A stretch of DNA of 64,000 bases, taken from assembly GCA_943736015.1 (NCBI GenBank), contig OX031063.1, positions 4,445,001 to 4,509,000 of the forward strand, in the 5' to 3' direction. The stretch is from Tridacna crocea (taxonomy: Eukaryota > Mollusca > Bivalvia > Cardiida > Cardiidae). The translations under genes and the position numbers were made by a program. Below the pieces are notes generated by a model. The model did no database searches, was not told the DNA's origin, and saw only the letters and a list, made by a program, of their open reading frames with translations. Of this stretch, positions 1 to 64,000 are shown one piece after another. How positions within the stretch are numbered: the first letter of the stretch is position 1; every line of letters starts with the position of its first letter.

Positions 1-125
1 GGGATGATTTTTCCAGGGGCAGTTTTCTGTAAAATTTTATTTGGGGACGATTTCACCAGATTTCTCCGAAGAAATCGTCTCCAAGCAGTTTGGGGACGAT
101 TTTTCCAGGGGCCGATTTCTCCAGC
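1..125. repeat. Short iterated GGGGACGATTT motif
   Basis: A motif close to GGGGACGATTT followed by CCAG occurs about three times (near 1, 45 and 93), and a reverse-orientation relative (GAAATCGTCTCC) lies near 70-82. It has no coding content. It may be the edge of a larger repeat that begins outside the window. Confidence 0.4.
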
Positions 126-639
126 AGTCGAAAATTGCTATCACAACAGCGTATGGTATGCAGAGAAGTAGACACACTCGTGGGAAATGGTTGATTTTTG
201 TCGGTGTAGAAAGTACCACAGTCAAAGTACCCTAGATTTAGTCGATATATATAAGAAAAAGTGATAAATTTAACACAGGCCAATATTCTATATGTACATG
301 TACATGTAGTTGCTTTATTTACAATCGCATTTCAGCGGAGACGCGTTTTGTGACACATATGTTCAAATGTCAACACAACAATATAGATATTAACCGTATA
401 GCGCGTAGGAATACACAACTGCCAGATAAAGCTAAGTTTATTAGGTTACCCCTTTATTAGGTCGATGTTAATGACGAAAACGGGATAAAAACACACACTC
501 GTCAGTTATTTAAGGGTCGTAATACCCTTGCAATACCACGGCATTTTGCAGATGAAAGCTTTGAGGGAAACTAGTTGTTTTGGCGGACTCAGCTATATCG
601 AGTGGACACACCGTTCAACATTTTGTCTGAAAGTAGTCC

Positions 640-3300
640 GGAAAAGGCAGCTTACGATCCCTATAGGCAAGGGAATCCCTTGAGAGGGATTTCCTGGCCT
701 AAAAATGGTCCCTGCAAAAGTCAAAGCCATTCGGGAAATGCCGTTCCCTCAGTCAAAATCAGAATTGCAGACAGTTCTAGGTATGATTACCTATCTGCAA
801 CGTTTTGCCCCTTGTTTAGCAGAGATGACTAGTCCCATGAGACAACTGCTAAAAAACAATGTCGAATTCGAGTGGAATGAGGCATGTAAAAATGCGTTCA
901 CAAAGATCAAAGATGTGATAACGAAAACCCCAGGACCTGTACTGACGTACTTTGACCCTAAGAAGGACATTACGTTACAGGTAGACGCATCCAAATTTGG
1001 ACTAGGAGCAGCATTGCTGCAAGATGATAGACCAGTGAGCTATGCATCAAAGTCACTGACTCAGACAGAAATCAATTATAGCCAAATTGAAAAAGAGTTG
1101 TTTGCTATCATGTTTGGATGCACACGATTTCATCAGTATGTTTATGGCAGACCCATTAACGTAGAGACAGATCATAAGCCGTTAATAGCAATATTTAAGA
1201 AAAAAATAAAGACAGCGCCGTCTCGTCTGCAACGTATGATGTTGTCACTGTCAAGATATGACATCAATCTGACATACATACCAGGGAAAGAAATCCCTTT
1301 AGCCGATACTCTGTCGAGAAAGTTTTTACCTGACACTTATCCTGACTTGATAGACGGACTTGACGAACATGTAAATGGAGTTATGTCATGTATTCCTGTA
1401 AGTGATCAGAAAATGGATTATCTCAGAGCTGAGACAAAGACAGACAGAAATATGCAGCTATTGATTGAGGTCATAAATAATGGTTGGCCAGAAAACAGGA
1501 CAGACTGTCCAAGAGAGCTGATAGAGTTCTGGAACTACAGGGACGAACTGACCGTAATTGACGGAATAGTTCTGAAGGGGACAAACATTTTTGTTCGAGA
1601 ACTATGTAGACCATTCATGCTAGAAAAATTCATGACGCGCATTTGGGTATTGAAAAATGCACGCAGAGAGCCCGAAATTACTGTTTTGGCCAAACATATC
1701 AAAAGACATCAAACAGCTCATTCAAAAATGTTACATTTACCTTGAGCACAGAAATTCAAATGTGAAGGAACCGTTACAATGCAGTAATATTCCTGAGGGA
1801 CCATGGCAGATAGCTGCCACAAACACTTTTCATTGGAATGATGCTAATTACATCTTACTCGTACTACAGTAAATATTTTTAAGTTAGTATATTGCCTGAC
1901 TCTAGATCAGCCACAGTCATAGACCGCCTGAAAAGTTACATGAGTGGGCATGGTATTGTGCAGAAGCTAATTAGCGACAACGCCATACAATACACTTCTC
2001 AAGAATTTAAGAATTTCGCAAGAAATTGGGATTTTATACATGAAACGTCAAGCCCATTATACCCTAAAGGCAACGGTCTGGCTGAGAGAACAGTTAAAAC
2101 AATTAAAGCCCTTTTCACCAAGGCAAAACAGTGTGGGAGAGATCCTTATCTCTCAATATTGGAGTATCGTAATTCTCCATTAGCCTGTGGAAAATCCCCA
2201 GCACAGCTACTGATGAGTAGACAGTTAAGGTCAGTTCTGCCATTGACATCAGAACAACTTGCCCCGCAAGTGCCATGCAAAATGCAGGTCAGATCGAAAA
2301 TGGATGATGTCAAACACAGATCAAAGTTCCATTATGATAAGCAGTCAAGGTCGCTTAAGCCCTTAGACATTGGGGAAAGAATTAGGGTTAGATTTGGTAA
2401 ACTTTGGAAACCTGCTGAAGTTATTGATAAGATAAATGGTAGATCATATTTAGTTAGGACTGAAAATGGTGCTGAATACAGACGAAATAGGTACCATTTG
2501 CTCAAAACCAGTGAAGCCAAAGTTGCCTATAGCCAGCCAAGGACACCGCAGATAGAATACAGTAATGTATTTCAGAATGATTTAACAGAGTAAATCATTG
2601 CAAAGTGAACAAATTGCTTCACAATCACATGCACAACAGTCAGACACACAGATACATGTGCAGACACCTGTAAATACCAATAGTTTGTCTGAAAATAACA
2701 GCAGTACAAATAAAGTTGAATCAGAGTCTGAATTCAGGACAACAAGGTCAGGGAGAAAGGTGAAACCACCTCAAAGACTTTCTTTATGAAAGGAAAAGAG
2801 AAAACAGGAAAGAATCTGTTGGGTTAAAATTATGTAAATAACCATGTTTTGTTTCAGCTATGAACTGATGATAACAGCTGGGAAAAGCCCACTAATGTGA
2901 GTGTGTCAGTTACGAAAACAAATCGGCACACCTGTGACCGTGCCACAGATATTTAACTGGCAGACGAACAGATTTCAAGAAGATAACATGGCTATCTCAC
3001 GATGCCATAAAATAATTAATCACTGCCATGGAGCAGTAAAGGTGAAACTATTATGCAATCACACAACTGATAAGCAATTCGCTACTTGTTTTAAAAAAAA
3101 GAAGGGAGATGTTATGATATGGGAAATAACCCTTGCCATTCTAATTGCAGAATATACTGCCCCTGTAAGAGTTACTGTTCTTGACCCCTTTTATACTGTA
3201 TGTATTCCTCTCTGATAGCAGTCTGCAACTAGGTAGCATAGATTAAACATCTAATAGACAACTACTACTCGTGTTCATTTACCCTAACCCCAGAAAAAAA
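640..3300 (+). mobile_element. Ty3/gypsy LTR retrotransposon, 5'-truncated fossil
   Basis: Fossil of a Ty3/gypsy element on the plus strand. Parts in order are: the end of reverse transcriptase and the RNase H region (about 650-1330, with the TDHKPL and DTLSR signatures), the linker and integrase zinc-binding region, the integrase core (about 1890-2280, with a SDNA... and NG.AER pattern), an integrase C-terminal tail ending in a basic TRSGRKVKPPQRL-like motif (about 2789), a purine-rich tract at about 3093-3109, and the start of a 3' LTR at about 3110 (TGTTATG...). Gag, protease and most of reverse transcriptase are not present. The copy is clearly broken, with several breaks. The recognisable protein signatures and visible purine tract suggest moderate age. 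The right edge of the LTR is uncertain. Confidence 0.9.
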
Positions 3301-3533
3301 ATTGATGTATTTGATGTACATTTATGATAAAATTACTCATCAAATTTAACTACCCGCTTTAAATCAGTTTTTATCACAACAGGCCTTTGCAAATCTAAGT
3401 GGCTCCACTGAGTACGAAATTCCTTCTTAAATTTTACAGCAAAATTACAATTCACCATTTTACAAACAAAATTATATGCACAGGCAACGCAGTACTTCAA
3501 TTTCACAAACCTATTTTCACAAGAACAAGAGGG

Positions 3534-4266
3534 CCATGATGGCCCTGGAGTCGCTCACCTGAGCCTTCCGTATTGTTTGGTATAACATTAAAGAGAAAGG
3601 ATTTAAATCACAACCCGTTGGGTACAAGCATAGGTTTCTCAATGATCTGATCTCGTGACCTAGTTTTTTACCTGACATGACCCATTATTTTTTAACTCGT
3701 TCGAAATATCATCAAGACAAACATTATGACCAATTTCCAAAAGAACTGGACTGAAAATGTGGCCTCAAAAGCATATATAAGATTTTTCTAAGCTTTGACA
3801 TGATGACCTAGTTTTTGACCCAACATGAACCATTTTCATACTCATCTGAGATATTATAATGGCAAACATTTTGAAGAGTTATGGGCACAGAATGTGGCCT
3901 TTATGGCGCGCACAAGCTTTTTCTAAGATTTGCCCTGCTGGCCTAGTTTTTGACCTGACATGACCCACTTTCACACTCGTATGAGATTTTATTGAGGCAA
4001 ACATTCTGACCAAGATTCATGAATATCGGACTGAAAATGTGGCTTCTAGAGCGTACACAAGGTTTTTCTAAGATCTGACGTAGTGACCCAGTTTTTGACC
4101 CAACATGACCCATTTTATACTTGTCCGGAATTTTTTTGAGACAAACATTCTGACCAAGTTTCATGAATATCGGACTGAAAAAGTTGATGACGGACAACGC
4201 ACGACGGACAACTGACACAGCACGATCACAATGTGTCACTCTGAGCACTTTGTGCTCAGGTACTCA
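3534..4266 (+). mobile_element. Pearl-like (Helentron-associated) non-autonomous element, GAGGGCCATGATGGCCCT type
   Basis: Begins with AACAAGAGGGCCATGATGG and the short stretch CTCACCTGAG, and ends with a small hairpin (AGCACTTTGTGCT) followed by CTCAGGT. The core is about four diverged tandem units of 136-147 bp, each carrying a TGACCTAGTTTTTGACC-like line. This layout (short conserved ends, tandem core of about 150 bp, no ORF) is that of the bivalve 'pearl' family, regarded as Helentron-associated. Assignment to that family is from memory. Confidence 0.75.
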
Positions 4267-4892
4267 GGAAGACAAACTATGTGTATTTCATGTGTGCTAT
4301 TGGCTTTCAATTGGTAGAGGTAGTTTTTTTTCTTGAAATATTTAAACGAAGCTCATAACATATTTTCGGTCAAACCACGGTGATAGCTCATTTATTCCTG
4401 TGGTTTTTACCTGTACTAGGCTTGAACTGTAAATTGTCTTCAAAAGGGCATTCAGCGAAAAAGTCCGGCGTTATTGACTATATAGGATCACTAAATTACC
4501 AACGAATCCAACCATGTAGCACCACAAGACAACCAACAAAATATCTATAGATCATACAATATAACATATTATGGTCAATGAATCATTACAACTATCTGTT
4601 GCCCTGAAACTACACAAAAGGAAAAACGAAAATGATTTATAAATGATACTTGATTGGTCACACTACAGTGGATTCCTATTATATATCGAAAAGAAGAAAA
4701 CAATTTTAAGTTTGTTTTTTTTACTGAAACAACAACAACAACAAAAAAAAAAACTGTTATAAAAGTTTTGAAGCAAATTAAAATCCCGAAACTTGCTGAG
4801 GTCCGTTTTTATCTGATACCTAACGGCTCCCATAGATACGCAACTTCTAGGTCATGCACTCAGATTTGCATGGCGTTATACCAGGACAATGA

Positions 4893-6197
4893 AAACAAGA
4901 GCTTCGCAAAGCGGCAAATATACGCCCTAAGGGGCTGGTCAGTGAAATGTGTTAAAACTACACCCACCAGTTCTTATCACTGGAACTGTACTATTCAGAA
5001 AGTGAGGTTTATTTTCACTTTGAAGTACGAGAACTTCGCAGAGCCCAGCATATAAGAGAAAATAAGAGTGGCAGAGTTATGATTCTTGCGCACTGCCCTT
5101 CCCTACAATGTGAGCTATCAGTTTTAGAAATTTCAAGTTGAGAGCTTTTGTAGTTTGGAAGTTATGGCCCGGACAGAAATTCAATGTAAACAATTAACAA
5201 TCAATAAACGGCAATAACTCAAAAAATTAGGGTATCACAGTTATGGTTCTTGTGCATGACTTCTCCACGATCTGTTTAATCAGTGTATATTATTTCAAGT
5301 TGCTGGCTTTTATAGTTTGGAAAATCTGGCCCAAACAAAAACCTAACTTGAAAAATATCAAAGGGCAATAACTAAAAAAATAAAGGTGGCACAGTTATAA
5401 TTTTTGTGAGTTGCTCTTCCTCACAATGTGTTTTATCAGTCTTTAAAGGTTCAAGATAATAGTTTTTATAATTTGGAAATAATGGCCCAGACAGAAATTC
5501 AAAGTGAAACTAACCAAGGGCAATAACTAAATAGAAAAGGATAGCAGAGTTATGGTTCTTGTGCAATGCACTTCTCCATAACGTGTTCTTTTAGTCTTTG
5601 AAGTTTCAAGATGATGGCTTATGGTTTGGAAGTTATGACCCGGACAAAAATTCAAACTGAAAATTAACAAAGGCCAGTGTCTCAAAAAGATAAAGATGGC
5701 AGAGTTTATGGTTCATGTACAGTGCACTTCCCTATAATGTGTTCTTTCAGTGTATGAAGTTCCAAGTTAATAGCTTTTATAGTTTGGAAGTCGTGGCCTG
5801 GACAAAAATTCAAACTAAAAATCAACAAAAGGCAATAACTCAAAAAAAACAAGAGTAGCAGAGTTATGGTTTTTGTGCACTGCACTTCTTCATATTGTGT
5901 TCTAACAGTGTATGTAGTTTCAAGTTGATACCTTTTATAGTTTTAAAGTTATGGCCTGAACAAAAGTTCAACGTGAAAAGTTGGCTATTTAAGAAATCAA
6001 GGGCAGATAATTTCAGAACGCAAATAGCGATCCAAATTCTAAGAGTCAGGTGCACAACTAGACATCATGGAGATTCATTGAGGCAGGTTTCAAACAATTC
6101 CGCTTGAAATTGTAGGAGGAATTGAGCACACAAGAAATCGCTAACTGACAGACGGACGACCGGGCTATAACATAATACGACCTTTGGACGTATAATA
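4893..6197 (+). mobile_element. Pearl-like element with GGGCAATAACTC core units
   Basis: Starts AACAAGAGCTTCGCAAAGCGG followed by a TATACGCCC stretch, and ends near TACGACCTTTGGACGTATA. The core holds about six diverged units of about 155 bp, each with AAAGGGCAATAACTC and a line reading GGAAGTTATGGCCCGGACA. No coding capacity was seen. It belongs to the same subfamily as the element at 26025-27592 but is much more diverged, so probably older. Confidence 0.7.
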
Positions 6198-6406
6198 GAA
6201 AATGTGTACTAATGCCTACGGTATGAAACATTAAAACAAAATTGCACTTGGAAACACAATGACGCCTGTTACGTTCGAGAGCTACAAAAAAACATGCATA
6301 ATAGAAAATGTGTACTAATGCCTACGGTATGAAACATTTAAACAAAATTGCACTTGGAAACACAATAACGCCTGTTACGTTCGAGAGCTACAAAAAACAT
6401 GCAAAA
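6194..6406 (+). repeat. Recent 107-bp tandem duplication
   Basis: Two nearly identical copies of a 107-bp unit beginning AATAGAAAATGTGTACTAAT lie head to tail, with repeat starts about 107 bp apart. Only a few differences are visible, so the duplication looks young. It abuts the end of the pearl-like element. Confidence 0.85.
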
Positions 6407-6566
6407 AACAATAATACCAATGATAATAACCACACAAACGGACATATAAACGGGGCGAAAACTATATGCCTCAGATATAATACCGACCGATGGTTATATT
6501 TCACTTAAAGTGAGTACATTAGAAATTTTGAAAAACACTTCGTGCTAAGATTCGCTATAAACAAAG

Positions 6567-7059
6567 TTATGGGCTGTCATGTGTTGTTTTTTTGCAGTGT
6601 TTTCTTGTCCTGTGATGGGAAAGACTTGATCTCCACTTGTAACCTTTTGAACAGACGGCACACTGGAATCGTCGAATAATTTCATGAACTCCGTTAACAT
6701 GGTCTCTCAGCACATCACGTCTTTCGAATTTTAATTCACAATATGTGCACTTAAAGACATGCCTTTCCTTCATTGCACATGATTTCATATGTCTGATGAT
6801 TGACTGTTTGTAGTTAAACGCCTTACCACACCTATCACATGCAAGTTTTTCGTTTTCGTGGTCTTTTCGCAAGTGGCCGAGGTATTGGTGCTTCTCCAAG
6901 AATTTCCTGTCGCAATGTGAGCATTCGTATTTGTAAGTCTTTTCATGCCTGAGCATATGTCTCCTTAACCCACTCCTACTTTTGAACTCTTTCCCGCATT
7001 TTGCACACAGCCTCTCTGTAGCATCGTCGTGGAAAGACTCTTCCAAAGCATTTATAGTA
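6567..7059 (-). CDS. C2H2 zinc-finger protein, terminal exon (gene A)
   Basis: Terminal coding exon of a small zinc-finger gene. It follows a strong acceptor (TTTTTGTTTCAG just above 7059) and enters in phase 2. About 163 residues are encoded, ending TAA at 6567-6569. Five fingers are visible: CAKC..H..H, CSHC..H..H, CDRC..H..C (C2HC type), CTYC..H..H and CAVC..H..H, with few basic residues after the last. It is probably a nuclear DNA- or protein-binding factor; the target is unknown. The most likely first exon is 8534-8509, also phase 2, giving a protein of 172 residues. The exon is a paralogue of that at 17245-17754, sharing the EESF lead-in, the five-finger layout and a KWRSSL helix in finger five. 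It could also serve as a far 3' exon of the large gene upstream, but that needs a 23-kb exon skip and is less likely. Confidence 0.85.
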
Positions 7060-8508
7060 CTGAAACAAAAATAAAATCAGGGCTTTTGGAAATACAATAT
7101 TATTGCTATCTTGTATATTCTAAAAGACAAACTTGAATTTATATCAAATAAGATGCCACGAGAATTATTCATGTCTTGAAAGTGTTTCTCTAATCATCGA
7201 CTGTCTTCCTATCAAAACAGCGGAAATTGAAATTTCTTTAGTTCTTCGCGAACGGGTCTGCCTATTCACCTACCAGATGTAGTCCGGGCCGAAAGAAACA
7301 TTCGGAAAACGATAAGAATAGATAAAGAACTAAATGAGATAACTTATCCTAATTGATAACATTCCATTTTATACATATAAATCCATGGGCTGTATATTAT
7401 GAAATCAAACTGTACAATGGCAAATGAAAATTGTGAATATGGATCACAAGGAATTCTTACGATCGTTCCTTTTGGTGCAAAAACAACAATTACGTAACAT
7501 ACTTTTTACTCTAGTCGGAAGTTTTGTATACTGCCCATCCCCTGTTAACCTACCGGTCATATTTTACTCGAACAGTGGCACAGAAACCAAAATTTTTAAA
7601 TAGATACCAAACAAACAGATATCAAGATATGAATCAGCGACAGTATTAATGGAGTGCAACACGCGAAAAGGTACATTCGGACATTTGCGTAAAGTGTCGT
7701 CCCGGATTAGCCTGCGCAGTCCGCGCAGGCTAATCCGAGACGGCACTTTACGACTGAATTAGATTTTGTTCTACAGTGGACTTGTGCAAAACAGAAAATA
7801 CCATGAAAACGTAAAGTGCCGTCTCGGATTAGCCTGCGCAGTCTGCGCAGGCTTATCCGAGACGACACTTTACGCAAATGTCCGAATGCCCCTTTTCGCG
7901 TGTTGCACTCTATTTCAAACGAGTCCGGATGGTAATTTCATCCTAAGTGAATGATTGAAATTATGGCTGACTGACTATTATATATATAATATCGTAAGTA
8001 TAAATAATCTCTTGATGCACTCTTTTGTCTCCACCTATCTCTTTTCATTCCACGATGATCCATTGTCGGTTCCAGACCGTACATACACTGTGCTTTAAAT
8101 TGTGTCTAAACCGTTCAGAAAACATCGTGTCTACACCAATGTGTGTGACATTGTTGATGTGGACTACATCGCTGCATTAGCGATATACAAAACACATGCT
8201 TTAGGGTCTTTCAAGACATATTTCACAAAATTTACCGCAATCATTGTTAAGTACGTGAAAAATACCTACAGAAATAACAACGTTCACCCACTGCATTGGC
8301 TTATTTTCCATTCTATAACTAAAAACGATGCAAATTTGTTATTTACCGAATGGCAATGTTTACGCCGATATAAAGTATCGAATAATGGCACTGGCTCTTT
8401 CCTGTATGTCACCGAGGTTGACCATATCATTCTCCCACAATATATTATAAGGATCATGACTCGAAGTTTCAAGAAAAAAAGTTATTGATGATAAAAAGTG
8501 ACACCCAC
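7060..8508 (-). other. Predicted intron of zinc-finger gene A
   Basis: Lies between a GTGGGT donor and a TTTTTGTTTCAG acceptor on the minus strand. It contains the palindromic MITE at 7652-7910 and otherwise AT-rich sequence without recognisable genes. A 128-codon plus-strand ORF at 8102-8488 shows no recognisable domain and is not annotated as a gene. Confidence 0.6.
7652..7910. mobile_element. Palindromic MITE with nested hairpins
   Basis: The outer inverted repeat runs from GAGTGCAACACGCGAAAAGG at the left to its complement at the right end. Just inside lie inverted TTTGCGTAAAGTGTCGTC arms. Each half holds its own hairpin around GCCTGCGCAGTCCGCGCAGGC. The total length is about 259 bp with no ORF. 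A clear target-site duplication was not found. Related fragments with the CTGCGCAGTC core appear near 22370-22450 and 61730-61800. Confidence 0.85.
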
Positions 8509-8534
8509 CTTTCTCGAAGTGAACTGTCCGCCAT
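8509..8534 (-). CDS. Candidate first coding exon of zinc-finger gene A
   Basis: On the minus strand an ATG in good context (CCAAGATGGCGGAC) opens eight codons reading MADSSLRE, then a GTGGGTGT donor, leaving a phase 2 intron. That matches exactly the phase at which the exon at 7059 begins. The spliced product would be MADSSLRE-S-TINALEESF followed by five fingers. The exon is too short for ORF finders. Support comes from the start context, the donor and the phase match. Confidence 0.6.
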
Positions 8535-8539
8535 CTTGG
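8526..8539 (-). promoter_or_regulatory. YY1-like site overlapping a start codon
   Basis: The sequence CCAAGATGGCGGAC (minus strand) matches the YY1 consensus and overlaps the predicted ATG. That arrangement is common at promoters of animal genes with very short 5' leaders. It supports transcription starting just above 8540 and running toward 6567. Confidence 0.5.
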
Positions 8540-8559
8540 AGGTAACTACACATTTTGTA

Positions 8560-9758
8560 CCGTACAGCTTACGACACAGTGAGATCTAGTGGATCAAATA
8601 AAAAGCGCACAAAGAGATATTACATAGATGCAGTTCACTTGATATCCCGCCTTATCTTAATCTTAAGTCTATTGGGTGCACCAAGCCAAATTTCTATGAA
8701 TTACCATTTACTTTGATAAAATAATATTTAGTTTGGGATACTCCATCTTCACAAAATTAGCGGAGGGTCAGATAAACAATTCCTGCTCACACTGTGAAAA
8801 AATATCAGCTTGCACAGTGCCTAAATTATGCAGTCTTGTCAAAAAAAAAAAAAATCCATATGCAAGTTTATCAAACTTTCAATGGACAGCTTTTTATAAT
8901 TACCTATGCTAGAATTCATTACACAGTGTTTTGTAATTCTATCATTATTATTCACATGGTTTTACTTAAATTATATAGACAGCCTTGATTCTCTGTTTTC
9001 ATTAGTTTTGAGAATAAGTATGTATATTTTTGAGATATTCACAGTATGGAAACTCTTTGCGGGAAATTTCTTCAGTGAATTCAAGATGGCCGACACGTGT
9101 TATTGACAAAGTAAGTGTCGTATGATTTTGGTCCAAACTTGTTTCAAATTGCATCCCCCACAAAGAGTAAGGTACCAATTTAAAGAGCTTTGATTGGAAA
9201 ATCAAGCGATAGTAGCTTATGAGAAAACGGGAGTGCCTCTTGTCTATAATTCTGCGCTGATGAAGTTGAAAAACTAAGCATGAGACTGGAAGAAAACTGG
9301 CTTTATTTCATCGAATGGAAAGCTAGCAATAAAAAAAAAAAGTGCCTCGATCTGTGGGGAAATGTCAGATTCTTACAACTGTACAAAAATATGTTGCTTA
9401 TATTTACTGATCTAGCTGTTATAGTTTGAAATTTTCCATGGTGTTCTCTTCGGTGCAAATAGAAACTAAACTACTGTACGGTTGGGTGATTGGAATTTGT
9501 GTACGCTTCGGTAACAAATATCAAGTCAAAAATCTGTACGCTTCGGTGAAAATGATTAAAGGAGGAAAATGCTAGCACAGTCTACTTGTATTTCCCGCAC
9601 AACTAGAATTTTTTATACAAGTGCATGAAACCGTTTTGTGTCATTTACTCTATATCTTGTTTGTTATGTTAAAACCATACAATGCCTCAAAAATGAGTCA
9701 CGCAAGGGTTTCTTGGCTTTGTAAGGATTTCTTAGAGAATTCCTTGTTATTCCTATAT
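8560..9758. other. Stretch without recognised gene
   Basis: AT-rich sequence upstream of zinc-finger gene A. A second YY1-like motif (CAAGATGGCCGACA) lies at about 9082-9096 on the plus strand and opens only a six-codon frame (MADTCY). No domain, RNA gene or clear repeat was recognised. Confidence 0.5.
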
Positions 9759-10587
9759 TTAGCTCATCTGAGCACGAAGTGAGTGAGCTATTGTGAGCTA
9801 TTGTGATAGCGCTGTGTCCGTCGTTAATCGTAAGTCGTCCGTCGTCAACTTTTACCTTGCGTATGCTCTAAGGGCCACATTTTCAGTCTGATACTCATGA
9901 AACTTGGTCAGAATGTTTGCCTCGATAAAATCTCGGACGAGTTCGAAATTGGGTCATGTCGGGTCAAAAACTACGTCACTCGGTCAAATCTTGGAAAAAC
10001 CTTGTGTACGTTCTAGAGGCCACATTTTCAGTCCGATACTCATGAAAGTTAGTCAGAATATTTGTCTTGATATCTTTGACGAATTTGAAAATGGGCCATG
10101 CTGGATCAAAAACTAGGTTACCAGGTCAAATCTTAGAAAAACCTTGTATACGCTCTGAATGCCACATTTCCAGTGCAACACTCTTGAAAATTGGTCAGAA
10201 TGTTTGCCTTGATATCTTGGATGAATTTGAAAATGGGTGATGTTTGGTCAAAAACAAGGTCAATGGATCAAATGTTATAAAAACCTTGTGTATGCTATGG
10301 AGGACACATTTTCAGTTTGATAATGGGTTATTGTCGGGTCCAAAACTTGGTCACTTGGTGAAATCTTAAAAAAAAACCTTTTGTACGCTGTAGAGGCCAC
10401 ATTCTCAGCCCAATACTCATGAAACTTGGTCAAAATATTTGTCTTATTGATATCTCAAAAGTGTTTGATAATGGGTAATGTCTGATAAAAAAAAAACTAG
10501 GTCATTGGGAAACTAGATTGAAAATGATTCATGTTTGGTCAATAGATTCAGGTGAACAATTTCAGGGCCATCATGGCCCTCTTGTCT
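9759..10587 (-). mobile_element. Pearl-like element, minus orientation
   Basis: The left end reads TTAGCTCATCTGAGCACGAAG (the tail of the family) and the right end is the complement of AAGAGGGCCATGATGGCCCT. The core holds about five diverged units with TTGGTCAGAATGTTTG and GGTCAAAAACTAGGTCA lines. It is in the same subfamily as 3534-4266 and 38839-40183, in reverse orientation. Confidence 0.75.
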
Positions 10588-10739
10588 AAAAGAAAAGTAC
10601 AAGTCATTATAAAATAGTGTTTAAAATTAGTGTCAATTAAAAAAAAATATCCACTGATAAAACTACAATGTATCATCTTATTCAGATGACCTCGACCAAG
10701 ACCTTCTATTCGGGTATATTAAATAGCGGAGTGTAAGAA

Positions 10740-11000
10740 ATAAAGATATGCTGTTAACAAAATGTAGCAAAATGTTACGAAATGTAGGTGACTTGATCAG
10801 TTTGTAAATAAATTCGTAACATTCCGTTCTTTCTGCCTCTAAATTCCGTAACATTTCTGGCAAAACGCATCTACACTTTGTAATATTTTGTCGCATTCCG
10901 TAAATTAGGCATGTAAATGCCGTTGGATTTTGTATCATTTTGTGACATTCCCTGTTTTAGGCATCTACATTTCATTACATTCCAGTAATTATGCAGGTCG
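10740..11000. repeat. Degenerate iterations of a GTAACATTCCG-like motif
   Basis: The words GTAACATTCCG, TTCCGTAACATT, GCATTCCGTAA and GACATTCCC recur at irregular spacing through about 260 bp, with AGGCATNTACAT-like words between them. This looks like an old, decayed short tandem array. No function is proposed. Confidence 0.35.
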
Positions 11001-11265
11001 TTTATGACTGCATATGAAAATGTATGAAAGAATGTCGGAAATTAATGACAATATGCATTGATACTTTATCTAGACATTGTCGCTCATCATTACGAATTTT
11101 GTCAAATATCTATAAGGATGTTGGTCAAAAGGGGATTAAAACCAACGAAAAATTGGATTGTCAGACCTTGGCGTTATCGGCTAAGTATTGGGGTCCGGTA
11201 TATGTTTCGAACAGACAAAAAATATACCTTTTCCATTTACAGGGGTTTCTTCATGCAAACACCCA

Positions 11266-14049
11266 AAACAAGAGGGCCATTGGCCCTGGAACGCTCACCT
11301 TAGACTATAGCTTATGAGTGAAATTCAATTCTTTGAGCAACTTTGGTTAAGCTTCACCCAAGGAACATCCCTGCCAAGTTTCATTAAGGTTGGCCCCGTG
11401 GGTTAGGAAAAGAAGATGTGTAAAGAAATTGTTGACAGGCGCCGGATATAGGGCAATCAAATATCAAAGCTCTACACCTTCCAGTTTCAAAGATGAATTT
11501 TGAATTTTCCTTCTTTGTCCTATGTTCAAACTTGTGGTCCCCCGGGCTGGGTCAGTTTTAACCAAAACAACATCCTTGGAACAAACTTGGTAGAGGTCCA
11601 CTCAAAAATGCTACATACCAAATATAAAAGCTCTACACCTTCCCATTTAAGAGAAAAAGAAATTTAAAATTTTCCTTCTTTTTTCCTATGTTCCAACCTG
11701 TTACCTCCGGGGCATGGCCAGTTTTGATGCCAGGGACATCATATGACCAAACTTGGTAGAGATCTACTAGAAGATTCTGCATACCAAATATCAAAGCTCT
11801 ACACCTTCAAGTTTCAGTGAAGATTTCTAAATTTTCCTTCTTTTTTGCTATGTTCGAACCTGTGACTCCCCGGGGCAGGGCTAGTTTTGACCCCAAGGGC
11901 ATAATATGAACAAACTTACATGTAGTAGAGGTCCACCAGGAACTGCTACATACCAAATATCATAGCTCTATGTCTTCTAGTTTTAGAGAAGAATTTAAAA
12001 AATTTCTTTCTTTGTTCCTATGTTCGAACTTGTGACCCCCGGGGAGGGGCCAGTTTTGACCCCAGGGGCATGATTTATTCAAACATGGTAGAGGTCCACT
12101 AGGAGATGCCACATACCAAATATCAAAGCTCTACGCCATCTAGTTTCAGAGGAGAAGAATTTTAAAGTTTTTCTTGTTTGTTCCTATGCTGAAACTTGTG
12201 ACCCCCGGAGAGGGGCCAGTTTTGACCCCAGGGGCATAATTTGAACAAACTTGGTAGAAGTTCATTAGGAGATACCACATACCAAATATCAAAGCTCTAT
12301 GCTTTCTAGTTTCTGAAAAGAAGATTTTTAAAGTTTTCCTATGCTCAAACTTGTGACCCCCGGGGTGGGGCCAGTTTTGACCCCAGGGGCATAATTTGAA
12401 CAAACTTGGCAAAGGTGTAGGTTGTGTGATTGAAAATTTACAATATCTCAGTCTATAAATAGAAAGGTATGCAACTCCGAATAACAGACCACTATATGTT
12501 ATGGACGTGTCATATTGAGAGGGGCCGGTTTTTTACGTTCCACATTGAAAAGCTATTAAAATGGAAGAAATAAAGCTTACCACAAATCAGCAAATTATGA
12601 CCTGATAAAGCAATATGTACGGCTTTTTTTTTTTACTGTTATTGTCAGACATGCTTACCCCTACCTGCAAACGGACGACCACATGTTTTTTTTTTTTTGT
12701 TTACATTTTACTGGATTTCGGTTTTGAGTACAAAATCTGGATAAATCGGGAACCACTCACCTTCGTGCAGAGAACCACATCCGGGTCATCCATTTTGTGA
12801 AAAGACTGTTAGCTGACGACAAATTTCGGATGGGAGAAATATTATATTACGGCCTGAGTTGAAGCTGAATGGGCCAAGGAACTATCAATCAGGTACACGT
12901 TTGTCTTTTTCTATCGATTGCATGCATTTAAACAAAAATTGCCGTTGATTCAGCGCATTTTCAAAGAAAATCGTTCGTTATTTGTGCACATGCATGTCGG
13001 TCAGATCTCGGCGAACTGACCTTTCATGAAGTTTAACGACTTTTTTCGGTGTTTTTTATTGCGATTCTGCTTGTTCCCCTATCTTTGTTGTAAAGATAAA
13101 TATATTGACAGTTCGTAAGACGTATAATTGTAAGGTGTTCTTGCGTTTTGTGGCAGTATTGCAAGGTACATTGACATTACCCTAGTGGTCTGTCATTCGG
13201 AGTTGCATACCCCTCTATTTATAGACCGAGATATTGTAAATTTTCAATCACGCAACCTCCACCTTTGAAACTTGGTAGAGGTCCACTAGGAGATGCCACA
13301 TACCAAATATCAAAGCATTACGCCTTCAAATTTAAGAGGAGAAGATTTTTAAAGTTTTCCTTCTTTGTTCCTATGCTCAAACTTGTGACCCCCAGGGTGG
13401 GGCCAGTTTTGACCCCAGGGGCATAATTTGAACAAACTTGGTAGAGGTCTACTAGGAGATGCCACATACTGTACCAAATATCAAAGTTCTACGCCTTCAA
13501 GTTTTAGAGAAGATTTTCAATGTTTTCCTTCGTTGTTCCTATGCTAAAACTTGTGGACCCCGGGGTGGGGCCAGGTTTGACCCCAGGGACATAATTTGAA
13601 CAAACTTGGTACAGGTCCACTAGGAGATGCCACATACTAAATATGAAAGCTCTACGCCTTCAAGTTTCAGAGGAGAAGATTTTTAAAGTTTTCCTTCAAT
13701 GTTCCTATGCTGAAACTTGTTATCTCCCGGGGTGGGGACAGTTTTAACCCTAGGGACATAATTTGGTCAAATTTGGTAGAGGTCCATTAGGAAATGCCAC
13801 ATACCAAATATCAAATTAGATTTCGGATTGTTTTTCTTTTTGTTGCCATGGCAACCAAAGTTATGGGTGGAATATTCAATTCTTTGAACAATTTTGGTAG
13901 AGCTTCATCCAAGGAACATTCCTGCCAAGTTTCATGAAGATTGGCCCAGTGGTTTAGGAGAAGAAAATGTTGAAAGAAATTGTTGACGGACGACGGACAT
14001 AGGACGATCACAATAGCTCACCTTTAGCACTTCGTGCTAAGGTGAGCTA
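11266..14049 (+). mobile_element. Pearl-like element, GACCCCCGGGG subfamily, interrupted
   Basis: Begins AAAACAAGAGGGCCATTGGC and ends with the hairpin TAGCACTTCGTGCTA followed by AGGTGAGCTAA. The core contains many units of about 155-165 bp, each with CTTGTGACCCCCGGGG, CCAGTTTTGACCCCAGGGGC and CCAAATATCAAAGCTCTAC. It is interrupted by a separate DNA element at 12410-13267. Short conserved ends, tandem core and absence of ORFs fit the pearl-like group. Related to 28397-29590. Confidence 0.8.
12410..13267. mobile_element. hAT-like MITE inserted in the pearl-like array
   Basis: An 858-bp insert bounded by an exact 8-bp duplication, AAACTTGG at 12402-12409 and 13268-13275. Its terminal inverted repeats begin CAAAGGTG and extend about 90 bp, including TATGCAACTCCGAAT near the inner edge. 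The two arms differ at a handful of positions. The 8-bp duplication and CA-starting repeats fit the hAT superfamily. No transposase was seen, so it is non-autonomous. The host array resumes in register after the insert. Confidence 0.9.
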
Positions 14050-14334
14050 AAAAGAGAGATTACATGTACATGGTTTACAACCTCGTTTATTTGTCTATTA
14101 ATCACAGTAACACTTAAGTTACGTAACTAAATTAAAGGTAATTATCACAATTTACAGATCACAGATGTGCCATGCCTTGGCTTGAAATGAAATGAAAATA
14201 AATAATGATTTTGATTGTGACTTCAATTAACAAAGTCTACCACTTCAAGAATTGGGCTTAACTGGTGCTACATTTAAATATATCATACTACATGGTACTT
14301 CTAACATTAGTTTTACAGTTCATAAGAGGTAATC

Positions 14335-16225
14335 TTGAACCCGTTATCATCAGACAAATCTTCTGACTGGTCCAAATTGAAAGCATTAGCAGATAACAAA
14401 ATAAATGTAACTTAAAAACAGAAATCCTTTTAGGGATTGGTAGAAAACATTATGGGAAAAGGATAAAATGCTGGATACGTTTCTTTTCCAGGGTCGTTAA
14501 AAGTCAGGAGTGTATGGTAAAGAGTTTTAAAAAAATATTCAATATTACAACTTGATAAGGGTTAGTGAAAGACTATTGCAGGTACAACTATTATGTATAT
14601 GCACTTGCAAGAATCTTGCACTAATTTCTCAAGATTTGAAATTTGGAATAACCTTTGTGTACTTTGATAATATAACGCATTTAAAACAGGCAACGATAAA
14701 AATGACTGGGATTATAGAACAGTAGAAACATCAAGCAAAAGGGATAAAACAATGCTTTCAAAGGCTTTCTCTCCAAGGGATAAAAATGGATTGTTTGCTA
14801 AAGGTTTTAAATAGTCATATAAAACAGAAAAGCATCTTGAAATATGATATTAACATTTTACCAGAGGACAACATTTTACACCTGTCCAAATTGACAGCAT
14901 TTGCACACAAAAAAAGAAATGTGACTAAAAAATGAACTTTATTGAGGCAAGTTGCAAAACAACTTGGTAGAAACAGGATAAAATGCTGGTTGCTGGTATT
15001 TTATCTTTTTCCAACAGTGTTTTCAAAAACTTTCTTTCCTAAGGTTGTAAAAAACATGGATCATTGTTTGGTAAAAGGATTAAATATTTACCAAACAATC
15101 GAAAGTTCTAACAACCCTGTGAATGACAGATTTTGAAAACATTTTTGGAAAATCTGCAATGCCCGTTACAAGCATTTTCTGCAATATTTTACAAAGAATG
15201 CTGCTTTTTCTCCTTTTCTCTTAATGTATGTTCATATTTCTGACAGAATATTCAATCAATCATGCCACATTTACTGTGTCATCTTCAATGCTTCAAATGG
15301 ATCAGTCTAAAATTTCAATTGGTGGCAAGTTTGATAATTACGATGTAAATAGTTTATCAGTTGAAAACCATTTAAATATGTATGTTTCAATAAAATACTA
15401 AAACTATTATGCTTATTGTTTATCAGAATTCAAACAGTTTGAAAGATAAGGTGCAAAACTCTGGCAAATTATTGACAAATATTGACTATAGCCATCTCTG
15501 GAATCTACAGGATGTTTAGCCCAATCGTTTGACACTAGTCTCTGGCAGAGACATAAATATAACGTCTTTGGTTCTGGCAATGCATTATGTACCTTGGGTC
15601 AAAAATCCAAACACTCTATAACTCAAGCTTTTATATAACGGTTAATCCATAAGTACTGGCAAAGGGTAGCAACGTTGCAGAATTGGTATTTGAGGATACT
15701 GTGGGAAAAAGAAACAAGAGGAAAATGATGGCCAAGTATTGCTCCACTGGCTGATATGTAAAATCCTATATATGCCAAACATTACAATACTTTGTCAATT
15801 AGTTTTGAACATGATACCCCTGAGACAGGACTAAAGTTGGTAGCCCTTGTTCTTATAATAAGCAAGAAGACTCCATATTTTAATGGACATAGTGCCATTA
15901 AATGACATAAAACCACTGGCCTTCGCCCAGTGGAGCAAAAAAAAATAGTTACCAGCATCTTCTCTTTTTCCCAAAATACTTTCAAAAAAGGGTCATGAAA
16001 AGTTGCCTAACCATTTACCAGATGACAAAATTTTAGACTGGTTCAAAGGAATTGCAGATGACATAATAAATATTACTTGAAACATGAAATATTTCTTGCA
16101 TATGATAGAAATCTTAGAAGAAAAAGGATAAAGTGCTGGTTACAAGGATTTTAATCTTTTACCTAAACGTTTTGAACAAGGCTTACTATGTTACAGATAT
16201 GAAAACCCAGTATTGTTTAGTAAAT
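14335..16225. repeat. Three decayed copies of the TTAA-type palindromic MITE
   Basis: Diverged copies lie at about 14335-14530, 14850-15085 and 16005-16225. Each retains words such as CCAAATTGAAAGCATT, GGATAAAATGCTGG and TTTGGTAAA. The central palindrome is largely lost in each. The sequence between them (about 15090-16000) shows no recognisable gene. Confidence 0.55.
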
Positions 16226-16767
16226 TGTTATTCAGTGAGACAAGTAATGTGCCTTATACTTTACCGGACAAGAGTCATGTGATACAAAAAGGAAATTATG
16301 CATAAGGGTACCATCTTGGACCTCAGTAAATTAAATGAACAATGAAAAGATACAAATAGATTTTCAAAAAGGGCTGTCATGTAAGACTACTAGTCTACTA
16401 AACAGAATAAGCATAAACAATCAGAAAATCTTTTAAATTGGAAAAATTAGTATTTGCCAATTTGCACAGTTCCTGAGGTATTGATTCTTTCATAGCTTCT
16501 AGATGGCGCCTATAGAGTAAAGGGTCAAATTCAGTTTAGTCATGTGGCCCGAGATGGAGAGAAATGCAAACAATACATATAAGTCATGCTCTAGCATAAA
16601 GGGACTTAAATCATCTCCTTGAATCAAGCAAGTCATCACCTAATTATGAATACATAACTTCCATTTTGAGAAAAAGGTTAATACTGACGTAGGATTAAAC
16701 AGAAATTTCAAAGATATTGAAAAAAATTTGCAAGCTGACATGGGTCGATTCTTTTCACAGAGACACT

Positions 16768-17025
16768 TCTTACGAACGAAGTCCGTAACAAAGAAACAAA
16801 TGAATAAATGCATGGCAGAAATAAGGATCGGAGCGGGATTCGAACTCCGAACTCCCGGACGCAAAGCCAATAACCTAACCACTGAGCCAAAGAGATATCT
16901 CTTTGGCTCAGTGGTTAGGGTATTGGCTTTGCGTCCGGGAGTTCGGAGTTCGAATCCCGCTCCGATCCTTATTTCTGCCATGCATTTATTCATTTGTTTC
17001 TTTGTTACGGACTTCGTTCGTAAGA
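16768..17025. repeat. Near-perfect palindrome of a tRNA-derived sequence
   Basis: A 258-bp inverted repeat with no loop, centred on AGAGATATCTCT (16891-16902). Each arm of about 129 bp carries a tRNA-like core with TTGGCTCAGTGGTTAGGGTA (A-box-like) and GAGTTCGAATCCCGC (B-box-like). It continues into TTATTTCTGCCATGCATTTA and ends at ACTTCGTTCGTAAG. Only about one mismatch between arms was seen. A single, more diverged arm is at about 63755-63895. It is best read as a SINE-like unit that became inverted-duplicated. A functional tRNA is unlikely because the acceptor stem does not pair. Confidence 0.85.
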
Positions 17026-17244
17026 CACTTAACCACTTTTTCACATAGCATGGCTCACCTAAAAAAGTATAAACATTTAAATGGGAAAAAAATGCTTAAA
17101 ATTGGTAAGAGAAAATATGACACATTTGCCTTGAGCTTGGTAAGTTAAATACATAAACAACAAATGGAAATGCAGGTCGAAACTGTTGTAACTGCATACT
17201 TCCTGGCTGCCACCAGTACTAGACTCGGGCTCTGAAATACTGTC

Positions 17245-17754
17245 TTATTCTTTATGATGCTTTCGATGATAAGCTAGGGATGACCTCCATTTGAAACTTT
17301 TGCCACACATTTCACATTGAAACAGAAAACGGTCTTCATGTCTTGCTGCGTTATGTACCAGTAATTCATGACTGTTTTTCCCACAAAAGTCACAAATAGA
17401 ACATCTGTGCTTTTGTAAAATTTCATTACTGTTATGATTCACAGTGCATGTTTTTAAATGGGCACGTAGGCTTTGGTGGTAGCTGAACACACTATTGCAG
17501 TTCTCACATTTCAACTTTTCCCCACTATGTTTACTTCTTACATGATTGTGAAGATCATATCGGCAACTGAATCTCTTGTCACAGTTTTCACATCTAAAAG
17601 AACTTGCTTTTGCATGGACATTCATATGTCTTTGTAGACAAAATTTCCTCGTGAATTTTTTTCCACATGTTGGACACAAGTAGTTGTTGTCAGTTGTAAA
17701 TGACTCCTCCATGGGATTAATAATCCAAATTTCATCATGCTCAACTGCAGACAT
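17245..17754 (-). CDS. C2H2 zinc-finger protein (gene B), paralogue of gene A
   Basis: Minus-strand coding region of 169 residues if started at the ATG at 17754 (MSAVEHDEIW...). The same frame stays open upstream to about 17835. Five fingers are visible: CPTC..H..H, CENC..H..H, CENC..H..C (C2HC, as in gene A), an irregular CSICDFC..H..H finger and CEMC..H..H with KWRSSL. The lead-in INPMEESF aligns with INALEESF of gene A, so the two arose by duplication. The splice start is uncertain. A TTTTTGTTTCAT at the place of gene A's acceptor suggests the old acceptor was lost. Other AGs allow entry in phase 0, 1 or 2. It may be a separate short gene or an alternative last exon of the large upstream gene. 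Confidence 0.8.
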   Translation of the reverse strand: MSAVEHDEIWIINPMEESFTTDNNYLCPTCGKKFTRKFCLQRHMNVHAKASSFRCENCDKRFSCRYDLHNHVRSKHSGEKLKCENCNSVFSYHQSLRAHLKTCTVNHNSNEILQKHRCSICDFCGKNSHELLVHNAARHEDRFLFQCEMCGKSFKWRSSLAYHRKHHKE

Positions 17755-17835
17755 CTTCAAATGTGACACATGAAACAAAAAAGAACTGCATGTACTAAAA
17801 CCTTTGACCAGAAATGTGTTTCTATATCTTATCAC

Positions 17836-18971
17836 AACTGATGTTTAATCCATGACCCGGGGACAGAAGACTTTTGAAAACATTTTGGGAAAATGACAAA
17901 ATGCCACAATATTTTCTGCATTATCAGAGAGATTAAGTGCATTTGCATTTTCTCACAATATTTTATGCCCTATCAAGGAAATAAAACTCATTTGAATTTT
18001 CTCATATGTTGTTTGCCATATCAGAGAGATAAATCTCATTTGCACCAGCCTGCAGATGTTTTGAATTTGAAACAGTCTAGAATTTGTAGTTTGGGTAAGT
18101 ATTACTAAAATGTTTGTATCTTAAAAGACTGCAGGTCTATATCAAGATTTGGAATTTGTTTATTGCTTTGAAAGTGGGCAAGTTCAAACTGGGATGGTAG
18201 AGATTCTGCACTTGAAGTCAAAGTTGTCATAGTGACTGAATTAAGATTCCTAACAGTAAGGAGTTATTTTTCTGTGAGGCAGTATTTGGCAACTGTGGAG
18301 TTTTTTGTTTTCATTGAGTCTGGCTCAATCTGGATGCCTATAGACTAGCTTCGCTAGTCTAAAAGTGGAAGGTGGGATGTATACTGTGAAATTAGTATAG
18401 ATGGCAGAAAGCGAAATAAAAGTCCATTCAAACAAACGAATTGATTGATATTTTACCCTTCTTCATGTGGGTGGAGTTGCTTCCTTTGAACAAAGAAAAA
18501 AACATGGCTTCCATTTAAGTTTATCCATATAAAAATTTGTGGTTTGAAGTTTATTTGACAATAGTTCAGAGATTCAATGCCACAGGAATGATGATGATTA
18601 CAAATATGTTAATTTGCTCCTGGAGATTTTGAATTTTCACTGTAGATTTGAAAAATGTATAAAAAAAAATGTATATCCAAGTGCCCATTCTGTATGCCAC
18701 ACTTCCTAAAACGTGTTTTCTTATTTGTGGTGCCTGTGCTGATTGGATGAAAAATTGCCAGAGAGGTGACTAAACTGAATTAACCAAAAGCGCAAATGAG
18801 AAAAAAATGAATGAATAACATGTAGAGTAATGTATGTTAAAATGTAGTTTCTTTGGCATTGTCATGTTTTTACAAATTATTATTATGGTAATTTACCTTG
18901 AAATTGGGGCACTGAACCATGAAACATTTGTATATTTAAGGTATCAATTCTTATTTTGTATTGTACTTTAG
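17836..18971. other. Stretch without recognised gene
   Basis: AT-rich. At 17880-18060 there are two or three loose repeats of ATCAGAGAGATAAATCTCAT next to a decayed trace of the TTAA-type MITE (GAAAACATTTTGGGAAAATG). Nothing else was recognised. It may be intron of the plus-strand gene whose exon begins at 18972. Confidence 0.45.
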
Positions 18972-19167
18972 TGCCTTGGTTTGAAAGACCACCAAGTACA
19001 GTGGCTGTGTTCATACCTTGGTCATACAGAAAATGTCCACGTGACACATTACCGATTTAATTTAGATGGAATAGAAAGAGTGCAGCTTGGTAAACTACTG
19101 CTAATCCAAGATAAGAACATGCTGTGTAAATTCCGAGATACCAGGCTGGAAGACATTGAATTTGAAG
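18972..19167 (+). CDS. Exon of a tyrosine-recombinase-like protein (C-terminal catalytic motif)
   Basis: Plus-strand internal exon between a TGTACTTTAG acceptor and a GAAG|GTGAGT donor, 196 nt, phase 0 in and phase 1 out. It encodes 65 residues with WLCSYLGHTENVHVTHYRF, which fits the box II pattern of tyrosine recombinases (LGH...xHYR, with the nucleophile tyrosine in HYR). After it comes the GKLLLIQDK / LEDIEFE segment that follows this motif in a large uncharacterised animal family. The N-terminal and central parts of a member of that family lie on the opposite strand at 23031-25621, so this exon belongs to a different copy. Other exons of this gene were not found in the window. It may be a domesticated Crypton-like gene; that label is inference. 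Confidence 0.6.
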
Positions 19168-19289
19168 GTGAGTTGTGGGAAATACGTTATGAAAGACTGA
19201 AACTCTCTGAAAAACAATTTGGCAAAATCCCTGCCTTAAAAGTCTATATTGAGCAATGTGTACACATTTCACTTTTGATTCATTTGATA

Positions 19290-19930
19290 TTTTTAGCTTG
19301 GCTGTTTTCGGAGAAAACCCGAGGTATTGCTACACCCCATGGCATCGTCTGCGTGGTAATTGTGCAAAAACTTTGTTATTCTGTAATACCTCTATTATTA
19401 TTACTTAAGAACTCGGAATATATGTTCATTATCAAAGATCAATCCATACTTTCAAAGGAGATAACGTCACAAACGTTGGGGAAAATCGAGGGACGTCGGC
19501 GAACGCTGAGGGTGAAAAACAGTTTTGGGTGTGCACAAAAATTCAGGACATTCTATCAAAACGCTTCTTACACGCTAGCGGAACATTACACAAACGTTTG
19601 CGGGCGTTACCCGAATGATACTCGCAAGTCAGGACGTTTCCTAGACACTAGGCCGACGCCAGCCCATCAGGGTCCAGTGTCTAGCGTGTGCCTAGCGCTT
19701 GGGTAATACTTGCTTTACGCCTGTGTAACGTCCATAGAACGTCTTTCCACCGTGTCGCCAACGTTTATCAGCGTTCGCTGAGCTTTCTTAATGCTTATGT
19801 AACGATCTTTTAACGTCTTTCTAACGTCTGTCATCATTCGGATTTTTTCTAGTGTTCGTGTAACGTCTACATAACGTCCTTGTAACGTCCACGTAACGTC
19901 CTTGTAACGCGCCTATAACCTACTGGGTAG
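19290..19930 (+). promoter_or_regulatory. CG-richer region dense in AACG words upstream of a Harbinger transposase
   Basis: Starts with a dispersed bivalve-type repeat (TTGGCTGTTTTCGGAGAAAA). From about 19460 the sequence is unusually rich in AACGT, GACG and GCGTT words, ending in a regular 11-bp array. It lies between the recombinase exon and the transposase promoter. It is probably the subterminal part of the Harbinger element. Confidence 0.4.
19861..19926 (+). repeat. 11-bp iterated TAACGTCC motif
   Basis: Six consecutive 11-bp units starting TAACGTC: units 1-4 read TAACGTCTACA, TAACGTCCTTG, TAACGTCCACG and TAACGTCCTTG, and the last two decay to TAACGCGCCTA and TAACCTACTGG. The 11-bp period places every copy on nearly the same DNA face. 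It is a likely binding array for a transposase or a Myb-like partner, given the transposase 350 bp downstream. Confidence 0.75.
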
Positions 19931-19960
19931 CATTCACGAGCATTTGGCAGGCACTTACCA

Positions 19961-19968
19961 TATATAAG
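19961..19968 (+). promoter_or_regulatory. TATA box candidate of the Harbinger transposase
   Basis: TATATAAG followed by GGG, 35 bp after the 11-bp array and about 310 bp before the transposase start. It is the right distance to drive a transcript starting near 19990-20000. Confidence 0.5.
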
Positions 19969-20276
19969 GGGCTTGCAGAGGCTATCGACAATCCTGTTTG
20001 AACTTTCACAGAGTTAAAAAAAAGAATGAATAGCTTTTAAGGCCCGTCAACAACTTAGGTCATATTGGGCGCACTTACTTAGTAAACAATAATGCTAGGT
20101 GAAAATAGCATACATGTGCAACAACATAGGACAAACAGTATAAATGAGGAATGGATGAAACATAAAACGATGCCCCTTTTGTCAGACTAATGATAGACCA
20201 AGAGAAACACCAGTATGCTGTTGCTGCTCTCATGCATCACAACAACCTCCTGTAGTTTGCATAACACCATGTTAAG

Positions 20277-21459
20277 ATGTCCAAGACAGAGGCAAAGAAG
20301 AAAAGGAAGAGGAGAAGGGGAAAGAATTGGGTGAGACCCTGGATAGGAGGGCGACCACAGTTTGGTGTTAATGACAAGCTGATAGCTGAACTCAGAGCTG
20401 AAGACCAAGCCTCCTTCCACAACTTCCTGTGCATGCCACCAGAGATGTTTGATGAGCTGAGAAAAAGAGTTGATCCCAGGATCACCAAAAAGGACACTCG
20501 ATTTAGACAGGCTCTCGACCCTGGTATGAAGCTGGCCCTGACTTGCGACACCTTGCCTCTGGTGGCAGCTTTGCTTCACGGAAGTTTGGCTAGAGAGTAC
20601 CTCACAATACATAGTCACTGGTGGTCAGAGAGGTTTGCAATACTGGTCGAGTACCTGGATGAGATGCTGACCTGCCCCAGTACGCCAGAAGACTGTAAGG
20701 AAGTTGCTGACAGATTCTATCGAAGGTAGAACTTCCCCCATGTCCTGGGAGCACTAGATGGTGAGCATGTGGCCATTAGATGTGCTGCAGACAGTGGCTC
20801 CTTGTACTACAAGTACAAGGGGTTCTATTCCATCGTGTTGCTAGCCCTTGTGGATTCTAACTACAAGTTCTTGTGGGCAGATCTTGGGAGGCCTGGGATC
20901 AGCATCTGATACCCAGATCTACAACTCCAGTGAATTGAAACATGGAGCTGAAGAGGACCTGCTTGGGTTTCCACAGCCTATACCTCTCAAACAAGACACT
21001 GCAAATGTTCCATACGTCTTCATTGCAGATGACGCCTTTGCTCTGAGACCCTACATGGTGAAGCCCTACAGTCTATCACAGGAGGAGCGCATTTTCAATT
21101 ACAGACTGTCGAAGGCCAGGAGGGCCGTGGAATACGCCTTTGGTATCCTTGCCAACAAGTTCCAGGTGATTCTGAGTACTATGCAGTACAAGCCAGAGAC
21201 TGTGAAGCTGAAAGTGAAAACCTGCTTCGTCCTTCACAACTTGATATATGTCAGATATCCAACGCTACAGAACCAACAGCTGAACCAGCCAGAAGGTCCA
21301 GAAGAAGACTTTGTGCCTGGTGCCTGGAGAGATGGCTTTAATATGGGTTGTTGCCGGCCCCAATACTGCCACCAAGGAAGCCAAGAAGCAGAGGAACCTC
21401 ACCAAGTACTGTGTCAACTCCTCAGCTTGGGCACTGGACTGGCAGGAAAGGATGGGTAG
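20277..21459 (+). pseudogene. PIF/Harbinger (HARBI1-like, DDE_Tnp_4) transposase, broken
   Basis: DNA-transposon transposase. The N-terminal part begins MSKTEAKKKRKRRR, and after it the family pattern is clear: ALDGEHVAIR (first catalytic D), LYYKYKGFYSIVLLALVD, IADDAFALR (second D), FNYRLSKARRAVEYAFGILAN (catalytic E) and VLHNLIYVRYPTLQN. The catalytic triad D, D, E is preserved. The copy is dead: there is a TAG at 20727-20729 where the family has tryptophan, a frame change near 20880-20890, and another near 21345 after WRDGFNMG. No Myb-like partner gene was seen, and clear terminal inverted repeats were not found. The conserved catalytic motifs and few breaks suggest recent death. Confidence 0.9.
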
Positions 21460-21469
21460 ACATTTACCC

Positions 21470-22640
21470 TAGTGTTGCAATGCAGAATGGACACAACTTT
21501 TAGAAACTGAAAGATTGTATGTGTAACTTACGATGACTTATTTGTAACAGTAATAATAAATGTAATTGTGTGCGTCATTTCGAAGTAATTATTTTTACCG
21601 ATCGCCTTACTTTTTTAGCCAATGAAAGGTCACAATTTCTTTTAAAATTTAAAAAAATATATATCACATAACCTGAAAGTTCGCTCATTTATAAGAAAAA
21701 TAAGTAAAAGTTATAGTTCACATCTGCCAAATTATGCGGATATAACCTAGGTAAAGTGCAAGTTTATGTCGTGTAAATTGGCAGAATGTGAATAATTATT
21801 TTATTTACCGATCGAACTTATACTATCAAGGGAAGCTGCACCCAAAGAGTGACATGTCAGTCATTTTTTGTTGGATCGCCTATTCTTTTATTAAACCTAT
21901 GAAAAACGAAAAGTGGGAGAGGCAAAGTTTATTTGTTTTTAGCTCCACTGGCTGAAATCCAGCAGGCTATATTGTCATAGCGTTGTGGCCGTCGTGCGAA
22001 CGTCCATCCGTGCGATATCACGTCGATACAACTGATGGATCCCCACTGTCAAACAAAAAATAGATTGACCAATCCAATCATTCATTTAAACCAGAGGTGA
22101 AATGTTGACATCCGACGTTCATGTAAAACTTTACTCTGATAGGCGACTTAAACTTAAACTACAGCTACGAAGTTTAGGCCACCCACTAACGATTTGGTTT
22201 TTGTAGCCTGTTTCCGAGCAAATGTGTGCCGTCACACGAAAAATGACCATATTCGAAAAAGAGCAGATCCAGCAGAGGTCAACCAGAGATCGCATTTCGA
22301 AAATTAATATAGAGTAAGGAAGAATGACCATTCCTGATACAGAAAATCATCATGAGGCGAAAACTATCGACCCTGGTCAGTCTGCCCAGTCCGCGCAGTT
22401 TGACAAGGGTCGAAACTTTTCGCACTTTGCAGTTGGTCCCTTTTCGCGTTAAGGCTCACATATATATCTTATAGAATAATGTCGTTTGACATCTAAGGCA
22501 AACTTCCTTCAAGGAGATCAGTGGGATGGGCGTGGCCAGCAATCTGTTAATAACATCATTCGATCTGAGACACAGGTTGCTTTGTCTCGTGTCTCCTAGG
22601 AGTACTTCTAACAAAAGCACCGCCAGGGTGTTTTAACACA
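21470..22640. other. Intergenic, small repeat fragments only
   Basis: Contains a short pearl-like tail fragment (about 21930-22030, TAGCTCCACTGGCTGAAAT) and a fragment with GTCTGCCCAGTCCGCGCAG at about 22370-22450 related to the MITE at 7652-7910. No gene was recognised. Confidence 0.45.
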
Positions 22641-22830
22641 TTCTCACACAACCCCGCTTTTTATGCCCCTCAAGAAAAAACACTTAGGAAAACATTGTGG
22701 AAAATGAAGAAATTGCCTACATTTGCTTCATTTCTCACTACATTTTCTACAACAAAAGACAAAGATTTTCAAGTTTCATCAACTTTAAAAAGTCGTCTCA
22801 AACTTTTTTGAATTTGGACCAGTCTCAACA
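22640..22830 (+). mobile_element. Diverged copy of the TTAA-type palindromic MITE
   Basis: Retains ATGCCCCTCAAGAAAAAA, GAAAACATTGTGGAAAATGA and TTTGAATTTGGACCAGTCT in family order. The centre palindrome is degraded and the TTAA ends are not intact. Confidence 0.55.
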
Positions 22831-23030
22831 TCATCCATCTCTCTGTTTCTCCTAAGGTAGGTCTCCATTCTGTGAAGTTATTGACAAACATATTTTGACA
22901 TGAAATACAGGAAACCCCCACTCATTTTGTCAAGCCATGAAATTTTTTTAGTTACATACATTATGAAAGTATTGCATAGGCAAAATTATGTCCCCTTCTG
23001 TCAAATGGATAAGAGCATTTGAAATCATAA

Positions 23031-23780
23031 TTAGTAATCCAGAGGGGTCTGGGTTCTATTCAGATAATAGCCTCTGCATGTATGAAAGTGTTTACACTGA
23101 ATGTAGCAAAAGAGGATCCCTGCCTCCCCCCCTCCCCACGCCCCATACAAAAAAAAAAAAACAATCCATTTCATAAAGCATCTAGTAACATTAAAATTAA
23201 AAATGCAAATACATGTATAAGGATAACTTAACTCCTCAATTTCTCTACTCCTTCTATTATATACCATTAAATGCAGCAAAGCTGTCCTGGCAACTTCCGC
23301 ATAGATTGTTTTCTGCCGATAGTTGTAGTCTGCAAGTTTTTCTGACAGTTTTTTTTCCACAGTTACAATCTCCATTGGATGCGGAAGACGACAAAGATTA
23401 TCAAAATGTCTCTGACGCAGCAAACACATTTGTGTGCGTGGTCATTTTTGTTGCCAAGTCTTTTTTCATCAGCTTCAGAAATCCATCCGCTTCTTCTTTG
23501 CCAACTGTGTCATTATGTCTTATAAGCAATACCCATACTTCAATTGGGATTGTTTAGCTTTTTCCTGCATTCTATCAACAGTTTGGCTGTAAGACGCATA
23601 TTTTCCCTTACGAAGTTCATGACCTATTGACTTCGATAACCAAACATCTCCTAAATTACAAATCAGGTGATCACTCTGAGCACAAATCCTGATCTCATCT
23701 TTCCTCATTATAGAAATGACATCCCTGTGAAGCATATTTGACCCAGACCTTTCAACTTTGCCGACAATGTGTTTTGCTTG
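23031..23780 (-). pseudogene. Decayed continuation of the tyrosine-recombinase-like domain
   Basis: Directly downstream of the TAG that ends the large minus-strand reading frame, the same frame continues with EQAKHIVGKVERSG, HRDVISIMRKDEIRICAQSD and SYSQTVDRMQEKAK. Further on come FLKLMKKDLATK and RQRHFDNLCRLPHPMEIV, and then VARTALLHLMVYNRRSREIE, whose RR..E matches the first catalytic arginine region of the family. These pieces lie in family order but not all in one frame, so the tail is decayed or the sequence has errors here. The C-terminal LGH..HYR part is absent on this strand. Confidence 0.6.
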
Positions 23781-24955
23781 CTATTCTAGAATTCTTTTTC
23801 CAAAAAACTTTTTTGTTGCATTAGTTTTTGGGCAGTTTTTCAGATGAATTTTCACACTACTCTCAAGCTTAATCCACTGTTGGCATTCAGGACACGGTCC
23901 ATAATCATCAACATTAAAGTTTTCGTTAAGGCAAGACTTTCTTTGAATGAGAAGCTCTCCTTCTTTACTATCAACTACTGTTTGATTATGGATATGATCT
24001 CCAGAATAACGAAGACAGTCTTGACATCTTTTGATCTCCTTTTTAATTTGTCCTTTATCACTAACAGTTGTAAGTTTTTTCTTCAACTGTGTTATTTCTT
24101 TTACCTCAGGCCTATCTGCATGCTTATTTTCAATATGATCCTGAATATGTGTATAGAGTTGTCTGCAAAAACAACATGCATGAACTGTATCATAGGGCCG
24201 ATCATCATTTTTTGAACCAGATTTTCCATCTTTTGACTTTACATACTTCTTTATGTAGATGTTTTTATACTTGCTATCCCTAACTATCTGATCTTTCTCC
24301 AATTTTCTTTGGAAAGGCTTCTGTATGTCTGACTCTGGTTTATTTGTTCCCGTACCTCTAGGAGTATCTTCAATCTCTTGTCCAATAAACTGTAGAAATT
24401 TTGGCAAACCATTAGAATGTTCTGACTCACCATCTCCTTCCATCTCATCATCTGTCTCTTTGACATAATCCTCCTCTCCGTCACTATCATCCATGTACTG
24501 TTCCATTTCATCATCAATCAAATGTCCTTCACTATCCTTCTTATCACCTACATCTTGGACATAATCCTTATCTGCGTCACTATCAGTCACTCTCTGTTCA
24601 ACTTCATCATCAGTCAGATAGCTTTCACTTTCCTTCTCATCGTCTGTCTCTGGGACATAATCCTTGTCTCTGTCGCTATCATTCATGCACTGTTCATTTT
24701 CATCATCAGTCCGGTGTCTTTCACTTTCCATCTCATGATCTTTCTCTTGGACATAATCCTCCTCTCTATCATTATCAGTCATGTACTGTTCAATTTCATC
24801 TTCAGTCAAATTTCTTTCACTTTCCTTCCTATCTCCTGTATCTGGGACATAGTCCTTATCTGTGTTACTAACAGTTACACTCTGTTCAACTGCCCACTCT
24901 ATATCTTTAATAAATTGCTTCTTAGTATTAAATCTCTTCTTTTTGTCCAGGATAC
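23781..24955 (-). CDS. Exon 8: acidic repeats and Cys/His clusters
   Basis: Follows a TCCTATATTTCAG acceptor and enters in phase 1. It encodes 390 residues to a TAG. It starts GILDKKKRFNTKKQFIKDIE, a basic helix that may close the PWWP-like domain. Four acidic 32-residue repeats follow, then a lysine-rich stretch, a C2H2-like cluster (ACCFCRQLYTHIQDHIENKH), a CQDCLRY..H..H segment and a last cluster CPECQQWIKLESSVKIHLKNC. These clusters precede the recombinase-like core in a large uncharacterised animal family, so I infer that this exon derives from that family. The TAG falls just where the core would begin. Confidence 0.75.
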
Positions 24956-27900
24956 CTGAAATATAGGAAGCAAGTAAAAGATATGTTGAGAAAAATTTCA
25001 AGCATTCACCTCTTATAGGCGCATTAGCCAACACAGCAGACCATGATCAGACAGCTCCTGTAGGAGCACTGTCTGATCAGTGTCTCATCTGTTTGCTCAT
25101 ACTATACTGTAGCTTAGATTTTGGAACATACAGTGTTGCATAGAAAAACTTACTGTTTTATAAATTAGATTTATTCATCAAGTCATAAACCTGTAGATGA
25201 ATAATCAAGAGGTAAAAGTTTAAGTAAGCCTTAATTTGTCTGTTGTTTGTCATTGCCATGCCCCTTTTATCTAAGTGTATAGTACATAATAGTCCTACTT
25301 AAAAATTAAGACATGAGGGCCACTTGGTGGGACCTTTTTTACTCCATTTCCTTATTCAAACTTGACGTAAATATTATTGAGCTTAATGTTGTGAGCAAGC
25401 TTCACAATGATTTGACAAAAATTGTGGCCACTACAGTGTTAACACGGATATTGTTGACAACACACAACAAACCCTGAATGACGGAGAACAGACATTCAAG
25501 GATGACAAAAAGGAAATGTGAAAAATGCAAAAACAGTAAAAACATACCAAGAAATTTGTCTTTCAAGGGTCCCATTTCATCAACAACAAAATATCTAGTG
25601 TTTGTTTTCTTCACAGACTGTCTGGAATACCGTAATTTGTATATATTTAATAAATGATGATATATACATATGATAGAGCAATAATATTTTATAGCGATAG
25701 AGCATATAGTTTAACCCTTTGATTTAAACATATCTATTTTACATCGATTGAGAAACAAGTTCTTACAACTTATACTAATCTCTCTCAATTCTGCTTCCTG
25801 GGAATTATACCAGTACTCAGGCCGAATGTGTAGGCCAATGAAAAATCCCAAAGTTGACACCTGTTCCCAGGTATCGAACTCAGGACCCATAGGTTATGAG
25901 TCCGACGCTCTACCTCACAACCACGGACACCACAAGTTTAACCCTTTACCACACATTAACCCTTTACCACACAATCTCGACATTTAATGACCCTGAGAAG
26001 AAAAGCCTAATGAAAACATAGTGGAACAAGAGCGGCAAATTGTCGCAAGATACGCCCGTCTTACTCCAAGTTGTAAAGCTGGGGCATGCATCGGACAAAA
26101 TTCAAGCATGAAAAAGAACAAAGGGCAATAACTCAAAAATTAAGCGAGCAAGAGTTATCATTCCTGTGCACTGCACTCCCGCTTGATGAGATCTATCCAC
26201 CCATGAAATTTCATAACCCTAGGTAGTATAGTTTTGGAGATATTCACTGGACAAAATTCAACTATAAAAAACGGCAAAGGGCAATAACTCAAAAATTAAG
26301 CGAGCAAGAGTTATCATTCCTGTGCACTGCACTCCCCCTTGATGAGATCTATCCACCCATGAAATTTCATAACCCTAGGTAGTATAGTTTTGGAGATATG
26401 CTCCAGACAAAATTCAGGTATGAAAAACAACAAAGGGCAATAACTCAAAAATTAAGCAAGCAAGAGTTATGGTTCCTAAGCACTGCACTTCCCCTTGATG
26501 AGATCTATCCACCCATGAAATTTCATAACCCTAGCTAGTATAGTTTTGGAGATATGCTCCGGACAAAATTCAGGTATGAAAAAAGACAAAGGGCAATAAC
26601 TCAAAAATTAAGCAAGCAAGAGTTATGATTCCTGAGCACTGCACTCCCCCTTGATGAGATCTATCCACCCATGAAATTTCATAACCCTAGCTAGTATAGT
26701 TGTGGAGATATTCACCGGACAAAATTGAAGTATGAAAAACGGCAAAGGGCAATAACTCAAAAATAAAGCGAGCAAGAGTTATGGTTCCTGTGCACTGCAC
26801 TCCCCCTCGATGAGATCTATCCACCCATGAAATTTCATAACCCTAGGTAGTATAGTTTTGGAGATATTCACTGGACAAAATTCAACTATAAAAAACGGCA
26901 AAGGGCAATAACTCAAAAATTAAGCAAGCAAGAGTTATCATTCCTGTGCACTGCACTCCCCCTTGATGAGATCTATCCACCCATGAAATTTCATAACCCT
27001 AGGTAGTATAGTTTTGGAGATATGCTCCAGACAAAATTCAGGTATGAAAAACAACAAAGGGCAATAACTCAAAAATTAAGCAAGCAAGAGTTATGGTTCC
27101 TGAGCACTGCACTTCCCCTTGATGAGATCTATCCACCCATGAAATTTCATAACCCTAGCTAGTATAGTTTTGGAGATATGCTCCGGACAAAATTCAGGTA
27201 TGAAAAAAGACAAAGGGCAATAACTCAAAAATTAAGCAAGCAAGAGTTATGATTCCTGAGCACTGCACTCCCCCTTGATGAGATCTATCCAGCCATGAAA
27301 TTCCATAACCCTAGCTAGTATAGTTGTGGAGATATTCACTGGACAAAATTGAAGTATGAAAAACGGCAAAGGGCAATAACTCAAAAATAAAGCGAGCAAG
27401 AGTTATGGTTCCTGTGCACTGCACTCCCCCTCGATGAGATCTATCCACCCATGAAATTTCGTAACCCTAGCTAGAATAGTTTTGGAGATATGCTCCGGAC
27501 AAAGAACTGGACGCCGCCCGCCCGCCCGGACGCCCGCCCGCCCGCCCGCCACGGGTGATCCCATAATACGTCCCGTCTACGACGGGCGTATAAAAAAGAG
27601 AAAATGCTGGTATCCAGCATTTCTTTATTTTTCAAAATGTTTACTACCCTACCTAAAACAAATTTCAATATTTTATTCACATTTCTTTTGCCAACTGTAA
27701 ATGCTTTCAATTTTGACTACCGTTAGTCTAAACTTTTGTTGCTTGGTAAATAGTTAAATCCAATTATATCAAAATCTAATGCTTTAAAAGGGGACTATAG
27801 CACTTTGAATCTTGTCTAGCAGTAATCCTCCTTCTTAACTTTATCGTATCAAAACTATTGGTAATTGGTACTACTAGTAATAGGAGTCAAGGCCCTTAAG

Positions 27901-30900
27901 AGCTTTGAAACATTCACATTCTCCTCATTCTTACCTGCTACACACCTTATTAAAACTAATTAGTACTGGTAACAACAGCGGGCTATGGCCCTCTAAAACT
28001 TGTCAAACAATTATCTTCATTACTAACTGTGTCATGATATAAAAACAAATATCGGTAGTAAGAGGGGGTCAATGGCCCTTTGAATCTTGTCCAACAGTCA
28101 TCTCACTGTCTTCATTCTTAACATTGTCCTAACTTGTTAGTAATACTAATATCTGGGGGCTACGGCCCTTTGAACCTTGTCCAACAATCATCTTCATTCC
28201 TACCTTTACCATACTTTTATATTGATTGAATTGGGGTTTAATGCCTGCCCTCTCTAACAGCTAAGGTTATCTCACGGTGGCCAGTGTATCTACGATAATC
28301 TATGTGTTTCCTGGCTCTCTTATGGCAGTTCTATCACATCTTTCTTTTCAAGCCACTGACAACTTTCTCACATGCATCAGCATAATGTGAAAGGTAAAAC
28401 AAGAGGACCATGATGGTCCTATATTACTCACCTGAGTACTAAGCTATAAAATCAAACTTGTGACCCCTGGGCAGGGCCAGTTTTGACCCCAGGGGCATCC
28501 TAAGAAAAATCTTGGTAGAGGTCCACTTGGAGATGCAACTTACAAAATATCATAGCTCTACACCTTCTAGTTTCAGAGAAGTACAATTTCAAAGTTTTCC
28601 TTCTTAGATCCTATGTTTCGAAATTGTGACCTCTAGGGCAGAGCAAGTTTTGAACTCAGGGGCATTGTATAAAGAAAATTTGTAGAAGTCCACTAGGAGA
28701 TGCTACATACCAAATATCAAAGCACTACATCTTCTACTTTTAGAAAAGTAGAATTTTAAAGTTTTACTTCTTTATTTCTATGTTTTAAACTTCTGAACCC
28801 CTGGGTGGGGCCAGTTTTGACCCTAGGGACTTCATATAAACAATCTTGGTAGAGATCCACTAGGAGATGCTACATACCAAATATCAAAGCTCAACACCTT
28901 CTAGTTTCAGAGAAGAAGAATTTTAAAGTTTTCCTTCTTTGCTCCTAGGTTTCAAACTTGTGACCCCCAGGGCGGGACCAGTTTTGACCCAAGTGGCATC
29001 ATATGAACATTCTTGGTAGAGGTTCACTATGAGATGCTACATACCAAATATCAAAGCTCTGTATCACTTAGTTTCAGACATGAACAATTTTAAACTTTTA
29101 CTTCTTTGTTCCTATGTTTCAAACTTGTGACCCCCGGGGTGGGGCCAGTTTGGCCCCAGGGACATCATATGAAGAACCTTGGTAGCGATCCACTAGGAGA
29201 TGCTACATACCAAATATCAAAGCTCTGCACCTTCTAAATTCACAGTAGAAGAATATCAAAGTTTTACTTCTTTGTTCCTATGTTTTAAACATGTGACCCC
29301 CGGGGCGGGGCCAGTTTTGACCCCAAGGACATCATATGAACAATCTTAGTAGAAGTCCACTAGGAGATGCTACATACCAAATATCAAAGCTCTGCACCTT
29401 CTTGTTTCATGAAAAAGAACGATTTAAGCTTTTTTTGTACAGGGTGATGTTGGAAACATTTCTGTAAAGTCTCATTAAAATCTGCTGAGTGGTTTAGTAG
29501 GAGATGTCGTTCAAAGCAAATGTTGATGACGCGATGATGGACAATGGCTGATAACAACATCTCACGTCAGCATGATGCTCAGGTGAGCTAAACAAGAGGG
29601 CCAAGATGGCCCTGGATCACTCACCTGAATTTTTGAGAGGACCATAGCCAATCTTTTCAAAATCTGATCAGCTATTTCACAGAAGAATAAATTTTGAGAA
29701 TTTCTTCATGTCTGTATAGTGTAAATAGCCCACTGCCATTAGAGCCATGTTTCTTGATGGATCAAAATTTCTTGAACAGTTTTTGATAAGGGTCAGCCAA
29801 GAAACATTTCTGTGAAATTATTTCAAAATCTGATCAGCCATTTCAGAGAAGAGTAATTTTAAAGACTTTCTTTATGGCCATACAGTGCAAGTAGCCTCCA
29901 TTTACCAGAGCAGTGTTTTTTGATGGATCAAAATTTCGCCTAAAGTTTTTGAAAAGTGTCATCCAAGGAACATTTCTGTGATATTATTTTAAAATCTGAT
30001 CTGGGGGTTCAGAGAAGAAGAATTTTTAGAATATCTTCATTTCCCTATAGTGCTAGTAACCCCTATTCACCAGAGCCACATTTCTTGACTGATCAAAATT
30101 TCATGAACACTATTTGAAAAGGGTCATCCAAAGAAAATTTCTGTGAAATTATTTCAAAATCTGACAAGCGGTTTCAGAGAAAAAGAATTTTTAAGAATTT
30201 CTTCATTTCCATATAGTGCAAGTAGCCCCCATTCACCAGAGCCATGTTTCTTGAATGATAAAAATTTCGCAAACAATCTTTTAAAAGGGTTACCCAAAGA
30301 ATATGTCTGTGAAATTATTTCAAAATCTGACCAGTGGTTTCAGAGGAGAAGAATTTTTAAGAATTCCTCCATTTCTGTATAGTGCAAGTAGCCCCCATTC
30401 ATCAGAGCCATGTTTCTGGATGGGTCAAAATTTCACGAACAAGTTTTCAAAAGGGTCATCCAAGGAACATCTCTGTGAGATTATTTCAAAATCTGACCAG
30501 GGGTTTCAGAGAAGATTTTTAAAGAATTTGCAAGAAAATTCAATTTGGTTGCCATGGCAACCACAGTTTTTGATGGAATCAAATTCTGTGAACAGTTTTA
30601 AAAGAAGACCTCCCAAGAAACATTCCAGCCAAGTTTTGTCTAAATTGGCCCACCTGTTTAGGAGTTGATGTTTAAAGAATTGTTGACGACGCACGACAGA
30701 CACCGGGTGATTCTTAAAGCTCCCCTTGAGCATGTTGTGCTCAGGTGAGCTATAAATGTAATATACTTACTCAGCATTGTCACTTTTAATGAAGACACGC
30801 ATGTTTTCATTCCTAGATGCCAGCAATTGTCCTGGCCACATCACACCCTTTGGCAACCCCTTTAAATTGTTGATCCAAAGAAATGTCTGTAGAAAAAATA

Positions 30901-33900
30901 GGCAACATAAAGATCTGCAAGCTATTTCTTGGCACCTGATATACATGCATGTTTATCTACAATTAAATATCACTAATTAACTAGTATAATCCAGTTAATT
31001 TTAACATTTATGTTGGTGATTCTATGATTCTAACACTTTTTATCACTGGAATTACCATCACCGAGTAGTACCAATGGTATATACATGACAATTAGATCTC
31101 TTGTGTGTTGAAAGTACAGAATACAGTCATAATATGTAACCACTAGTGTTGGGCAATCGGTTTAAAATCTCAATTGATTATTGCTTAGCAATCCAAAGAG
31201 CAAACCAACTAGGTGTCGGTAGTACAATCTATTTCTCCATTTAACAATGTTGTCTACATGATATCAAGTTTATAAAGATGTTGTTGTGTTATGCACTTTA
31301 ATTGATGGAAATACATTACATTAAAATTTTCTGCTTTATTCAGTATCATTCATTTTGTTCCTAATATTTTGATTTCAAAAGGGGTTAAAAAGGATCGGAC
31401 ATATTTCAAGCATTTGCAGGCTCCCTCCCCCAACCCAGATCTATATTGTCATTTCATAACACAACACTTTTTTTCCACTCAGTTTAGCGTCCATCTATTT
31501 AGAGATTTGTGTAAATTCACTGTTTACATTTATTATTAAAGATGAGAAGATAAATTGAAGTCCCTCTGATCTGATGATGCCACACTGCTCATTGTACTGT
31601 CATGGATTTTCACGCTTTTTGGCGATCTATTTTTTTCGTGGCAATTAATTTTTGGAGAAGTATTTCTACATGATTTGACATCATTTAGTCAGTTTGAATA
31701 GCAGGTAACCACAAAATCTATCATTTTACAGTAGATAAGAGGATTAAAACCTTTGTTAATTTGTCATAAATGAATCGCCAACTTCATCATCATCGGCGTG
31801 TCCTTCGCATTATATAATGATCGTGTTCAGCCTGTATTTCTGCCAGATGCGTGCAAGCTAGGTTATACAAAGCTCTAGATGATAATTTCTTGCATCAGAC
31901 TGACATATAGGCAGATATTTTTCAGCATCAATGACAGGTAATTTCACATTTCCAAGTGTCAATGTTTTCAGCCGACTCGAAAATTATTTGAGGCAGTCAG
32001 TTCAGCTGGCAGCTTGATGTTTTGGAAGCCCACCAACAATATATATTAGTTTATGTCTGGTTCTAGTTTTTGCTTGTCCGTAGCTATATACCGATCCTCG
32101 ATGAGTCATAATCTTTTCGACCGTTTATCTTGTAGAAAGAAAGACTCTTTGCATCAACCCCCCCTTCCTTCCAATATTTTTTTTCTCTCATCGCAAACGC
32201 AATACAGAAATCTGTAAAAATATTGAAAACTTTTTGATCTACCAATGGGACTAAAGAATGTATGGAACAATGCGTTGAAATCACTTTTTTTCTTACAAAT
32301 TCCAGGTATCCGAACCGTGTGGGAGCCCGAATACACCGGTAAATTTCGGTCGGAATGGCCATACTCTCTTAAAAGTAATAGTTAACTCCATTCACTGGTC
32401 TTGCCCTTGCAGAAAACAAAATGATAAAGAAATACATATGTAGATAACAAACCTTTTCAAATCGGCATCTTTTTGGCACGATGGCCCACAATTTTCTTCT
32501 GATTCATTCATGTCTGAATCCTGCAGCTGAGTAAAAGCACGTGCTGTGACATCATACGGATGATGTCAATAGCGCGAATTTCTAGCGAGCACCTTGCAGA
32601 TGTGCTTTGCCAATGAAGACTGAGGCTATCCAAACACTGCAAAGTTGTCTTTCTTTATAAGGAACATTAACTCTGGATCATTATGGGTAGGGAATTTGGA
32701 CTGTCCAAAATAGTCCATGTTTATATATGGACACTTCAACAAGGGGCCATTCTTATAATTTTACTTTGGGCAGATTTAAATGGCCCTCTACATCATTTTA
32801 AGTTAAAGAACAAGCGGCCAATGCCCCTTGTCCAAATTGGCCCTCTGTTTCCGGTAAATGACTTAAAAGGCCCATTGCTTCAATTCAGTCAGATGGAAGG
32901 ACTTGCAAATGTAAATTTTCAACTTTAAACGGCTACTTTATGCCTGCAATTATAGGATATTTTTAAAAACTAGAGCTATCACTACATATGATCATACCCC
33001 CACAGCCCCTTGGCACAAAACGGCTCATGGTTTAGTACAAACGAAATCTTAAATGTGGATTATCTGTATGTGAACTTTGAAGTCATTAGTCTTTATGCTT
33101 TGGAAGTTATGCCCCAGAAGAAAATAAAAAAATATAATTTACAAAGGCAAATAACTCTGAAAATAGTCGGAATAAAGTTACGGCTCTTCTAAAGTGCACT
33201 TTGCTTTATGGTGATGTAATCATACATGAAGTTACTAGCTTTTGTATTTTGCAAGTTATGTCTAAGATAAATCCACAATAAAAATTTATGAAGGGCAATA
33301 GATTAATGGTTCTTGTAGACTGCATATCTCATTAATCAGTAGCAAAATAGATAGAATAAGATGCAACGATTGCAATTTTTTAAACAACTGCCTATTGCGT
33401 TATAAATGGAACAATTTGATTGATAGTTATGAATGCGTGGAAAACAATCGAATGCGATCTTACCGAAACACTGTTGAGTTATGGGAGGTGACCTCAGTTG
33501 GGGTCAAAACTTCACACCAATTGACATGTATACACAATTAGCAGTCATCTGGATTATGGTACATAATTAGCGAGAACACATGAAAACAATGTGGTTTTAG
33601 GCTTTCTCCATCTGTGGAATTTATTATGTCAGTGAAACTCTGTCACGACCCCTTACCCCCCTCAAAAATTTTCTCAACAAATTTTTGCGATTCAGAAAAA
33701 TGGTCCTTTCGTGACTGAAAAGCCGGAAAATCTGGCATTTGCCAGAAAACTTTCACCCATGACTTTGCAAGTTTAATGCAAATCCAGCAAAAAAAGCCAA
33801 ATCCATTGCATAAACAAGAAAGGTAAATTTCACCTGGGTTTTCCTGGAAGAAATACTATATGCACCTTAAAAAAAAAAAAAGAAAACAATATATAAACAA

Positions 33901-36900
33901 CTTAAATTTCCATAAGCGAACAACTGTATGATTTCTTCCTCATTCAGTGATAATGTCCATTATTTATAAATCTAGGTTAGTATATATATATATTCAACTT
34001 ACCTCACTGGATACACACGAAGGTCTTGTGCTCTCCTCTTCATCTTCTTTCTGTGCACATGATGTTCCTGCCTCCTGTAACTGTCGGTCCGTCCACTCTG
34101 CTACAACAAGGTTGACTTTATCTTCATCTGCCCTACTGTCATCACTATCATCATCAAGCTCCTGTTTCACCACTATTGTAACAGGACTTAATCTATCCAT
34201 GCTTAGACCACCATTCTCATTCTGTTCCTGGTTTTCAGCCACTTTTCTAGGTAATTCAGATGAGGCTGTTTCTACAGACTTTGAAGCTAAAGTTTGTGTT
34301 AAAATGTTTGTGTTATCAGTGTTGTTGGAGTCTATATTCATTAAATCATCTTTAATAGACTTGTCTGACGAAGATTGTGTGATCCTTTCCCCATTTCCTT
34401 CCCCAATCTTTTGTAGAGTGTCTGCATCATTGGAAGAAACCTGTGGTTTTGAGTTTTCACTTTCATCCACTTCTTGCTTCACCCTAACTGATGACTCGGA
34501 AACACTTCTATTCTTGATGGCAGATTGAAATTGTGCCAAATTATCAGTGGGATAATCATCGTCTGAGAGAGGTTCCTGTTTTACAGTTACTTTTAATGGA
34601 AAGTCTGATACTTCCTTTAATAAGACATTGTCTATTTCCCTCCCAGTTCCACTACTTGCTTCCGTGTCAAACTTCTGCTTCTTTGGGGCGCTCTCACAAT
34701 CCTCTTGAAAATCGTCTTGCTTGTGTTTCAAAGACAGGGGGTAACTACCTGCACTGTAGTGGAAAATAGCATATTGACACACAGGGACAAGTCAATTGGT
34801 GGATAATTTTTTTTAAATCTATACCACAGACCCCCAGATACAGGGAGTGATTTTGATTTCAAAATTGAAAATGTTAATTATTCTCGACCAAACCCCATGT
34901 CATGGGTACTCATTAGAATCGTCTCATCCAGGCGATTCTAATGAGTACCCGCAATGTCAGGTTTAATCGAGAAATAATGGATTTAGAATACCATTACCTC
35001 CTCTTATCTAGAGTTCTGACACAGCAAAATTATCAAGTCTAATGGTTCAGTCAGTTCGGTACAGGAGTTGAAACCAGAGCATCCCTGGTTCGTTGGTTAG
35101 TTGTATTGGGGTTTAACGCCACTTTGACAGCTAAGGTCATATCATGGCAGTTGGTGATGCACATGTGTTTCCTGGCTTTCTCACATCAGTACTAATGCAA
35201 CTTTCTTTCCAAAGCCACCGACTGCTTTTCTCACATGCTTCAGCAGAGGTGAGAGGTGAAAATATGCTGAAAAGAAAGTTCGCCTCATCCTGGTATCAAA
35301 CTCACAACCACCAAATCATGAGTCAGACACGCTCACCACTGGCCCACCGGGGCGGGCTCCTGGTTCCTATCCCAAGTATTGCAAATATCTATCTGAGGTT
35401 AGTAATTGCGATAGGATTCATTCCTCCTCATTGTGGTCATGTGAGATCATTGTTTTAACGATGGATATATGAAAGAGCAATGACTGTCAGCAGTTTGAGA
35501 TCTTTGTGCAAAAGTAATTAAATTCTAGGAAACAATGATAGGTGCACTGACTGGCACTATGTAACTAAAATAACATTGAAATTTGTGTTAAACTTAATAC
35601 ACTGATTGAATGGTTTTTTACCAAGTTGATTCCACACTATACCATACCTAGAGGCCTAAATTGCTCTACTGGCTGAAATCTGGCTTATTTTTCAGGCATA
35701 ACTACATCATTACCTCATGATGAAAAAAGGAAAAGGACAAACACAGACACGCAAATATGGGGGTAACAAGGGTCATTCATTTTAATTGTGTCCCTAACAG
35801 GCCTTTCTTACAAACATAAAGTTAGCAACAAATGCATAGCTAAAATACAAACCGCATCTGTCGGGATTCAAACCCATACCATGACCACTGAGTTAACCCA
35901 ATACCACACAATCCCTACTTTTGATGCCCCTGAGAAAGAAGCCTTTAGAAAACATTGTGGGAAAAGGAGAAAATGCTGGTAACCAGCATTTTCTCCTTTT
36001 CCCACAATGTTTTCTACCCTTCACAAAACAAATTTCAAATTTTCAATCACTTTTATTTTGTCGTCTGCATAATTATGCTTTCAATTTCGACCAGTCTAAA
36101 ATATTGTTGTTTGGTAATGGGTTAAAAAGATATCTAATGCAGCTGCCAGGTGTTGTTTTTACATCAGGACAAAGCCATGCATGAAGGTGTGGTCTCCCAT
36201 AACAGCCTCCATGTTGGCACAATACCACATGTATAATACCGAAATAAGGCATTTTCATGAGAAAGTCATTTTGCATACTGGCACGAAATTTTGTTTTGAT
36301 AAATTTAATTCTCTCAAAAGAGAGTTAAAAACTTTGTGTGCACAGTAAAGACCATATTTTCAGCCCCATGCTCTTGAAATCTGGTCAGAATGTTTGTTTG
36401 GATGATATCCCGTACAAGAACAAAATTAGGCCAAGTGGGATGTAAAAGCAGGTCAGTTCTTAATCTGATAAAAAAAACCTTGTTTGCCTCTTTAGAGGCC
36501 ACATTTTAAGCATGTCATCGAACTTGGTCAGAATGTTTTCCATGATGACATCTCGGACATGTTTGAAATTTTCAACCTGATATTGTTTTACAAGGGTCAC
36601 TTATTTAATTGTCGCTATGGGTTGTCAATGGGTTCCCAACCTCTTGGCATATAAAAAGGTACTTGTGTAAAAATGGACAAAATTCGTCTTTAAAAGTACA
36701 AAAATTGTCACACAAGCAAAATATCAGAGCTTCCACAGTTAATGAAACCTGGATTTACTATCTTAAGCCCCAGAGACACATCAATAGTCAACAGCGGATG
36801 TGTAAAGACCAAGCCAGGCTGATCATAGCAAAAAGAATAAAAAGCACGGGAAAAGTTTTATATTTACCTTTACATATAAATACCTTTATATTCAGAGGGT

Positions 36901-39900
36901 CCAAATGCTAAAACTTTCCAAATAGCTAAAGGACTACAAGCAAGTTTTACAAAAATAATGTTTTTTTTCAAAAGTGAAGAAGAACTATGAAAAACCAAGA
37001 GCTAAAACAGGATTAACCCATTACCACTCAATCCCTACTTTTGACGCCCCTGAGAAAGAAGCCTTTTGAAAACACTGTGGGAAAAGGAGAAAATGCTGGT
37101 AACCAGCATTTTCTCCTTTTTCCACAGTGTTTTCTACCCTTTCCAGAACAAATTTCTATTTTTCAGTCACCTTTATTTTGTCGTCTGCAAATGCTTTGAA
37201 TTTGGACCAGTCCAAAATTTTCTCGTGTGGTAATGAGTTAAGGGTCCTGTGCCTTGTTCATGACAAGTCTGCAAGTGTTACAAGTTTGTCCTGGAACTGG
37301 AGAAGGTGGTACAGCTTCCTATTCACCCTACTCTCCTGACCTTTTTCCTCTTCCCTTTATTGAATAAAACTCTCTGAATGTTGATATGGCTCTAAAAGTG
37401 CCTTGGAAGTGCAATTTTTCAGTATCTGCTGGGTATTCTCAGAAAAGCCTATTTTGCAGCCTTCCCAGACTCGATTTCCAGACTTGTAAAAACAAGTATT
37501 TCTGTCAAGGGAGAATATTTTAAAGGGACGAGAAAGAAAAATATAGGTTGTCTCATAGACACCAAGTGACACAATTAAATGAACAATCATTGTATAACTG
37601 GGCTTGAACCCATTATGACAGCATAATTAGTAGGCATGATGAATTAAACATGTAGTGAAATAATCTAAGTACAATTTCTGAAAACCACTGTGTTCGGGAA
37701 ATGATAAAAGTTTTCTACTCTAAAAAATGAGTACTTTGTTGAGTAAACAAGACAAGTCATCAAATTGCTCTTTTTCCAAAAAAGATCACTGAATTTTCTT
37801 CATTTTCAAGGTTCAAGCCCTTGATATTACATCACATCTGTACAAGTTTTGAAAGAAAAAAAAATTGGATCAAAATTCCTCACTAAATTGGGTAAACAAG
37901 AAATACGAATGATCTGTCTGAAATGGCAACTTTACTATTTGATGGAAGTTTTTTTAAAAATCAAAGGATTCAAGCTATTGATGATGATTTATAATCTATG
38001 GAAGTTTCACAAAAATTTGACCACTAATGCAGACATTATTGAGTAAAAAAAAAATTCAAATGTTTAAACGGCTATATTTCCCTTACTACCATTCAGATCA
38101 TTTTCATTATCAATAGGGTTCATGTCATTGATGATATAAATGATCTGTGCAAGTTTCACAAAATTAATGCAGACTTTGCTGCGCAAACAAGAAATTCAAA
38201 TGTTCAACTTTAAGTGGCAACTTTTCCCTCAACAAGTATAAAATGTTTTTGAAATCATTAGAATTTAACCCATTACTCCATACTCATTTCTACGCATTGC
38301 TTGTAGGAGCCTTTTGAAAACATTGTGGCAAAAGGTGAAATTGCTCGTGACGAGCAGTTTCACCTTTTGTCAGAATGTTTTTTATGCTATCAAAAGGTGT
38401 CATATAAACATAAGTAACTCCTTCATCCTTGTTGTTATTTAGGGTAAATTAGAGATACCATAGAAATGCCTTATGGGGTAAAGAGTTAAAGATACTTTGC
38501 AAATCCAAAGACAAATCTGATTTTTATCATCATACAAACTAGAAATGTAAATTTTCAACTTCAAATTGCTATTCTTTCTTCATCAATTGAGCAATTTTTT
38601 TGATGATTAAAAAAAAAAAAAAAATGTGCAAATTCCTCAAAAATCTGACAACAAAATTATGGACTGTATTGTGTAAACAAGAAAAAGTCTGATAGAAGGA
38701 CAATGGAAACCATGCTATGATATAAGCTCTGCTAGCCTTTGAGCAGTATAGCTGAACTTGAGGCCCCTGAGGACCTGTATCGCTCTACCGACTTAAAGTT
38801 TGCTTATTTTCTAGCATACATCATCAAAGCATGATATGAACAAGAGGGCCATGATGGCCCTCAGTCACTCACCTGAGTCTTTGACCAAAAATGACTCATT
38901 TCAATCTCTTGTGAGATATTATGTTGAATTTTTATAGATTTTTAAAGATTTGATCTAGTGACCTAGTTTTTGACCACACATGACCCATTTTTAAAGCCGT
39001 CTGAGGTATACTGTAGGCAAACATTTCTGAGCATCTTTTCAAAAACTTGGACTGGATATGTGGCCTCTAGGGAATACACAAAGTTTTGCTTAAGATTTAA
39101 CCCAGTGACCTAGTTTTTGGCTCAAAAAGACCAATTTTCAAACTTGTCCAAGGATCATCAAGGCACACATTCCGACCAACTTTCAAGAGTTTTTGACTGA
39201 AAATGTTGCCTCTAGCGCGTACACAAGGTCTTGCTAAGATTTGACCCAGTGGCCTAGTTTTTGACTTGACATGGCCCATTTTCAAAGTTGTCCAAGGTAT
39301 CATCATGACAAATATTGTGACCGACTTTCAAGATTTTGGACAGGAAATGTAGCCTCAAGCATACACTAGGTTTTTCTAAGATTTGACCTCATGACCTACT
39401 TTTCGACCTGACATGAACCATTTTCAAAGTCATATTAGGTATTATCAGGACAAACATTCTGATTTACGTTTCAGAGTTTTGGACTCCAGATGTGGCCTCT
39501 AGAGCGTACACAAGCTTTTTTCCAAGATTTGACCTAGTGACCAAGATTTTGACCTGACCTGAACCAATTTTGAACTCATCCCAGGCTACTATCAAGACAA
39601 GCATTCCGACCAATTTTTAAGGTTTTTGGACTGAAAATATGGCCTTTAGAGCATACAAAAGGCTTTTCCAAGATTTGACCTGATGACCAAGTTTTTGAGG
39701 GGACGTGAACCATGTTCAAGGTATCATTGAAACAAACATTCCAATGAACTTTCAAGAGTTTTAGACTCAGAATGCAGCCTCTAGAGTGTACATCATGTTT
39801 TTCTTCAAATGGACCTGGTGACCTAGTTTTTAAGCTGACAAGACCCGTTTTCGAATTTGTCCAAGGTATCATCAAGAAAAACATTCTGAGCAACTTTCAA

Positions 39901-42900
39901 GATTTCTGGACATGAAATATGGCCACTAAAGTGCACACTATATTTTTCCAAGAGTTGAAATGTTTTTTGACTCGGCATGACCTCCTTTTAAACGTGTCTG
40001 AGCTATTGAGACAAACATAAGTTATCATCGAGATAAACATTCTGTGTTTCACAAGCATCCGACTAAAAATGTGGCCTCTAGAACATACAAAAGGATAGCT
40101 GACAAAGGACAATGCATGACAGAAGCCATACACAACACAATCTCAAAACTTCCCCATGAGGACTTTGTGCTCATGAGAGCTAAATAGGAAAAAGTCACTT
40201 GCTTTTGGATTGACACTACAATGATCAATGTGACATCGTCAAATCAAAAGCATTTCAAACTATTTACCCATCTTTATTAAAAAAACTTTTAAACTCTTTC
40301 TCAGATTTTGCTCAGTGACCTACCTCTTGACCCAACACAAAACAATTTCAAACATAATCTGAGATATCATCAAAACAAACATTCTGACCAAATTTCATGA
40401 GTTTCAAGCTGTAAATATGGCCATTAAAGTGCATACATGGTTTATTCTAAGATTTAACCCGGAGACTTACTTTCTGACCCAACATAACCAATTTCGAACT
40501 GGTCCAAGATATGATCAAGACAACATTCTGACTAAGTTTCAGAGTGAAAACTTAGCCAAACAATGTTTTCTAATATTAAGCCCTATCTTTTGACTTGATA
40601 TAACCAAATTTTGACATCTTGTCTGAGATATCATCAAGACAAACATTCTAAGTTTTATGAATATTGGGGCTGAAAATGCGTTCTCTAGAATGCTCACAAA
40701 GTAAATGTTGACTCCTGGATAACAGACGGTGGACAAAGCACAATCACATAAGCTCATCTTCAGCCCTTTGTGGTTAGGTGACCTAAAAATTGACAACAGA
40801 ATAATTACAAACTTACGTTCCGTGTCTGTCAAATTTTCCGCTTAAGTAGTTTTCACTGTCACATCCATCTGTTAAGCAACCAATGTCTGGCTTGAATTCT
40901 AATGTAGAGAAAACAAAACAGATCAGAAAATGATCCATTCTTTAATGAGCACTTTCTTTCATGGCTGCACATTTCATGCTGATGAATCCAATCTAAACCT
41001 TTGACCACTCTGACCATTAACTCTTTACCACACAATCCCGACTTATTACAAGTACAACCCTGAGAAAGAAGCTCTTTGAAGACATTGTCGGAAAAGGAGA
41101 AAAAACTAGTAACCAGCATTTTCTCCTTTTTCCACAACGTTTTCTTCCTTTCAAAAAAGAAATTACAATTTTTGAGCCAACCTATTTTTGTCGTCTGCAA
41201 ATGCTTTCAATTTGGACAAGTCTACAAATTTGTTGTTTGGTAAAGAGTTAAATAATAAATTGATCTTTCAGACAGGAAAAAAACACAGAAACATTTTGTG
41301 TACATGTAGATTCTGTAAAGTATGATCTTGTTCTGCAATGTCAGCCGAAAGCACTTGATCTTAATCTACATTTTCTGCAATATCAACTTAATCACCTCTT
41401 TACCAAACGACAATATTTTAGGCTTGTCCAAACTGAAAGCATTTGCAGACGACAAAACAGATGTGACTGAAAAGTTAATATTTGCTATAGGAACAAAAGA
41501 AAACATTGTGGGAAAAGGAGAAAATGCTTGTTACTAGCATCTTCTCCTTTTCCCACAATGTTTTCAAAAGGCTTCTACCTGAGGATCGTCAAAAGTTGTC
41601 ATTGTGTGGTAGAGATACATGCAGTTTCACTCTGAGGATCAATATACTACACAGGAAGTCTGTATTCACCAAGCATTCCTAGCACACCATATTTCTCCTA
41701 ATAAAAGTGCCTCTCGAATAGTAGCCCCCTCCCCAGAGAAACCCTTAACTCTTTACCAAACGACAAAATTTTAGACTTATCCAAATTGAAAGCATTTGCA
41801 AACGACAAATAAAACATGATGCAAAATTCAAAATTTGTTTTGAGAAGGGTAGAAAACGTTGTGGTAAAAGCAGAAAATGCCGGTTATCAGCATTTTCTCC
41901 TTTTCTGACTACATGTATGTCTTCTATAGGCTTCTTTCTCGGGGTCATCAAAAGTAGGGATTGTGCGGTAATGGGTTAAACTAAGGTAACCTACTGTACA
42001 CAAGTTGTGACAATATTTGAAAAATTTGATGAATATTAATTCAATTTTCTCTAGTTTGATTAATATGTCCTCTAAACAATGACTAAAACACAAATAAATA
42101 AAAAACTGGGCAGACTTTTTGCCTTGCAAATTGGTTACAAAATGAAGGCTACCTATCTCTGTTTTGCATATCTCCATGAGCTTCTATTATGAGAAATACA
42201 TGAATGTTAATTTCACATGTAGAAAGTAACCTAATTTCTGACAGGCTAAAGCTGACAGGCTGAAAACATTCGTTTTGCGGGGGTATAATAAATTTTGAAA
42301 TAAATATAATTTGATGATGTCAAACTGTAAAAAGTTTGGTCTTGACCCTTAACCAGTTAGTACCAAGTTCTTATGATCCTGACAAAAAGAATTTTTAAAA
42401 ACATCATGAGAAAAGGTGTTAAAGAGTAACCAGCATTTCCTCCTTTTTCCACTATGCTGTTTTCCTGTTTAAAGTAAATCTTTATTCCTTCACCTATATG
42501 TCATGTGTAAGCTTGTTTTGTTTATACTGCAGTTTAACACCATTCTAACAGCTTGGGTCATATCATGGCAGTCAGTGCAGCACAGATGTGTTTCCTGGTT
42601 TTCTCATACCAGTACTAGACAGGTGTAAGCACTTTCAAAGAAGTTTGGTCTATAAAATTGTTTTAACAGTGTGTAACACTGTTATTTACACACTGTTATA
42701 TTGCTAACAGTGCAAAAGTAAAGAGAACAAAAAGTTACCAATATCACTTTCATCACTTTCGGGCTCAAGTGTGGATTCAGGCTCCATGGGCTCTACTGTT
42801 TCCATCCAGGGCTATTTAAAAGAAATGATATTTAACTCTTTACCAAACTTTGACCAGACCATATAGTTCAATTGGTAGAGCGTAGGACTTGCAATCATGA

Positions 42901-45900
42901 GGGTGTGGGTTTGATCCCCAGGGCTAGCCATCTAAAATTACTAATAGTTTTTCGGATGAGACGTTTAACAGAGGTTCCGTGTGACTATGCTATACACCAA
43001 GCATGTTAACCCTTTCCCAAATAATCCCTGGTTTTTACGGGTCTAGAATAATAGCCTTTTGAAACTATTGTGGGAAAAGGAGAAAATGCTGGTAACCAGC
43101 ATTTTCTCCTTTTCCCAAATGTTTTCTACCATATCATAGACAGAAATCATCTTTTCAGCAAGAGTTGAATTGTCATCTGGAAATGTTTCAATTTGGTCTA
43201 GTCCAAAAGTTTGTCGTTTGTGAAAGGGTTAAAGAACCAGGTGAATCTTAGGCTAAGTTTCGTCCTGAAACTGCACTATCCCCCTTAGCAATACTAACAG
43301 CCTTCAGGGAGCTTCGCCCATTTGGGAAATCGGTGGCGCCGATAAATAAACACAAATTCAATCAATTCTTTACCAAATGACAAAATTTTAGATTTGTGCA
43401 AATTGAAAGCATTTACAACCCAAACACTGATAACTGACTGCAGAAGAATAGATATCATTATGGAACTATGTTTTCCAAAGGCTTCACACTCTGCGTCATA
43501 AAACAAGGGATTCTTTGGCAAGGAGTTAAAGGTGGGTATTTAGGTCTTTCACATCTCACCAAATTAAGAAATATAATATATCACTGAAATTTATATGAAA
43601 AAAACAATACAAATCATCAATAATTAAGAATCATAAAATTACGAAAAAAAATTTTTTTGATGGTATTCCCTTAAAAGGCTACGTAGCCTCTTAAGCTATT
43701 TTTAGATTTCGCGCCAAAAATTTTCAAAAAGCATTGTGGAAATGTTAAGTGACTGGCACATGACTAATGACGCTTACATTCCATAACATAACCAACATGT
43801 AATTATTTTCCATAATGTATTGTTCGGACGCCATGTTTGAAGCTTTGTCTGTGTATTTCCGGTATGTCAATGAGGGAGTTGTTAATGTAAAAATAGACTG
43901 TGTTTCCAGTAGGTGTCTACCTGGGCTGTAGTAAATCTCTAATTTCTCTTGTTGTCAGATGGTTTTCGACTACTGGGGTTTTATGAATGAAAATAATAAG
44001 GCTTTGGGAGTAAAAGGATGATTTCTTTGTATTTTTGTAAAATGTTCGTCCCAAAATCTGAAGGGCCACCTTTAAAGCATCTAGGTGACTCAAAAAATGA
44101 TAATTTACTTAAGAAGAATAGAAAACATTGTGGGAAAAGGAGAAAATGCTGGTTACTAACATTTTCTCCTTTCCCCACTATGTTTTCAGATGGCTTCTTC
44201 TGGGTCGTAAAAGCCAGGGATTGTTTGAAAAGATTTATCCCATTACCACATAATGATGACTTCTAACAACCCTGTAATAGCCTTTTGAAAACATTTCAAT
44301 TTGTTGGAAAAGGAGAAAATGCTGGTAAGCCTATCAAAGAAAAAATATGCGTCCTTTGAACCAATATGAAATTGTAGTCTATAAATGCTTTTAATTTGGA
44401 TAGGTCTAAAATTCTGCAGTGAGGTGAAGGGTTAACTCACAACCATTGCACTTATAGCCTTGTGTGAAAGGCTACCTTGTCTTGGCACATAGTGATAGTG
44501 AAGCTGAATAAAAAAATTTCAACAGGATGCAAATCTATTCAAAGCATTGAGAACACTGAAGTGGTATTTGTCACAGAAGCCATTGGGTGGAATTAATAAT
44601 TTGAAAGAAAAAGAGAAATATTATTCAAATATTGGCTTGAAAGTCATCCTACGAAGCAAATGAACACCTTTTCGGTTGAAAGAAGAGTACTTGTGACAAA
44701 GGTATGATTACTTGTGTACTGGTGGTCTCCATTTGATCATAAGGAGGACTCAGGTCTAACGGCCATTGACAGTCGGTTGCATGATGGGTAGAGAGAGAAA
44801 CCAGGTAAATACATGTATATCGAATAAAATTCATTTGCACCTGAAAACTATGATTTTGAAATATCCTTGGCCGTTAACATTAAATTACCAACACTGCAAT
44901 CAATCATTTCGATCTATAAATATTCATGTCCAATCCAATGGAGAAGCACGCAATCATGGGATGAACAAGCAATGGTATCGGAATGAAAATGCCTAGGACA
45001 AAGCGATGGGATTTTTCAAATTTTGTATCATAGCACTTATCGAAGGCTATGAGAGAGTGAAGCTATTTTCAATAAAAAATTAGTATTTCCTTGACCGATG
45101 GCCTCACCCAGTATATTTTAAAATGCCATTTCCAATTACATGCCTGGGTGCTACCGAAAAACTCACTTTTCTGACTTAAACTGAAGTTATTTGGGTTTAA
45201 TCCGTCGGCTTTGCACAAAATATGATACATGGTCTATAAATTTCAATATTGACCTCATAGTGGTATTGTCTTTGACAAATACTGCAAAAATTTATTTCAT
45301 ACCTCTAGTTTTGGTGTTTTATGTTGAGGTGGTGGAATATTTGCTCCCATTCTGAAAAACAAAGCATTAAACTGTAAGTAAATATTATTATTATTACTAT
45401 GTACAATTTATCAACTCATAAATAGTAGGAATTGTACAGTGTAGGATATAAAGGATATTAGTTTTTAACCCAGAAAGATGGAAATTCATTTCATCGAGTG
45501 AACATCATTGGTAATATTTTTAAGAATGGTGCAGCCATGGAAAAAGATTACCATTGATGTTCACAAGATAAAATAATTAAATTTTCATCTTTCACTGCAA
45601 AAAAAAAAAGAAAATTCTATTATTTCATGTCTTTATCCCTTTCAAATACATTTCTTTTCAGTTATTCCTAGTAGGGTACCCTCTCTGCATAGCAGTGCAT
45701 TACAATATTACGTCAAGCACAAGAAATAGAAGAAAAATTGGGTCATATTTTCATCTGAGTGTGGACATGTGCATTTTACCAAAGTAACTAGTGCATGGGA
45801 GCAACCATTTTCTCCTTCAATTGAAGTGTAAGAACATATTGGTATTTCCACTTCGTTGAAACAATGAAATATGGAAAAATATTTCATTAATAATTCTCGA

Positions 45901-46448
45901 TAACCTGCCAGAAAATATGAAATAGTAAGTACTATACTCTATTCAACCCAAGTCCAGTACAATGCAGCACAATCTCTGATCTCTTTACAAGAGAAAACAA
46001 TTTTAGGCTTGTCCATATTGAAAGAATTAGCAATAATAAATGTGTGTTTAACACTTTATCAAACAACAAAATTCTGGACTAGACCAAATTCAAAGCATTA
46101 GCAGACAACATTCGATGCAGCTAAAATGATGATTTCTGTGTATGATAGGGTAGAAAACATTGTGGGGAAAAGGAGCATTTCCTGCTTTTCTCATGATGAT
46201 TTTTACCCTTTCTAAATCAATTTCACATTTTGAGACACATTTATTGAGTCTGCAAATGCTTTGAATTTGGACAAGTCTAAAATTTTGTCGTGTTGTAAAG
46301 AGTTAATTGGTAAAATATTAACATCCTACCTCTCAAGCCATTCCTTCAGGAATCCCAACTCTGGCATGTGAAGAATGCTTGGATTGGACTCGTATATTTG
46401 AACAAAGATCTTTAACTGGGTAATTTGTAGCTGTGATATCCCACCCAT
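23781..46448 (-). CDS. Large spliced gene: Hip_N - SUMO-motif linker - PWWP-like - acidic repeats - Cys/His clusters
   Basis: Eight-exon model on the minus strand: 46448-46330, 45351-45303, 42811-42739, 40898-40817, 34753-34003, 30886-30771, 25621-25548 and 24955-23781. All splice sites are GT-AG and the seven intron phases (2,0,1,2,0,2,1) match throughout. The product is about 812 residues. Residues 1-56 match the N-terminal dimerisation domain of Hsc70-interacting protein Hip/ST13 (LH..E..FL.EW.E.MG...PP). Residues 57-108 are acidic. Residues 109-358 are disordered with three VKQE SUMO sites and a basic patch. Residues 359-440 look PWWP-like (KGLPKGVMWPGQLLA). About 456-583 is a 4 x 32 acidic repeat. 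Two Cys/His clusters follow. Hip's TPR domain is absent. A nuclear, chromatin-linked role is inferred. Whether the TAG at 23781-23783 is the true end is unclear. Confidence 0.65.
24471..24854 (-). repeat. Coding minisatellite, 4 x 96 bp
   Basis: Four head-to-tail 96-bp units in frame, each coding 32 residues of the form DYVx(D/E)..D.(K/E).SE...(T/I)(D/E)DE.EQ..(T/D/N)DsD...; a partial fifth unit follows. Units differ mostly at single residues while keeping acidic and serine positions, and the DSD/DDE steps look like casein kinase 2 sites. Such repeats usually vary in number among individuals. Confidence 0.9.
25548..25621 (-). CDS. Exon 7
   Basis: 74 nt, entering in phase 2 after TATTCCAG and leaving in phase 1 at TTG|GTATGT. 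It encodes QSVKKTNTRYFVVDEMGPLK and a few more residues. It joins exon 6 (ending AATGCTGA) and exon 8 (starting GTATCCTGG) in frame. It continues the PWWP-like region. Confidence 0.6.
25860..25925 (-). repeat. tRNA-like SINE head fragment
   Basis: On the minus strand, AGGTAGAGCGTCGGACTCAT resembles the D-arm and anticodon region of a tRNA, and CTGAGTTCGATACC the T-arm B box. The acceptor stem is not evident. Read as a SINE head, not a working tRNA. Confidence 0.45.
25956..27757 (+). mobile_element. TTAA-type MITE split by a pearl-like insertion
   Basis: The left half of the MITE (25956-26024, from TTAACCCTTTACCACACAAT to GAAAACATAGTGG) and the right half (about 27593-27757, from AAAAAGAGAAAATGCTGG to GCTTGGTAAATAGTTAA) are separated by the pearl-like element. 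The halves meet within the expected GTGGGAAAAGG word, which fixes the insertion point. A second partial left end lies at 25938. Confidence 0.85.
26025..27592 (+). mobile_element. Pearl-like element with a homogeneous 156-bp tandem array
   Basis: Starts AACAAGAGCGGCAAATTGTC and ends GACGGGCGTATA; ATACGCCCGTC near the start pairs with GACGGGCGTAT at the end. The core has nine units whose CAAAGGGCAATAAC marks fall at 26119, 26275, 26431, 26587, 26743, 26899, 27055, 27211 and 27367, an exact 156-bp period. Variant positions repeat every four units, giving a 624-bp higher-order unit (26275-26898 and 26899-27522). A C-rich simple stretch (CGCCCGCC iterated) lies at about 27510-27550 next to the terminus. 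No ORF. The homogeneity indicates a young array. Confidence 0.9.
27760..28225. repeat. Diverged iterated sequence
   Basis: About four loose repeats of roughly 120 bp can be seen, with words such as GGCCCTTTGAATCTTGTCCAACA and ATCTTCATTC. No gene was recognised. Confidence 0.4.
28225..28390 (-). mobile_element. 3' part of a tRNA-derived SINE
   Basis: Matches, in the same order, the body of the fuller copy at 35105-35360: GGGGTTTAATGCC, ACAGCTAAGGTTAT, GTGTTTCCTGGCTCTCTTAT and CTTTCTCACATGC. The head is missing. The element reads on the minus strand. Confidence 0.6.
28397..29590 (+). mobile_element. Pearl-like element, GACCCCCGGGG subfamily
   Basis: Starts AAACAAGAGGACCATGATGG and ends CATGATGCTCAGGTGAGCTA. 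The core has about six units of 155-165 bp with ACTTGTGACCCCCGGGG, GTAGAGGTCCACTAGGAGAT and ACCAAATATCAAAGCTCT. It lies in intron 6 of the large minus-strand gene, directly abutting the next element. Confidence 0.75.
29591..30751 (+). mobile_element. Pearl-like element, third core type
   Basis: Starts AACAAGAGGGCCAAGATGGC immediately after the previous element ends and closes with TTGTGCTCAGGTGAGCTATA. Core units of about 150 bp carry CCAGAGCCATGTTTCTTGA, AAATCTGACCAG and GTTTCAGAGAAGAAGAATTT. Its right end is only about 18 bp from the splice donor of exon 6. Confidence 0.75.
30771..30886 (-). CDS. Exon 6: PWWP-like segment
   Basis: 116 nt between TTTTTTCTACAG and GCTGA|GTAAGT, phase 0 in, 2 out. 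Only this frame is open. It encodes TFLWINNLKGLPKGVMWPGQ followed by LLASRNENMRVFIKSDNA. The order W..., KG.P, WPG, then beta-strand-like residues resembles a PWWP domain core, with MWPG in place of WWPG. The domain call is tentative. Confidence 0.7.
31140..32010 (+). mobile_element. Dispersed hAT-like repeat, copy 1 (left end)
   Basis: Begins CACTAGTGTTGGGCAATCGG and shares long stretches in order with 49985-50893: TTATTAAAGATGAGAAGATA, CTACATGATTTGACATCATT, CTTCGCATTATATAATGATC. The right end is not evident here. The TAGTGTTGGGC start resembles hAT-type termini; this is inferred. Confidence 0.6.
32453..32511 (-). CDS. Candidate alternative first exon (phase 2)
   Basis: ATG followed by 19 codons reading MNESEENCGPSCQKDADLK, then AG|GTTTGT. 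The phase 2 end would read in frame into exon 7 (25621), giving an isoform without the Hip-like and SUMO-motif regions. It does not fit exon 6 because that frame stops. An upstream CRE/E-box cluster supports a promoter here. No transcript evidence is available. Confidence 0.4.
32538..32568. promoter_or_regulatory. E-box and paired ATF/CRE-like sites
   Basis: CACGTG at 32538-32543 is followed by a perfect inverted repeat, TGACATCAT and ATGATGTCA separated by 4 bp (32547-32568). Both lie 27-57 bp upstream of the candidate ATG at 32511. The spacing fits a compact promoter. Confidence 0.5.
32683..33345 (+). repeat. Old pearl-like fragments
   Basis: Contains GGGGCCATTC, AACAAGCGGCCAATGCCCC, GGAAGTTATGCCCCAGAAG and AAAGGCAAATAACTCTGAA, all recognisable core words of the GGGCAATAACTC subfamily but strongly diverged. 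The 81-codon plus ORF over it is not a gene. Confidence 0.45.
34003..34753 (-). CDS. Exon 5: disordered region with three SUMO motifs
   Basis: 751 nt between CCACTACAG and AGTGAG|GTAAGT, phase 2 in, 0 out; 250 codons. A second possible acceptor (GTGCAG) five bases downstream would break the phase chain. It is rich in S, E, D, Q and K. There are three acidic-tail SUMO consensus sites, VKQEPLSDDD, VKQEVDESE and VKQELDDDSDD, and a basic patch APKKQKF that may be a nuclear signal. No folded domain is apparent. SUMO-rich linkers of this kind are typical of nuclear repressors. Confidence 0.75.
34877..34979. mobile_element. Small palindromic MITE, about 103 bp
   Basis: The inverted arms run from TTATTCTCGACCAAACC to its approximate complement GGTTTAATCGAGAAATAA, with a strong inner pair GGGTACTCATTAGAATCG / CGATTCTAATGAGTACCC around an 11-base loop. 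No ORF. Confidence 0.75.
35105..35360 (-). mobile_element. tRNA-derived SINE, near full length
   Basis: Reading the minus strand: a tRNA-like head (GGCCAGTGGTGAGCGTGTC, then GAGTTTGATACCAGGA), a body with CTCACCTCTGCTGAAGCAT and AGAAAGCCAGGAAACACATG, and a tail GGCGTTAAACCCCAATACAA. Body fragments recur at 28225-28390 and 42515-42640, and a related head and body at 56130-56356. Confidence 0.7.
35893..36125 (+). mobile_element. TTAA-type (piggyBac-like) palindromic MITE, copy
   Basis: Bounded by TTAA at 35893-35896 and 36122-36125. Terminal repeats start CCC(A/T)TTACCA. The central palindrome at about 35950-36014 reads GGAGAAAATGCTGG|CCAGCATTTTCTCC around TAA, with arms of over 30 bp. Length 233 bp. 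TTAA ends and CCC-starting repeats fit piggyBac-type MITEs. Confidence 0.85.
36331..36600 (-). repeat. Pearl-like core fragment
   Basis: About two units with GGCCACATTTTAAGC, GAACTTGGTCAGAATGTTTTC and ACATCTCGGACATGTTTGAAA, the same core type as 9759-10587. The element ends are missing. Confidence 0.6.
37013..37241 (+). mobile_element. TTAA-type palindromic MITE, copy
   Basis: TTAA at both ends (37013-37016, 37238-37241). The central palindrome GGAGAAAATGCTGG|CCAGCATTTTCTCC is intact, flanked by AAAACACTGTGGGAAAA and its complement. 229 bp. Confidence 0.85.
37242..38264. other. Intronic stretch without recognised gene
   Basis: Within the large minus-strand gene's intron 4. From about 37740 three or four loose repeats of about 140 bp share ACTTTGTTGAGTAAACAAGA and TGATATA...CTGTACAAGTTT words, probably an old tandem core. 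Nothing codes. Confidence 0.4.
38265..38489 (+). mobile_element. TTAA-type MITE, second subfamily
   Basis: TTAA-bounded, 225 bp. The centre is GGTGAAATTGCTCGTGACGA with its complement, different from the ATGCTGGTAACC centre of the first subfamily. The flanking AAAACATTGTGGCAAAA is shared. The same subfamily is at 46559-46786. Confidence 0.85.
38839..40183 (+). mobile_element. Pearl-like element, GAGGGCCATGATGGCCCT type
   Basis: Starts AACAAGAGGGCCATGATGG and ends ACTTTGTGCTCATGAGAGCTA. The core has about nine diverged units of about 135-150 bp with GACCTAGTTTTTGACC, ATCATCAAGACAAACATTC and GGCCTCTAGAGCGTACACAA. Within intron 4 of the large gene. Confidence 0.75.
40283..40788 (+). mobile_element. 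Pearl-like element, 5'-truncated
   Basis: Core units with GACCTACCTCTTGACCC and ATCATCAAAACAAACATTCT, closing with a family tail AGCCCTTTGTGGTTAGGTGA. The head is missing. Its end is about 28 bp from the splice donor of exon 4. Confidence 0.6.
40817..40898 (-). CDS. Exon 4
   Basis: 82 nt between CTCTACATTAG and GGAAC|GTAAGT, phase 1 in, 2 out. It encodes EFKPDIGCLTDGCDSENYLS and GKFDRHG. The start (SDIEFKPDIG) still resembles the SDLEIDKEGVI segment that follows Hip's acidic linker; after that the similarity stops. Confidence 0.7.
41017..41251 (+). mobile_element. TTAA-type palindromic MITE, copy
   Basis: TTAA at both ends, 235 bp. The central palindrome has a few changes (ACTAGTAACCAGC). 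The terminal CTCTTTACCACACAATCCC and TTGTTTGGTAAAGAG are intact. Confidence 0.8.
41388..41614 (-). mobile_element. TTAA-type palindromic MITE, reverse copy with eroded ends
   Basis: CTCTTTACCAAACGACAATA lies at the left and TTGTCATTGTGTGGTAGAGA at the right, so the copy is reversed relative to its neighbours. The centre GGAGAAAATGCTTG|CTAGCATCTTCTCC is recognisable. Confidence 0.7.
41745..41979 (-). mobile_element. TTAA-type palindromic MITE, reverse copy
   Basis: TTAA at 41745-41748 and 41976-41979, 235 bp. Left end CTCTTTACCAAACGACAAAA, right end GGATTGTGCGGTAATGGG. Central palindrome slightly diverged. Confidence 0.8.
42349..42500 (+). mobile_element. TTAA-type MITE, decayed copy
   Basis: Starts at TTAACCAGTTAGTACCAAG and keeps GTAACCAGCATTTCCTCC and CACTATGCTGTTTTCCTG. 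The right end is not clear. Confidence 0.5.
42515..42640 (-). mobile_element. SINE body fragment
   Basis: Contains GCAGTTTAACACCATTC, ACAGCTTGGGTCATATCATG and TGTGTTTCCTGGTTTTCTCA, matching the tail and body of the SINE at 35105-35360. Confidence 0.55.
42739..42811 (-). CDS. Exon 3: acidic linker
   Basis: 73 nt between TTCTTTTAAATAG and ATATTG|GTAACT, phase 0 in, 1 out. It encodes PWMETVEPMEPESTLEPESD followed by ESDI. The EPESDESDIE ending resembles the EPSSEESDLE stretch of Hip/ST13. Confidence 0.75.
42858..43005 (+). mobile_element. tRNA-derived SINE with conserved central domain
   Basis: The head has TAGTTCAATTGGTAGAGC (A box), a TTGCAA anticodon-loop-like sequence and GGGTTTGATCCCC (B box). 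It is followed by TTTTTCGGATGAGACGTTTA and AGAGGTTCCGTGTGAC, close to the central domain shared by many marine-invertebrate SINEs. The acceptor stem does not pair, so this is not a working tRNA. A TTAA-type MITE begins directly after it. Confidence 0.7.
43006..43232 (+). mobile_element. TTAA-type palindromic MITE, copy
   Basis: TTAA at 43006-43009 and 43229-43232, 227 bp. Intact centre ATGCTGGTAACCAGCAT. Terminal repeats CCCTTTCCCAAATAATCCC and GTCGTTTGTGAAAGGG. Confidence 0.85.
43365..43529 (-). mobile_element. TTAA-type MITE, internally deleted reverse copy
   Basis: TCTTTACCAAATGACAAAAT at the left and GATTCTTTGGCAAGGAGTTAA at the right. The central palindrome is gone. Confidence 0.6.
43778..43834 (-). 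CDS. Candidate alternative first exon (phase 0)
   Basis: ATG in CAAACATGGCGTCC context (ATGGCG is YY1-like) opens 19 codons, MASEQYIMENNYMLVMLWN, then a GTAAGC donor in phase 0, which fits exon 3 (42811). It would replace the Hip-like exons 1 and 2. It lies in a stretch free of recognised repeats. No transcript evidence. Confidence 0.4.
44080..44240 (+). mobile_element. TTAA-type palindromic MITE, partial
   Basis: Centre GGAGAAAATGCTGG|TAACATTTTCTCC with flanking GAAAACATTGTGGGAAAA is intact. The left terminal part is lost. Confidence 0.65.
44236..44433 (+). mobile_element. TTAA-type palindromic MITE, partial
   Basis: Starts CCCATTACCACATAATGATG and ends GCAGTGAGGTGAAGGGTTAA. Only the left arm of the palindrome (GGAGAAAATGCTGG) survives. 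Confidence 0.6.
44440..45302. other. Intronic stretch, nothing recognised
   Basis: Intron 2 of the large gene. No repeat family or coding signal was recognised; the ORFs here are short and featureless. Confidence 0.5.
45303..45351 (-). CDS. Exon 2: end of the Hip-like domain
   Basis: 49 nt between TTTGTTTTTCAG and CTAGAG|GTATGA, phase 2 in, 0 out. It encodes MGANIPPPQHKTPKLE, aligning with MGGKVPPATQKAKSE of Hip/ST13 immediately after the EWVES motif. Confidence 0.85.
46048..46306 (+). mobile_element. TTAA-type MITE, copy with damaged centre
   Basis: TTAA ends at 46048 and 46303. The terminal ACTTTATCAAACAACAAAAT and TTTTGTCGTGTTGTAAAGAG are visible. The palindrome is reduced to GGAGCATTTCCTGCTTTTC. 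Confidence 0.7.
46330..46448 (-). CDS. Exon 1: Hip N-terminal (Hip_N) domain
   Basis: The ATG at 46448 opens 39 codons reading MGGISQLQITQLKIFVQIYE followed by SNPSILHMPELGFLKEWLE, ending AG|GTAGGA in phase 2. It aligns without gaps to the start of Hip/ST13 ([20 protein letters not shown]...EW). In Hip this domain makes the homodimer. A CTGTACCTTCCAG acceptor 35-45 bp upstream suggests a further non-coding 5' exon. Confidence 0.85.
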
Positions 46449-46558
46449 CTTGATTTAGCTACCACTGGACTTCTTTGCTGGAAGGTACAGCAAACATTAT
46501 CTATATACAGGTAATATGAAAAAGGCAAAGCTTCAAAACGAACAAAATAAATGCTTTG

Positions 46559-46786
46559 TTAACCCTTTACTCCATAGATACTCATTTCTACGCATTGCTT
46601 GTTGGAGCCTTTGGAAAACATTGTGGCAAAAGGTGAAATTGCTCGTGACGAGCAATTTCACCTTTTGCCACAATGTTTTCTATGCTATCAAAAGGTGTCA
46701 TATACACATAAGCTAGACATAATCCTCGCTGTTATTTAGGGTCAATTAGAGATACCATAGAAATGCCTTATGGGGTAAAGGGTTAA
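46559..46786 (+). mobile_element. TTAA-type MITE, second subfamily
   Basis: TTAA-bounded, 228 bp. A perfect palindrome with arms of about 35 bp around TGACGAG: AAAACATTGTGGCAAAAGG... and its complement. Right end CTTATGGGGTAAAGGG. Pairs with 38265-38489. Confidence 0.85.
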
Positions 46787-46921
46787 ACTAATGGGTCTAC
46801 ATGGTAATTCGAATGACGACCTGAACTTCTTAATGGTCTGCAACATGTGAAAAGGCGCATTTGGACATTTGCATAAAGCATTGTATTACATATAGATTAT
46901 GGCATTTGTTTCTTTCTTATA

Positions 46922-48153
46922 TAGAGCTGTGATGAGTACTCGAGTACCTAGGTATCGGGTAGGGTAATGCCGGTACCCTGGTACTAAATCATTACATGGG
47001 TACCCGATGAATAAATAGTAACTTGATTAAAAAGGGCTAGGATTGTGACAATAATGATTCCAAACTAGATGTGTAATGTGCATCAACCTGGTCACCCATC
47101 CAAGCACTAACCTAATGCATGTTGCTTAACTACCATGGAGAGAAATACACCATAACCACATTGCTGTAAAAGCTAGCTCAACAGCAAGGCAGGTTTCAAG
47201 TGCTTATATATCTAACCTCTCTCTGTAACATTACCGCCCCCTTTGAGAAGTCTTGACCCCGAGACCTATATACAAGCATGTATATAGAGAAACACCAGGG
47301 GAATATACATGGGTAAGGCAACTCCAGTCCGGCAGTTGTCATTATCCCAATGCTGCCACCAAATGTAACGTGCATCGACCTGGTCACCCATCCAAGCACT
47401 AACCTAATGCATGTTGCTTAACTACAATGGAGAGAAATACATCAAACCGCATCGCTGTAAAAGCTAGCTTAACAGCAAGGCAGGTTTCAAGTGCTTATAT
47501 ATCTAACCTCTCTCTGTGACAGAAGTAAAGAATCAATAATGATGTTTTGCACCTCACACCACAAGTGTGTGTAATATTTAGATATCTGGAAATTTACTGT
47601 TTAAAGTCATTACAAAACTGAAAAGACGTTCTGAAGTGACTCCGATCGGACATTGTCAAAAGGAATATTGTGTTGTGTCATGGGTTTTTAGAATCAAACA
47701 TTTTTTCATAGTGGTAATTTATTGATAGTTTTTCTCCCGTGATTTGACAATAATTTATGAATAAGGGCAGCAAGTAACTTCCAATACCATCAATTTAGAC
47801 AAGTTAAGCAGATAATGGATTTGTTGTTTTTTTTAAGTGAATTTCAATTCTATAACACAACTTATGCACAAATCTGCTCGCATTGGAACACTTCAAATGA
47901 TACACTTTGTTTTCTGTTTGTCTTGTAGAAGACTAAAGAAAGCTAAACTTGGCTTTTTTGACGAAGCTTGGCTATTTGAAGCCATGTTTAGTTGTTTTCA
48001 TGAATTGGTACATGTGCAAGTGCTAGGGAGCATAAAGATAGACAACTATTGATGTTTAATTTAATGGAAAGTAATAACATCGGGTACCCGAGCACCCGCA
48101 GGTAATATGGCCACGGATATCTGGGTACAAAATTTCTACCCGTCCCAGCTCTA
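46922..48153. mobile_element. hAT-like non-autonomous element carrying a nested TRIM
   Basis: Terminal repeats start TAGAGCTG(T/G)GA and inner parts share GGGTACCCGATG. It is flanked by TTCTTATA (46914-46921) and TTCCTATA (48154-48161), an 8-bp duplication with one mismatch. No transposase was found. Length 1232 bp, of which 450 bp is the later insertion at 47072-47521. Confidence 0.75.
47072..47521 (-). mobile_element. TRIM (terminal-repeat retrotransposon in miniature) with 5S-rRNA-like LTRs
   Basis: LTR-kin fossil, non-coding, minus strand. Two direct repeats of about 158 bp, 47521-47364 (5' LTR) and 47230-47072 (3' LTR), start TGT(C/T)ACAGAGAG and end (G/A)TTACA, and are about 94% alike by eye. 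The 133-bp inside begins with a primer-binding-like TGGTGGCAGCATTGGGAT two bases after the 5' LTR and ends with a purine tract AAAGGGGGCGG just before the 3' LTR. Each LTR contains GTAGTTAAGCAACATGCAT and TTAGTGCTTGGATGGGTGACC, matching the 3' half and box C of 5S rRNA, with TATATAAG upstream. The layout is whole. The two-LTR divergence suggests moderate age. Organisation resembles plant Cassandra. No exact target duplication was seen. Confidence 0.8.
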
Positions 48154-48486
48154 TTCCTATACCAGAGTTTTCAGTCATTTTGATGTTGACATATGTTGGG
48201 TCTGAACATGTGACTTCCATTCTATTGAAGCACCAAAAATCCATCCAAAACCCCCATTTTTATTCAGTTTTTGACATGATTTTCTTTATATGAATTCATT
48301 CCCCCCCCTCCCCCCCCAAAAAAAAACAAAAAAAAAATTGAAAAAAAAATTTACTTGGTTTTAGACATGATTTTAAAATTTTAAAATATGCGTAAATGGT
48401 ACGGCATTGAGAATAAGGTTGTGATGATGTCAGATATAAGAAACAGACAAAAAGATAAACAAGAACACAAAACTTGTCTTAATAAC

Positions 48487-49396
48487 GGTTTCAAGACAAT
48501 TCCCCGACAAGACAGTTCCCCGACACGGCTTTTCGAGACAGTTCCCCGACAAAATTGAAGACAGTTCCCCGACACTTTTGAAGACAGTTCCCCGACACAT
48601 TCTTTATTAGCAAACTTGATTCTCATCGACAACTTTCATCGATATCTATATATCTTAAGGAAAGATAATGTTTTTTTTTGTACTTGTGAAAGGAATGTAA
48701 ATAATTGAGATATTTTTATCTTTTTTAGTTGATTATTGATGATCGCTCAGTTCGGAAATGATGCCTTCGCCGTTGTGCAGATCAGAATATTATTACTATA
48801 GTAAATGAATACGTGTAGATCTATCTGATTACTAAGCAAATCCTTATCCCAGTGTTGGATTTGAAGTACATGTAGGCCTAGGTTTAGAGTAATTTTTACA
48901 TTTGTCCAATTGTCTCTTACTTCCGGAGAAACTGAAATAACCAGCAAGTAATGTAATGGATAATATAATTGTAGATCCCCTTTAAATTGTGCGTATATGG
49001 ACAGTAGTAATATGACTTTTATATACAGTCAAAAGAGAATGAACAAAAAGTATGAAATGTTTATAAACTTTAATTAAGAAATTTATAGAACATACATTAA
49101 ACGAGTGATGTTTAAAATACTCAGGTCGCAGACTTCTTCTTATTAATGTGGCAACAAACAGTCCAATCACAATATATCGCCCTCCTTAATTGGTCATAAA
49201 CGCAATTTAATAACCACCAACATTGAAATTTACTTCATCCATTTCAAATAAATGTCTACAAAAATTATTTTAAACAACCAAACCTATTCAATTTACAAAT
49301 AATAAAAGTGTCGGGGAACTGTCTTCAATTTTGTCGGGGAACTGTCTCGAAAAGCCGTGTCGGGGAACTGTCTTGTCGGGGAATTGTCTTGTTCCC
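48487..49396. mobile_element. 910-bp element with iterated terminal inverted repeats
   Basis: Bounded by the exact 8-bp duplication TTAATAAC (48479-48486 and 49397-49404). Each arm of about 100 bp carries four or five tandem variants of GACAGTTCCCCGACA, in opposite orientation at the two ends, starting GG...CAAGACAATTCCCCGAC. The inside is AT-rich without ORFs. The superfamily is unassigned: the 8-bp duplication fits hAT, Merlin or P types, and the GG start leans to Merlin. Confidence 0.85.
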
Positions 49397-49984
49397 TTAA
49401 TAACCCTAATACTGATGAAAGTCGCAAAATAAAAATACTTAGGTACAAGTTGACCAAAATAGGCACGGTTTGACTCTGATACGAGTTGGCTTAGGTACGA
49501 GTTGACCAGTTACGCATGGACTGAGGAACATGACAAAACTATTCTCTAAATATTATTAAATATTTATGAAACATAGTGGGAATCACAAATTAAGGTTTTA
49601 AATAAGGAAGGTTAGAACAAATCAAATCCGTTCATTGGGTGAAAAGAACGGCATGGTACATAAACACTATCATCTAATTGCTTTGTTACCGAAATGTCCA
49701 ATCGGCAATCGATTTTTCACTACCGACTCCTGTTGCCGAACTCATCCGTTACCGAAACATCCGTAAATAGTACAGCAGAGAATAATCTAGCTGCGCCCCC
49801 CGCGTCCCTGACGCACAAAAATTGCTTGAGACGCACAAAAGCAATAAATGTGCATCCCTCGGGACGCACAGGTTACGAAAAGCATATTGTACAAATAATT
49901 AGTAAAGCTCACGATTGTAAAGTGATATTTTCGTTGGTTGCATTTGGATCACGTACATTTCCTCTAAGCAAGTCATACTAGCAT

Positions 49985-50893
49985 TATATCTATTTTCGCG
50001 CATAATTATACCTAATAGTTCAAACATTTGCAGACAACCCCTCTTTCCCCCCCCCTTTATTTTCATTTCATAAAACAACATTATTTCCACTCATGAACAG
50101 AAATTAATTTAGCTTCCACTTATTGCTTTATTCAGAAATTTGTGTGAATTCACTTTTAAAATTCATTATTAAAGATAAGAAGATAGTTTGAAGTCCTTCT
50201 GATCGGCCGACGCCACACTGCTCCTTGTAGTGTCATGGGTTTTTGCGCTTTTTTGGCGATCTATTTTTTCTTGACAGTTAGTTTCTGGAGTAGTATTACT
50301 ACATGATTTGACATCATTTAGTCAGTTTAAATAGCAAGTAACTTAAAAACCTGTCGCTTTACACTAGATAAGAGGAATTTACACCTTCCTTACTCTTGTC
50401 ATAAATGACTCGCCAGCTTCATTATCATCCGGGTGTCCTTCGCATTTTATACTGATTGTGTTTAACCCATATCTACGCCAGATGCATGCAAGCTAGGTTA
50501 TATGAAGTTCTAGCCGATAATTTCATGCCTCAGACTGGCATTTAGGCAGATATCATTCACCATCAAAGACCAGTCATTTCAAATTTCCAAATGTCAAAAC
50601 CCGGGCTCAGGGAAGCTTGCCGAGTTGTCAACTTTTGTCAAGACATTCATGGACAAAGATTTATTTCTCATTTTTCAGCCGATTTTCATGTTAGTTATCC
50701 ACTATGTTTAATCCAAGATTGTGATTAATAAGAATCACGAAACCAAGCGCTAAAAACCAGAATTCAAGTTTTGGCACCAAGCCAGGTTAGCAACCGACTA
50801 CAATCGATTCCGGGATTTCTCAATCGATTATCGAAATCGGAAGCCAAAACCAACTGACTTTCGACTATAGTCGATCATCGGCCCACCACTAGG
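49985..50893 (-). mobile_element. Dispersed hAT-like repeat, copy 2
   Basis: Long ordered similarity to 31140-32010 (e.g. CTACATGATTTGACATCATT, TGGCGATCTATTTTTTC). It closes with CATCGGCCCACCACTAG, the complement of a TAGTGGTGGGCCGATG terminus, so the two copies together show a TAGTG-start terminal repeat. It also includes several Cs/poly-T runs. No ORF of interest. Confidence 0.6.
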
Positions 50894-51044
50894 TGAAAGG
50901 TTAATATAAAATTCCAATCCTCTGATAGCATAGAAAATATTGTGGAAAATGAGAAACTTCTTGTTCCGAGCGCTTTCTTTTTTTTTTCACAATGTTTTCA
51001 AAAGACAAGTCATTGAAACAAGGGGATTGTTTGTGAAATGGTTA
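50892..51044 (-). mobile_element. TTAA-type MITE, diverged copy
   Basis: TTAA near 50892 and 51041. GAAAATATTGTGGAAAATGA and CACAATGTTTTCAAAAGAC remain. The right end GATTGTTTGTGAAATGGTTAA is recognisable. Confidence 0.55.
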
Positions 51045-52459
51045 AACTGTTCCATATCATAGACATATGTTAATTTGTTCATAAAGTTACTAAAACCTAT
51101 TTTCGGTTTTTTGTCCGTTATTTACATCTGCAAAAAAAGTTCTTAAATCATGAAATGTTTGCTAACAAACCTTAGTGGGACTCGGTATTTTTAAAGCTGG
51201 ACTCATTGATTTTGGTCCGGGACTCATTGATTTCACAATTGCGAGTCCCAGGACTCATTGTTAGCAAAATCTAGATTATTCACTGGTACAGTAAACTGTG
51301 TTTCTCGTACCAAGAAAATCACCTAACTTGTAACATCGTAAAATGCTCCGTAAAATTCAGCAAACAGTGATTTTACATAAAGGTCTACACATAAGATACC
51401 TAAATATCAATGTTGATCGCACTTCGTCAGACTGTCAAGTCTTGTTTGTCACCCATTTTAGATACTTTATTTCGCCGTTTTTATTTTACGAATATAAATG
51501 CTAAATTGGTATTTTTTTTAAATCTAGACTATTTAAATACTTTTAGTATTTACTTAACAATATATCTTTTTGTTCTGTTATCTTTCGTAGAGTAAAATAT
51601 AGAAATCAAATACTTTCTTTGTTAATTTTGTTTCGTAAAAATATTTTAGACCTTTTTATTCAACATAGAACAGTTCGATAAAAGTGCTGATAGATTCTTT
51701 CTATACAGCTTTTTCTTAAAAAAAAAAAAACATAGAAATCTCAACTTAATAAATTATCATGTAATAATATGATTGAATTGAAATTATCTTTAATTTAACC
51801 TATTCACATTGGAGTTCTATATGGTAGGATAAATTTAAAGTAAGCAGTTGTCTTGATACTCGAGTAAATAAATTTCAAACCCGACTAACGTTTCGCCGGC
51901 AAAGTGTATTCCCCGGCCCTACATAACAAAATAAGTAATAATTCCCGGCCCCTACGGCCCCCCCACCCATGCTAATTATTTTATTTTTCGTTGTAAGATG
52001 CTCAAAATAGTATTAAATTGAGGCTTCATGTAGTACGGTCACTTTTTAATATGACATGTCTATTTGGTCAGTCTGCATTTACCTGTGTTCCACTTGATCG
52101 ACCATTTCCCTCCAATCAATCACATGACCTTTTGAATTTTTCATTCCCGCTTCAGTCTGTAAGTTGTTTACTTGGAAAACCATTGTTTGATCACTTGATT
52201 ACAAATTATTGTGGAAAAAAGGAAAGGATTTGATGTAAGTTGCCATTTTGGGATGATTTTCTCGTAGTTCTCAAGTCTTACCTTTTTGCTGAAGGTTTTG
52301 GAAGTCTTTTAATTGTTTGACCAATTTACCCTTAACAGTTGTTCTCATCCTTCTTTCCCAGAGTATTTCCGTTTTGTATTTTGAACAGTATGGCACTTCT
52401 CTTTGTAACTAGCTTCTTACCTTTCCCTAGCTTGCACATCTTTTATTAATATTTTCAGC

Positions 52460-52551
52460 ACTTGCAGTCACATTGACAGAGAGAGAGAGAGACAGAGATT
52501 AGGCTTACTTGAAACAGTGCGGAGTGTGAACTCACTCAGTTCCTCAAATTG
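52460..52551 (+). CDS. Possible internal exon in the foldback-like element
   Basis: TTATTAATATTTTCAG acceptor and CAAATTG|GTAAGA donor flank 92 nt. One frame is open, reading LAVTLTERERQRLGLLETVR and SVNSLSSSN. It includes a short GA run. No domain. Supported by the splice sites alone. Confidence 0.3.
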
Positions 52552-53040
52552 GTAAGAACATGTTCTTGTTGTTATTTTGTAATGAGAAGTTCTTTGATTT
52601 AGCATTTGTCATTTTTTCTTAGATTAAACTTACCTTGTGATAAGATTAGTTAGCATAAGAGCTTTGTTTACTATTTGTATAGTTTATATTCAAAACCATG
52701 TTTTGTATTGCTTGATTTGTTTGCTTGTTTGTTTAGCTAAGGGTAAAGGGTTTGTATGTCAGCAACTGACATAATAATCCTTTACAGCCTTAAACTACAC
52801 TGCATAAAAGTGACTGAAATTATTCATTCATTATTCTTTTGTGATATTTTACTTTTGCTGCATTGTTTTATTTAGTGTCGTTTTTTACATACCTTTTCAG
52901 GGTAGAGATGTTCAGACTCTGAAGTAAGGTGATTAAAGGATAGAAAGAAACTTTAATGTAGTTGTCACTTTCCTGGAGTTCCCCAAAAATTAAGAACCCA
53001 CCCATATTTACTTTAGAGGGAAGGAAACGACCCTACAACA

Positions 53041-53757
53041 TTAGGTATCACGCTTTTTCATGGTATGAAATAAACTGTGGTCATTGCAACACTTTTTGAA
53101 ATATTGTCAGTGAAATGTGAGTAAGATTTCTGTATTTTCTTCCAGTTATTTCATGACTTAACAAAATCCGGCCACTGTGCTATTTTTTTTTGTTTTTCGT
53201 TGTATTGTGCTCAAAATGGTATGAAATTGAAGCTTAGGTATCACGCTTTTACATGGTATGAAATAAACTTTGGTCATTGCAACACTTTTTGAAATATTGT
53301 CAGTGAAATGTGAGTAAGATTTCCGTATTTTCTTCCAGTTATTTCATGGCTTAACAAAATTCGGCCCCTATGCTATTTTTTTTTTTTTTTTTTGTATTGT
53401 GCTCAAAATGGTATGAAATTGAAGCTTAGGTATAACGCTTTTACATGGTATGAAATAAACTGTTGTCTTTGCAACACTTTTTGAAATATTGTCAGTGAAA
53501 TTTGAGTAAGATTTCCGTATTTCTTCCAGTTATTTCATGGCTTAACAAAATCCGGCCCCTATGCTATTTTTTTTATTTTTCGTTGTATTGTGCTCAAAAT
53601 GGTATGAAATTGAAGCTTAGGTATCACGCTTTTACATGGTATGAAATAAACTGTGGCCATTGCGACACTTTTTGAAATATTGTCAGTGAAATGTGAGTAA
53701 GATTTCCGTATTTCATCCAGTTATTTCATGGCTTAACAAAATCCGGCCCCTATGCTA
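53041..53757 (+). repeat. Tandem array, 3.7 units of 191-193 bp
   Basis: Unit starts TTAGGTATCACGCTTTTACA at 53041, 53234, 53426 and 53617. Each unit ends in AAAATCCGGCCCCTATGCT, a T run and GTATTGTGCTCAAAATGG. Very alike, so recently amplified. Part of the left subterminal region of the element. Confidence 0.9.
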
Positions 53758-54683
53758 AATCCTTTATAAATGTCATCGAAAGCTGCACCGAATTTATTCT
53801 TAAATTAACATTTACTCCTTTAGCTTTCAGTCAATATGTAATACACTATTTTCTTTTTTTTTTTCTAATTTGATACAAGCTACTCCAAATTCGTACCAAA
53901 GTTTCAACCTTTTACCCAACAACATATAACTGAGATTGAAAAAAAAAAATGTTTAGAGTGATGAGCTTGCCTCTCAAAAGTAAGGAATCATTGGGGAAAA
54001 AGTAACATCTATTTTTACGGGCAAATAATCCCGGGCAAAATAGATCTGATTATCACGCCTTTGGAAATCTTAAAAGGGTACATCCTCCTGTATTTTGCCG
54101 ACTTTCTCAGTTTTAATTTTATGTTAAACTTTGATGGTCATTAAAATATTATTCCTTGTCCTAGAAAATGTTTGATGAAATTCCCTACAAAGGATGATCA
54201 TTTTGCTGTCTAAACGTTGTTGTTCAGGCTGATGATTTACTCTTTTCATTCTAATTAAAATAGCTCCAATTTAAGGTTGCATAATTTGATATTTACTTTT
54301 TTGATGTGCAGCAATTTCCTACGCATTTTGCAAACCACTATATCTTTTAACTGTAGTCACAAAAAACACAATTTCTGAATCATGCTGGTTGGTCAATGCC
54401 TTTTGATATATAACATGTTGTCTAAGAACGGTGACAGACTTTTAGACCTGTTTCTAGTGTGTTAACACTTTTTTCAAAATTTCCTTGTATTGTGACTTTT
54501 GTTGTATTGACTTACTGTGCTGTTTAATTTTTATAAGTTTGTGGGCCTCCATTGTTTTGTAAAGAGAGGGATATATAGTGTGTGTGTAAAAAAAAAAAAA
54601 AAAAGTAAACTGAAATCACAATTTTCTTTTTTTTTTTAACTTTTGAAATTTTCTTATTGATTTGAATATATCATTAAACAAGT

Positions 54684-55555
54684 ATGGCCCTGGTCATAGG
54701 TCATAATCGGATTAACTATCTATGGAATTCGTTAAAGGAATATACTGTATTTTCTTTTCCGGAATACAAAACCCTTGATTTCCTTAAGGAAGAAGAGATA
54801 TATCAGGTTGCACCGTTTTTCTCGGTAAGTACAGAATTAATACCTTCATATTCATTCAAAATTAGACAAAAGCAGAATGTAATGTTAACGGATTACAGGA
54901 CACGCTTTTTGCACCACATTACGATAAAAAGAAGAACAGATGGATAATAAATGATTATGTTAAAAAATCAAACAGCTCCGAGCTGTCAAATACACTATAA
55001 CGGTAACAACCATTGGATTTGTTCAGTATCAGAAAGAACAAAATGGACCTGTGTATCTATTAGACAGCTTGAAATCTTCGAGAACTCTTAATGGAAGTAT
55101 ATGTAAATATACAAATTTCACAAATTTATAACATCAACACGGACAACATAACAGTACACATCCCCGACGTTCAGAGGCAACAGAATTCACTTGACTGTGG
55201 GGTTTATGCAATAGCTTTTATAACAGAATTAATCTGTTCCGATTTCAATGTCAATATTTCAAATACTCGATTTATGACGAGTTTAATGAGAACACACCTT
55301 TTAAAATGCATTGAAGAAAATAAGATTAGCGTATTCCCGAAAGTTGCCAAGATGCCTAAAACGCCGTGCAACGAGCCCAAAATAACAAAAATTAAACTTT
55401 ATTGCAAATGTAAAATGCCAGAATTTATTGACGATATGATAGGATGTGATAATAAACACTGCCGCAAGTGGTTTCATAAAAAGTGTATTTTCAATTCAAC
55501 CACCTTATGCAATAATTCCAACGATAATTGGCTTTGTTCATCGTGCTGCTGGTGA
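54684..55555 (+). pseudogene. Ulp1/C48-like cysteine protease with C-terminal PHD finger, broken
   Basis: Plus-strand remains of a gene of the type often carried by large invertebrate transposons. A first piece (54684-54823) ends at a good donor (TCTCG|GTAAGT). The region around 54905-55080 carries traces of the GNNHWIC histidine motif. From 55091, VQRQQNSLDCGVYAIAF gives the catalytic Q and C of the Ulp1 fold, followed by RTHLLKCIEENKISVFPK. A complete C4HC3 PHD-type finger ends the protein (YCKC, CDNKHC, WFHKKC, WLCSSC). Frame continuity is lost before 55091, so the copy is dead or has unrecognised introns. Substrate and role in transposition are unknown. Confidence 0.7.
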
Positions 55556-56129
55556 ATAAAAATTATTTTTTCGAATTTCTTTTAGTTCTGTTCTGACAAA
55601 AAGAGATTTAAAGCATCTCCATGATGCATCATATCAAGTAAGGCATCTTATAATCAAGGATCCATAAAATTGATCATGTCTAGCAACTCGACAGAATCAG
55701 GAGATTGACTGGCCTCTAAACCTACCGAAAATTAACTGGTAGCAAAAAGGTTTGACTCAAGACAGCTTGTTTGTGGTGGATAAGCTGACCATCGTCGATA
55801 CTTTTTGCAGTTGCATTAGGCCCCTTTGCAAAGAGCAGGGGGTCATTAATTTACATCTAGTTATGTATGGTGTTCATTACAAACAGAATTCTTACGATGT
55901 TTTTTTTTTATACAATATATATTTCTTGCATTACTATGTATTGTTTTAATTTTTTTTTTTGTTATAAAGATAGGTAGATATTTAGAGTGACATTGAAGTA
56001 ATGACAATAAATATATATACAATACAGTTTGCTTTCTTCTTCAATCACATGTCATAATTCGATTGGTTGTTGATTCATTGCTTGTATGGATTTTCAACAT
56101 GCTTTCCTTGAGTTTCTTTAACCTACACA

Positions 56130-56356
56130 ATTTTTTTTACAAGCCAATGGCTGCTTTCCCACATAACGATCGTCGAAACAATGATCAGCGGTGAGAGAGG
56201 AACGAATCCTGTCACCGGGGATCGAACCCACGACCCTTTGTTCTAAAGAAGTGCACGCTAACGACTGAGCTACCAGGGCCGGGGATCGAGCCCACGACCC
56301 TTTATTCTCGAGTCCTGCACGCTACCGACTAAGCTACCAGGGCTCGGCCCATGATT
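56130..56356 (-). mobile_element. tRNA-derived SINE with duplicated head
   Basis: Minus strand: two tRNA-like heads in tandem, each with TGGTAGCT(C/T)AGTCG(T/G)TAGCG and GGGTCGTGGG(T/C)TCGAT. They are followed by a body with CCTCTCTCACCGCTGATCAT and GTGGGAAAGCAGCCATTGGC. The head duplication has a period of about 77 bp. Confidence 0.65.
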
Positions 56357-56477
56357 GAATTTATACATTCCTCATAACACATGAAAATGAAATACAAGGT
56401 TCTCTAAATCAATTGAAAGCGTATTTGGTGAACCTCGAGTCTCTATTTTAAACATGGACCGTATACATCCCTGTAAT

Positions 56478-56652
56478 TGACCCATTACCACACAATCCCT
56501 ACTTTTGACGCACCTGAGAAAGAAGCCTGTAGAAAACGTGGGAAAAGGAGAAAATGCTGGTAACCAGCATTTTCTCCTTTTTCCACAATGTTTTCTACCC
56601 TTTACAAAACAAATTTCAAATTTTCAGTCACTTTTATTTTGTCGTCTGCATT
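56478..56652 (+). mobile_element. TTAA-type palindromic MITE, right-truncated
   Basis: From CCCATTACCACACAATCCC to TTTTATTTTGTCGTCTGCA. The centre ATGCTGGTAACCAGCAT is intact. Inserted within the foldback-like element, so younger than it. Confidence 0.75.
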
Positions 56653-56754
56653 TTCATTTTCTTCGTATCATTCGGAAGCTTTACTCATGGACTATAGAAC
56701 GATATCATTTTTCTTTAAATCAAGGGGGAAAAGAGCTTTGAATAGATCTATATA

Positions 56755-57345
56755 GGGGCCGTCTCTTTATATCGAAAAAATTAGGACACGTTTTAGCCAA
56801 AAAAAAAAAAAAAAATTCAAACGCTTTTATCACAACGTAACATGCACAAAAAGTCAATTTTTTATATACCATTAGAAAGGTTATTACCTCAGCTATAATT
56901 TGGTGCTAATTTTTTTTTAATTTGACCAAGAATTAAAATTTCTAGGTAGAGGGGCCGGATTTTTATCTCTAACAAAATTACAACACGCTTCAGCAAAAGA
57001 TAGATGAATTTGAAACACTTCTGACACAACTACACATTCATGAAAAAGTTTCTACATGTATATACCACGAGAAAGGTTATTATATAAGCTAGAATTTCGT
57101 GCTTATTTTATTAAATTTGAGCGATAAATAAAGTATTTAGCTATAGGGGCCGGATTTTTATTTCTAAAAAAAAACACGATATGCTCTAGCAAAAAAAATG
57201 ACTAAATTCAAACGCTTATAACACAATTATATATGCGCAAAAACCAAGTTTCTATATACCGTTATATAGGTTATTACCTACGCTACAGTTTGGTGCTAAT
57301 TTGATTAAATTTGACCTACAAATAAAATATTTAGCTAGGGGGGCC
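56755..57345 (-). repeat. Tandem array, 3 units of about 195 bp
   Basis: GGGGCCGGATTTTTAT marks fall near 56755, 56951, 57146 and 57340, with diverged units between (ATATACC..TAGAAAGGTTATTA; AAATTTGA..TAAAATATTTAGCTA). Right-hand counterpart of the array at 53041-53757, in inverted orientation. Confidence 0.8.
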
Positions 57346-57399
57346 GTTAGGGCCGGGAATTATAGCCTAAATTTTCGATTGGGGCCGGGGAATACACAT

Positions 57400-58300
57400 A
57401 CCCCGTTTCGCCCCCATGACACTTTTGCCATCGTAGTTCTCTCCCTAGTCGTTTCGACCCTATTTTCGCCCAAAGTCATTTCGCCCTCTAACCCTAGTCG
57501 TTTTGCTCCCAATTTACCCATGTGAGTTTGCTCCAAAACTATTTCCCTGGGTAAAACTAAGTAATAGTAAATGTAGTAATAGGTCTGTGAAGAAATCAAG
57601 CCTGTTTCAGGCCCCAAATATAATACATGTACTTGAAAAAAAAAAGAAACAAAATAAATGATTTTGTTCACTAGATCTAGATAAGAGGAAAACTCAGATT
57701 TGTGCAGGGTTTTTCACAGACTTAAACAGCATAAAAAATCCCCACCATCCTTGCTATTTATAGTAGTGGGTGTATTTATAATAGACTGGTGTTTAGAGAC
57801 ATGAGCGTAACGAGAAAGAAAACCAGCAACAAGCCTTCAACAATTAACAATATCTATTAATAAATAAAGAAATAAGTGTACAATAAGAGTTAAGTTTAAA
57901 TGAAATTTTGCCAATTTTTAATCTTAGAACAAGAAATAGAATATATAGGTCACTCAATATTAAGAATTATGTTTAGAAAAGAAAAAGTATGAAATTTCTT
58001 GTTTTTAAATCCTAAATTAACAACAATTTTAACCTGCAAGTAGACATGAGCAACCTGTTTAATTAAGAAATAATTATTTCCAATTTACAGATCTATATTC
58101 CAAATTAGGTCCAACACTTTTCTCTAATTCTGTATCCTCAAAGCCACAAGCCTATAAGTTCAAAACCCAAACTCACTCAGTAAGTCACTCTCATCTATAT
58201 CAGATTGGAAAATTCTAGATTAGTATTTTCTTAAAAAAAAATAACAACATGGATTGGTTAACAACTTGTTTCTAACATCCTTTTTCTTAAAATAAGCACA
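57400..58300. other. Spacer without recognised gene
   Basis: Starts with loose repeats of GTTTCGCCC / AGTCGTTTCGACC-like words (57400-57520), then AT-rich sequence leading to the small-heat-shock gene. A 61-codon ORF at 58301-58486 has no recognisable domain. Confidence 0.4.
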
Positions 58301-58492
58301 ATGGAGAAACCAATTGATATTCTTTACGTTTCTAGAACAGCCTGTATATATAGAGTGAAAGTGATGATGAAAACTGGCAACATGTATCCTATCTACATGC
58401 CACCTCCCTTCCTAAAGGAAAATAAAGTTTTAAGAATGAAAACTTTTGTTTGTTTGTTTGAATATAAAACATATCATTTCACTTAACTGTAC

Positions 58493-59422
58493 ATGAAAAT
58501 ATATCATACCATGTACGGTGTAGTCCACATAACGGCGAGACAGATACAGGAAATAGAAGAGGGTCATGATATAGTTGAGAGATATCGTAAAGTTCAACTT
58601 CCAGAAAATATTGACAGCGAGAAACTGAACTGTTTAATGACAGACGACGGGAAAATGATCTTGAACGCCCCATTCCTACGTAAAGATCCACCCTCAAAGT
58701 CCGAAGATACACCTATTTCGATTGATGAAAGCAGTAAATTGACATCAACAAGAAGTCCAACTGATGACAGTGAAGTAAAAGTATCGGAAACAAATAAGAA
58801 GCAGCCTGAAATTATCGATATTCCGATTGAACACGATGACACAGTGCAAAAGGCAAATGTTTTCGAAGAAGTTGATGAGGCTGCATCACATTACGAAATA
58901 CTGAAAAAAGAAAGGCAACAACATGAGATTACGGAAGCAGGTGATAAAACAGACGAGAGAGATGAGAAAAACTCAGAAAGCCATTTGAGTAGGCCACGCA
59001 CTCCACAAGAATCCATAGAATTCGTTATTCTTGGTGACGTCACACCAAATGAGGACCCACAAAAAACAGATGAGATAGATGTTCAGCCTGAAGAAAATAC
59101 GCTAAATATCCAGGAAATGCAAAATGAAATCAGCCTTCCTTTCATGGACTCTACAAAGGAAATCGAAACAGACGGGAAAAGGGAGTTCGAAATCAATGTG
59201 AAACTAAAAGATTTTACACCAGAAAACACCGTGATACGTTGGGAGAACGGCACACTGGAAATTGACGCAGAGAGAGAGGTGAAAGCTGATTCCCTGTCGT
59301 CCTTCCAGAAAGTTCACAGAGTTTATACAATGCCAGAACTTGGTGTTATGAAGGAGGCCAGAGCCTCCATGAACAATGACGGTATGCTTCGGGTGACCGT
59401 ACCACTGAAAAACGAATCATAG
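58493..59422 (+). CDS. Small heat shock (alpha-crystallin) family protein with one and a half ACDs
   Basis: 309 residues from an ATG at 58493. Residues about 10-62 hold the second half of an alpha-crystallin domain (VVHITARQ, then RYRKVQLPENIDSEKLNCLM and DDGKMILNAPFL). Residues about 229-305 hold a complete one (FEINVKLKDFTPENTVIRWE, then HRVYTMPE and NNDGMLRVTVPL). Between them is a long acidic, serine/threonine-rich linker of about 165 residues. The family binds unfolding proteins in the cytosol as oligomers. The first domain lacks its early strands; an in-frame TAA nine bases before the ATG rules out simple extension, so a missing upstream exon or a truncated paralogue are both possible. 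The closing VPL is short of the usual I-x-I tail. Two-domain members are known in flatworms and molluscs. Confidence 0.85.
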   Translation: MKIYHTMYGVVHITARQIQEIEEGHDIVERYRKVQLPENIDSEKLNCLMTDDGKMILNAPFLRKDPPSKSEDTPISIDESSKLTSTRSPTDDSEVKVSETNKKQPEIIDIPIEHDDTVQKANVFEEVDEAASHYEILKKERQQHEITEAGDKTDERDEKNSESHLSRPRTPQESIEFVILGDVTPNEDPQKTDEIDVQPEENTLNIQEMQNEISLPFMDSTKEIETDGKREFEINVKLKDFTPENTVIRWENGTLEIDAEREVKADSLSSFQKVHRVYTMPELGVMKEARASMNNDGMLRVTVPLKNES

Positions 59423-59598
59423 GACTAATGCATGAACCTTATGTTATGTTATTGTAATAGGGACGTAGGCTCCGTTCCACCAAGGCAGTTACGAACAAAA
59501 TTTGCGTAAGTTTTACGTACCTATATAGTGTAGTGGCATTAAACCGCTACGAGCTACGACATAACAATCATTGAATAATTTTAAAAACTATTACGAAA

Positions 59599-59604
59599 AA
59601 TAAA
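59599..59604 (+). terminator. Polyadenylation signal AATAAA candidate
   Basis: First AATAAA after the stop at 59420-59422, about 177 bp downstream. It lies inside the TIR element, so the gene's 3' end may be supplied by the insertion. Confidence 0.45.
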
Positions 59605-60360
59605 AGTTTTCCTGGAAATTTGACATAACTACTTATTATACTGCAAAGAAATTTCTCGTGATCTGATTGGTTAACATGCCGGGAACATATATCATGTTCC
59701 CTGGCAAAAACCACGTAAAACCAGTTTCCGTTTTGAGTGCCCAGTAAACATCACTTCACGTGCAACACAACATCCAAAATGGCGGCGTCGGTCGATCACC
59801 AGACTGCACGTTGTCTGCGCATGTCATATTCTTCGAAGATTCGACTGTCTTATATGACGCATCACTACTAGTCCCGAAAGCGGGCTGACTGTAAATATTA
59901 CGCTCTATAAAGTAGCAATGTTGAAAAAAGCTTTTACGTATCAATACGTTTGAGGAGAAATGAGACCTGCTTTAGCAACAGATTTCTCTAAACTGGTGAT
60001 CATAGTTGAGTGAATTGCACGAGATAGCGTTTTATTGGGTAAACCTTTTTTTTGTTTTAAATTCAAAGTAACGGTTGTCGCGTAGGAAAGTGGTTCGGTT
60101 CTGTACCCAGGATGCCCATATCAGATAGATGAGTATTTATAGAATGCCATCTAGCGGGAGATAATGCCAGACTGCACATTTATGCACCAAACTGCACGTT
60201 TTAGTGACGTCAGTTTCCAGTGACGTCTGTTTTCATTGAATTGGGGTACACAGAAGGGAATTTCTGTTTCTTCAGCATACTCGATTCGTGAAATTATAAA
60301 ACAGGAAAATTTCGCTTAACGCACTTTGAAGGGGTAAAACTTTGCAGTATAATAAATTCG

Positions 60361-60580
60361 TTGTACGGTCAGGTGGCAGGGGACTTGGAAACTTGTTCAC
60401 GGCTGTGGTGAATCATGTCGCCCCGAGCCGAAGGCGAGTTGTACGGTCAGGTGGCAGGGGACTTGGAAACTTGTTCACGGCTGTGGTGAATCATGTCGCC
60501 CCAAGCCGAAGGCGAGGTGGCGACATGATTTACCACAGCCGTGAACAAGTTTCCAAGTCCCCTGCCACCTGACCGTACAA
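60361..60580. repeat. 78-bp unit, two direct copies and one inverted
   Basis: TTGTACGGTCAGGTGGCAGG... units at 60361-60438 and 60439-60516 differ at very few positions. An inverted copy follows at 60519-60580, making a long hairpin. The 76-codon ORF here is only the repeat read through. Confidence 0.9.
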
Positions 60581-60886
60581 CTAATAATGTATATTATTAA
60601 TTAACTATTGGATATATAGAAGTTATACAAGGAAACCGGTCCACGCGATACCAGTCACATTTTTGATTTCGTATAGTACACGGGTCGTGACCCCGGCTTA
60701 ATACGACTTGACCTCCGATCAATACAGTTGACCTCGTATCAATATTGATGACCCGCGACCAATACAGAAATCCTTGAACGTGATTGGTCAAAAGTTCAGT
60801 GGCGTGAGCGTCTGCGCTTACTTTTAGCCAATCACGTTCCAGGAGGCGGCAAAGTAAACGTAACCCAAAAATTGATATTTGTTCCC

Positions 60887-61048
60887 AGCAGGGTAGAAAA
60901 CATTGTGGGAAAAAGGAGAAAATGTTGGTAACCAGCATTTTCTCCTTTTTCCCACAATGTTTTCAGCATTTTCTCCTTTTCCCACAATGTTTTCAGAAAG
61001 CCTCTTTTTCAGGGTCGTAAAAACCAGAGGTTGTTTGGTAAAGCGTTA
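60887..61048 (-). mobile_element. TTAA-type palindromic MITE with a duplicated arm
   Basis: Reverse copy. The palindrome ATGTTGGTAACCAGCAT is followed by a second run of CAGCATTTTCTCCTTTTCCC ACAATG, so one arm is tandemly duplicated. It ends GTTGTTTGGTAAAGCGTTAA. Confidence 0.75.
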
Positions 61049-61059
61049 ATTAATAAAAT

Positions 61060-61204
61060 TGTCATTAATCAAGTGATTTAGTATTGGCCCAGTTACAGGT
61101 CCTCGGTCACCCGTATTGACCCTCGGCCTTCGGCCTCGGGCCAATACGGCTGACCTCGGACCTGTAACTGGGCCAATACGAAATCACTTGATTAATAACA
61201 TTAT
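61060..61204. repeat. Palindromic element, about 145 bp
   Basis: Arms ATTAATCAAGTGATTT and AAATCACTTGATTAAT, inner arms ATTGGCCCAGTTACAGGTCC and complement, centre CTCGGCCTTCGGCCTCGGG. Strong hairpin. No ORF. Confidence 0.85.
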
Positions 61205-61509
61205 AGTATAGTGGTATAAATCTGCCAAGAGGTACATGAAAATTATCATGATAATAATCATGTAATTCGGAGCTACAATACAATAGTTACGTAAAACTTA
61301 CGCAAATTTTGTTCGTAGCTAACTTGGTGAAATGGGGCCCTGCACTTTTACTTAAGGCAGTTTTATATGAACTTTCTGTAATAATTTTGTTGTGAATTTC
61401 TTTAATGTTATATCGGTAACAGAATTACACGTATGTTGTCTCTGAGTCCTGACAGAGAGAGAGAGAAAAAAAAAGAACGTATTGGTGAAACGTTAAAGAA
61501 CATGTAAAG

Positions 61510-61590
61510 TATCCATTGAAAACATTATGGGAAACGGAGAAATGCTGTGAACCAGTATTTTCTCTTTTTCACACAATATTTTCTATTCGT
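61510..61590 (+). mobile_element. TTAA-type MITE, central fragment
   Basis: GAAAACATTATGGGAAACGG, AGAAATGCTGTGAACCAGTA and CACACAATATTTTCTATTCG remain. Ends lost. Confidence 0.55.
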
Positions 61591-62009
61591 TCGCAGACGA
61601 CTTTAGTCATTGAACCATTTCCAGTTCATGTCATTGTAGATTTAAATGCTGTCAATAAGGATATGTCAGAAATTCTGTCTTTGTGTAAAGTACTGACAGA
61701 AATTTTGAAAGGATATACGTAACGCAACTGCGAAAGGTATCAACTCGGGTCAACCTGCGCAGTCTATGCAGGTTGTCCTTGGCCGAAACTTTTCGCTATT
61801 GGTCAATTTTCTGTATGTCCAAGGACCAATCTACCAGCGATTCAGTCGTTAGTTAAAAAAATGGATAGAATGGATCAACAGATGTACATGATGACTGATT
61901 GGTATCATGAATTCAGAAGTTGTGTGAAGCCGCCTTTTGTCAGAGCATGGCTCTTGTTTTATTGGTATGAGCGTAAGATGTTCATTATGGTGACGATTTC
62001 GATCTTTTG

Positions 62010-62238
62010 TTAACCCCTTCCCAAACAATCCCTGGTTTTTACAGGTCTGGAATAGTAGCCTTTTGAAAACATTGTGGGAAAAGGAGAAAATGCTGGTGAC
62101 CAGCATTTTCTCCTTTTCCCACAATGTTTTCTACCCTGTCATAGACAGAAATCATCTTTTTAGCAAGAGTTGAATTGTCGTCCACAAATGCTATCAGTTT
62201 GGTCTAGCCGAAAAGTTTGTCGTTTGGGAAAGGGTTAA
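62010..62238 (+). mobile_element. TTAA-type palindromic MITE, well-preserved copy
   Basis: TTAA at 62010-62013 and 62235-62238, 229 bp. The centre AAATGCTGGTGACCAGCATTT has arms of about 33 bp with no mismatch seen. Terminal repeats CCCCTTCCCAAACAATCCC and GTCGTTTGGGAAAGGG. Confidence 0.9.
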
Positions 62239-62893
62239 ATAATAACTTGACAATGATATATCTTATGTAAAAGCCAACTAAAGAATAAAATACGTATTGT
62301 TTGTTAATTCTCTGTTTTTTTTTTTTTCACTTTCATTTCCTTTTTATGTTAGGAGTAGCAGTAGCAATATAATTATCATCAGACCTCTCCAACAGTTGTG
62401 GGTTTATAATAAGACTGCCACAGAATTTACTGTCTAAATTTATTTCTCTTGCGAAATTGTTCTGATACACAGTCTGTTTTGTCCTGGTTTTGTAAATAAA
62501 GCGAAATAGTAATAAAATTAAAAACGAAACAAAAAATAGGCGTGGTTTAATTTCACATGACGAATTTCAGACAAGATATGTTATGTTAATTTGCCATGGC
62601 TGCAAATGACCTTCCAAATAATTGTAATTTTTCATTCTTTTCGTTGAGCAAATAAATAATAAGAAAAATTTCGTTAGGAAAAGAGAAAGAAGACCGCTGT
62701 ACAAGTTCATGCGACTTGAAAACTCGGCAAGAAGGTCATATGACCGTATGAGATTTCTACGCGGCGGCCTTTTTATTGTTTGTTCACATGTACCATAAGT
62801 ATATTAGTAAGTCATATTTTGTCAGGCCTAGTGTTTACAAATTTGTTCATCTTATGAGCAGTACTGATACCTATATTCAGAAGAAACTAGGTC

Positions 62894-63263
62894 GATATGT
62901 AGATGAGTCCTTTAAATTAAGAAAATCTCTCATTCAATAATACCACTTTATTGTTTTTCATAATGGTATCATGTTCTTCCTCCTAATGCACTTTTCTTTA
63001 AACATCTTATTCTACTATCTCCCATGATTCCTTTCCCTCTTTCTCTTCTTTCTCTCTACTCCGCTTTTATTGTAATGATACGTAGATGAGTCTTTTAAGC
63101 TAAGACAATCTCTCATCCAATAATACCACTTTATTGTTTTTCAAAATGGCATTATGTTCTTTCTCCTAATGCACTTTAAACAGCTTATTCGACTGTTTAC
63201 TAAGTATTCTATGATTCCTTTCCCCTTTTCTCTTCTTTCTCTCTATTCCGCTTTTATTGTAAA
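62894..63263 (+). repeat. Tandem duplication, two units of about 183 bp
   Basis: GATATGTAGATGAGTCCTTT at 62894 and GATACGTAGATGAGTCTTTT at 63077 start units sharing AATAATACCACTTTATTG and CTCCGCTTTTATTGTAA. Some 10% of positions differ. Confidence 0.85.
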
Positions 63264-63410
63264 ATGTAAAAGAACAGCATGATCTTCAATGCTTTCATTG
63301 TTTGTATATGTGTCACTGACCTATACCGTAATAGATTTGTTTATATATTTTTTGTTGATGAAAAACTTGTATAGTTTAAGTCAATAAAATATTCTGTTCT
63401 GTTCTGTTCA
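63263..63410 (+). mobile_element. Probable non-LTR retrotransposon (LINE) 3' tail
   Basis: Ends AAGTCAATAAAATATTCTG followed by TTCTG iterations (about 63392-63409). A polyadenylation-like AATAAA followed by a short tandem tail is typical of some LINE 3' ends. The tandem units to the left may be part of its 3' UTR. No reverse transcriptase in the window. Confidence 0.45.
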
Positions 63411-63754
63411 TCATAATATATTAAAATTAACAGCCAATAAACTACTTGAAAACATTGATGCTGATCTCTCCTGGCTTCTTTTGTAAAGAAGCCGACTTTT
63501 TATTTTACTATTATACAGGTCGGTTTTTATAGTAAACATAATAACACATATTATGTTTAAAAGATCAACATCGACTGCGATGAAAACAAAGTTCTTTAAA
63601 TTAACTTTCATAAATTATTCGAAGTTTCCTTCCTAGGCGTCTTAATATAACCATTTGAACCAACATTTTCTCCTTTTCCCAACTTTGGCAGAAGCCGCAT
63701 CGTTTACCCTCATGTTTTTTGACTATCGAGAAAGTTTATTTAACCCTTTACTTC

Positions 63755-63895
63755 ATTCTTACGAACAAAGTCCGTAACAAAGAAACAAATGAATAAATGC
63801 ATGGCAGAAATAAGGGTCCGAGCGGGATTCGAACCCCGGAACTCCCGGACGCAAGGCCAATACCTTAACCACTGAGCCAAAGAGATATCTCCCTG
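63755..63895 (-). mobile_element. Single tRNA-derived unit, relative of the 16768 palindrome
   Basis: TTACGAACAAAGTCCGTAAC through ACCACTGAGCCAAAGAGATA matches one arm of 16768-17025 in order, with a few differences (e.g. GAACCCCGG for GAACTCCG). On the minus strand it shows the A- and B-box-like motifs. Confidence 0.75.
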
Positions 63896-64000
63896 ACGCA
63901 GTAGCCAGGTATTGTATTTAAATCGGGAGAATGCCATGCAGGAAGGAGTGGTCTCCCGTAACACACCCCCTCTTAAAGTCATCATTTATTGATGACTCAA

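What the first reader, a model, noticed from the sequence alone, without database searches (positions are those of the whole stretch)
47072..47521. Cassandra-like TRIM in an animal: LTRs carrying 5S rRNA sequence
A 450-bp element has two direct repeats starting TGT and ending ACA, a primer-binding-like site right after the 5' LTR and a purine tract right before the 3' LTR. Both LTRs contain the 5S rRNA box C region (GCTTGGATGGGTGACC) and AGTTAAGCAAC. Known: plant Cassandra TRIMs carry 5S promoters in their LTRs. I am not aware of an established bivalve counterpart, so this could be convergent capture of an RNA polymerase III promoter.
Basis: partly seen in the sequence, partly recalled or inferred. 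Interest (0 to 1): 0.8.

Follow-up and report, generated by a model that had tools for sequence, protein, structure and literature searches.

The report
Animal mini-retrotransposon with 5S-gene promoter
This is a 450-base non-coding retrotransposon whose end repeats carry the promoter core of the 5S ribosomal RNA gene; a similar animal element (Ajax, in ribbon worms) was described in 2024, so it is a new example of a recently named kind, possibly the first outside ribbon worms.

Summary
On the minus strand, 47521 down to 47072 is a complete 450-bp TRIM: 158-bp 5' LTR, 133-bp interior, 159-bp 3' LTR; LTRs 94.3% identical, TG...CA ends. Two bases after the 5' LTR is a primer-binding site fitting tRNA-Leu (16 of 18; 0 of 200,000 shuffles do as well), and a purine tract lies 3 bases before the 3' LTR. 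Each LTR carries, in sense orientation, the 5S box A/IE/box C block, which stops right after box C.

Best reading: a 5S-type 'TRIMp3', transcribed by RNA polymerase III and mobilised in trans by a tRNA-Leu-primed, Ty3/gypsy-like element. Polymerase III use, copy number, kinship with Ajax and the bivalve host are all untested, because no host genome is held and only this one copy was available.

The parts
47364..47521 (-). 5' LTR, 158 bp, TGTCACAG...CGTTACA
   Evidence: direct-repeat pair, 94.3% to the other LTR, TG..CA ends
47231..47363 (-). internal region, 133 bp, too short to code for retrotransposon proteins
   Evidence: lies between the LTRs; no other copy in the window by blastn
47072..47230 (-). 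3' LTR, 159 bp, TGTTACAG...CATTACA
47344..47361 (-). primer-binding site TGGTGGCAGCATTGGGAT, 2 bases after the 5' LTR, tRNA-Leu type
   Evidence: 16 of 18 to recalled tRNA-Leu(AAG) 3' end, 0 of 200,000 shuffles; shares TTGGTGGCAGC with the interior start (probe primer) of ta-TRIM, whose PBS is reported as tRNA-Leu (PMC4558846 passages)
47234..47244 (-). polypurine tract AAAGGGGGCGG, 3 bases before the 3' LTR
   Evidence: 10 purines of 11, shuffle P 0.012; 5 of 11 on the opposite strand
47382..47423 (-). 5S-derived promoter block in the 5' LTR: box A core AGTTAAGCA (47423-47415), IE GGTTAGT (47404-47398), box C region CTTGGATGGGTGACC (47396-47382)
47090..47131 (-). the same 42-bp block in the 3' LTR, identical to the 5' copy
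   Evidence: no differing column within the block
47495..47501 (-). TATATAA in the 5' LTR, at -29 from the start predicted from box A (3' LTR copy: 47204-47210)
   Evidence: Donax 5S genes have a TATA-like motif at about -28 (PMC6204057 passages). Role inferred.
47168..47171 (-). TTTT in the 3' LTR, proposed polymerase III terminator; the only other sense-strand TTTT in the element is its copy in the 5' LTR (47459-47462)
   Evidence: this layout arises in 19% of shuffles, so role is inference
47522..47525 (-). possible 4-bp target duplication, CTTC, 5' side (partner CATC at 47068-47071)
   Evidence: 3 of 4 match; about 5% by chance (hand calculation), so weak

Best explanation
[quoted passage not shown] Shown by sequence: LTRs, TG..CA ends, tRNA-Leu PBS, PPT, and the box A/IE/box C block in sense in both LTRs. 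Inferred: TFIIIA and TFIIIC bind the block in the 5' LTR, TFIIIB is placed over TATATAA, and polymerase III starts near LTR base 50. It reads through the interior and stops at the TTTT at LTR bases 60-63 of the 3' LTR, giving an RNA of about 305 nt with a short terminal repeat (R) of about 14 nt. Because the promoter lies in the transcribed part (U5), the RNA carries it and reverse transcription restores it to both LTRs. A tRNA-Leu primer at the PBS, with reverse transcriptase and integrase supplied by an autonomous element, probably Ty3/gypsy-like, completes the cycle.
For: The Leu PBS matches that of ta-TRIM, whose candidate partner lennie has the same PBS.
Against: One copy only; no RNA data. 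Box A matches the published pattern at 10 of 12, box C at 12 of 13, and the gap between them is 17 rather than 18 bases. The single-TTTT layout arises in 19% of shuffles, and the same TTTT in the 5' LTR would sit only about 11 bases after the start and must be read through. The 5S block has 0 of 42 differing columns between LTRs against 9 of 117 elsewhere, not significant (Fisher P 0.11). TATATAA would serve polymerase II equally well. No clean target duplication. LTR and interior fold no better than shuffles (z -0.6 and -0.2).
Confidence: 0.75

Rival explanations
1. An LTR TRIM transcribed by RNA polymerase II from its TATATAA box; the 5S block is a passenger left by an old insertion.
For: TATATAA at LTR 21-27 fits a polymerase II start near base 50; the Echinococcus ta-TRIM has start and poly(A) sites in its LTRs without a canonical AATAAA (PMC4558846 passages); box A is imperfect.
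Against: The 5S block is cut to just the promoter boxes, is in sense, is unchanged between LTRs, and sits so that TATA lies at the 5S-gene distance. No poly(A)-like hexamer of five tested.
Confidence: 0.15
2. Two neighbouring copies of a 5S-derived SINE (SINE3) with unrelated sequence between them.
For: Both repeats carry the 5S boxes; Kojima notes likeness of Ajax to lepidopteran SINE3.
Against: Both copies start and end at the same TG..CA bases; the spacer has a tRNA-Leu PBS at +3 and a PPT at the other end; the 5S boxes lie near the 3' end of the repeat, with a non-5S sequence upstream (49 bases before box A: no likeness, P 0.71).
Confidence: 0.04
3. The host is a nemertean and this is simply a copy of Ajax.
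For: Same anatomy, near-equal length, same primer tRNA. Host not identified by any search.
Against: Ajax makes 5-bp duplications, here 1 of 5 match. The window's repeats (156-168-bp arrays, GGCAATAACTC, GGGCCATGATGGCCC) look bivalve to me from memory only; two text searches for such strings gave no bivalve paper.
Confidence: 0.1
4. A 5S rRNA gene or pseudogene array unit with its spacer.
For: Repeat of 291-292 bases carrying 5S-like sequence.
Against: No Rfam 5S match at gathering threshold in the window or at E up to 10 in 46950-47650; the likeness covers only the promoter block; LTR anatomy.
Confidence: 0.01

Closest known systems
Ajax (Ajax-1_NGe, Ajax-1_LiLo; Kojima 2024, PMC10886601)
   Same: TRIM with a partial 5S sequence limited to box A, IE and box C in the LTR; tRNA-Leu primer; 421/434 bp against 450 bp
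   Different: Ajax makes 5-bp target duplications, not seen here; reported from two nemerteans only; its sequences are in supplements and Repbase that I could not open, so homology is untested
Cassandra (plants; PMC10853983, PMC7215508)
   Same: 5S promoter boxes in both LTRs of a non-coding TRIM with PBS and PPT; short R expected (Kojima's text gives 18 bp for Cassandra; about 14 inferred here)
   Different: Met PBS, about 70-bp 5S core at 25-75% of the LTR, 563-968 bp, plant hosts
Helenus (bivalves and others; PMC10886601)
   Same: TRIM with a small-RNA promoter in the LTR; animal families linked to Gypsy and make 4-bp duplications
   Different: tRNA-derived, not 5S; bivalve Helenus primers listed are Lys, His, Ile, Pro, Glu, Ser, not Leu
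biv-TRIM (bivalves; PMC6934838)
   Same: TRIM without coding capacity
   Different: 202-218-bp repeats, 77-80-bp interior, PPT GGGGAGA, no canonical PBS; no 5S sequence is mentioned in the abstract, Results part 1 and Discussion that I read
ta-TRIM / lennie (tapeworms; PMC4558846)
   Same: Leu-tRNA PBS with the same TGGTGGCAGC start; in Echinococcus mostly 4-bp duplications
   Different: 198-bp LTRs, about 590-bp interior, poly(A) RNA; no 5S block described in the passages seen

Membership tests
TRIM | two LTRs with TG..CA ends around a short non-coding interior, under 1 kb | tested here: met
TRIM | PBS next to the 5' LTR and PPT next to the 3' LTR | tested here: met
TRIM | target site duplication | tested here: inconclusive
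   3 of 4 as 4 bp, 1 of 5 as 5 bp
TRIM | dispersed copies and solo LTRs in the genome | not testable with these tools
   no whole genome held; no second copy in the 64-kb window
TRIMp3 (Kojima 2024) | small-RNA-gene polymerase III promoter sequence in the LTRs | tested here: met
   box A/IE/box C in both LTRs, sense
TRIMp3 (Kojima 2024) | transcription by RNA polymerase III | not testable with these tools
   needs RNA or extract assays
Ajax | 5S likeness limited to box A, IE, box C | tested here: met
   no Rfam 5S match
Ajax | tRNA-Leu primer | tested here: met
Ajax | 5-bp target duplications | tested here: not met
   1 of 5 in this one copy; recombination between copies could hide it
Ajax | sequence homology to Ajax consensus | not testable with these tools
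   consensus only in supplements or Repbase; supplement look-ups capped at 0
Cassandra | methionine-tRNA PBS | tested here: not met
   PBS is TGGTGGCAGC, not TGGTATCAGAGC
Cassandra | 5S core of about 70 bp within 25-75% of the LTR | tested here: not met
   42-bp block at LTR bases 99-140 of 158
biv-TRIM | 202-218-bp repeats, 77-80-bp interior, PPT GGGGAGA | tested here: not met
   158/159 and 133 bp, PPT AAAGGGGGCGG

The most novel reading that the evidence does not exclude
A 5S-promoter TRIM lives in a mollusc: either a third independent capture of the 5S promoter by an LTR element, after Cassandra and Ajax, or an Ajax lineage that is much older than, or has moved horizontally beyond, the nemerteans it was thought to have arisen in. 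The shared tRNA-Leu primer leaves both open.
Probability: 0.6. Interest if true: 0.55.

Novelty: new member of a known kind. Interest (0 to 1): 0.42.

Why it matters
Kojima (PMC10886601, section 4.2) placed the origin of Ajax in the nemertean lineage because only two nemertean species had it. A 5S TRIM with the same primer in another phylum would mean either that LTR elements capture the 5S promoter repeatedly or that Ajax is older or has spread. It would also give a second animal family in which to test whether 5S-LTR TRIMs are really polymerase III units, which that paper states is not validated. The TATA-to-box A spacing seen here adds a concrete prediction: the whole 5S-gene promoter layout, not just the internal boxes, is reproduced in the LTR.

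Tried and rejected
Rejected: membership in Cassandra and in biv-TRIM (defining features not met); 5S gene or pseudogene; paired SINE3 copies; special RNA fold of LTR or interior (z -0.6 and -0.2).

Led nowhere: whole-genome search (none held); exact-pattern scans, 3 of viral contigs and 2 of genome contigs, all 0; distant blastn of the element against phages and plasmids, no match. These collections hold no animal genomes as such, so the zeros say little. tRNA scan of the window, 0 genes. Text searches meant to identify the host from repeat strings: 0 papers and 9 papers listed, none on bivalves by title. An autonomous partner: the gypsy-like fragment at 684-2590 is cut off upstream, and neither the GGTGGCAGC string nor a G-rich purine tract next to TGT was found beside it, so nothing links it to the element.

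Weak results kept as weak: single-TTTT layout (19% of shuffles); unchanged 5S block (P 0.11); 4-bp duplication (3 of 4). An earlier count said 23/24 for the IE-box C block; the alignment shows 22 of 23, and the report uses that.

Full report
Observation. Reading the minus strand from 47521 to 47072 gives LTR (158 bp), interior (133 bp), LTR (159 bp), 450 bp in all. The two LTRs differ at 9 of 159 alignment columns: 7 transitions, 1 transversion, 1 indel; K2P distance 0.053. Four of the 7 transitions are CG in the 5' LTR and TG or CA in the 3' LTR (read off the alignment), as expected from CpG decay; the element is therefore not a fresh insertion. No other copy or fragment was found in the 64-kb window by blastn.

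Retrotransposon anatomy. Both LTRs run TGT...ACA. In 200,000 shuffles of the interior none reached 16 of 18 and one had a run of 10; the opposite strand gives 8 of 18. Independent of my memory, the tapeworm ta-TRIM, whose PBS is reported as complementary to Leu-tRNA, has a probe primer for its inter-LTR region that begins TTGGTGGCAGC (PMC4558846, passages). The interior ends CAAAGGGGGCGGTAA, a purine tract of 10 in 11 (P 0.012; 5 of 11 on the other strand). The orientation is thus fixed, and the 5S motifs are in the same sense. A 5-bp target duplication is absent (1 of 5); a 4-bp one would be CTTC/CATC, 3 of 4, about a 5% event by chance by hand calculation.

The 5S block. The gap between the two stretches is one base shorter than in 5S. 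Local alignment scores are 25 in both LTRs against 16 for the best of 2000 shuffles (human: 19 and 20 against 15). Using published plant box A and C patterns, with 2 and 1 mismatches allowed, the window has two properly spaced pairs, one per LTR, while 100 shuffled windows had 3 in all. Bases after box C, and the 49 bases before box A as a whole, do not resemble 5S (global alignment, P 0.71 upstream), although the local alignment can be stretched with gaps over about 14 bases just before box A. Rfam finds no 5S gene. The block is thus a promoter-sized fragment, as described for Ajax.

How it probably works. In Donax (bivalve) 5S genes box A is at 50-64, IE 67-72, box C 80-97, with a TATA-like motif near -28 and a T-rich stretch downstream (PMC6204057, passages). 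Placing box A at +50 puts the start at LTR base 50 and the TATATAA of the LTR at -29. A TATAWA falls in that 15-base range in 1.4% of shuffled upstream sequences, and anywhere upstream of box A in 8%; the test was made after seeing the motif. The only TTTT runs on the sense strand are at LTR base 60 of each LTR. A polymerase III transcript from base 50 of the 5' LTR to the TTTT of the 3' LTR would be 305 nt with about 14 repeated bases at its ends; Kojima's account of Cassandra gives 18. This is inference: the TTTT layout arises in 19% of shuffles, and the first TTTT would have to be read through. None of five poly(A)-type hexamers tested occurs in sense. Polymerase II use of the same TATA is the main rival.

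Literature. Papers seen: PMC10886601 (abstract, sections 2.3, 3.3, 3.7, 4.1, 4.2, legends and tables, passages), PMC6934838 (abstract, Results part 1 of 2, Discussion), PMC10853983 (abstract and three sections), PMC7215508 (passages), PMC4558846 (passages and one section), PMC6204057 (passages), PMC12859917 (passages), PMC4664967 (one passage). Kalendar 2008 is not held. Ajax was described in 2024 from Notospermus geniculatus and Lineus longissimus, 434 and 421 bp, with a partial 5S sequence and tRNA-Leu primer and 5-bp duplications. The word TRIMp3 occurs in that paper and in one unrelated paper. The searches listed no report of a 5S TRIM in molluscs among the titles and abstracts shown; the library lacks most subscription journals and preprints, and Repbase was not available.

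Classification. It meets the TRIM and TRIMp3 sequence features. It does not meet Cassandra's primer and 5S-core features, nor biv-TRIM's dimensions. It shares with Ajax the extent of the 5S part, the primer and nearly the length, but the 5-bp duplication was tested and not met in this copy, and sequence homology could not be tested, so I do not file it as an Ajax; it works, by anatomy, like one.

Host. No call identifies the host. The window is 36.7% GC, has gypsy, DDE_Tnp_4, C2H2 zinc-finger and Hsp20 matches and several tandem arrays with 142-168-bp units, which fits an animal.

Noticed in passing
684-2590 (+): Remains of a Ty3/gypsy-like pol: RT/RNase H domain (684-1742) and partial integrase core below the Pfam cut-off (1883-2590).
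   Followed up: partly
46614-46680: Perfect 33-bp inverted repeat with a 1-base spacer. Its CCACAATGTTTT arm recurs at 7 plus-strand and 9 minus-strand places in the window, suggesting a palindromic MITE-like family.
   Followed up: partly
26092-27503: Tandem array, 156-bp unit, 9.1 copies, 92% matches; further arrays with 142-168-bp units near 5059, 9854, 11458, 13268, 28452, 29655 and 38945.
   Followed up: no
48487-48597 and 49317-49382: Short tandem copies of a TCCCCGACA motif, 5 in one orientation and 4 in the other about 800 bases away, perhaps the subterminal repeats of a DNA transposon.
   Followed up: no
46921-46938 and 48137-48154: Weak inverted pair (83%) flanking the TRIM at about 150 and 620 bases; the TRIM may sit inside another element, but the likeness beyond the tips is poor.
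   Followed up: partly
20845-21456 (+): DDE_Tnp_4 (Harbinger-type) transposase fragment.
   Followed up: no
58487-59419 (+): Open frame ending in an Hsp20/alpha-crystallin domain.
   Followed up: no
55073-55552 (+): One frame with weak matches to the end of an Ulp1 (C48) protease, just above its cut-off, and to a PHD finger, just below.
   Followed up: no
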